A stretch of 35,614 nt of DNA from Flavobacteriales bacterium. GTDB taxonomy: Bacteria; Bacteroidota; Bacteroidia; Flavobacteriales; BACL11. A model generated the notes under the pieces. That model was given only the letters and a program-made list of their open reading frames with translations, had not been told where the DNA came from and made no database searches. The first letter of the stretch is position 1. Every line of letters starts with the position of its first letter. Below, in pieces: positions 1 through 35,614 of the stretch. The stretch lies in NCBI GenBank assembly GCA_018652335.1, contig JABICI010000077.1:1-35614 (forward strand), read 5' to 3'. The position numbers were made by a program, and so were the translations under genes.

Positions 1-770
1 CTAATAGAAAAAATTGATTTAGGCCTACCTCGCATTAAATATTTTAAGTCAGTTTCTTTAAGTTTAGCTTTTATTGGTTTTATAAATTTTGTGATATATT
101 TCTTTCTATCCTCTTTAGTTTCATTAAGTTCTTGAGCAATAGCTTTGTATATTTCAGGCTTTGTATACTTTAAGCCTAAATCTTCTAGTTCTGTTTTTAT
201 AGAGTATAGACCAAGTCTATGGGCTAGAGGAGCGTAAAGAAAAAGTGTTTCAGATGCGATTTTTAACTTATTATGTACTGGCATTGAATCAAGCGTCCTC
301 ATATTATGAAGTCTATCTGCAAGTTTTATAAGTATTACTCTAACATCGTCTGATAAAGTTAGAAGCATTTTCTTAAAATTTTCTGCCTGAAGTGATACGT
401 TTTTATCAAATACGTCTTGTATCTTAGTCAAGCCATCAATTATTTGCGCGACTTTCTTACCAAATTTTTTTTCAATATCATCTAATGTGTAATCCGTGTC
501 TTCTACTACATCATGAAGTAATGCGCAAATAATGGATGTTGTTCCAAGTCCAATTTCTTTAGCGGCTATATGAGCTACAGCAATAGGATGATAAATGTAT
601 GGCTCCCCACTTTTTCTCCTCATATCTTTATGGGCATTTACAGCCAGGTCAAAAGCGTTTCTAATTATTTTCTTATCAGATTTGTCAGTTTTATCCGCAC
701 ATGATCTTAGTAGAGATCGATATTTATTAAGAATCTCATTTTTTTCTTTTTCATGATTTATCGGTTTCAT
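1..770 (-). CDS. rel: RelA/SpoT-family (p)ppGpp synthetase/hydrolase, 3'-truncated by window edge
   Basis: The frame opens at ATG 770 and stays open to base 1, giving 256 residues of the N-terminal part only. It carries the HD hydrolase domain of long RelA/SpoT proteins, which make and degrade the alarmone (p)ppGpp in the cytoplasm. Residues expected for the Mn-dependent hydrolase are all present: His61 in the YIYHP motif, His86-Asp87, Glu90-Asp91, and Asp152/Asn156 in LADRLHN. Hydrolase activity is therefore likely intact. Around residue 240 the protein approaches the synthetase domain, which lies outside the window together with the TGS and ACT domains expected of the family. Only 4 bases separate its ATG from the glyA stop, so it is probably co-transcribed from the glyA promoter. 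Whether it also synthesises ppGpp cannot be seen here. Confidence 0.95.
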   Translation of the reverse strand, partial: MKPINHEKEKNEILNKYRSLLRSCADKTDKSDKKIIRNAFDLAVNAHKDMRRKSGEPYIYHPIAVAHIAAKEIGLGTTSIICALLHDVVEDTDYTLDDIEKKFGKKVAQIIDGLTKIQDVFDKNVSLQAENFKKMLLTLSDDVRVILIKLADRLHNMRTLDSMPVHNKLKIASETLFLYAPLAHRLGLYSIKTELEDLGLKYTKPEIYKAIAQELNETKEDRKKYITKFIKPIKAKLKETDLKYLMRGRPKSIFSI

Positions 771-774
771 TAAT

Positions 775-2049
775 TTAAGAAGAAAAAATTGGAAAAGAGC
801 TCATTAATTGATTAACTTCTGATTTTATGTTTTGAAGATTTACTTCATCATTTGGATTAGAAATTACTCTGTCAATTAGTTCAACTATTTTTAAAATAGT
901 ATCTTCCTTAACACCTCTTGTTGTTATAGCAGGTGTTCCAAATCTTATTCCTGATGTAATAAATGGGGACTGCGAGTCAAAAGGAACCATATTTTTATTC
1001 GCAGTTATATCAGATTTAACCAAAGCAATTTCTATTTCTTTACCAGTAACATTTTTATTTCTTAAATCTATTAACATGCAATGGTTCTGCGTGCCACCTG
1101 AAATAATATTATATCCTCTTCTAATAAATTCCTCTGCCATAGTTTTTGCATTACTTATGACTTGTTTTCCATATTCAACAAATTCAGGTTTTAGAGCTTC
1201 TCCAAATGCAATAGCTTTTGCTGCTATAATATGCTCAAGAGGACCACCTTGAGAGCCAGGGAATACACCAGAATTTAAAACGCTAGACATCATTTTTATA
1301 TTTCCTTTTGGAGTTTTTTTGCCCCATGGATTTTCAAAATCTTTACCCATCATTATCATTCCGCCTCTTGGACCTCTTAAAGTCTTATGAGTTGTAGTTG
1401 TTAATATGTGACAATGTAAAGCAGGATTATTTAAAAGCTTTGCCGCTATCAATCCTGCAGGATGAGCAATATCACCAAGAAGTAAAGCGCCAACTTTATC
1501 AGATATCTCTCTGAATTTTTTGTAGTCCCAATCTTGAGAATAAGCAGATGCACCACAAATAATTAATTTTGGTTGTTCTTCTAAGGCTATTTTTTCAAGT
1601 TTGTCATAATCAATTTTTCCAGTTGTCTTTTCAACATTATAAAAAGAATTTTTATATAATTTTCCCGAAAAGTTAACAGATGAACCATGTGTAAGATGAC
1701 CACCATGGGATAAATTAAATCCAAGCATTTTGTCTCCAGGATTTAAGCATGCTAGCATTACTGCTGCATTTGCTTGTGAACCTGAGTGCGGCTGAACATT
1801 AACATATTCTACTGCAAATAATTCTTTGGCTCTATCAATTGCTAATTGTTCAACTTCATCTACAATTTCACAGCCTCCATAATATCTTCTTCTGGGAAAA
1901 CCTTCTGCATATTTATTAGTTAAGCAAGATCCCATGGCTTTCATTACTTGTTTACTAACAAAATTTTCAGAAGCTATTAGTTCAATTCCCCTACGTTGTC
2001 TTTCATCTTCTTTAGATATTAAATCAAAAACTATTTGATCTCTTTTCAT
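775..2049 (-). CDS. glyA: Serine hydroxymethyltransferase
   Basis: This 424-residue protein is full length for serine hydroxymethyltransferase, the cytoplasmic PLP enzyme that converts serine and tetrahydrofolate to glycine and 5,10-methylene-tetrahydrofolate. The PLP-binding lysine is Lys222 in the motif [14 protein letters not shown] (residues 217-230). Other family blocks are the N-terminal ELIASEN, the RRYYGG block near residue 55, and [10 protein letters not shown] at 113-122. The ATG at 2049 is preceded by a perfect TAcaTTTG box on the same strand, leaving a leader of roughly 30 bases. The gene reads into the RelA/SpoT gene 4 bases downstream. A divergent flavoprotein gene starts 52 bases away on the other strand. 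Confidence 0.97.
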
Positions 2050-2069
2050 TTCTTAATGTTTTAAATTTT

Positions 2070-2077
2070 TATTTTCG
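2070..2077 (+). promoter_or_regulatory. Weak candidate -7 box for the nitronate monooxygenase-like gene
   Basis: TAttTTCG differs from TAnnTTTG at one position and lies 24 bases before the ATG at 2102. It sits back to back with the glyA box at 2086-2093, so the two divergent promoters would overlap in their core regions. I see no convincing -33 TTG at the right distance. Confidence 0.3.
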
Positions 2078-2085
2078 TGAAGCAA

Positions 2086-2093
2086 CAAATGTA
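2086..2093 (-). promoter_or_regulatory. Bacteroidota -7 box for glyA
   Basis: Read on the minus strand this is TAcaTTTG, a perfect match to the Bacteroidota -7 consensus TAnnTTTG. A TTG that could serve as the -33 element lies at 2117-2119, 23 bases upstream. The glyA ATG follows 36 bases downstream. The call rests on consensus and position only. Confidence 0.6.
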
Positions 2094-2101
2094 AATAATT
2101 T

Positions 2102-3046
2102 ATGAATAGAATAAGACAACTTTTTGGTATAAAATATCCAATTATTCAAGGTGGAATGGTTTGGTGTAGTGGATGGGAATTAGCTTCTGCTGTTAGTAAT
2201 TCTGGAGGTTTGGGGTTAATTGGTTCTGGATCTATGTATCCTGATGTACTTAGAGAACATATCATAAAGTGTAAAAAAGCAACTCATATGCCATTTGGTG
2301 TTAATTTACCTCTTTTATATGCTAACAGCGAGGAACATATTAAAGTTATAATTGAAGAAGAGGTTAAAATTGTATTTACTTCCGCTGGTAATCCAAAACA
2401 ATATACTTCAAAACTTCAAGATCATGGAATTGTGGTAGTTCATGTAGTAGCAAATAAAAAGTTTGCAATAAAATGTGTTGAAGCAGGAGTTGATGCAATT
2501 GTTGCTGAAGGTTTTGAGGCAGGAGGACATAATGGAATTGAAGAGCTTACAACAATGTGTCTTATTCCACTAATATCAAAGGAAATTGATCTGCCAATTA
2601 TAGCAGCTGGCGGTATTAGTAGTGGTTATTCAATGTTAGCAGCCTTTTCTCTTGGTGCAGATGGTATTCAAATGGGTAGTCGCTTTGTAGCAAGTAAAGA
2701 ATGCTCTGCACATATTAATTTTAAAAATAGAATTATTGATGCTGATGATGCTGAAACAGAACTAACATTAAAAGAGTTAACAGCTGTAAGGTTGATGAAG
2801 AATGATTTTTTTTATCAGATTAAAGATGCTTATTCAAAAAATGCTAGCGTCATTGAGTTGAAAAAGATTCTTGGAAAAGGAAGAGCAAAGAAGGGAATGT
2901 TTGAAGGAGATTTAAAAAATGGAGAGCTTGAGATTGGCCAAGTTTCTGCTTTGCTTGATGATATTCTGCCTGTTTCAGAAATAATGTCTCGTATTATTTT
3001 AGAGTATGAGGAGGCTGTTTTAAGGATAGATAAATTTAAAATATAG
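2102..3046 (+). CDS. Nitronate monooxygenase / FabK-like FMN flavoprotein
   Basis: The 314-residue protein belongs to the FMN-binding TIM-barrel family that includes nitronate monooxygenase (2-nitropropane dioxygenase) and the enoyl-ACP reductase FabK. It begins with the family pattern of a short helix then YPIIQGGM (residues 12-19), followed by SGGLGLIGSG (34-43). The central AEGFEAGGHNG motif holds the histidine that acts as catalytic base in nitronate monooxygenases, and the phosphate-binding AAGGISSG follows. Near residue 190, GADGIQMGSRF completes the FMN site. No signal peptide is seen, so it should be cytoplasmic. It is a single gene between glyA and a secreted protein, so context does not decide between nitronate oxidation and a role in fatty acid synthesis. 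The family assignment is firm and the exact substrate is open. Confidence 0.88.
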   Translation: MNRIRQLFGIKYPIIQGGMVWCSGWELASAVSNSGGLGLIGSGSMYPDVLREHIIKCKKATHMPFGVNLPLLYANSEEHIKVIIEEEVKIVFTSAGNPKQYTSKLQDHGIVVVHVVANKKFAIKCVEAGVDAIVAEGFEAGGHNGIEELTTMCLIPLISKEIDLPIIAAGGISSGYSMLAAFSLGADGIQMGSRFVASKECSAHINFKNRIIDADDAETELTLKELTAVRLMKNDFFYQIKDAYSKNASVIELKKILGKGRAKKGMFEGDLKNGELEIGQVSALLDDILPVSEIMSRIILEYEEAVLRIDKFKI

Positions 3047-3089
3047 ATAGTAATTTTGTAAGAAATAAAGTCTTTTCATGTTGGTGGAC

Positions 3090-3120
3090 TTGAACCTAAA
3101 ATTTAGTTTTACTATCTTTG
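3090..3120 (+). promoter_or_regulatory. Promoter of the T9SS type B protein gene
   Basis: TTG at 3090-3092 and TAtcTTTG at 3113-3120 are separated by 20 bases, matching the Bacteroidota -33/-7 arrangement with the usual spacing of about 17-23. The ATG at 3137 lies 16 bases after the box, so the leader would be only about 10 bases. This is the best-formed promoter in the window. Confidence 0.7.
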
Positions 3121-3136
3121 TATAAATTAATATTAC

Positions 3137-6100
3137 ATGAAAAGAAATCTTATACTATTATTTGTTATTTTAATGACAATTCAATCATATGCATCTCACT
3201 TTATTGGAGGAGAAATTACATGGGAATGTAATTCTGATCCTACTAGTCCAGATTATGGGAAGTATACTTTTTTCCTTAAAATTTATCAAGATTGTGATGG
3301 TATTGATTTTAGTACAACAAATGAACTCCTTACTGTGCATAATAATCCAACAATGGGTAATATTAATGTTAATTTTGTATCAACTACTGATATTTCAACT
3401 ACTGGTGTGTCTAATGCTCAGCCATGCTATGACTGTGACAATCAACCATTCGGTCAATTTGGCGCTGTAAAAGAGTGGCTTTATTCTTCAGGTCCAATCA
3501 CATTAAATGGAACGCCACCAGCAGCTGGATGGCATTTTACTTGGGGAAGTTGTTGCAGATCTAGTCAGCTTACTCAAGGGATGAATGATGATGACTGGAC
3601 AATTAGATCTGTTATGTATCCATACACAGATCCATCTGGCACTGTTTTTCCAAACGGTAATATGTGTCATGATAGTTCTCCAATCTTTAAAGAAGAACCT
3701 AAATCAATACTATGTACAGGTTATCCTTTTTCTTACAGTCATCTTGCTTTTGATGTTGAGCTTGATTCATTAAGTTACAGTTGGGCTGAACCGTTAGGAG
3801 ATGAATTTAATTATAATCCTGCAACACCTAATTCAATTGCTTTACCATTTGCTGCTCCATATACAGTAAACTCGCCTATTCCGGGGAATCCAACCTTAAA
3901 TAATAATAATGGTGAAATATCATTTTTTTCTAACACTGCAGGTATATTTGTTACTTGTATTAAGGTAGCTGCTTTTAAATGCGGTCAGGTTGTTGCTGAG
4001 GTATTTAGAGATGTTAATGTCGCACTTATTTCTTGTGGAACACTTCCAAATGGTGCACAAAATTTACCACCAGTTATTACGCCACCATTAGGGCCTCAGA
4101 ATTGGCTAACAAATTTAAATCCCTCAACAGGTTTGCCATCTTATGAAACAACAGTAATGGCTGGTGAATTAGTAAGTTTCTCAGTAGTTGCAAATGATAA
4201 TGATATAAATTCTACAGGAGGTCTGCAAGACCTTTCTTTAGAAGTAGAAGGTGGGCAATTAGATCCTTTGTTAGCTGTAAGTAATGTTGCAACCTTTACT
4301 GTTACTTCATCAGCACCTGGAAATATTTCAGGTGATTTTTTATGGGAATCTAACTGTGATCATATGCAAGATTATGGTTGTGGCAGACAGGGTGGTGCTT
4401 ATACATTCAACTTAAAAGCATATGATGATTTTTGCCCGGCGAATGGAATTGTTATAGCAACTATTACTATAAATGTTATACCACCACAGCCTGACTTAAG
4501 ATGTCTTGCAGTTGATGAAAGTGGTGGTGTAGACCTATATTACTCTTTTCCTCAAGGTGTTGTAGATACTAATATTAAATATGATATCTACCATTCTAAA
4601 CAACTTGGTGGGCCATATGCTTTATTAGACAGTACTTTTTACCCAGATACTAATTACTATCATCCTGGTTCTGGAGCTAATAATTCACAGAGTTATTATT
4701 ACCTTCTTGGATCTGTAACTTGCGGAACTAATGTTGGAGCTGTTTCTGATTCATTATTATTCTCAGATACTTTATCAACTATATTAATGAATTCTTATGC
4801 TGTAGATTTTGGAGTTGCTGCTGATCTTTCATGGAATCCTATACATGATCCACTTTTGCCGTCTTCAAATACAGACTATGACGTTCACCATATAAACGCA
4901 AACAATATTGATAATATTATTATTTCAACACCTAATCTAACTCATAAATTTTTTACAGATGACTGTGATTATGTTCCAAGCTTTTATGTAGAAATAGCTG
5001 ATATAAGTGGTTGTGTCTCCAGATCGTCCATTAGTTCAGTACAGTTACAAGATACGCTTTCTCCTTTAACTCCTGAAATAAAGGATATTTCAGTTAATAA
5101 TCAAGGCAATGCAGTTGTTAGTTGGATTCCTTCCTTAGGAGCAGATTTCTACATAATATATATTCAAGATCAAGCAGGTGCTTGGATTACTTTAGACACA
5201 ATTGATGCATCTTTAAATACATTTAACTATAACAATTCATTAGCTGAGACTATAATAGAAAGCTATAGTGTTAAAGCAATAGATTCATGTGGAAATACAC
5301 GTTCAAGATCACAACAACACAATTCAATATTTTTACAAAGTACATCTGATGCCTGTGATTACTCTATTTCGCTTGATTGGAACGATTATATAAACTGGAA
5401 CGGCGGAACCCATCATTATAATGTCTTGATATCGGAAACAGATGCTAGTGGGAACGTCATTAATTCATCAATTAGGCTGGAAGGGAATACTAATTTAGTT
5501 TTACCAAATATTTCTTCTTCTGCATCATACACTATAGTTGTTGAGGCATTTAATAACGATTCGTCATTTAAAGCTACTTCTAATTTATTGGATATTGATG
5601 TCGCATTTGCAAATAAACCAACATTTAACTATCTAGAATATGCAACAGTTAATCATGATGATGGTTCCGTTGACCTAAGTTGTATTGTTGATCTATCTGC
5701 AGTTATTGACAGATTTGATGTATATAGATCAAAAAGAGATGAAAATATTTTTAGTAAAATAGGTGAAATAGAATCTAGTGGTAATAGTCCAATAAATTAT
5801 AGTGATATGTTACCGTTTACTGATAGTCATTTTTATCAATATCGAATTTATCCTGTTGATACTTGTGGAGTAACTTTAAGTCCTCCTCCATATGATTCTC
5901 CAACTTATTCTAATGATACTTCTTTTGCTCAAACAATTTTGTTAGAAACTGAAGTTAATGTTGATTATAGTGGTTTTCCATCATTAGATGGAGAATATAC
6001 TAATACTTTATCTTTTAATGAATATGACAGATGGCTTGGTTCTGTTTCAGAGTATAGATTATATAGATCAGTTAATAGAGAGCCATTTGATTTACTTCCA

Positions 6101-6562
6101 ATACATGTCTGGGATAGAGTTAATAAGCCTAATGAAGATTTAAGTTATATTGATATAGTCACTGAGTTTGGTGCAGGTAATGGTAGATTCTGTTATTATA
6201 TTGAAGCAGTTGAAGGTAATTCAACTCCTTTTGGAGCTGTTTTAGAGGGTAGTTTGTCTAATTTATCTTGTATTTCTCAAGTTCCAGTAATATTTGTGCC
6301 GAATACTTTTACACCAAATGGTGATGAACATAATGAACTATTTAGACCAATTACTTATTTTGTTTCTGAAATTGGCTATTCTTTTTCAATATTTAATAGA
6401 AATGGTGAGAAAATATTTGAAACAAGTGATCCACAAAAAGGATGGGATGGAACTTATCAAGGATCACATGTAAAAAACGGAAGTTATGTTTATCATTTAC
6501 AATATATAAACAGTTTAGGAGTTATTGCTAATAAGCAAAATTATATAATCTTAACAAGATAA
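3137..6562 (+). CDS. Large secreted protein with T9SS type B (gliding motility-associated) C-terminal domain
   Basis: The 1141-residue protein begins with a Sec signal peptide of about 19 residues (Met-Lys-Arg, then a hydrophobic stretch ending SYA). The mature N-terminus SHFIGGEITWEC is shared by many Bacteroidota secreted proteins. The middle, to about residue 450, is Cys-rich and beta-strand-rich, with pairs such as PCYDCD, SCCRSS and CGRQGG. Residues about 450-1040 look like consecutive fibronectin/Ig-like modules with repeated YDIYHSK, FDVYRSK and YRLYRSV strands. From residue 1054 the tail VPNTFTPNGDEHNELF, then FNRNGEKIF, GWDGTYQG and YVYHL, is the type B sorting domain that directs export through T9SS. 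Location is outer surface or released. It may be an adhesin or surface scaffold. No catalytic motif was recognised, so its function is open. Confidence 0.9.
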   Translation: MKRNLILLFVILMTIQSYASHFIGGEITWECNSDPTSPDYGKYTFFLKIYQDCDGIDFSTTNELLTVHNNPTMGNINVNFVSTTDISTTGVSNAQPCYDCDNQPFGQFGAVKEWLYSSGPITLNGTPPAAGWHFTWGSCCRSSQLTQGMNDDDWTIRSVMYPYTDPSGTVFPNGNMCHDSSPIFKEEPKSILCTGYPFSYSHLAFDVELDSLSYSWAEPLGDEFNYNPATPNSIALPFAAPYTVNSPIPGNPTLNNNNGEISFFSNTAGIFVTCIKVAAFKCGQVVAEVFRDVNVALISCGTLPNGAQNLPPVITPPLGPQNWLTNLNPSTGLPSYETTVMAGELVSFSVVANDNDINSTGGLQDLSLEVEGGQLDPLLAVSNVATFTVTSSAPGNISGDFLWESNCDHMQDYGCGRQGGAYTFNLKAYDDFCPANGIVIATITINVIPPQPDLRCLAVDESGGVDLYYSFPQGVVDTNIKYDIYHSKQLGGPYALLDSTFYPDTNYYHPGSGANNSQSYYYLLGSVTCGTNVGAVSDSLLFSDTLSTILMNSYAVDFGVAADLSWNPIHDPLLPSSNTDYDVHHINANNIDNIIISTPNLTHKFFTDDCDYVPSFYVEIADISGCVSRSSISSVQLQDTLSPLTPEIKDISVNNQGNAVVSWIPSLGADFYIIYIQDQAGAWITLDTIDASLNTFNYNNSLAETIIESYSVKAIDSCGNTRSRSQQHNSIFLQSTSDACDYSISLDWNDYINWNGGTHHYNVLISETDASGNVINSSIRLEGNTNLVLPNISSSASYTIVVEAFNNDSSFKATSNLLDIDVAFANKPTFNYLEYATVNHDDGSVDLSCIVDLSAVIDRFDVYRSKRDENIFSKIGEIESSGNSPINYSDMLPFTDSHFYQYRIYPVDTCGVTLSPPPYDSPTYSNDTSFAQTILLETEVNVDYSGFPSLDGEYTNTLSFNEYDRWLGSVSEYRLYRSVNREPFDLLPIHVWDRVNKPNEDLSYIDIVTEFGAGNGRFCYYIEAVEGNSTPFGAVLEGSLSNLSCISQVPVIFVPNTFTPNGDEHNELFRPITYFVSEIGYSFSIFNRNGEKIFETSDPQKGWDGTYQGSHVKNGSYVYHLQYINSLGVIANKQNYIILTR

Positions 6563-6615
6563 ATTCTTCAAATACTTAGTCTTATTTCTGTCGTTATTTA
6601 TTGTCTAAAAAATGT

Positions 6616-6623
6616 TAATTTCG
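6616..6623 (+). promoter_or_regulatory. Weak candidate -7 box for guaB
   Basis: TAatTTCG matches TAnnTTTG at all but one position and lies 23 bases before the guaB ATG. It has the same TTCG variant as the candidate at 2070-2077. The nearest upstream TTG (6601-6603) is only 12 bases away, which is too close for a standard -33 element. Confidence 0.3.
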
Positions 6624-6646
6624 CATAATTTTAATTTGAGAAATTT

Positions 6647-8107
6647 ATGAGCAACAAAATATTAAAAGAAGGCCTAACCTATGATGATGTTTTAGTAGTA
6701 CCAGCCTATTCAGAAGTTCTTCCACACATGGTAAGTACTTCAACAAAATTTTCAAGAAATATAACATTAAATATACCTATTGTATCCGCTGCAATGGATA
6801 CAGTAACTGAGTCAAAAATGGCTATTGCTATTGCTCAAGAAGGTGGAATAGGGGTTTTGCATAAAAACAAGAGTATTGAAAATCAAGCACTTGAAGTAAG
6901 AAAAGTTAAACGATCTGAGAGTGGTATGATTTTAGATCCAATTACTTTAACATTAAATGCAAATGTTGGTGACGCATTTATAATGATGCAAGAAAATAAA
7001 ATTGGTGGTATTCCAATTGTTGGAGAAGATTTTAAACTTTTAGGAATTGTTACGAATAGAGACTTGAGATTTGAAAAAGATATGAACCTCTCAATTAGTA
7101 AGGTAATGACCACAAAAAATATTATTACAACACAAATAAAGGATTTGGATAATGCTGAAGATATTTTAAAGTCAAACAAAATTGAAAAACTGCCAGTAGT
7201 TGATACTGATAATAAGCTTGTTGGACTTATTACCTTCAAGGATATTATTAAAAACAGATTACGCCCTAATGCTTGCAAAGACAAGTATGGAAGATTAAGA
7301 GTTGCAGCTGCGGTAGGAATTACACGTGATGTCCTAGCAAGAGTAGAAGCTTTATCAAAAGTTTCTGTAGATGCAATTGTTATTGATACAGCTCATGGTC
7401 ATACAAAAAGTGTTATTGATGTATTAAAGAAGGTAAAGACGACTTTTCCTAAACTAGATATAATTGTGGGTAATATCGCTACAAAAGAAGCAGCAAAAGC
7501 AATAATTGATGCAGGAGCTGATGCTGTTAAAGTGGGAATTGGACCAGGTTCAATATGTACAACTAGAGTTATTGCAGGTATTGGGGTCCCACAATTAACT
7601 GCTGTGATGGATGTCTCACAAGTATGTATTGAGAGTGATATTCCACTTATTGCTGATGGTGGAGTTAGATATTCTGGAGATATAGTAAAAGCTTTAGTGG
7701 CTGGAGCAAGTACAGTTATGCTTGGTTCAATTATTGCCGGTGTTGAAGAAGCACCAGGTCAAACAATAATTTATGAAGGAAGAAAATTTAAATCATATAG
7801 AGGTATGGGATCAATTGATGCAATGCAAAGTGGATCTAAAGACAGGTATTTTCAAAGTGATGAACTTGATGTTAAAAAATTAGTACCTGAAGGAATTGTT
7901 GGTAGAGTTGCATATAAAGGAACACTTTCAGAAGTTATACATCAAATGACAGGTGGACTAAGAGCTGGTATGGGCTATACAGGATCTGCTTCCATAAGTG
8001 ACTTATCTAATGCAGAATTTTTAAAAATCACTTCTGCTGGTATTAATGAGAGTCACCCGCATGATGTAACAATTACAAGAGAAGCACCCAATTATAGTAG
8101 AAAATAA
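6647..8107 (+). CDS. guaB: Inosine-5'-monophosphate dehydrogenase
   Basis: The 486-residue protein is full length for IMP dehydrogenase, which oxidises IMP to XMP with NAD+ in the rate-limiting step of GMP synthesis. The catalytic loop is [11 protein letters not shown] with Cys304 as the nucleophile. The N-terminal [15 protein letters not shown] block (10-24), DTAHGH (247-252) and the flap [17 protein letters not shown] are all present. Two CBS domains, about residues 97-150 and 155-205, interrupt the barrel as is usual and would bind regulatory nucleotides. It heads a tightly spaced run of six genes ending with def. The next gene starts 10 bases after its stop, so co-transcription with the periplasmic isomerases is likely. 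Nothing about the protein looks unusual. Confidence 0.97.
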
Positions 8108-8117
8108 ATTAAATAAA

Positions 8118-10043
8118 ATGAATAAATTAAGTTTAAGTATTGTTTTATCTGTATTCGTTTTGATTACAAATGGTCAAAATGTTTTGCAAATTGAAGGTAA
8201 AAATGTGTCTTTAGAAGAGTTTAAGAATATTTTTTATAAGAACAATAACAATGTTGATATTACTAAAGAATATCTGAATGAGTATATGGAATTATTTGTT
8301 AACTTTAAATTAAAAGTTAGAGAGGCTGAAGAATTAGGACTAGATACAAACCTTTCTTTTATAAATGAATTAGAAGGATACCGGAAGCAATTAGCTAAAC
8401 CTTATTTAAAGAATAATGAATTCGATTCTCAAATGCTTGATGAAGCTTATTCTAGAATGCTTATTGATTTAAGCGCAAGTCATATTCTCTTTTCATTAAA
8501 TGAAAATGATTCTAAAGAGGATAAAGATAATATTTACAACAAGGCACTAGAAATTAGACAATCAATTATTAATGGAGAAATTTCTTTTTCAGATGCAGCT
8601 GTAAAAAATTCTGATGATAACTCTGCCTTAACTAACAAAGGTAACCTTGGATATTTCACTGCTTTTATGATGGTGTATGATTTTGAATCCGCAGCTTATG
8701 GTTTAAACTCAGGAGAGATATCAATGCCTGTACTTACGAAATATGGTTATCATTTAATAAAAATAAATGATAAGAGAGAAGCTCTAGGTAAGGTTAAAGT
8801 TGCTCATATTATGTTTAATACTGGTGTGGGAGCAAGTAAAGAAAAGCTTAATGAAGCTTCTGATAAAATTAATAGAGCTAATGAATTGCTTGCTAATGGA
8901 GAAGCTTTTGAACTTGTAGCTGAAAAATTTTCAGAAGACAGATCTACTGCTGTAAAAGGTGGTGTTCTACCAACTTTTGGGGTTGGTAAAATGGTTCCTA
9001 AATTTGAAGAAGTTGCGTTTTCACTAAAAAATGTTGGAGATATTTCAGTCCCTTTTGCAACTGAATTTGGATATCATATTATTAAATTGTTAGAGAAACA
9101 ACCAATTTCAGAATTTGATATTATAAAAGCTGATTTAAAAAGAATGATAGCAAAAGATAGCCGAAGTGAATTAAGTCAGAAATCTCTGATTGAGAAGTTA
9201 AGAAGCTCATATAAAGTTAGAAATAATGTTAATGCTTTTGCTTCTTTTAGAAAAAATGCAGCACTTAAAGTAGCTAATAGTGAGTTTAAAATTAACAATG
9301 TAAATAATTCTAGCTTATTTACAATTGAAAATAATATCATTACAGTAAATGAATTTGCGAAATATATCGTCAAAAATCAATCTAAAGTTAGTGATATTGA
9401 TGATTTGTATGTGAATTTTGTTGATGCTTCATTGTTGAGTTATGAGGAGTCAAATTTAGAAACTAAATATCCTCAATACAAAGCGTTACTGAAAGAGTAC
9501 AGAGAAGGAATTTTACTATTTGATTTAACAAATAAGAACGTTTGGCAAAAAGCTGTTGAAGATACTATTGGTTTATTAAGCTACTTTGAAGATAATCAAG
9601 CTACATATTTTTTTAATAACCGCTTAGATGCATCAATATATTCTTGTGAAAACAAAACAATTGCTAAAGAAGTAAGAAAATATATATACAAGAAAAAAAG
9701 GGGTAGTTTATCAAATAAGCAAATTCTAGAAAAAATTAATTCAAATGCAGCATTAAGCTTAAAAATTGAGAGCGGTATTTTTGAGAAAGGAGATAATGAG
9801 TATATCGATACAATTGACTGGAGAGTTGGTATTTCTAGTGATATTATTTTAGAAGATGGTTCACTTGTAATAGTAGATATTAATAAATTATTGCCAGCAA
9901 GAAATAAAAATATTGATGAAATTAGAGGTAAAGTTATATCTGATTATCAAAATCATTTAGAAAAGGCATGGTTAACTATTTTAAAATCTAAGTATTCTGT
10001 AGTTATTAATTTGGAAACTCTATACTCATTAATTCCAAATTAA
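8118..10043 (+). CDS. Periplasmic peptidyl-prolyl isomerase with two parvulin domains
   Basis: The 641-residue protein has a Sec signal peptide (residues 1 to about 19, ending TNG) and no lipobox, so it is probably soluble in the periplasm. An N-terminal chaperone-like region (about 20-115) is followed by two parvulin rotamase domains. The first is about 119-217, with ASHILF, GNLGYF and YGYHLIKI. The second is about 227-325, with VAHIMF, GGVLPTFGVGKMVPKFEEVAF and FGYHIIKLLEK. The remaining 300 residues are helical and not recognised as a known domain. It fits the Bacteroidota PpiC/SurA-type proteins that help fold outer-membrane proteins. Its neighbours support that: a lipoprotein starts 3 bases downstream and a second SurA-like isomerase follows. 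Which client proteins it serves is unknown. Confidence 0.9.
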   Translation: MNKLSLSIVLSVFVLITNGQNVLQIEGKNVSLEEFKNIFYKNNNNVDITKEYLNEYMELFVNFKLKVREAEELGLDTNLSFINELEGYRKQLAKPYLKNNEFDSQMLDEAYSRMLIDLSASHILFSLNENDSKEDKDNIYNKALEIRQSIINGEISFSDAAVKNSDDNSALTNKGNLGYFTAFMMVYDFESAAYGLNSGEISMPVLTKYGYHLIKINDKREALGKVKVAHIMFNTGVGASKEKLNEASDKINRANELLANGEAFELVAEKFSEDRSTAVKGGVLPTFGVGKMVPKFEEVAFSLKNVGDISVPFATEFGYHIIKLLEKQPISEFDIIKADLKRMIAKDSRSELSQKSLIEKLRSSYKVRNNVNAFASFRKNAALKVANSEFKINNVNNSSLFTIENNIITVNEFAKYIVKNQSKVSDIDDLYVNFVDASLLSYEESNLETKYPQYKALLKEYREGILLFDLTNKNVWQKAVEDTIGLLSYFEDNQATYFFNNRLDASIYSCENKTIAKEVRKYIYKKKRGSLSNKQILEKINSNAALSLKIESGIFEKGDNEYIDTIDWRVGISSDIILEDGSLVIVDINKLLPARNKNIDEIRGKVISDYQNHLEKAWLTILKSKYSVVINLETLYSLIPN

Positions 10044-10046
10044 TTT

Positions 10047-10877
10047 ATGAGGAATATCTTATTTATTTTCTTGTTATCAATAATTATGCTTTCTTGTAGC
10101 TCTAATGACAGTGATAATTTAATTGCAAGTGTCAATGAAAAGGTTTTATTAAGATCTGAATTATTAAGTGAGATTCCTAGTCAACTTAAAGACTCAACAT
10201 ATTTTGTTGAAAAATTCATCAACGATTGGATTAGTAGACAATTACTGCTATCACACGCTGAAATTAACCTAAGTGTAGATTTAGTTAAATATGAAAAGCA
10301 GGTTGAAGATTATAGAGCATCTTTGTTAATATTTGCATATCAACAGGAATTAATAAATCAAAACCTTGATTCTGCCATTTCATTTTCAGATATAAATGAT
10401 TATTATGATTCTTACATTAGCGAATTTGATTTATCTAATAATATATTTAAAGGAAGATTTATTATTATTGATAAGTTAGCTCCTGATATTAATTTTGTTA
10501 ATAGTAATTATAAATCTGATAACGATGAGATCATAAAAGAACTTGAGAATTACTGTCTCAAATATGCAAAAGAATATTATATCGAAACAGAAAAATGGAA
10601 CTATTTTTCTAGTATTAATAATAAGCTGCCAAGGCTTATTGATGATGAGGTTACTTTTCTAATAAATACTGATGGTGTTTTTTTTGAAGATGCTAATTAT
10701 AGATATTATGTATACATAGATGAATATAGAGTTAAGGGAGATACAAGTCCTTTAGCATTAGAGTTAGATAAAATTAAAGATGTACTTCTAAATAAAAAGA
10801 AAGTTAATTATTTAAAAGAGCTTGAAGAAGATCTATATGAGATAGCATTATCCAAGAAAAAAATAAATATATACTAA
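10047..10877 (+). CDS. Lipoprotein resembling the SurA N-terminal chaperone region, lacking a parvulin domain
   Basis: The 276-residue protein starts with a hydrophobic signal and lipobox MLSC, so Cys17 would be lipidated. The residues after the Cys (SSNDSDN) are polar and acidic, compatible with outer-membrane delivery. The sequence after the anchor, ASVNEKVLLRSELL, then long helices ending in YQQELINQ, resembles the N-terminal domain of SurA/PpiC chaperones. None of the parvulin landmarks (a HILF strand, GGxLGxF, FGYHIIK) is present. It is embedded between two isomerase genes, 3 bases after the first and overlapping the second by one base, so it most likely works with them in outer-membrane protein assembly. 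It could be a membrane-tethered holdase without isomerase activity. That role is inference. Confidence 0.8.
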   Translation: MRNILFIFLLSIIMLSCSSNDSDNLIASVNEKVLLRSELLSEIPSQLKDSTYFVEKFINDWISRQLLLSHAEINLSVDLVKYEKQVEDYRASLLIFAYQQELINQNLDSAISFSDINDYYDSYISEFDLSNNIFKGRFIIIDKLAPDINFVNSNYKSDNDEIIKELENYCLKYAKEYYIETEKWNYFSSINNKLPRLIDDEVTFLINTDGVFFEDANYRYYVYIDEYRVKGDTSPLALELDKIKDVLLNKKKVNYLKELEEDLYEIALSKKKINIY

Positions 10878-12199
10878 TGAATAATTTTTTAAAGACCATT
10901 GCAATAAGTTTAATTTCATTAAACATAAATGCTCAGATAATAGATAAGATTGAAGCTCTTATTGGTGAAGAGATTGTATTGTCTTCAGACATTGAATCTC
11001 AATATTTGCAATACACTTTGCAAGCAAATCAAAAATCATTACAATCTAAGTGTGAAATTATTGAAGATATTTTATTTCAGAAACTTTTAATTCATAAAGC
11101 TAAAATTGATAGCGTTGAAGTTACAAATGAAGAAGTAGAATCTGAAATTAATACTAGATTAAATTACTTTGAGAATCAGTTGGGATCTATTGAAAAAGTT
11201 GAGGAGTATTTTGGAAAAAATAAAATGGAAATTGAGCTTGAGCTATCTAAAGTAATAAAAGATCAGTTTTTTGCACAAAAAATACAAAGTACAATAGCAT
11301 CTGATGTGAAAATAACACCTTCTGAAGTAAAAGATTTCTTCGAATTACAAAAGCAGGCAGATCTACCACAAGTTCCTACAAAAATAGAGATTAAACAAAT
11401 TGTTATAAAGCCAGTTATTTCTGATGAACAGAAGAAGAAATCAAAAGAAAGGTTAAATAGTTTTAGAAAAAGAGTTTATAATGGTGAAGACTTTAAAATG
11501 TTAGCTACGTTATATTCTGATGATACTGAATCAGCTAAAAATGGGGGAGAGCTTGGTTTTGTTAATAGAGGAGAGTTAGTTCCCTCATTTGAAAGAGCAG
11601 CTTTCAGACTTAAGGAGGGTGAAATTTCTGAAGTTGTTGAATCAAGATATGGATTTCATCTTATCCAGCTGATCAAAAGAAGAGGAAATCAAATTAATGT
11701 TCGTCATATTTTATTGAAAAATAAAGTTACATCAACAGCACTTTTTAATGCTAAAACTAAAATTGATAATATTAAGCAAGAAATTATTTCTGGTAAACTT
11801 ACTTTTGAAAATGCTTTAATTAAGTATAGTGATGATGACAGTAAAAATAACGGCGGATATATTTTAAATAATAATATGTCTACTATGCATATTTTAGATG
11901 ATATTGACCCATCATTAAAGTATTCAGTTGATAAATTAAATGTTAATCAAATTTCAGAACCTATTATAATGCAATTCCCTGATCAATCTAGTGCTTACAG
12001 ATTATTAAAGATTAATAAAAAAATTGAATCTCATACAGCTAATATAATTGATGACTTCACAATGATTAGTGATGTAGTATTAAATGTTAAAAAGCAAGAA
12101 GAATTACTTAAATGGATTCAATCAACAATAGATAAAACATATATTAAAATAAGTGATGAGTTAAAAGAATGTGAATTTAAAAATAAATGGATAAAATAA
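10877..12199 (+). CDS. surA: SurA-like periplasmic chaperone / peptidyl-prolyl isomerase
   Basis: The 440-residue protein has a Sec signal ending NINAQ (about residue 19-20) and the opening IIDKIEALIGEEIVLSSDIE, which is typical of SurA. The N-terminal helical chaperone domain runs to about residue 165. A well-conserved parvulin domain follows at about 170-272, with IEIKQIVIKP, GGELGFVNRGELVPSFERAAF and YGFHLIQLIKR. A second, degenerate parvulin domain begins at VRHILLK (about 275); it keeps YSDDDSKNNGGYI but loses other conserved positions, as in SurA where one domain is often inactive. The ATG overlaps the stop of the upstream lipoprotein by one base, indicating translational coupling. SurA carries unfolded outer-membrane proteins to the BAM complex. 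The symbol is by family resemblance and context. Confidence 0.87.
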   Translation: MNNFLKTIAISLISLNINAQIIDKIEALIGEEIVLSSDIESQYLQYTLQANQKSLQSKCEIIEDILFQKLLIHKAKIDSVEVTNEEVESEINTRLNYFENQLGSIEKVEEYFGKNKMEIELELSKVIKDQFFAQKIQSTIASDVKITPSEVKDFFELQKQADLPQVPTKIEIKQIVIKPVISDEQKKKSKERLNSFRKRVYNGEDFKMLATLYSDDTESAKNGGELGFVNRGELVPSFERAAFRLKEGEISEVVESRYGFHLIQLIKRRGNQINVRHILLKNKVTSTALFNAKTKIDNIKQEIISGKLTFENALIKYSDDDSKNNGGYILNNNMSTMHILDDIDPSLKYSVDKLNVNQISEPIIMQFPDQSSAYRLLKINKKIESHTANIIDDFTMISDVVLNVKKQEELLKWIQSTIDKTYIKISDELKECEFKNKWIK

Positions 12200-12200
12200 T

Positions 12201-13157
12201 ATGAATACAGATGTAAAAAGTATTGATGATTTTGTTGTAAAATACAATGAGTTTAGGAAAGAAATTAGTAAAGTAATAGTAGGGCAAGATAACGTAGTTA
12301 AGCAAGTACTGATTTCTATATTTTGTAATGGTCATTGTCTTCTTGTTGGTGTACCTGGACTAGCAAAAACTCTTTTGGTTAACACTATCGCAAATACATT
12401 AGGTCTTAATTTTAATCGTATTCAGTTTACACCTGATCTAATGCCTTCAGATATTGTTGGTTCAGAAATTTTAGATGAGAATAGAGAATTTAAATTTATT
12501 AAAGGCCCACTATTCTCTAATATCATTTTAGCTGATGAAATTAATAGAACACCTCCTAAAACTCAATCAGCTTTATTAGAGGCAATGCAGGAGCGTTGTG
12601 TTACTAATGCAGGTCAAAAGTATATTTTAGACAAGCCCTTTTTTGTTTTGGCAACACAGAATCCAATAGAACAAGAAGGAACCTATCCTCTTCCAGAGGC
12701 TCAATTGGATCGTTTTATGTTTAATGTTGTTCTTGATTACCCTTCCTATGAAGAGGAATTGCAGATTGTTAAACAAACAACTGTTAAACAAGATGTTGTG
12801 CTAAATCCTATTATGACTTCTGATGAGATAATTAAATTTCAAGAAACAATATCTAAACTTCCTGTTACTGACAATGTAATGCAATATGCTGTCAGCTTAG
12901 TTGCAAAAACAAGACCAAATAACAAAAAAACTGCAGAAATTGTACAGAAATATATTGAATGGGGTGCAGGTCCAAGAGCATCACAATATCTTATTATGGG
13001 AGCTAAATGTCATGCTGCTATAAGTGGGAAATACTCCCCAGACATCGAGGATGTTAAAGCTGTTGCACAGCCAATATTAATGCATAGATTAGTAAAAAAC
13101 TATAAAGCTGAAGCTGAAGGTATGAGCATTGAAAAAATTATCAAATCTATTGTATAA
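12201..13157 (+). CDS. MoxR-family AAA+ ATPase
   Basis: This is a 318-residue cytoplasmic AAA+ ATPase of the MoxR family. Walker A is GVPGLAKT (50-57), Walker B is IILADEIN (108-115), and sensor 1 is ATQNP (151-155). RTPPKTQSALLEAMQE and EGTYPLPEAQLDRF are MoxR signatures. MoxR proteins usually act as chaperones for metal or cofactor insertion or for assembly of complexes, and normally sit beside DUF58 and von Willebrand A (Bat) genes. None of those partners is here. Instead the gene starts one base after the SurA-like gene ends, and def starts in its stop codon. The placement suggests a link to envelope protein maturation, but the sequence itself does not show which partner it serves. Confidence 0.92.
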   Translation: MNTDVKSIDDFVVKYNEFRKEISKVIVGQDNVVKQVLISIFCNGHCLLVGVPGLAKTLLVNTIANTLGLNFNRIQFTPDLMPSDIVGSEILDENREFKFIKGPLFSNIILADEINRTPPKTQSALLEAMQERCVTNAGQKYILDKPFFVLATQNPIEQEGTYPLPEAQLDRFMFNVVLDYPSYEEELQIVKQTTVKQDVVLNPIMTSDEIIKFQETISKLPVTDNVMQYAVSLVAKTRPNNKKTAEIVQKYIEWGAGPRASQYLIMGAKCHAAISGKYSPDIEDVKAVAQPILMHRLVKNYKAEAEGMSIEKIIKSIV

Positions 13158-13714
13158 TGATATTACCAGTAATAGGATTTGGTGCGTCTATATTAAGAAA
13201 GAAATGTGTTGATGTTTCATTGGATTTTCCATCTTTAGATAGTCTTATTGAAAATATGTGGGAAACAATGTATGCTGCAAGTGGAGTTGGGTTAGCAGCA
13301 CCACAAATAAATAAAAATTTACGATTATTTATTATCGATACTACTCCTTTCTCTGAAGAGGAAGAAGTTAATGAAGATCCTGTTAAAAAAGTATTTATTA
13401 ATGCTAGAATTATTGAAGAAACAGGTGATTCTTGGAGTTTTTCTGAGGGTTGTCTTTCTATACCTGAATTAAGAGAAGATGTCAGTCGAAAATCTACTAT
13501 TACGATAGAGTATATGGATGAGAATTTTAAAAAATATACAACTACTTATGATGGCTTAACTGCCCGTGTTATTCAGCATGAATATGACCATATTGATGGA
13601 ATCTTGTTTACTGATAAAATTTCTGCTTTGCGTAAAAGAATGATAAAAGGAAAACTAATTGATATAAGCAAAGGAAAAGTAAATGTAGTTTATAAAATGA
13701 GGTTTTCTAAGTAG
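13157..13714 (+). CDS. def: Peptide deformylase
   Basis: The 185-residue protein removes the N-terminal formyl group from new proteins in the cytoplasm using a divalent metal, usually Fe2+. All three motifs are intact: GVGLAAPQ (43-50), EGCLSIP (97-103, metal ligand Cys99) and HEYDH (141-145, metal ligands His141 and His145, catalytic Glu142). The acidic insert near residues 66-74 (SEEEEVNED) is a loop seen in several Bacteroidota versions. Its ATG overlaps the moxR stop codon by one base, making it the last gene of the run that starts with guaB. The next gene is convergent, with its stop one base away. Confidence 0.96.
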   Translation: MILPVIGFGASILRKKCVDVSLDFPSLDSLIENMWETMYAASGVGLAAPQINKNLRLFIIDTTPFSEEEEVNEDPVKKVFINARIIEETGDSWSFSEGCLSIPELREDVSRKSTITIEYMDENFKKYTTTYDGLTARVIQHEYDHIDGILFTDKISALRKRMIKGKLIDISKGKVNVVYKMRFSK

Positions 13715-13730
13715 GTTATTTAATAACTAC
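13711..13730. terminator. Possible shared hairpin between convergent def and FAHD1-like genes
   Basis: GTA-g-GTTA (13711-13718) pairs with TAAC-TAC (13724-13730) around a 5-base loop, giving seven pairs with one bulged G. The hairpin covers both stop codons (def TAG 13712-13714; the opposing gene's stop 13716-13718). It is AU-rich and weak, and only moderately T-rich sequence follows on the plus strand, so terminator activity is uncertain. Confidence 0.3.
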
Positions 13731-14327
13731 CTTAAACATTTCTTTTTCTCCTATAAAACCTTTTAGCTTATCTCCAGCTACTACTGGACCAACTCCCTCA
13801 GGTGTCCCAGTATAAATTAAGTCACCGATTTTTAGGGTGTAGAATTTTGAGATATAAGTAATAATTGTATCAAAGTTAAAGCACATTTCTTTGCTGTTTC
13901 CTTGCTGTACTTGCCCTCCATTTTTTTGTAAACTAAAACTAATATTGTTTAGATCCAAATCAGACTTATCAATAAAATTTCTACTAATTTGTGCTGAACC
14001 ATCAAAACCTTTTGCTTTCTCCCAAGGTAAGCCTTTCGATTTGCATTTTTCTTGAATATCTCTTGCAGTAAAATCAATTCCTAAGCCAATTTGGGAATAA
14101 TATGTGTGTGCAAATTTTTCTTCAATATATTTTCCTGTTTTATTTATTCTAATTACAAGCTCAACTTCATAATGGATATCATTAGAAAAATCTGGTATAA
14201 AAAAAGGATGTCCTTTTGGCTGTATGGCTGTATCAGGTTTCAAAAAAAATAAAGGTTCACTAGTAATATCATTTCCTAATTCCTTAGCATGATTTACATA
14301 ATTACGACCGATACAAATAATTTTCAT
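13716..14327 (-). CDS. Fumarylacetoacetate hydrolase-family protein (FAHD1/YcgM-like)
   Basis: The 203-residue protein is a short single-domain FAH-family enzyme, like FAHD1/YcgM. Members act as acylpyruvate hydrolases or oxaloacetate decarboxylases, or on aromatic breakdown products. The start MKIICIGRNYVNHAKEL and LFFLKPDTA (26-34) are typical of this subgroup. The metal site should include Glu54 and Glu56 in HYEVELVIR and Asp85 in GIDFTARD. KAKGFDGSA (104-112) and IYTGTPEGVG (near 170) complete the fold. It is cytoplasmic and follows the SdpI-family gene by 3 bases, apparently the last gene of the minus-strand run. The context does not identify the substrate. Confidence 0.9.
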   Translation of the reverse strand: MKIICIGRNYVNHAKELGNDITSEPLFFLKPDTAIQPKGHPFFIPDFSNDIHYEVELVIRINKTGKYIEEKFAHTYYSQIGLGIDFTARDIQEKCKSKGLPWEKAKGFDGSAQISRNFIDKSDLDLNNISFSLQKNGGQVQQGNSKEMCFNFDTIITYISKFYTLKIGDLIYTGTPEGVGPVVAGDKLKGFIGEKEMFKVVIK

Positions 14328-14330
14328 GTG

Positions 14331-14693
14331 TCAATTTTTTAATCTGTTTCCTTCTTTATCAAAGAACTTATTTATTTCAATTTCAGTTTTCCATATACTT
14401 AATCCAAGAAAAATAATAAGAAAAATATAATTTACTAGAAAAAAATCTTCACTAGTGTAGTTTAAAATCATTCCTAAAAGTTGAAATATAATTATAGCTA
14501 AAGAAGCTTTAATCATATACATTGCACTTACTTTATTTGCAAATCCCCAAATATCATTATTGTACATAGTTCTTGTTGTTCTGTATCCGTAAATAGTACT
14601 GATTTTTTTAGGTTGGTATTTTGAGAAAATAAAACTAAAAAATAATATTAAGGGTCCGTATGCGAATTGCATTGAAATTAAATCTGATGACAT
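14331..14693 (-). CDS. SdpI-family small membrane protein
   Basis: The 120-residue integral membrane protein has three hydrophobic segments, roughly residues 8-24, 58-78 and 82-100. Between the first two lies the SdpI-type motif IYGYRTTRTMYNNDIWGFANK (34-54 region), recognised here by YGYRTTR and W-FAN. The founding member, Bacillus SdpI, is an immunity protein against the SdpC toxin, but most family members are of unknown role, and no toxin gene is visible nearby. Its start overlaps the exonuclease stop by one base, so the two are translationally coupled. The immunity role should not be assumed. Confidence 0.82.
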   Translation of the reverse strand: MSSDLISMQFAYGPLILFFSFIFSKYQPKKISTIYGYRTTRTMYNNDIWGFANKVSAMYMIKASLAIIIFQLLGMILNYTSEDFFLVNYIFLIIFLGLSIWKTEIEINKFFDKEGNRLKN

Positions 14694-15478
14694 TAGTTTT
14701 TAAACTTTTTTTCTAACTTCATTTTTGTTGCAAAATTATTCATTATATTTTTTGTGTACAATGGGAAATCTGCTTGTTTTATCCATGAGAAGTATCCGGG
14801 GTTATCATTCCATATTTGTTTTAAGGTTATATCACGATACTTACCAAAACTTAAAACTTCTTCTCCTTTTTGGTTATACCTAATAAAACCAGCTAAATCT
14901 GCAAATTTTCCACCTCTTTCAGAGAAATCAGAAAGAAAATCAATGTTGTTTTCTAATTCAGAATATTTATCTAGCTGTGCTAAAAGAATTTCATATGTAG
15001 CATTTGTATCAGCTTTAGCAGAGTGCGCATTTGTTAGCTCTTTATCACAATAGAATTTATATGCAGCAATTAGTGTTCTTTGTTCCAGCTTATGGAATAT
15101 ATTTTGAATATCAATTGCTTTTCTGTTTTTCATGTTGAATTCTATTCCTACTCTAAGAAATTCTTCTGCTAAAAGAGGTATATCAAATTTGTTAGAATTA
15201 AAACCTGCAAGATCACAATTCTCAATTAATTTGTAAATATCATCTGCGAGTTCAGAAAATGTAGGTTCATTTACTACTTTTTCATTTGTTATTCCATGAA
15301 TTAATGTCGTTTCTTCTGGAATTAGTACTGTTGGATTTACTAGCCATGTTTTACTTTCTTTATTTCCATTAGGAAATATTTTAAGTATTGAAATCTCAAC
15401 TATACGATCTACAGCGACTTTAATTCCTGTAGTCTCTAGATCAAAAAAGACTATTGGTTTATTAAGTTGTAAAATCAT
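14693..15478 (-). CDS. DnaQ-type 3'-5' exonuclease with ExoX-like C-terminal domain
   Basis: The 261-residue protein has a complete DEDDh exonuclease fold: FDLETTG (12-18, Asp13 and Glu15), NSNKFDIPLL with Asp99, and AHSAKADT (151-158, His152 and Asp157). These resemble the DNA polymerase III epsilon subunit and exonuclease X. Residues about 208-240 (LSFGKYRDITLKQI, then the Trp-rich DNPGYFSWI) match the small domain found at the end of ExoX-like nucleases. It should degrade single-stranded DNA or RNA 3' ends in the cytoplasm, for example in repair. It lies 32 bases downstream of the E2 gene and overlaps the SdpI-family gene by one base. No promoter box was seen directly before it, so it is probably read through from the E2 promoter. 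Confidence 0.88.
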   Translation of the reverse strand: MILQLNKPIVFFDLETTGIKVAVDRIVEISILKIFPNGNKESKTWLVNPTVLIPEETTLIHGITNEKVVNEPTFSELADDIYKLIENCDLAGFNSNKFDIPLLAEEFLRVGIEFNMKNRKAIDIQNIFHKLEQRTLIAAYKFYCDKELTNAHSAKADTNATYEILLAQLDKYSELENNIDFLSDFSERGGKFADLAGFIRYNQKGEEVLSFGKYRDITLKQIWNDNPGYFSWIKQADFPLYTKNIMNNFATKMKLEKKFKN

Positions 15479-15510
15479 AAATAAATACTAATTTTAATGT
15501 AATTTACCTA

Positions 15511-16848
15511 TTAAATAGTTTGGTGATTATCAAATTGTTCAAGGTAGTCGGCTACTTTTCTTACAAATTGTCCTCCTAAAGCTCCATCAACAACTCGATG
15601 ATCGTAAGATAAAGATAAAAACATCATATGTCTAATTGCGATAACATCTCCATCTTCTGTTTCTAGAACTACTGGCTTTTTCTTGATTACTCCACATGCC
15701 ATAATCGCTACTTGAGGCTGATTTATGATAGGTGTACCCATTAAGTTGCCAAAAGTTCCAACGTTTGTCATTGTAATTGTTCCACCTTGTATGTCATCAG
15801 GTTTCAAAGCTCCTTTTCTAGCTCTTACTGCAAGATCGTTAACTGATTTTGTTATTCCAATTAAGTTTTTGTTTTGACATTCTTTAATTACTGGAACTAT
15901 AAGATTTCCATCAGGTAATGCTGCTGCCATCCCAATATTAACATTTTTATGAATATGAATATTAGTTCCATCTACTGACACATTTATCATAGGGAATTCC
16001 TTTACAGCTTTTGCCATTGCTTCTATAATTATAGGAGTAAATGTTATATTTTGTCCTTCTTTCTTTTTAAAATTATCTTTAACAGAATTTCTCCAATTAA
16101 CTATGCTTGTCATATCTGCCTCAACAAATGATGTAATATGAGCGGAAGTAGATTTAGATTTTGTCATGTGTGCTGAGATAAGCTTTCTCATTCTATCCAT
16201 TTCTACAATTTCTGTTCCTCCAGTGTTTGGAATATTAACTTTGGTAGCAGTAATTTCAGTTTTCACTTCATTAACTTCAGAAGATTCTTTTGTTACTGTA
16301 GTTTTAGATATTATATCTTCATTAGTAGGTTGAGTATTTCTAGACTGTATGTAAGTTAATATATCTGATTTTGTTACTCTACCTTCGTTTCCAGTACCTT
16401 TTATCTTTTCAAGCTCTTCAAATGGGATACCTTCTTGAGATGCGATACTTTTAACAAGTGGAGAGTAAAATCGATCACTCATACTTTTAACAATTTTTTC
16501 TTCTGAAATCTTATTTTCTTCTTTTATTGAAATTGGACTTTCATTATTAGATGGTTGATTAATTAAAGCTTCACTTTTTACTAATGGAGTTTCTTCTTGA
16601 TCATCTTCATCTGTCTCCAAGATTGCGAACGGTTGACCAACTTGCACAACGTCATCCGCTTGAAAAAGCATTTCTACAAGCTTGCCTTCATGAGTCGAAG
16701 GGACTTCTGAATCAACCTTATCAGTTGCAATTTCAATAATAGTTTCATCTAACTCAATAATATCTCCTATATTTTTACTCCAGGTAATTATAGTTGCTTC
16801 AGAAACACTTTCTCCCATTTTGGGCATAATTAATTCAACTCTTGCCAT
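15511..16848 (-). CDS. 2-oxo acid dehydrogenase E2 component (dihydrolipoamide acyltransferase)
   Basis: The 445-residue protein is the E2 core of a 2-oxo acid dehydrogenase complex. The lipoyl domain (1-78) carries the lipoylated Lys44 in EIATDKVDSEVPS. A low-complexity acidic linker (80-125) leads to the E3/E1-binding domain (about 128-168, YSPLVKSIA to GRVTKSDIL). A second linker leads to the catalytic domain (213-445), with the active-site motif SYDHRVVDG (His417). The start MARVELIMPKMGESVSEA resembles Bacteroidota E2 of the branched-chain type more than the pyruvate type, but the substrate is not proven. E1 and E3 genes are not adjacent, which is common in this phylum. A perfect -7 box lies 16 bases before the ATG. 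Confidence 0.93.
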   Translation of the reverse strand: MARVELIMPKMGESVSEATIITWSKNIGDIIELDETIIEIATDKVDSEVPSTHEGKLVEMLFQADDVVQVGQPFAILETDEDDQEETPLVKSEALINQPSNNESPISIKEENKISEEKIVKSMSDRFYSPLVKSIASQEGIPFEELEKIKGTGNEGRVTKSDILTYIQSRNTQPTNEDIISKTTVTKESSEVNEVKTEITATKVNIPNTGGTEIVEMDRMRKLISAHMTKSKSTSAHITSFVEADMTSIVNWRNSVKDNFKKKEGQNITFTPIIIEAMAKAVKEFPMINVSVDGTNIHIHKNVNIGMAAALPDGNLIVPVIKECQNKNLIGITKSVNDLAVRARKGALKPDDIQGGTITMTNVGTFGNLMGTPIINQPQVAIMACGVIKKKPVVLETEDGDVIAIRHMMFLSLSYDHRVVDGALGGQFVRKVADYLEQFDNHQTI

Positions 16849-16864
16849 AATATATAATTTTGCG

Positions 16865-16872
16865 CAAAATTA
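16865..16872 (-). promoter_or_regulatory. Bacteroidota -7 box for the E2 gene
   Basis: On the minus strand this is TAatTTTG, a perfect TAnnTTTG match, 16 bases before the ATG at 16848. No TTG is seen at the standard distance upstream. It probably drives the run from E2 to the FAHD1-like gene. Confidence 0.55.
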
Positions 16873-16939
16873 AGAAAAGAAAGTAAAATAAATTATTTTT
16901 AGTATTGAGTTTTTAGCAGAAAAATGTTAGTATTTTTTT

Positions 16940-17545
16940 TTACTCTGAATAAAGTGTTCTACTAGAAATAGCTTCACCTAGTGTAATCTCATCTGTATAT
17001 TCAATTTCATCGCCAGTTGCTATTCCTCTTGCAATAGATGAGATTTTAATGTTACATTCTTTTAGTTTTTTATAAAGATAATAGTTGGTTGTATCTCCTT
17101 CCATTGTTGTGCTTAGAGCAAAAATAATTTCATTTATGTCATTTTGCGCAGTTTTTTCAAGTAACTCTGAAATTCTAATATCACTAGGACCCACTCCATC
17201 AATGGGGGATATTAGTCCTCCTAATATATGATATACACCATTATATTGCATTGTATTTTCAATAGCCATCATTACTCTTATATCTTCAACAACACAAATC
17301 ATTTGCTTGTTTCTTTTAGAATTGTTGCAGATTTCGCAAATTCCTGTATCTGAAATACTGTAGCAGCTTGAACAATAGCTAATATTGTTTATTAGATCAA
17401 TGAAAGAGTTTCCAAATTTTTCAACGTTATTTTTTTCTCTTTTTAAAATATGAAGCACAAGTCTGAGTGCTGATTTTTTGCCTATTCCAGGAAGACTAGA
17501 TAATTGTTCAACTGCATTTTCAACAAGTTGTGATGGAAAATTCAT
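16940..17545 (-). CDS. recR: Recombination mediator protein RecR
   Basis: The 201-residue protein is full length for RecR, which works with RecO (and RecF) to load RecA at single-strand gaps. It has the N-terminal helix-hairpin-helix (about 9-35, LSSLPGIGKKSALRL), a Cys4 zinc finger (Cys58, Cys61, Cys70, Cys73), and a Toprim domain starting at ICVVEDIRVMMAIE. The loop YHILGGLISPIDGVGP (105-120) and the terminal TDEITLGEAI block are also RecR hallmarks. A perfect -7 box ends only 5 bases before the ATG, so the transcript would have almost no leader. Gene order recR / sodium symporter, divergent, is compatible with Flavobacteriales. Confidence 0.97.
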   Translation of the reverse strand: MNFPSQLVENAVEQLSSLPGIGKKSALRLVLHILKREKNNVEKFGNSFIDLINNISYCSSCYSISDTGICEICNNSKRNKQMICVVEDIRVMMAIENTMQYNGVYHILGGLISPIDGVGPSDIRISELLEKTAQNDINEIIFALSTTMEGDTTNYYLYKKLKECNIKISSIARGIATGDEIEYTDEITLGEAISSRTLYSE

Positions 17546-17550
17546 GTTTG

Positions 17551-17577
17551 CAAAGTTAAAATTTATGCTTAAAACAA
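17551..17577 (-). promoter_or_regulatory. Promoter of recR, near-leaderless
   Basis: On the minus strand the -7 box is TAacTTTG (17551-17558), with a TTG at 17575-17577 separated by 16 bases. The recR ATG begins 6 bases after the last base of the box. If transcription starts at the usual few bases downstream, the mRNA would begin at or next to the start codon. Confidence 0.6.
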
Positions 17578-17578
17578 T

Positions 17579-17586
17579 TAGATTTG
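17579..17586 (+). promoter_or_regulatory. Bacteroidota -7 box for the symporter gene
   Basis: TAgaTTTG is a perfect TAnnTTTG match ending 13 bases before the ATG at 17600. It overlaps the upstream side of the divergent recR promoter, so polymerase binding at the two could be mutually exclusive. The closest TTTG upstream (17547-17550) is 28 bases away, farther than normal. Confidence 0.5.
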
Positions 17587-17599
17587 TACAAAAATATTT

Positions 17600-19021
17600 A
17601 TGTCATCGATCTTGCTAGTTTGTGTTATTTTAGCGTATTTTATTTTACTCTTTATAATTTCTTATTTGACAGGAAAGAATGATAGTAATGAAACTTTTTT
17701 TCTTGGAAATAGAAATTCTCCATGGTATATTATAGCGTATGGTATGATAGGTACAACGCTATCGGGTATTACATTCATTTCTGTTCCTGGATGGGTAGAA
17801 ACAAGTCAATTTTCATATTTACAAATGGTTTTTGGTTTTTTTGTTGGATATATTGTTGTAGCTAGAGTTTTATTGCCATTGTATTATAGATTAGAACTTA
17901 CTTCTATATACACTTACTTAAGAGATAGATTTGGATATTATAGTTATAAAACAGGTTCAAGTTTTTTTTTACTCTCTAGAACCATTGGAGCATCTTTTAG
18001 ATTATTCTTAATTGCATCAGTTTTACAATTTGCAGTTTTTGATTCTTGGAATATACCTTTTTATATTACTGTTATTATTACTATTTCTTTGATATGGCTT
18101 TATACTTATAGAAGTGGTATGAAAACAATAATTTGGACTGATACTCTTCAAACCACATTTATGTTGGCTACTGTATTTATTATCTCATACACCTTAATTG
18201 ATCGGTTAAATATTGAATTTTCAGGTATTTTTGATTTAATAAATAAATCTGACTATTCTAAAGTCTTTTTCTTTGATGACTGGTCAGATAAAAAATACTT
18301 TTTTAAGCAGTTCTTCTCTGGTGTATTTATGGCAATTGTAATGACTGGTTTAGATCAAGATCAGATGCAAAAAAATCTTAGTTGCAAGAATATAAAAGAT
18401 GCTCAGAAAAACATGTTAGTTTTTAGTTCTATTTTAATTTTTGTAGATTTAATTTTTCTTTGCTTAGGAGCGCTACTATATATTTACTCAGATACTTTTA
18501 GTTTATTAATTCCTAGTAATGCTGATATGTTATTTCCTAGTATTGCTCTTAATTCTGGTCTTCCATCATATGTTGGTATACTCTTTATAGTTGGGATAAT
18601 TGCTGCTGCCTACTCAAGTGCAGATTCAGCTCTTACTTCATTAACAACATCATTTTGTGTAGATATTTTAGAATTTGATAAGCAAGAACCAAGCCAACAA
18701 GTGAAAACTAGAAAATATATACATTTGTTGATGTCAATAATTCTACTGTGTGTTATTTTATTTTTTAACATGATTAATGACCAGAGTGTTATTAAATCCT
18801 TATTCACTGTAGCTGGATATACATATGGACCTCTTTTAGGAATGTATGCTTTTGGCTTATTTACTAAAATAAAGGTAAATGATAAATGGGTTCCCTTAGT
18901 TGCAATACTTTCTCCTGTATTTTGTTTTATTATTCAATTGTATTTTTCATTTGGATTCGAACTGTTGATACTTAATGGTTTAATCACATTCGTAGGTTTA
19001 TTAATTATTTCTAAAAAATAG
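17600..19021 (+). CDS. Sodium:solute symporter (SSS family)
   Basis: The 473-residue integral inner-membrane protein has about 13 hydrophobic segments and is an SSS-family sodium-coupled transporter. Recognisable blocks are FFLGNRNSPWYIIAYGM (about 33-50), GTTLSGITFISVPG, the long amphipathic RDRFG region after helix 3, and GIIAAAYSSADSALTSL (about 333-350), which is typical of the sodium site region in helix 8. The family carries sugars, amino acids, proline, nucleosides, vitamins or sialic acid, and the sequence alone does not identify the substrate. The closest look is to Bacteroidota sodium:solute symporters beside recR. Its own promoter box precedes it and a hairpin with a T-rich run follows its stop, so it is probably a single-gene unit. 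Confidence 0.93.
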   Translation: MSSILLVCVILAYFILLFIISYLTGKNDSNETFFLGNRNSPWYIIAYGMIGTTLSGITFISVPGWVETSQFSYLQMVFGFFVGYIVVARVLLPLYYRLELTSIYTYLRDRFGYYSYKTGSSFFLLSRTIGASFRLFLIASVLQFAVFDSWNIPFYITVIITISLIWLYTYRSGMKTIIWTDTLQTTFMLATVFIISYTLIDRLNIEFSGIFDLINKSDYSKVFFFDDWSDKKYFFKQFFSGVFMAIVMTGLDQDQMQKNLSCKNIKDAQKNMLVFSSILIFVDLIFLCLGALLYIYSDTFSLLIPSNADMLFPSIALNSGLPSYVGILFIVGIIAAAYSSADSALTSLTTSFCVDILEFDKQEPSQQVKTRKYIHLLMSIILLCVILFFNMINDQSVIKSLFTVAGYTYGPLLGMYAFGLFTKIKVNDKWVPLVAILSPVFCFIIQLYFSFGFELLILNGLITFVGLLIISKK

Positions 19022-19023
19022 AG

Positions 19024-19068
19024 ATCTATTAGAAATAATAGATTGCAAATTAGTTTCTTTTTTCTTTT
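19024..19068 (+). terminator. Rho-independent terminator after the symporter gene
   Basis: ATCTATTA (19024-19031) and TAATAGAT (19036-19043) form a perfect 8-base-pair stem closed by a GAAA tetraloop. A T-rich run (19051-19068) follows after a short spacer. The hairpin starts three bases after the stop codon. The T run is displaced from the stem by several bases, so efficiency is uncertain. Confidence 0.6.
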
Positions 19069-19071
19069 CAT

Positions 19072-19079
19072 TAACTTTG
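19072..19079 (+). promoter_or_regulatory. Bacteroidota -7 box for the T9SS type A mosaic protein gene
   Basis: TAacTTTG is a perfect TAnnTTTG match, 12 bases before the ATG at 19092. The nearest upstream TTG is 26 bases away, slightly beyond normal spacing, and lies in the terminator stem of the previous gene. Confidence 0.55.
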
Positions 19080-19091
19080 TAAAAAAAAATA

Positions 19092-22000
19092 ATGAGAAAG
19101 TTTCTACTATTTATATTTATACTCCCATCAATCGTTTTCTCTCAAGTATGGATTGATAAAATGCAAGATCCCAATAATAATTTTTATGATACGCAAAGAG
19201 AATTTGAAGAATATTGGAATAATAAAGCTATAGAAAAGGGAAAGGGTTGGAAACAATTTAGAAGATGGGAAAATTTTATCAAACCAAGAGTGTATCCTGA
19301 CGGAACTCAACATCCTGAAATATTATTTGAAGAGTACAATAATCTTATTGAATTAAACAACCAGTTTCTAATGAATCCTCCTAATATTTGGGAGCAAGTT
19401 GGGCCTGATGATGTACCTATACAATCTAACGGAAACAAAAGAGGAATTGGTAGGGTGAATTCAATTGCTTTTCATCCAAACGACCCAAATACTCTTTATA
19501 TTGGTGCCCCAGCTGGTGGTTTTTGGAAATCAACTAATCATGGTCAAAATTGGACAACAACAACTGATTTCTTAACAAATTTAGGCGTTTCAGATATTGC
19601 AATTAATCCTATCAACCCAGATGAGATTTTTATTATTACAGGAGATAGAGATGGAGGAGATACTTATTCTTACGGTTTAATGAAATCTAATGATGGTGGT
19701 AATACATTTAATACAACAGGTTTATCTTTTAATATTACAAACTATTATCGTGGAAATAGAGTTATACTTGATCCTATAAACCCTAATATTGTTATTGTTT
19801 CTACAAGTAATGGAATATATCGATCTACAGATTCAGGAGTTACATTCAATCTAACATATTCATCAGTAAATATGACGGATATCGAATTTCATCCAACAAA
19901 TTCAAATATTATTTATGGCGCATCTAAAGGAAATACTTCAGTTTATAAATCATCTGATAATGGCATAAATTGGAGTCAATCTGGTACAGGTTTACCAAAT
20001 ACAAATGACGTTGTTAGGGCGTGTGTTGCGGTTACATTAGATAACCCTCAAGCTGTCTATGCATTATTTGGTGGTAATAATAATGGATTTTATGCTGTTT
20101 ACAAATCTCTAGATGAAGGATTAAGCTGGACTCAACAAGCAAATTCACCTAATCTTCTAGGGTGGGATGTAAATGGTTCCGACAGTGATGGTCAAGCTTG
20201 GTATGATTTAGCATTTGCAGTATCTCCTAACAATGAAAACACTTTATTTGTAGGTGGCGTTAACTGTTGGAAGTCAACAGATGGAGGTCAAAACTGGACT
20301 ATAAATACTCATTGGTATGGAGCAGGTGGTACATCATATATGCATGCTGATGAACACATGTTGCATTACAATAAGTTAAACAATAATATTTATTCTGCCA
20401 ATGATGGTGGACTCTATTTTTCAAATGATGATGGTAATTCTTGGACTGATATTTCAGATGGATTACACATAACACAATTTTATAGTCTTGGGGTATCTCA
20501 AACAGTTCAAGATAAAATAATAACAGGTGCTCAAGATAACGGAACTTTTCTAAAAAATAATTTAAATTGGGATCCTGTTATTGGAGGTGATGGTATGGAA
20601 TGTATCATTGATTATACTAATTCTAATATAATGTATGGGGCTCTTTATTATGGTGATGTTAGAAAATCTACTAATGGTGGTAATAGTTTTTCTGCAATTG
20701 GACCTGCTAATAATGGGGCATGGGAGACACCATATGAGCTAGATAAAAATGACCCAAATATTATCTATATAGGATATGATGAGTTACAAAAAAGTTTAGA
20801 TGGAGGTAATTCTTGGAATCAAATTACTAATGGTGAAACTAATGGTGGAAAAATTGATGAAATTGGTTTGTCTAAATCAAACTCTAATGTAATTTTTATA
20901 AGTGATGGGAATGATATATATAGAACATTAGATGGTGGTACTAATTGGACTCAAGTAAATAATAATTTACCAAACAAATACATATCTTACATTATTGTTC
21001 ATCCATCTGATGAAAATAAAGTATGGGTAACTTTATCTGGATATACTTCATCTGAAAAGGTTTATAAAAGTATGGATGGAGGTGATAATTGGATAAATAT
21101 TTCAGGAACTCTTCCAAATATTCCGATAAATTGTATCGAATTAGACAAATCAGATGTTTTAGAGACCATCTATATAGGAACTGATTTAGGAGTTTTTTCT
21201 ACTGACTCTACGCTTAGTGATTGGAATTTATTTGGCAATAATCTTCCACATGTTATTGTTAATGAACTTGAAATTCAATATCAATCCAATAAATTATTTG
21301 CAGCCACATATGGAAGAGGGCTTTGGAGTATTGATCTTGAAATAACTTCTCCTCCTACTGCTAATTTTTCATATAATGATTCGGTTTTTTGTAGTATACC
21401 AGCAGATGTTAGTTTTATTAATAATTCGTATTATTCAAATTCATATTATTGGGATTTTGGGGATGGGAATACATCCACACAATCAAATCCTGTTCATACT
21501 TATAATTCATTTGGTACATTTTCTGTTCAACTGATTGCTGTAGGGCCGTTGGGAACTGATAGCATTATCAAGCAACAAATAATCAGTATAGATCAGACTA
21601 ATTTTTGTATTACTACACTACCAATTTCTGGTTCTGGAAATACTCAAACACAATGCACTGGTACAATATATGATGTTGGAGGGCCTACTGGTAATTATTA
21701 TGATCAAAATGATTCATGGATGACGATATCTCCACCTGGAAGTAATCAAATAACTTTAACATTTAACTCATTTGATATTGAAGCACCTAGTTCCTCAACA
21801 AATTGTAATTGGGATTATTTAGAGATTTTTGATGGTCCTAATTTAACATCTCCATCTTTAGGACAATATTGTAATGCTTTGACTGGAAGTCCAGGAACAA
21901 TCACATCTAGTGGAGGTTCAATTACTATTTTACTTCATTCTGATCAATCTGTAAACGGTTCTGGATTTGAAGCTGATTGGACATGTACCTATCCCACTTC

Positions 22001-24116
22001 ACCTCCTGTAACATCATTTAATTTTAGTGATTCTGTTAGTTGTAATTCAACTATATTCTTTAATGACCTCTCTACAAATGGACCTATTTCTTGGCTATGG
22101 GACTTTGGAGACGGAAGTTTTTCAACTTTGCAAAATCCAGTTCACACTTATCAAACTAGTGGATTTTTCAATGTTAAATTAATCACATCAAATTCTTTCG
22201 GTTCAGATAGCTTAATTATAAATAATGCAATTTATGTTATTGATTTTAATTTGCAATCTCAGAATGATACTGCATGTGGTTCTTCATCATTAAATTTAAC
22301 TGCAAATTCTAGTTCGGGAAATGTTGTTTGGTTTGATGATATTAATTTAACTAACATAGTAGGTACAGGCAATGTATTTTCAACTCCAGTCATTAATTTT
22401 ACTACTGCATTCTATGCTCAATCTATTTATGATTTCTCTCCATTGATTGGAGGTCCTTTAGATAATTCAATTGGTTCAGGAGGTTATTATAATAATGATA
22501 GGCATTTATTTATTGATTGCTATGAATCAGCAAATTTAGTTTCTGTTGATATTTATGCAAATACATCACAATCAATTGTTTTTGAGTTAAGAGATAATAA
22601 TAGTCAAGTTATTGAGGATACAACTATTTTTGTTCAATTAGGCTTAAATACATTATTCCTAGACTTTGATATGCCTGCTATGAACAATCTTGAGCTTGGA
22701 ATTGGAACTGCTAATGCAGATTTATATCGAAATAGTTCTGGAGCAAACTACCCATATAATATTGGAAATATTGCAAGCATAACTGGGCATAATTCTCCAA
22801 ATAGTGCAAACTATCATTACTTTTTCTATAATATTGCTATCAAAAAAGAGTCATGTAGTTCAAATATTGAAGAGGTTTTTGCTGTCATTGAAACAAATAC
22901 TAATGATACAACAAATATCATTTCTTGCGGTTCCTATCTTTGGAATAATGACAATATTTTATATAATACAAGTGGAACATATACTAATCTAAATACATTG
23001 CCAAGTGGTTGTGTTAATACATCAGTCTTAAACTTAACTATTGATAATAACATTACAAATGTAACAAATGAATATAATTGCGGTTCATATTTTTGGCCAG
23101 TTAATGGTATTACTTACGATTCAACTGGAACATTTAGCACTTTAATTACCGACTCTTTAGGATGTGTTACAGAAGAAATATTAAATTTAACTATAGACTC
23201 TAGTACATTTAGCAGTTATTCTGTAAATGTGTGTGATACATATTTATGGACAGTAAATGGAAATAGTTATAATAGTAGTGGAACATATTTAAATATTAGT
23301 ATCTTACCTTCAGGGTGTACTCAAACAGATTCACTTAGTTTAATAATTAATAATTCCAATAGTTCAACACAATCATTCAATATCTGTGATGGTGATAGTA
23401 TAGAGATAAATGGTTTAATCTATAATAGTCCTGGTAATTATCAAAATATCACCCAAAATATTAATGGTTGCGATAGTATTATAAATACAATTATATCAGT
23501 TCAGCCATTAATTAATAATTATCAGAACGTATTGTTATGCGATGGAGATTCAATCTTAATAGGTTCGAATACTTATTTTGAGGACGGAATTTACATTGAT
23601 ACAATTATTAGTTCAAACGGTTGTGATAGTATTGTTTCTTCTGAAATACAGATCTCTAATTTGGAGCTTGAAATATTTTATTCTAATGGTGAATTAGCTG
23701 TTAATACTATAAATGGCGTAATAAATGATTATTTATGGAGTAATGGATTAGTTACATCATCTATAAGTCCATTAGAAAATGGTATATACTGGTGTGTAGG
23801 AACAAATAGTTATGGGTGTTTTAGTGACACAGCATTTTATAACTTTAGCAATACAGCTTCAATTGACAACCCCTATGCTTACTTGAATATTTTTCCCAAT
23901 CCAACTAATTCAATAATTAATATACTTTTTACAAATAATCAAAATACTACAATAACTGTGGAGAATATACTTGGAGAGGAATTATATTCTACTTTATGTT
24001 TGGAGAAGGGAAGTTTAACAAAAAAAATTGATCTTTCTAGTTTTTCTAATGGAGTATATATTATTAAGTTAAGTAATAAACTAGGCATCATAAATAAAAA
24101 AATCATTTTAGAATGA
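19092..24116 (+). CDS. Giant T9SS type A secreted mosaic protein: sortilin/BNR-like propeller, PKD, CUB and Cys-rich repeats
   Basis: The 1674-residue protein has a Sec signal (ending VFSQ, residue 18). Residues about 100-750 form a VPS10/BNR-like beta-propeller built from repeated strands such as GGFWKSTNHGQNW, KSSDNGINW and KSLDGGNSW. A PKD domain follows (about 754-830, YYWDFGDGNTS), then a CUB-like domain (about 853-966, WDYLEIFDG), a second PKD domain (about 975-1052, WLWDFGDGSFS) and an Ig-like segment. Five tandem Cys-containing repeats of about 51 residues run from about 1269 to 1523. From about residue 1600, IFPNPTNSIINI, VENILGEEL and SFSNGVYIIKL form the type A sorting domain ending in KKIILE. 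It is therefore exported by T9SS to the surface or outside. BNR propellers occur in glycan- or peptide-binding secreted proteins. I do not recognise an active site. Confidence 0.93.
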   Translation: MRKFLLFIFILPSIVFSQVWIDKMQDPNNNFYDTQREFEEYWNNKAIEKGKGWKQFRRWENFIKPRVYPDGTQHPEILFEEYNNLIELNNQFLMNPPNIWEQVGPDDVPIQSNGNKRGIGRVNSIAFHPNDPNTLYIGAPAGGFWKSTNHGQNWTTTTDFLTNLGVSDIAINPINPDEIFIITGDRDGGDTYSYGLMKSNDGGNTFNTTGLSFNITNYYRGNRVILDPINPNIVIVSTSNGIYRSTDSGVTFNLTYSSVNMTDIEFHPTNSNIIYGASKGNTSVYKSSDNGINWSQSGTGLPNTNDVVRACVAVTLDNPQAVYALFGGNNNGFYAVYKSLDEGLSWTQQANSPNLLGWDVNGSDSDGQAWYDLAFAVSPNNENTLFVGGVNCWKSTDGGQNWTINTHWYGAGGTSYMHADEHMLHYNKLNNNIYSANDGGLYFSNDDGNSWTDISDGLHITQFYSLGVSQTVQDKIITGAQDNGTFLKNNLNWDPVIGGDGMECIIDYTNSNIMYGALYYGDVRKSTNGGNSFSAIGPANNGAWETPYELDKNDPNIIYIGYDELQKSLDGGNSWNQITNGETNGGKIDEIGLSKSNSNVIFISDGNDIYRTLDGGTNWTQVNNNLPNKYISYIIVHPSDENKVWVTLSGYTSSEKVYKSMDGGDNWINISGTLPNIPINCIELDKSDVLETIYIGTDLGVFSTDSTLSDWNLFGNNLPHVIVNELEIQYQSNKLFAATYGRGLWSIDLEITSPPTANFSYNDSVFCSIPADVSFINNSYYSNSYYWDFGDGNTSTQSNPVHTYNSFGTFSVQLIAVGPLGTDSIIKQQIISIDQTNFCITTLPISGSGNTQTQCTGTIYDVGGPTGNYYDQNDSWMTISPPGSNQITLTFNSFDIEAPSSSTNCNWDYLEIFDGPNLTSPSLGQYCNALTGSPGTITSSGGSITILLHSDQSVNGSGFEADWTCTYPTSPPVTSFNFSDSVSCNSTIFFNDLSTNGPISWLWDFGDGSFSTLQNPVHTYQTSGFFNVKLITSNSFGSDSLIINNAIYVIDFNLQSQNDTACGSSSLNLTANSSSGNVVWFDDINLTNIVGTGNVFSTPVINFTTAFYAQSIYDFSPLIGGPLDNSIGSGGYYNNDRHLFIDCYESANLVSVDIYANTSQSIVFELRDNNSQVIEDTTIFVQLGLNTLFLDFDMPAMNNLELGIGTANADLYRNSSGANYPYNIGNIASITGHNSPNSANYHYFFYNIAIKKESCSSNIEEVFAVIETNTNDTTNIISCGSYLWNNDNILYNTSGTYTNLNTLPSGCVNTSVLNLTIDNNITNVTNEYNCGSYFWPVNGITYDSTGTFSTLITDSLGCVTEEILNLTIDSSTFSSYSVNVCDTYLWTVNGNSYNSSGTYLNISILPSGCTQTDSLSLIINNSNSSTQSFNICDGDSIEINGLIYNSPGNYQNITQNINGCDSIINTIISVQPLINNYQNVLLCDGDSILIGSNTYFEDGIYIDTIISSNGCDSIVSSEIQISNLELEIFYSNGELAVNTINGVINDYLWSNGLVTSSISPLENGIYWCVGTNSYGCFSDTAFYNFSNTASIDNPYAYLNIFPNPTNSIINILFTNNQNTTITVENILGEELYSTLCLEKGSLTKKIDLSSFSNGVYIIKLSNKLGIINKKIILE
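22890..23660 (+). repeat. Five in-frame tandem repeats of about 51 codons
   Basis: Each unit encodes a Cys near the start, a Y.....GTY-like centre and a GC(D/V/T) turn, for example CGSYLWNN, CGSYFWPVNG, CDTYLWTVNG, CDGDSIEING and CDGDSILIGS, ending in a strand such as LNLTI. The first three units share the (S/T)YLW start, and the last two share CDGDSI and end in GCDSI. The units have diverged at the DNA level, so this is an old protein repeat. It is a common repeat type in Bacteroidota secreted proteins. Confidence 0.8.
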
Positions 24117-24790
24117 TAGAACACTATGTGATAGAGCCTCTTAGTAGTTTATGGTGGGTGGGTTTATTGTCATCATTAGCTTTTATTATTGTGTCTATTT
24201 GTGTTTTTTACAATTCTAATAAATCTGTTCAGCTAAATTTTACTAAGTACTTAAGTATTGCATTTATTCTAACATATTTAATTTCAACCGTTATTGCAAT
24301 AAATAATGGTTCATGGAATCTTAAAGATAATTTACCATTTCATCTTTGTAGAATTTCATTTATTTTAAGTGTATTTGTGTTAATTTATAAAACACAATGG
24401 GTTTATGAATGGTTACTTCTATTAGCAATTCCGTCAGGATTACATTCATTATTAACACCTGAAATGACAAAGGGTGTCAGTTATTGGTTTTATTTTGATT
24501 ATTATTTTGTTCATGCTGGTTTAATTTTAGTCCCACTATATCTTACTATAGTTTTAAAGTTAAGGCCTAGATTAGGCTCTTGGTGGAAGACAATCTTAAG
24601 ATTACAAATTCCGGTAATTATTATTTTACCTCTAAATTTTTTATTAGATTCAAATTATATGTATTTGAAGGAAAAACCTTTAGTAAACAATCCATTCTTG
24701 ATAGGAGAGTGGCCATTTTATATATTATTTCTTGAAATTGTTATGATTATTCATGTTCTTTTAGTTTATAAATTAACACCAAAACAATAA
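24113..24790 (+). CDS. YwaF-like (TIGR02206-type) integral membrane protein
   Basis: The 225-residue protein has six or seven hydrophobic helices and no signal peptide, so it is an inner-membrane protein. The motif NLPFHLCRIS (about 76-85), followed by LLLLAIPSGLHSLLTPE and an aromatic-rich YWFYFDYYFVHAG, is the signature of the YwaF/TIGR02206 family, whose function is unknown. Its ATG overlaps the stop codon of the 1674-residue protein by four bases (ATGA), and the next gene starts right after its own stop, so all three are probably translated from one mRNA. Coupling of a conserved membrane protein to two secreted proteins is unusual, but may only reflect compact gene packing. Confidence 0.85.
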   Translation: MIEHYVIEPLSSLWWVGLLSSLAFIIVSICVFYNSNKSVQLNFTKYLSIAFILTYLISTVIAINNGSWNLKDNLPFHLCRISFILSVFVLIYKTQWVYEWLLLLAIPSGLHSLLTPEMTKGVSYWFYFDYYFVHAGLILVPLYLTIVLKLRPRLGSWWKTILRLQIPVIIILPLNFLLDSNYMYLKEKPLVNNPFLIGEWPFYILFLEIVMIIHVLLVYKLTPKQ

Positions 24791-26782
24791 ATGAGAAAAA
24801 TAATTTTAATATTTATTTTTATTCCATTATTTGTTAATTCCCAGGTTAGTTGGAATATGAACTTATTAGGTTCTTTTCCTTTTCCTACAACTAAATGTAA
24901 TGACATTTGGGGTTGGGTTGATACCAATGAAAATGAATTTGCTCTTTTAGGCTTAAGAAACGGTGTGTCTTGCGTTGATGTTACAATACCATCAACCCCA
25001 GTTGAAATGTTTTTTATTAGTGATGTTTATTCGACTTGGCGTGATATTAAAACATTTGGGAATTTTGCATATGTCACTACTGAGTCAGATGCAGGCTTAT
25101 TAATAATTGATTTATCTGATATGACAGGTAATACCTATTATCATGTTAAGGATTTTGTTAATCCAATAACCGGAATAGTTTTGCACTGGGAAGCTGCGCA
25201 CGATTTATTTATTGATGAATTTGGAATATGTTATATTTTTGGTGCATCTAACCCTAACATTTTTCCACAACCTCCCAATGGGGTAATTTTCTTAGATTTA
25301 GTTAGTGATCCTATTAATCCAATTCATCTTGGTCAATGGAATGAACATTATGTTCATGATGGAATGGCTAGGGCTGACACTATGTATTTAGGATGTATAT
25401 ATGATGGGTCGTTTCAAGTTGTAGATGTTAGTGATAAGGCTAACCCTTCAACTATAGGTCAGGCCTATACTCCTGACTTATTTACTCACAATGCTTGGGT
25501 TAGTGATGATGGTAATTATGTTTTTACTACTGATGAGAAGCCTAATGCTTTTATTGGGGCTTATGATATATCTGATTTAAATAATATCTACGAAGTTGAT
25601 AGAATTCAATCAAACCCAGGAAGTAGTAGTATACCTCATAATACATTTGTCGACGGTAATTTTTTAATAACTTCATATTATAGAGATGGAACTACAGTTC
25701 ATGATATAACTTATCCTAACTACATGATTCAAGTTGGATCTTATGATTCATATTTAGGTAGTGGTAATGGATTTGATGGCTGTTGGGGAACCTATCCATT
25801 CTTGCCTTCTGGAAATATTATTTCATCTGATATAAACAGTTTTAATGGTCAAGGAATATTAAATGTATATGGTAGAGATTTTAGGCAAGCATGTTATCTT
25901 ACTGGGGAAATTACTGATTGTTTTACTAATACACCCATCTCAAACGTAAATATCCAAATTTTGAATACAAACATCTTAGAACTTTCAAATCTTAATGGAG
26001 AATATCAAACAGCCGTGGTTGATTCTGGACTATATGAAATTGTTTTTAGCTCAATTGGGTATGAGAATGATACTATTATTATTAATTTAGAACATGGAAT
26101 TTTAGATTCATTAAATTTATACATGTGTCCACCTTGTAGTTCATTAAATCTATCCACCAACAATACTTATGATATTTGTTCTGGTGATTCTGTGATAATT
26201 GGACCTAATTCATATTTCTCATCTGGTATATATATCGATACTCTTAGTTCAATCTCTGGATGTGATAGTATAATTACTACTAATCTTACTGTTTCACCAA
26301 GTCATAGTTTTTTTCAGCAAATTAATATTTGTTATGGTGACGTATTTACTATTGCTCAGAATAGTTACAATACCTCTGGAACTTATTATGATACTTTAAA
26401 CAGTGTTTCTTTTTGCGATAGTATAGTTATAACTCAGTTAACTGTTTCTCAGCCTGGTGCAATTTTAACTTTCAATCCTCCTATGTTAAATATGTTGGCA
26501 AATGGAGGAACACCACCTTATAATTATGAATTAAATGGTCCTGGGGGATTTAATTATTATATGCAGAACACAAATGGTATTCAATCAGTAAATCCTGCTT
26601 TTTCTGGAATATATACTTTTTATGCAATAGATTCTGCTGGATGTACTAGCAATATTGTAACTTATTCAATAGAAATGCAGACAAATATTTTTGAATACAA
26701 TGAAATCCAGAGACCAACTATATTCTATGATATTTTAGGAAGAAGAGTTGATTTTTTTGATAAGTTAATGTACAGACCATAA
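24791..26782 (+). CDS. Secreted choice-of-anchor-B protein with regulatory-like domain, two Cys repeats and a shortened C-terminal tail
   Basis: The 663-residue protein has a Sec signal ending FVNSQ (about residue 18). Residues about 20-365 are a propeller of the choice-of-anchor-B type, with the recurring pattern of short LxVVDVSDxxNP strands (GSFQVVDVSDKANP, IGAYDISDLNN) and HDLFIDEFG and HDGMA His-Asp motifs. A CarboxypepD-reg-like beta sandwich follows (about 368-445, YLTGEITDCFTNTPISNVNI). Two Cys repeats of the kind found in the upstream T9SS protein span about 459-556. The tail ends FYDILGRRVDFFDKLMYRP, which has the ILGRRV strand of a T9SS sorting tail but stops without the usual final strand. 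The export route is therefore uncertain. It is the last gene of the three-gene unit, starting immediately after the YwaF-like gene. Confidence 0.85.
   Translation: MRKIILIFIFIPLFVNSQVSWNMNLLGSFPFPTTKCNDIWGWVDTNENEFALLGLRNGVSCVDVTIPSTPVEMFFISDVYSTWRDIKTFGNFAYVTTESDAGLLIIDLSDMTGNTYYHVKDFVNPITGIVLHWEAAHDLFIDEFGICYIFGASNPNIFPQPPNGVIFLDLVSDPINPIHLGQWNEHYVHDGMARADTMYLGCIYDGSFQVVDVSDKANPSTIGQAYTPDLFTHNAWVSDDGNYVFTTDEKPNAFIGAYDISDLNNIYEVDRIQSNPGSSSIPHNTFVDGNFLITSYYRDGTTVHDITYPNYMIQVGSYDSYLGSGNGFDGCWGTYPFLPSGNIISSDINSFNGQGILNVYGRDFRQACYLTGEITDCFTNTPISNVNIQILNTNILELSNLNGEYQTAVVDSGLYEIVFSSIGYENDTIIINLEHGILDSLNLYMCPPCSSLNLSTNNTYDICSGDSVIIGPNSYFSSGIYIDTLSSISGCDSIITTNLTVSPSHSFFQQINICYGDVFTIAQNSYNTSGTYYDTLNSVSFCDSIVITQLTVSQPGAILTFNPPMLNMLANGGTPPYNYELNGPGGFNYYMQNTNGIQSVNPAFSGIYTFYAIDSAGCTSNIVTYSIEMQTNIFEYNEIQRPTIFYDILGRRVDFFDKLMYRP
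26165..26457 (+). repeat. Two in-frame Cys repeats related to those of the upstream T9SS protein
   Basis: The encoded units start CSGDSVIIGPNSYFSSG and CYGDVFTIAQNSYNTSG, and end in GCDSIITTNLTV and FCDSIVITQLTV. They match the last two repeats of the gene at 19092 (CDGDSILIGSNTYFEDG, then GCDSIVSSEIQI) in spacing and key residues, which suggests copying of a shared module. Confidence 0.75.
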
Positions 26783-26904
26783 ATTTATCTTTCTAATTTT
26801 AGTAATTCTTTTTACATATCAACTTCTTTGATACAATGTTTTGAAAAATAGATATTTTCTTATTAGTTCTTTTTATAAATTAAAGACTTTTTTTACTTTT
26901 TTAA

Positions 26905-28908
26905 TTAAAATTCTAAACTATCAATTAATTTGTCTTCTGTATAATTTGGCATAGTCACTTTTAATTTTGGATTTAACTTCATAGCTCTTTGAATGGCAAA
27001 ATTAGCTTCTTTATTTCTAGCCCAACTTCTTCTTGAAACACCATTGTTGACATCCCAAAATAGCATTGATTCCAGTTTTCTCTCTGAGTCATTACTACCA
27101 TCAATCATCATGCCAAATCCTCCATTTATAACTTCTCCCCAACCAACTCCACCACCATTATGTATTGAAACCCATGTTGCTCCTCTAAAACTATCACCTA
27201 TAACGTTTTGTATCGCCATATCAGCTGTAAATTGTGAACCATCATATATATTAGATGTTTCTCTATATGGTGAATCAGTACCAGACACATCATGATGGTC
27301 TCTTCCAAGTATAATTGGAGCGGAAATTAAACTACTAGAAATTGCTTTGTTAAATGCTCTTGCAATTTCTACTCTTCCTTGTGCATCAGCATATAATATT
27401 CTTGCTTGTGAGCCAACTACTAAATTATTTTTTGATGCAGCTTTTATCCAATTGATATTATCATTCATTTGTGATTTTATTTCATCAGGAGAGTTCTTCA
27501 TTAGTTTTTTTAGAACTTCACAAGCGATATTATCAGTAATTTCTAGATCTTTTGGGTCATTTGAAGCGCAAACCCACCTAAATGGTCCAAATCCATAATC
27601 AAAGCACATAGGCCCCATAATATCTTGTACATAAGATGGGTATTTAAAATCTCCATTTTCTTTTACTACATCTGCACCAGCTCTACTACATTCAAGAAGA
27701 AAAGCATTTCCATAGTCAAAGAAGTACATGCCTCTTTCTGTTAATGTATTTACAGCATTTAAATGTCGAATTAATGTTTCTCTTACTTTTTGCTTAAAGA
27801 ATTCAGGATTTTTATTCATCATTTCGTTTGCATCCTCAAAAGATAAATCTACTGGGTAATATCCACCTGCCCATGGATTGTGTAATGATGTTTGATCTGA
27901 ACCTATCTCAATATTTATCTCTCTTTCTATGATACGCTCTAATAAATCGACAATATTTCCATCATACGCTAATGAAACTGCTTCTTTTTTATTTCTGGCA
28001 ACCAAAGCTCTTTCTAGCAAATCATCAATATTTTTATATACTTCATCAACCCATCCCTGTTGATGTCTTTTATAAGTTGCCTTTGGGTTAATTTCTGCAA
28101 CGATGCATACTCCTTTAGCTATAACAGCTGCTTTGGGTTGTGCTCCAGACATTCCGCCTAGTCCTGCAGTAACAAAGATTTTTCCGCTTAAATCTATAGC
28201 ATTTGTATCAATCTTTCTTGCTGCATTCAGTAAAGTAATATTTGTTCCATGTACAATACCTTGTGGACCAATGTACATATATGATCCTGCGGTCATTTGA
28301 CCATATTGAGTCACTCCAATTGCATTAAATCTTTCCCAATCATTTGGTTTTGAATAATTAGGAATCATCATACCATTTGTAACAACAACTCTTGGTGCAT
28401 TTTTATCTGAAGGAAATAGCCCCATAGGATGTCCTGAGTAAATGACAAGAGTTTGTTCGTCAGACATTTCAGAAAGGTATTGCATGCAAAGTAAATATTG
28501 TGCCCAATTTTGAAATACAGAGCCATTACCTCCATAAGTGATTAATTCCTCTGGATGTTGAGCTATAGCATGGTCTAAGTTATTAGATAGCATTAATTGT
28601 ATTGCTGCTGCTTGCTTACTCTTGTAAGGAAAATCATCAATGTGTCTTGCTTGAAGTGAATAATTAGGCATAAATCTATACATATAAATTCTACCATATT
28701 CTTTTAGTTCTTTAACAAATTCAATTGCTAATTGCTGATGCATTTTCTCTGGAAAATAGCGAAGTGCATTCTTAACAGCTAATTTTTTTTCTTCAGTAGT
28801 TAATAAATCCTTTCTTTTAGGGGCATGACTTATATTTGGATTTAATTCTCTTTTATTAGGAATCTCATTAGGGATACCATTAGTAATTGCTTTTTTAAAA
28901 TCTGTCAT
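26905..28908 (-). CDS. hutU: Urocanate hydratase (long form)
   Basis: The 667-residue protein is urocanase, the NAD+-dependent enzyme converting urocanate to imidazolone propionate in histidine breakdown. Landmarks in order are YGGNGSVFQNWAQYLL (125-140), YSGHPMGLFPS (157-167), GLGGMSGAQPKAA (249-261), FDYGFGPFRWVC (436-447), SGTDSPYRET (542-551) and HNGGGVGWGEVINGGFGM (583-600). At 667 residues it is about 110 longer than the well-studied bacterial enzyme and close in length to the eukaryotic form; this long form is found in Bacteroidota. No other hut gene is adjacent. Its start overlaps the 3' end of the DUF5522 gene by 14 bases, and the two probably share a transcript. Confidence 0.95.
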   Translation of the reverse strand: MTDFKKAITNGIPNEIPNKRELNPNISHAPKRKDLLTTEEKKLAVKNALRYFPEKMHQQLAIEFVKELKEYGRIYMYRFMPNYSLQARHIDDFPYKSKQAAAIQLMLSNNLDHAIAQHPEELITYGGNGSVFQNWAQYLLCMQYLSEMSDEQTLVIYSGHPMGLFPSDKNAPRVVVTNGMMIPNYSKPNDWERFNAIGVTQYGQMTAGSYMYIGPQGIVHGTNITLLNAARKIDTNAIDLSGKIFVTAGLGGMSGAQPKAAVIAKGVCIVAEINPKATYKRHQQGWVDEVYKNIDDLLERALVARNKKEAVSLAYDGNIVDLLERIIEREINIEIGSDQTSLHNPWAGGYYPVDLSFEDANEMMNKNPEFFKQKVRETLIRHLNAVNTLTERGMYFFDYGNAFLLECSRAGADVVKENGDFKYPSYVQDIMGPMCFDYGFGPFRWVCASNDPKDLEITDNIACEVLKKLMKNSPDEIKSQMNDNINWIKAASKNNLVVGSQARILYADAQGRVEIARAFNKAISSSLISAPIILGRDHHDVSGTDSPYRETSNIYDGSQFTADMAIQNVIGDSFRGATWVSIHNGGGVGWGEVINGGFGMMIDGSNDSERKLESMLFWDVNNGVSRRSWARNKEANFAIQRAMKLNPKLKVTMPNYTEDKLIDSLEF

Positions 28909-29068
28909 TTTTTTTGTTCTTTTCCTTTTTAAATGGGCAATGCTTGCAATTATTGTTACAACATTTACCTCTTTTAAGATGGTATTTTTCGGTGAAAATT
29001 ATATAACCTTCATTAGAGTAATAGAATTCATCTTTATCAAGCTTGTCTATTTTTGAAAATTCTTTCAT
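28895..29068 (-). CDS. DUF5522 small Cys-rich protein
   Basis: The protein is 57 residues from the ATG at 29068. The core YYSNEGYIIFTEKYHLKRG, followed by CCNNNCKHCPF, matches the DUF5522 family, whose four clustered cysteines suggest metal binding; function is unknown. A longer start at 29116 is in frame, but the perfect -7 box at 29077-29084 would lie inside that longer version, and the added residues (Phe/His-rich) look unlike the family. The start at 29068 is therefore preferred. The stop lies 14 bases inside hutU, so translation is probably coupled. Confidence 0.8.
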   Translation of the reverse strand: MKEFSKIDKLDKDEFYYSNEGYIIFTEKYHLKRGKCCNNNCKHCPFKKEKNKKNDRF

Positions 29069-29076
29069 ACCCTTTG

Positions 29077-29084
29077 CAAAATTA
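29077..29084 (-). promoter_or_regulatory. Bacteroidota -7 box for DUF5522-hutU
   Basis: On the minus strand this is TAatTTTG, a perfect TAnnTTTG match, 8 bases before the DUF5522 ATG at 29068. No TTG at standard -33 distance was found. It abuts a one-mismatch box on the plus strand (29086-29093) that could serve the divergent PLP-enzyme gene. Confidence 0.55.
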
Positions 29085-29098
29085 CGATATTTGTGGAA

Positions 29099-29980
29099 AT
29101 GAAAATAAAAACACAAGAAATATCTACTGGCATATTAGATGAGAAAGAGGTTCAGTTATTTGTTAAAAGAATTGATCTCATACATGAATTTATATCTGGA
29201 AATAAGTGGTATAAGTTAAAGTATAATTTACTAGAAGCGAAAAAAAATTTATTTAATACTCTTTTAACTTTTGGAGGAGCATATTCAAATCACATATTAG
29301 CGACCTCAGTTTTAGCAAATGAAAATGGTTTTAAAAGTATTGGTATAATAAGAGGAGAGAGGTGCTCTGATTTGAATCCAACTCTGAAGCTAGCTAAAGA
29401 ATATGGAATGCAACTTCATTACGTAAACAGAAATGAATATCAATCTAAAAAGACATCTAAATTTCTTTCAGCATTAAGAAATAAATTTGGTGATTTCTAT
29501 TTAATACCAGAAGGAGGGTCAAATAAATTTGCACTAAAAGGAACATCAGAGATAATTACTAAAATTGATTCTCAAGATTACATTTGCTGTTCAGTTGGTA
29601 CTGGTACAACTTTAGCTGGAATTATAAATTCATCTTCTATTAAACAGAATATTATTGGATTTCCAGCTATTAAAGGTTATAAAGAGTTAAAAAAAGAAAT
29701 TCAAGGAGTAACAACAAAAAGTAATTGGCTGTTAAATAATGATTTTTGTTTTGGAGGTTATGCAAAAACAAATCCATTATTAATAAATTTTATTAATACT
29801 TTTAATAAAAATCAATTAATACCACTAGATGCTATATATACAGGAAAAATGATGTTCGGTATTTTAGAGTTAATTTCAAAGGATTATTTTCCAAAAGGAA
29901 GTTCTATTCTTGCAGTTCACACTGGTGGATTACAAGGAAATAAAGGAATGAACCAAAGATTTGGGTTTAGTTTACCATAA
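29099..29980 (+). CDS. PLP-dependent enzyme of the ACC deaminase / D-cysteine desulfhydrase family
   Basis: From the ATG at 29099 the protein has 293 residues. An in-frame GTG at 29093 gives two more residues, but ATG is the better choice. The fold-type II PLP lysine is in SGNKWYKLKYNLL (Lys39 of the ATG form), the substrate or PLP-phosphate loop is FGGAYSNH (58-65), and a Ser/Gly-rich PLP-phosphate loop CSVGTGTTLAG lies near residue 165. This family includes 1-aminocyclopropane-1-carboxylate deaminase and D-cysteine desulfhydrase, and homologues in Bacteroidota are of unproven substrate. The Tyr-Ser-Asn-His motif is kept by both activities, so it does not discriminate. The kinase gene starts 9 bases after its stop, so the two are probably co-transcribed. 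Confidence 0.88.
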   Translation: MKIKTQEISTGILDEKEVQLFVKRIDLIHEFISGNKWYKLKYNLLEAKKNLFNTLLTFGGAYSNHILATSVLANENGFKSIGIIRGERCSDLNPTLKLAKEYGMQLHYVNRNEYQSKKTSKFLSALRNKFGDFYLIPEGGSNKFALKGTSEIITKIDSQDYICCSVGTGTTLAGIINSSSIKQNIIGFPAIKGYKELKKEIQGVTTKSNWLLNNDFCFGGYAKTNPLLINFINTFNKNQLIPLDAIYTGKMMFGILELISKDYFPKGSSILAVHTGGLQGNKGMNQRFGFSLP

Positions 29981-29989
29981 AATTAAATT

Positions 29990-31039
29990 ATGCAAAAAAT
30001 AATTAAAGAATTTGAGTTTAATGGTGCTGTAGTTGAGATTATGGAAAATTCATTAGGTTTAATTAATAATACTTATGTATTGAGAAGTGGCTCTGAGAAA
30101 TTTATACTTCAAAAGATAAATACATATGTTTTTAATAACCCTATTCAATTAATGGAAAATATATATCTAATTACTAATCATATAAATAATCTTAATAAGA
30201 TTTCTCTTGAAATAATTAAAAATAAACAAGGTAGTCTATTAGTAGAATCAGATGGTGATTTTTGGCGAGCATTTAAATTTATCAAAAGCCAAGTTTTTTT
30301 AAAGATAGATGATTCAAGTTTGATTATTGAATGCGCAAAGTGTCTTGCAAACTTTCACAAAGATTTTTCAGTATTTCCATTTAAGAAGCTTCATACTGTT
30401 ATTCCAAATTTTCATAATACTCCTGTTATATTTGATAGATTTAAAGAGATGTTATTACATACAAGTGAATCAAATAAGATAGAATGTGTGTCACAAATTA
30501 ATTATGTGTTAAGTAAAGAAAATGATTGTAAAATTATTCATAATCTCATCTTGAAAAAAGAAATTCCGTTAAGGGTATGTCATAACGACCCGAAAATTAG
30601 TAATATCTTATTTGATAGCAAAAAGAAAGCAATCTGCTTGATTGATTTAGACACAGTTATGTCAGGCACTATTTTATCTGATATTTCAGATGCAATTAGA
30701 ACTTGTTGCGTCTCTCAATCAGAAGAAGAAATAGATTTAGAAAAGGTTTTTTTTAAATTTGATTATTTTGAAATTTTTATAAAATCTTACTTAAAAGTGA
30801 ATTATGATAATTTAAATAAAATTGAACTTAGTAATTTAGTTTTTTCAGTTGAGCTGATCTTTTTAGAGCAAGGAATTAGATTTTTGTCTGACTATTTTAA
30901 TGGAAATAAATATTTTAAAGTTAATCATCAAAAGCACAATCTATTAAGAGCTAATAATCAACTTAAGTTGTCAAAAGAAATAAGAAATAATAAATCTAAG
31001 CTGCAAAAAATATTAGATAATATTATTCATAATTTCTAA
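29990..31039 (+). CDS. NahK-like N-acetylhexosamine kinase (aminoglycoside phosphotransferase fold)
   Basis: The 349-residue cytoplasmic kinase has the APH fold. GLINNTYVLRS then KFILQKINTYVFNNPIQLMENI (23-58 region) matches the N-lobe of N-acetylhexosamine 1-kinases (NahK), with the nucleotide-binding Lys37 or Lys42. The catalytic loop is CHNDPKISNILFD (197-209, Asp200 as base), and the metal-binding LIDLDTVMSGTILSDISDAIR (217-237) is very close to the NahK consensus. NahK phosphorylates GlcNAc or GalNAc at C1 in sugar salvage. The gene follows the PLP enzyme by 9 bases and its 3' end overlaps the opposing GH109 gene by 27 bases. A GH109 neighbour, which releases GalNAc, supports this substrate class. 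Exact sugar specificity is inference. Confidence 0.85.
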   Translation: MQKIIKEFEFNGAVVEIMENSLGLINNTYVLRSGSEKFILQKINTYVFNNPIQLMENIYLITNHINNLNKISLEIIKNKQGSLLVESDGDFWRAFKFIKSQVFLKIDDSSLIIECAKCLANFHKDFSVFPFKKLHTVIPNFHNTPVIFDRFKEMLLHTSESNKIECVSQINYVLSKENDCKIIHNLILKKEIPLRVCHNDPKISNILFDSKKKAICLIDLDTVMSGTILSDISDAIRTCCVSQSEEEIDLEKVFFKFDYFEIFIKSYLKVNYDNLNKIELSNLVFSVELIFLEQGIRFLSDYFNGNKYFKVNHQKHNLLRANNQLKLSKEIRNNKSKLQKILDNIIHNF

Positions 31040-32407
31040 AGATGAATAATCCCTCCATTTCCCTGCAGTAAAATCTGGAATGATAATTGATTGACTTTTA
31101 GAAGCGACAGATATTTCTGATAATGGTGTGATGGCACTCCACATTACACTATCATATACATTTATATCTAAAGGTATTCCAAGATTTAAGCCTCTTATCA
31201 TTCTATATATCATTACAAAGTCCATCCCACCATGACCTTGTTTAAAACCTTCGCTGATTTTTTCTAAACTTTTAATGATTGGATGCTTGTATTTAGTTTT
31301 AAATAAATTATACTCATCTTTATTAAGCCAATTATGACCCCATGACGGTATATTTTCTTTATCAATATATAATCTGCTTGGGTAGCCATCATGAACAGCT
31401 TTTGTTCCAACCACTTTATTTATTCTAGTATATGGTCTTCCTGTATGAACATCAAATTGTAATAATATTGTTTTTCCTTTTTTTGTTTTGATTAATGTAT
31501 TATTCATATCTCCACAAGAATATGATTGAATAGGATGATTTTCATTTTTAGCTGCTTTGCTCAAATTTAATTCTCTACTACTCATTGAAGTTAAGTATGA
31601 AAAAGTATCCCCTCTAGCGATATTAAGATAGAATGAAATTGGACCTAACCCATGAGTTGTATATAGGTTTCCATTTCGATTAATATGCTCATTTAGTCTC
31701 CATTGGTCTTGATAATAAGTGTCGCTTAATAAAAGCCCTCTTAAATCATGAATGTATGCTCCTTCAGTATGTGTAATATCTCCAAATACCCCTTCTTGAA
31801 TCATATTTAATATCCATAGCTCTTCTTCGTTATAATTACAATTTTCCATCATCATGCAGTGTTTTTTTGTTCGTTCAGCTGTTTCTATGATTTTCCAGCA
31901 ATCTTTTAAAGTTGAAGCTATCGGAACTTCGCATCCAACATGCTTGTTATTTTCCATAGAAAAGATAGCCATCTTTGCATGCAGATTCCAAGGAGTAGCA
32001 ATTATTATTAAATCGATGTCATCTCTTTTACACATTTTTTTCCAATCATCATTAGAATCATAAAAAAGTTTGATTTTTTTTCTTTGCCAAGATGAAATTT
32101 TCTCAGAAGCCAAATTAACTTTCTTATAAGTTAAATCAGATAGTCCATTTATCTCTGCGTGATTATTTTTAATTAAATACTCTAGCATTTCTAACAATGT
32201 ATTTCCTCTGTTACCAAGTCCTATTATCCCAATTCTAACTTTCTCTATTTTACTACATTTAAAACCAAACATACTTCCATTATTATCTCTTTTTGCTTTG
32301 TCAATTAATTCTTGAATAGAGTTGTTTTCAGCGTCAATTTTTGATATTGGAAATCCAAGAAATGCACTTGCTCCTAAAATAGATTTCATAAATGCTTTTC
32401 TTTTCAT
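31013..32407 (-). CDS. GH109-family NAD-dependent alpha-N-acetylgalactosaminidase-like protein (Gfo/Idh/MocA fold)
   Basis: The 464-residue protein has the Gfo/Idh/MocA Rossmann fold, with GxGxxG in GLGNRG (63-68). It also has the signature of glycoside hydrolase family 109, in which bound NAD+ drives cleavage by transient oxidation of the sugar. Glu160 (GCEVP), Tyr218 (EGAYIHD), Tyr249 and His252 (YTTHGLGP), Tyr326 (GRPYTR) and GHGGMDF (391-397) correspond by motif to the active-site positions of the Elizabethkingia enzyme. The N-terminus MKRKAFMKSILGASAFLGF resembles a signal peptide of the Tat type, but with Arg-Lys instead of the twin Arg, so export is uncertain. A perfect -7 box lies 24 bases before the ATG. 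GH109 is known for alpha-GalNAc release; other Gfo/Idh/MocA activities remain possible. Confidence 0.85.
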   Translation of the reverse strand: MKRKAFMKSILGASAFLGFPISKIDAENNSIQELIDKAKRDNNGSMFGFKCSKIEKVRIGIIGLGNRGNTLLEMLEYLIKNNHAEINGLSDLTYKKVNLASEKISSWQRKKIKLFYDSNDDWKKMCKRDDIDLIIIATPWNLHAKMAIFSMENNKHVGCEVPIASTLKDCWKIIETAERTKKHCMMMENCNYNEEELWILNMIQEGVFGDITHTEGAYIHDLRGLLLSDTYYQDQWRLNEHINRNGNLYTTHGLGPISFYLNIARGDTFSYLTSMSSRELNLSKAAKNENHPIQSYSCGDMNNTLIKTKKGKTILLQFDVHTGRPYTRINKVVGTKAVHDGYPSRLYIDKENIPSWGHNWLNKDEYNLFKTKYKHPIIKSLEKISEGFKQGHGGMDFVMIYRMIRGLNLGIPLDINVYDSVMWSAITPLSEISVASKSQSIIIPDFTAGKWRDYSSLEIMNNII

Positions 32408-32431
32408 AATAAGTTATTATTAATTGTTGTT

Positions 32432-32439
32432 CAAATATA
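32432..32439 (-). promoter_or_regulatory. Bacteroidota -7 box for the GH109 gene
   Basis: On the minus strand this is TAtaTTTG, a perfect TAnnTTTG match, 24 bases before the ATG at 32407. The nearest TTG-equivalent is about 27 bases upstream, a little beyond normal spacing. The divergent glucosaminidase gene starts 82 bases from the GH109 start; no box for it was recognised. Confidence 0.5.
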
Positions 32440-32488
32440 TTATTTTCTCTTTTAAACATAAATAAACAATATAATTAAATTAGCAATA

Positions 32489-33343
32489 ATGAAAATTAAT
32501 ATCTTAGCTTCACTTATTTTTTTAACATTAGGGGTTTACTCCCAGAACAAAACTGAGATTTATATTTCTAAATTTAGTCAAGTTGCTGTTGAAGAGATGA
32601 ATAGATTTGGAATTCCAGCATCTATAACTTTAGCTCAAGGAATAATTGAGAGTGGCAATGGTGAAAGTAGGCTAGCAAGAGAAGCAAATAATCATTTTGG
32701 AATAAAGTGTCATAAAAACTGGAATGGTAAAACTATTTCTGAAGATGACGATGAAAAACAAGAGTGCTTTCGACGTTATGATAATATATCCGAATCATAT
32801 AGAGACCATTCCTTATTCTTATCTGAAAGAGGAAGATATTCATTTTTATTTGAATATAGTAGAACTGACTATCGAAAATGGGCGAAGGGATTAAAAAAAG
32901 CAGGTTACGCAACAAATCCAAATTATAGTAAATTATTAATTGATTTAATTGAAAAATATAATTTAAAAAGGTTTGATAAAAAAAACACTGATACTAAAGA
33001 AATATATTTTGCTCATTCTTACGGATTCCCTTACCTTTCTAGTATTGGGCTTTATTATTTCAAGCATAAATCATTATTTTCTTTTGAGATTAATACTTCT
33101 TACGTCTTTAGTGATATAAATTTGGGATATAATCACAATTTATTTTCAAATTTTTCACTTGGATCTAATATGGGAGTAATTTATCTTCCTAACGATAATA
33201 AAAAGATACATCCACAGCTTTCTCTGGAAATAAATTATAAAAATAATCCATTATTATTTAGAGCAGGAACTCAGTTTGTGTTTTCTGAGATGAATTATGA
33301 ATTTATTCCATATTTTAGATTGACTTATCTCATAAAAAGATAA
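32489..33343 (+). CDS. Secreted glucosaminidase (GH73) with C-terminal beta-rich domain
   Basis: The 284-residue protein has a Sec signal (ending VYSQ, residue 19). The peptidoglycan glucosaminidase domain spans about residues 25-165, with GIPASITLAQGIIESGNGES holding catalytic Glu54, then NNHFGIKCH, ECFRRYDN and WAKGLKKAGYATNPNY. It cuts the glycan chain of the wall, probably in the periplasm. Many Bacteroidota members end in LysM domains; here the last ~115 residues (about 170-284) instead alternate aromatic and polar residues in beta-strand-like patterns (LYYFKHKSLFSFEINTSYVF, IPYFRLTYLIKR), resembling outer-membrane barrel strands. The downstream lipoprotein gene is convergent, with its stop starting at the next base. 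The nature of the tail is an inference. Confidence 0.9.
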   Translation: MKINILASLIFLTLGVYSQNKTEIYISKFSQVAVEEMNRFGIPASITLAQGIIESGNGESRLAREANNHFGIKCHKNWNGKTISEDDDEKQECFRRYDNISESYRDHSLFLSERGRYSFLFEYSRTDYRKWAKGLKKAGYATNPNYSKLLIDLIEKYNLKRFDKKNTDTKEIYFAHSYGFPYLSSIGLYYFKHKSLFSFEINTSYVFSDINLGYNHNLFSNFSLGSNMGVIYLPNDNKKIHPQLSLEINYKNNPLLFRAGTQFVFSEMNYEFIPYFRLTYLIKR

Positions 33344-35614
33344 TTAATCAATTAGTTCGTAATTGTACATAAATCCATTCTTGATATTTACAATATTTAA
33401 CTTGTTATTATTGTTTATATCTAAAATATTAAATAATCCATCTGAATCTATTGGAAACCCATCGATGATGTTATTGTCTTTTAATAGATATAATTTATTT
33501 TCAGTACATACAAATAAATATTCATCATAAATTGAGATATGATGAATCAATCCTTCAAAAACTAGACTAATTTCATTTGTATTATTAGATGAAAGATATC
33601 TCAATGTATTTTGATTTGAAGCGTAGAAGCCATCTTTGAATGAAATAATCTTACTATTTTCATCTAATAATGCATCTTCAATTATTTCAGACGTTCCATT
33701 AACATTACCAATCCATATTTTGTTGTCTGTTGTTAAACTATATAAATTCCCATAATCGGTAATCTTAACTTCACTATTAAATTTAAATAAATCTTTAAAA
33801 ATTACTCTATCAGTGCCATTTCTAGCTATCAACTTTGTAGTTATTGTATTATTTGTTGCATGTAATATGTAATCATTACCATTTAATGTAAAATGTTTAG
33901 GACTTTGAATAACAGCGTCATTAGTTTTAACAAATTTCCATCCTCTTACTTGTCTACCCTTTTTATCTAAATTATAAATTTGATTATTATTTCCAACAAT
34001 AATTATTCTGTATTTTTTATTCTTATTATAATCAAATATTGAATGCCCATATTTTGTTTTATCAGGTAATTCAATCGGAAATCCATCTACTAAATCACCA
34101 TTTCTATCAACTAGATACAATTGATTTTCTGTATTAAATAAAGCTTGAAATTTTTTATTATTATAAAAATCTATAAAATTAATTTCACCTAGTATTTTTT
34201 GATTGAGTTGCATATTCCATTGTTCTTCACCCGTTGTGTTTAGAGCAAATAATTTATTAGAATTATCTTGAAAAAGAATCATTTTTTGATTCGTAAAATG
34301 ATTTTTAATAAATGATGGTCTAAAACTTATTGTAGTATCACAATAAAAATACCAATGTTCTTTTAAAGTTTCTTTATAATCTTTATCATAAAATAAAACG
34401 ATATTGTGTATCATTCCATTTTTTGTATTATTTATCTGAAGGGTTAATCCAGTAAATTTTGATATTGTGTCTAAATCAATGTTTATTGATTTACTATTGG
34501 TTAGATTTTGCTGAAGTACTTTTGCAGTTTTGCTAGGATTTAAATACATAAATATATTTGCATCTGCACTTAAATATGAACTAACATTTTCAAATGTATT
34601 ATTTAGAGCTAAAGTATTGTGGGATTTAAAATTATCGATTATATATTCTAGTGACTCCTTAGATTCTCCAAAGATTAAATATTCTTCAATTATTGTAAAA
34701 AATGATTTATTATAATCAAAAACATCTCCAAATAAATTAGCTACTAACTTTGGTTCACTAATTTTATGTATAAAGAATTTTTTGTATTCATTTGTACTTT
34801 TAATTAGTACTTGTAATAATGAAATAGCTTTTATTGGCTCTTTTGTATTCAAAAAAGTGTAGTAATTATCTTTTTCAAGATTCATTGATGTATTAAACAT
34901 GCCAGCTTCGCTTCCAAGCTCATTTATAAAATCTGAATATGAGAAGTTAAATTTATCCTCAAATATTTTTATGTCTTTATTCCAGTTCCAAAATGAATTA
35001 TTTTTTTGAAGTAATGAATTCTTATTTTTGAAAATTTCATTTTTGTTGTCAAATGAAATAGCAAATAGTTGTGATGTACTCTCCGGTATAATATTTAGAA
35101 TATTTAAATCTTTTGATTTCTGATTTTTAAATATATCAAGAAAATTATTTATGTTATCTGAATGGGAACTTAGCCCATTTGCTAGTATAGTGTGATCTTT
35201 AATTTTTACATCCGAAGCAACCCATTCAGAGAAATTAGGAGTTTTAAATTTATTTGATATTAAAGTATTACTAAGAGATATTAAATTATTATAATTTATC
35301 ATAAAGTTAATATCTGAAGTATTGTTTATTGTTTTGTAACTATTTGTAAATGATTTATTAACAAACAAATTATCTGTATCCTCTTGTGAGGTTCTTATAG
35401 CATCTTCAATAATCATTTTATTATTTGAGACAAATAAGATTCCATTTTTAAAACTTAAATATTTGTTTAAATCTTGACTATAGTAAATATTTTGGTTATC
35501 ATATAAACTAGATTTAAAGTCTTTAGAGAACAATTGAATTATTTTACTTATAGTTTGTTGTTTGTCCGTCTCTATTGATGTACATAGAAGTAATGCGCTT
35601 GAGCTTAGACTGAC
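33344..35614 (-). CDS. Large lipoprotein with C-terminal beta-propeller, 5'-truncated by window edge
   Basis: The frame is open from the right edge to the stop at 33344, giving 756 residues with the true start outside. The first visible residues, VSLSSSALLLCTSIETDKQ, are the end of a lipoprotein signal with Cys11 as the lipidated residue. A TTG at 35533 is therefore internal, not the start. Residues about 20-410 form a mixed region with repeated LSFKNGILFVSNN and NLEKDNYYTFLNTKEP strands, perhaps DUF3352-like. From about 420 there are repeated strands such as LYLVDRNGDLVDGFPIEL, IYNLDKKGRQVRGW and LYLLKDNNIIDGFPID, typical of PQQ/FG-GAP-like beta-propellers. It is probably anchored in the outer membrane or facing the periplasm. 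I do not recognise its function. It is convergent with the glucosaminidase gene, with no gap. Confidence 0.85.
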   Translation of the reverse strand, partial: VSLSSSALLLCTSIETDKQQTISKIIQLFSKDFKSSLYDNQNIYYSQDLNKYLSFKNGILFVSNNKMIIEDAIRTSQEDTDNLFVNKSFTNSYKTINNTSDINFMINYNNLISLSNTLISNKFKTPNFSEWVASDVKIKDHTILANGLSSHSDNINNFLDIFKNQKSKDLNILNIIPESTSQLFAISFDNKNEIFKNKNSLLQKNNSFWNWNKDIKIFEDKFNFSYSDFINELGSEAGMFNTSMNLEKDNYYTFLNTKEPIKAISLLQVLIKSTNEYKKFFIHKISEPKLVANLFGDVFDYNKSFFTIIEEYLIFGESKESLEYIIDNFKSHNTLALNNTFENVSSYLSADANIFMYLNPSKTAKVLQQNLTNSKSINIDLDTISKFTGLTLQINNTKNGMIHNIVLFYDKDYKETLKEHWYFYCDTTISFRPSFIKNHFTNQKMILFQDNSNKLFALNTTGEEQWNMQLNQKILGEINFIDFYNNKKFQALFNTENQLYLVDRNGDLVDGFPIELPDKTKYGHSIFDYNKNKKYRIIIVGNNNQIYNLDKKGRQVRGWKFVKTNDAVIQSPKHFTLNGNDYILHATNNTITTKLIARNGTDRVIFKDLFKFNSEVKITDYGNLYSLTTDNKIWIGNVNGTSEIIEDALLDENSKIISFKDGFYASNQNTLRYLSSNNTNEISLVFEGLIHHISIYDEYLFVCTENKLYLLKDNNIIDGFPIDSDGLFNILDINNNNKLNIVNIKNGFMYNYELID

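Follow-up and report, generated by a model that had tools for sequence, protein, structure and literature searches.

Genes and signals at the locus

Two genes lie tail to tail in the window, by which we mean the whole 35,614-nucleotide stretch of DNA that was analysed: one for an NahK-type N-acetylhexosamine 1-kinase (positions 29990 to 31039, plus strand; 349 amino acids, with no signal peptide seen) and one for a GH109-type NAD-dependent alpha-N-acetylgalactosaminidase (31013 to 32407, minus strand; 464 amino acids, with a putative Tat-like N-terminus in which RK replaces RR). Their 3' ends share 27 bases (31013 to 31039), as an earlier sequence-only reading of this DNA had described. The overlap itself is nothing special at this locus, and it is 8 bases long in two related loci (L005 and L007). 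The local gene order is HutU (minus), an ACC-deaminase/D-cysteine desulfhydrase-like gene (29093 to 29980, plus; alternative ATG start at 29099), NahK (plus), GH109 (minus), and a glucosaminidase-domain gene (PF01832; 32489 to 33343, plus) that is a syntenic neighbor of GH109. The ACC-deaminase-like gene ends 9 bases before NahK, and because of this short gap NahK is probably the second gene of its transcript. GH109 is preceded by a promoter-like site of the TAnnTTTG type (TATATTTG, 32432 to 32439, minus strand), which lies 32 bases ahead of the start of the gene; the motif is found 32 to 36 bases upstream of GH109 in 12 of 14 clade loci, whereas 9.35% of 110-base stretches taken at random from the window contain it anywhere. 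With NahK following the ACC-deaminase-like gene and GH109 having its own promoter-like site, we regard the tail-to-tail placement as secondary, the two genes being pathway partners that probably do not share one transcript.

Several other genes of the window are recorded here for context. A sodium:solute symporter family gene (PF00474, 17600 to 19021), 11 kb from NahK, could conceivably encode a sugar importer. A 225-amino-acid membrane protein (24113 to 24790) matches TMEM164 (PF14808, E 3e-40), a family known mainly from animals. The urocanate hydratase gene (26905 to 28908) encodes 667 amino acids, of which residues 96 to 635 are covered by the HutU model (545 positions), and at a Cyclobacteriaceae locus (L029) a HutU 67% identical to that of the window lies about 3 kb from GH109.

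The kinase is assigned firmly to the NahK type on sequence and modelled structure. In a phmmer search of the PDB, residues 5 to 345 match N-acetylhexosamine 1-kinases at E values around 1e-58 (1.5e-58 to 4.7e-58), and only Bifidobacterium N-acetylhexosamine 1-kinases match below E 0.8. A profile of 20 relatives finds NahK at E 2.9e-106, with the next PDB entry at 0.0088, and the AlphaFold2 model (pLDDT 94.9) superimposes on NahK 4ocv with a TM score of 0.97, against 0.66 for homoserine kinase, the second-best family. The HND loop and the IDLDT motif align with their counterparts in NahK, including the catalytic loop pointed out in the sequence-only reading, and H198, D200, and N205 (HND loop) and D219 and D221 (IDLDT) are invariant in 20 sequences. 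The kinase alignment (A1) uses 20 of 22 available rows, a further alignment (A2) 16 of 18, and the GH109 alignment (A3) 21 chosen rows. A choline or homoserine kinase, which that reading had named as the alternative placement, is ruled out by the profile E values and by the fold; in Pfam, APH scores above cut-off and Choline_kinase below it.

The assignment of the minus-strand protein to GH109 is likewise firm as a sequence-based prediction. It matches PF21252 (E 2.4e-45), with PF01408 also above cut-off, and aligns over its full length with PDB entries 6t2b (E 9.7e-89) and 2ixa (E 8.6e-66). The motif set noted earlier (Glu160, Tyr218, Tyr249, His252, Tyr326, and GHGGMDF) is complete and invariant in 21 aligned homologues. 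His404, Tyr226, and His259 are given as catalytic residues of AmGH109A in PMC10755693; by alignment they correspond to H392, Y218, and H252 of the window protein, all invariant in the 21 sequences. The GGHGG loop reads QGHGG in the window, its first glycine being absent from the marine branch and from 2ixa (AGHGG). It is very unlikely that this protein is instead an oxidoreductase of the Gfo/Idh/MocA superfamily acting on some other sugar and linked only indirectly to NahK. GH109 does belong to that superfamily, many of the weak matches are dehydrogenases, and a Maribacter GH109 is described in one report as being of unknown function (PMC11036162), but the full-length match to two GalNAcases, the PF21252 match above cut-off, and the retention of three invariant AmGH109A catalytic residues all count against it.

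The RR.F motif is present in 13 of 90 distinct GH109 N-termini (proteins shorter than 400 amino acids and exact duplicates excluded), and the marine branch carries RK for the Tat RR. Loss of Tat export as the origin of the RK motif is ruled out by the presence of TatC, which is matched at E 0.001 in the window genome (G000) and in 46 of the 52 family genomes in all. The RK N-terminus of the marine-branch proteins (32380 to 32407 in the window) may be a variant that the Tat system tolerates.

A resident GH109 gene and a variable kinase

A scan of public genomes yielded 80 GH109 loci that were kept, 11 of which are syntenic with the window (L002 to L011 and L018). GH109 is present in all 11 by design of the search, and NahK is present in three (L002, L005, and L007) and absent from the other eight. 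Whether or not NahK is present, GH109 lies between the ACC-deaminase-like and glucosaminidase genes in the family loci, which argues that GH109 belongs to this interval and that NahK is the variable gene. The suggestion that the pair had been inserted as a unit between these flanking genes is accordingly ruled out by synteny, with only NahK varying. In 9 of 10 loci lacking NahK the ACC-deaminase-like gene ends inside the end of GH109, the remaining locus (L107) having a gap.

The GH109 and kinase trees differ in how they place the NahK-bearing loci. In the GH109 tree, built from a fixed list of window-clade loci with duplicates removed, these loci do not form one clade, and L007 (with NahK) is sister to L008 (without) with support of 99/97. 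In the kinase tree (50 of 66 kinases found, those shorter than 250 amino acids and duplicates being excluded), the NahK proteins of L002, L005, and L007 form a single clade, also with support of 99/97. Identity among the three lineages is 54 to 57% for NahK and 60 to 66% for the flanking ACC-deaminase-like gene. NahK has thus diverged at least as much as its flank, while the NahK-positive GH109s do not form one clade, so that a recent transfer of NahK among lineages at the locus is disfavored. The better explanation is an older arrival followed by repeated losses. At L008 the ACC-deaminase-like gene (7376 to 8260) groups with that of another species (G048; support 100/98), the GH109 is 95% identical to that of L007, and the genes on either side of the ACC-deaminase-like gene closely match those of L007; NahK was probably lost from this locus through local recombination.

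Tail-to-tail GH109-NahK pairs occur at 16 of the 80 loci, comprising L002, L005, L007, and 13 others (11 Flavobacteriaceae and 2 Cyclobacteriaceae). In all of these 13 a nucleotidyltransferase gene lies behind NahK, and their kinases occupy two other places in the kinase tree. The kinases of tail-to-tail pairs thus fall in three separate places, which implies at least three origins of the layout. Co-directional GH109-nucleotidyltransferase-NahK arrangements are also found (e.g., L014, L019, G019, G076, G083, G117, G125, and G144), as are divergent ones (G116 and G166). Many Flavobacteriaceae loci (L043, 1760 to 5916, and similar loci) have GH109 after a gene for a GH3-beta-lactamase fusion and one that Pfam assigns to the GT4 glycosyltransferases, the latter resembling BshA of bacillithiol synthesis; these surroundings are a GlcNAc-centered neighborhood.

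Co-occurrence and a third partner

The distribution of NahK across genomes follows that of GH109 closely. Among 52 genomes of the family, NahK is found in 12, GH109 in 20, and the nucleotidyltransferase in 18, with all 12 NahK genomes carrying both of the others. Among 146 genomes of the order the corresponding counts are 25, 33, and 40, and GH109 accompanies NahK in 23 of 25 and the nucleotidyltransferase in 25 of 25. The order-level NahK count omits four weaker matches from the 29 genomes matched, namely, G137, G141, and G157 (36 to 54 bits), in which GH109 adjoins the kinase, and G094 (20.8 bits), which has no GH109; with these restored GH109 is present in 26 of 29. In the class Bacteroidia (247 genomes), NahK is found in 36, GH109 in 41 over cut-off (G300, below cut-off, being dropped from 42), and both in 35, such that GH109 is present in 35 of 36 genomes with NahK and in 6 of 211 without (Fisher p 3.7e-35). 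At the genus level GH109 is found in 22 of 23 NahK genera versus 6 of 120 others (p 1.9e-19); we note that the family, order, and class draws share some genomes and that these tests ignore kinship. NahK without GH109 is seen in G079, G167, and G212. The functional link between NahK and GH109 is real, and the part of the sequence-only reading that proposed such a link and a check by co-occurrence is borne out.

It is hardly credible that the two genes are chance neighbors brought together in the window by genome compaction with no metabolic link. Such an explanation could appeal to the way NahK follows the ACC-deaminase-like gene in the window and to its absence from most of the syntenic loci, but co-occurrence holds where NahK and GH109 are unlinked (e.g., G045 and G048), and their adjacency arose repeatedly; chance is strongly disfavored by these observations. 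Of the 35 class genomes that have both genes, 14 have them within 10 kb of each other, as counted by eye from coordinates. GH109 is also found without NahK in 8 of 20 family, 10 of 33 order, and 6 of 41 class GH109 genomes, so that GH109 has other uses or partners, and in 3 of the 10 order genomes a divergent kinase lies next door. Very divergent NahK-like kinases (24 to 26% identity) adjoin GH109 at L150 to L152 (G137, G157, and G141), with a weak nucleotidyltransferase match nearby, and these are possibly a separate branch of the GH109-NahK-nucleotidyltransferase trio.

The third partner belongs to PF00483 and has as its closest structure 3pnn, a Porphyromonas gingivalis member titled only 'a glycosyltransferase.' After 3pnn, its profile finds UTP-glucose-1-phosphate uridylyltransferases (GalU-type), and its structural model (pLDDT 91.6) matches RmlA and GalU folds. 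It adjoins NahK in 22 of the 25 order genomes, the exceptions being G000, G044, and G079. In the window genome it is located on a different contig (C89), between lumazine-binding (RibE-like) and PurT-like genes, and NahK is thus split from the nucleotidyltransferase gene in this lineage. The claim of a two-gene module therefore stands in its functional link, but it missed the nucleotidyltransferase as the usual partner, and NahK is apparently cotranscribed with the ACC-deaminase-like gene and not with GH109.

The same RibE-like/PurT site in G038, G045, and G048 has an NahK of another branch after the nucleotidyltransferase. In G000, G024, G001, and G044, where NahK is beside GH109 and the nucleotidyltransferase is not, there is no NahK between the nucleotidyltransferase and PurT, and none of the family genomes has NahK at both sites. 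Two kinds of NahK thus appear to be used alternatively within one family. Among the loci of this nucleotidyltransferase site (L118, L122, L124, L126, and L127), the other-branch NahK lies between the nucleotidyltransferase and PurT in some and is cleanly missing in others; L126 is the locus of the window genome, with the nucleotidyltransferase gene at 3442 to 4341.

A proposed route and its known relatives

We consider it rather probable that GH109 and NahK catalyze two steps of a single N-acetylhexosamine salvage route that feeds UDP-HexNAc via the nucleotidyltransferase. GH109 would be exported by the Tat path with NAD bound and would cleave alpha-linked GalNAc, and possibly other HexNAc residues, off a glycoconjugate. 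A transporter would bring the freed sugar into the cell, and NahK would phosphorylate it at O1 in the cytoplasm. The nucleotidyltransferase (contig C89 in G000) would then convert HexNAc-1-phosphate to UDP-HexNAc for envelope or protein glycans, such that the phosphorylated sugar would supply UDP-sugars rather than energy metabolism. UDP-HexNAc is the simplest fate of HexNAc-1-phosphate because the nucleotidyltransferase is a constant companion, and recycling is favored over burning of the sugar because neither NagA nor NagB is convincingly matched in any of the 52 family genomes. Specifically, NagB is matched in none of the 52, against 8 of 14 control genomes, and NagA has weak matches, most of them partial, in 51 of 52 with none over cut-off, in a search for these two enzymes that covered mostly incomplete draft genomes. 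The agaS/agaA type of GalNAc pathway is placed only in Actinobacteria, Firmicutes, and Proteobacteria in PMC5583593.

The pair could alternatively be catabolic, as in Bacteroides thetaiotaomicron, with GH109 freeing GalNAc for carbon and energy and NahK starting its breakdown through another deaminase or isomerase. Deletion of BT4240 abolishes growth of B. thetaiotaomicron on GalNAc, according to PMC11992087, but the NagB and NagA results, the presence of the nucleotidyltransferase in every order genome with NahK, and the lack of SusC/SusD-type genes among the Pfam matches of the window make this reading rather unlikely.

We suggest, tentatively, that GH109, NahK, and the nucleotidyltransferase of the 3pnn type make up an unrecognized Bacteroidota-wide trio that takes alpha-linked GalNAc directly to UDP-HexNAc and that, in marine Flavobacteriales with small genomes and neither NagA nor NagB, serves only the recycling of glycans, perhaps their own. 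No description of this trio was found in the literature searched, which was mostly outside subscription journals. The usual view of GH109 is of an enzyme used in feeding (mucin, blood group A). Its almost perfect co-occurrence with an O1 kinase, joined at the level of the order by the nucleotidyltransferase and extending to a lineage without detected NagA/NagB, suggests that part of the GH109 family belongs to a nucleotide-sugar salvage route. If the trio is as proposed, GH109 in seawater would mark amino-sugar recycling and not glycan feeding; the co-occurrence also gives a testable substrate class for the 3pnn nucleotidyltransferase family.

In the AmgK-MurU route of peptidoglycan salvage, an APH-family O1 kinase and a sugar-1-phosphate nucleotidyltransferase yield a UDP-amino sugar, and the kinase and nucleotidyltransferase described here would work alike. 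As far as the profiles show, however, the families differ: that of the kinase recovers no family but NahK, that of the nucleotidyltransferase recovers 3pnn and GalU-type entries, and neither AmgK nor MurU is among the matches listed. An AmgK-MurU identity for the two is thus not supported by profile matches, in libraries that may not include AmgK. The window kinase resembles Bifidobacterium NahK (BL1642; PDB 4ocj, 4ocu, and 4wh1) in family, motifs, and fold (TM 0.97, 32% identity). Bifidobacterial NahK acts together with a phosphorylase in the LNB/GNB pathway, whereas the NahK described here is partnered with a glycosidase and a nucleotidyltransferase. The window GH109 shares full-length homology and the same catalytic residues with the Akkermansia AmGH109A (6t2b) and Elizabethkingia (2ixa) enzymes but differs in its N-terminal RK for RR and in QGHGG for GGHGG. 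GalY (Amuc_0031) is of the same Pfam family (PF00483) as the nucleotidyltransferase of NahK and was also predicted from phyletic patterns, as a GalT replacement, but is assigned to galactose in the source (PMC5583593).

The closest likeness is with the BT4240-43 operon of B. thetaiotaomicron, in which the same two enzyme families occur, GH109 freeing GalNAc and an APH-family kinase phosphorylating it at O1. The 2025 report identifies BT4240 as a GalNAc kinase that targets O1 and, in vitro, phosphorylates well only once GH109 (BT4243) has released GalNAc; both genes are in the BT4240-43 operon of PUL BT4240-50 (PMC11992087). The release-then-phosphorylate order proposed for the window is consistent, by analogy, with this homologous pair working in sequence, and the impression that the arrangement was an undescribed module does not hold, that operon having the same two activities. 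The terms 'nucleotidyl,' 'uridyl,' and 'UDP' are absent from the main text of that report. In B. thetaiotaomicron the genes form a single operon within a mucin PUL, together with GH2 and an MFS transporter, and are associated with growth on GalNAc, whereas the window has a convergent pair, linked in one genome but not in one operon, with no PUL genes in sight and the nucleotidyltransferase elsewhere in the genome. In the window, then, a partnership whose function had already been described recurs in rearranged form, and to it the present analysis adds the lack of convincing NagA/NagB, the repeated convergent layouts, the class-wide statistics, and the third partner.
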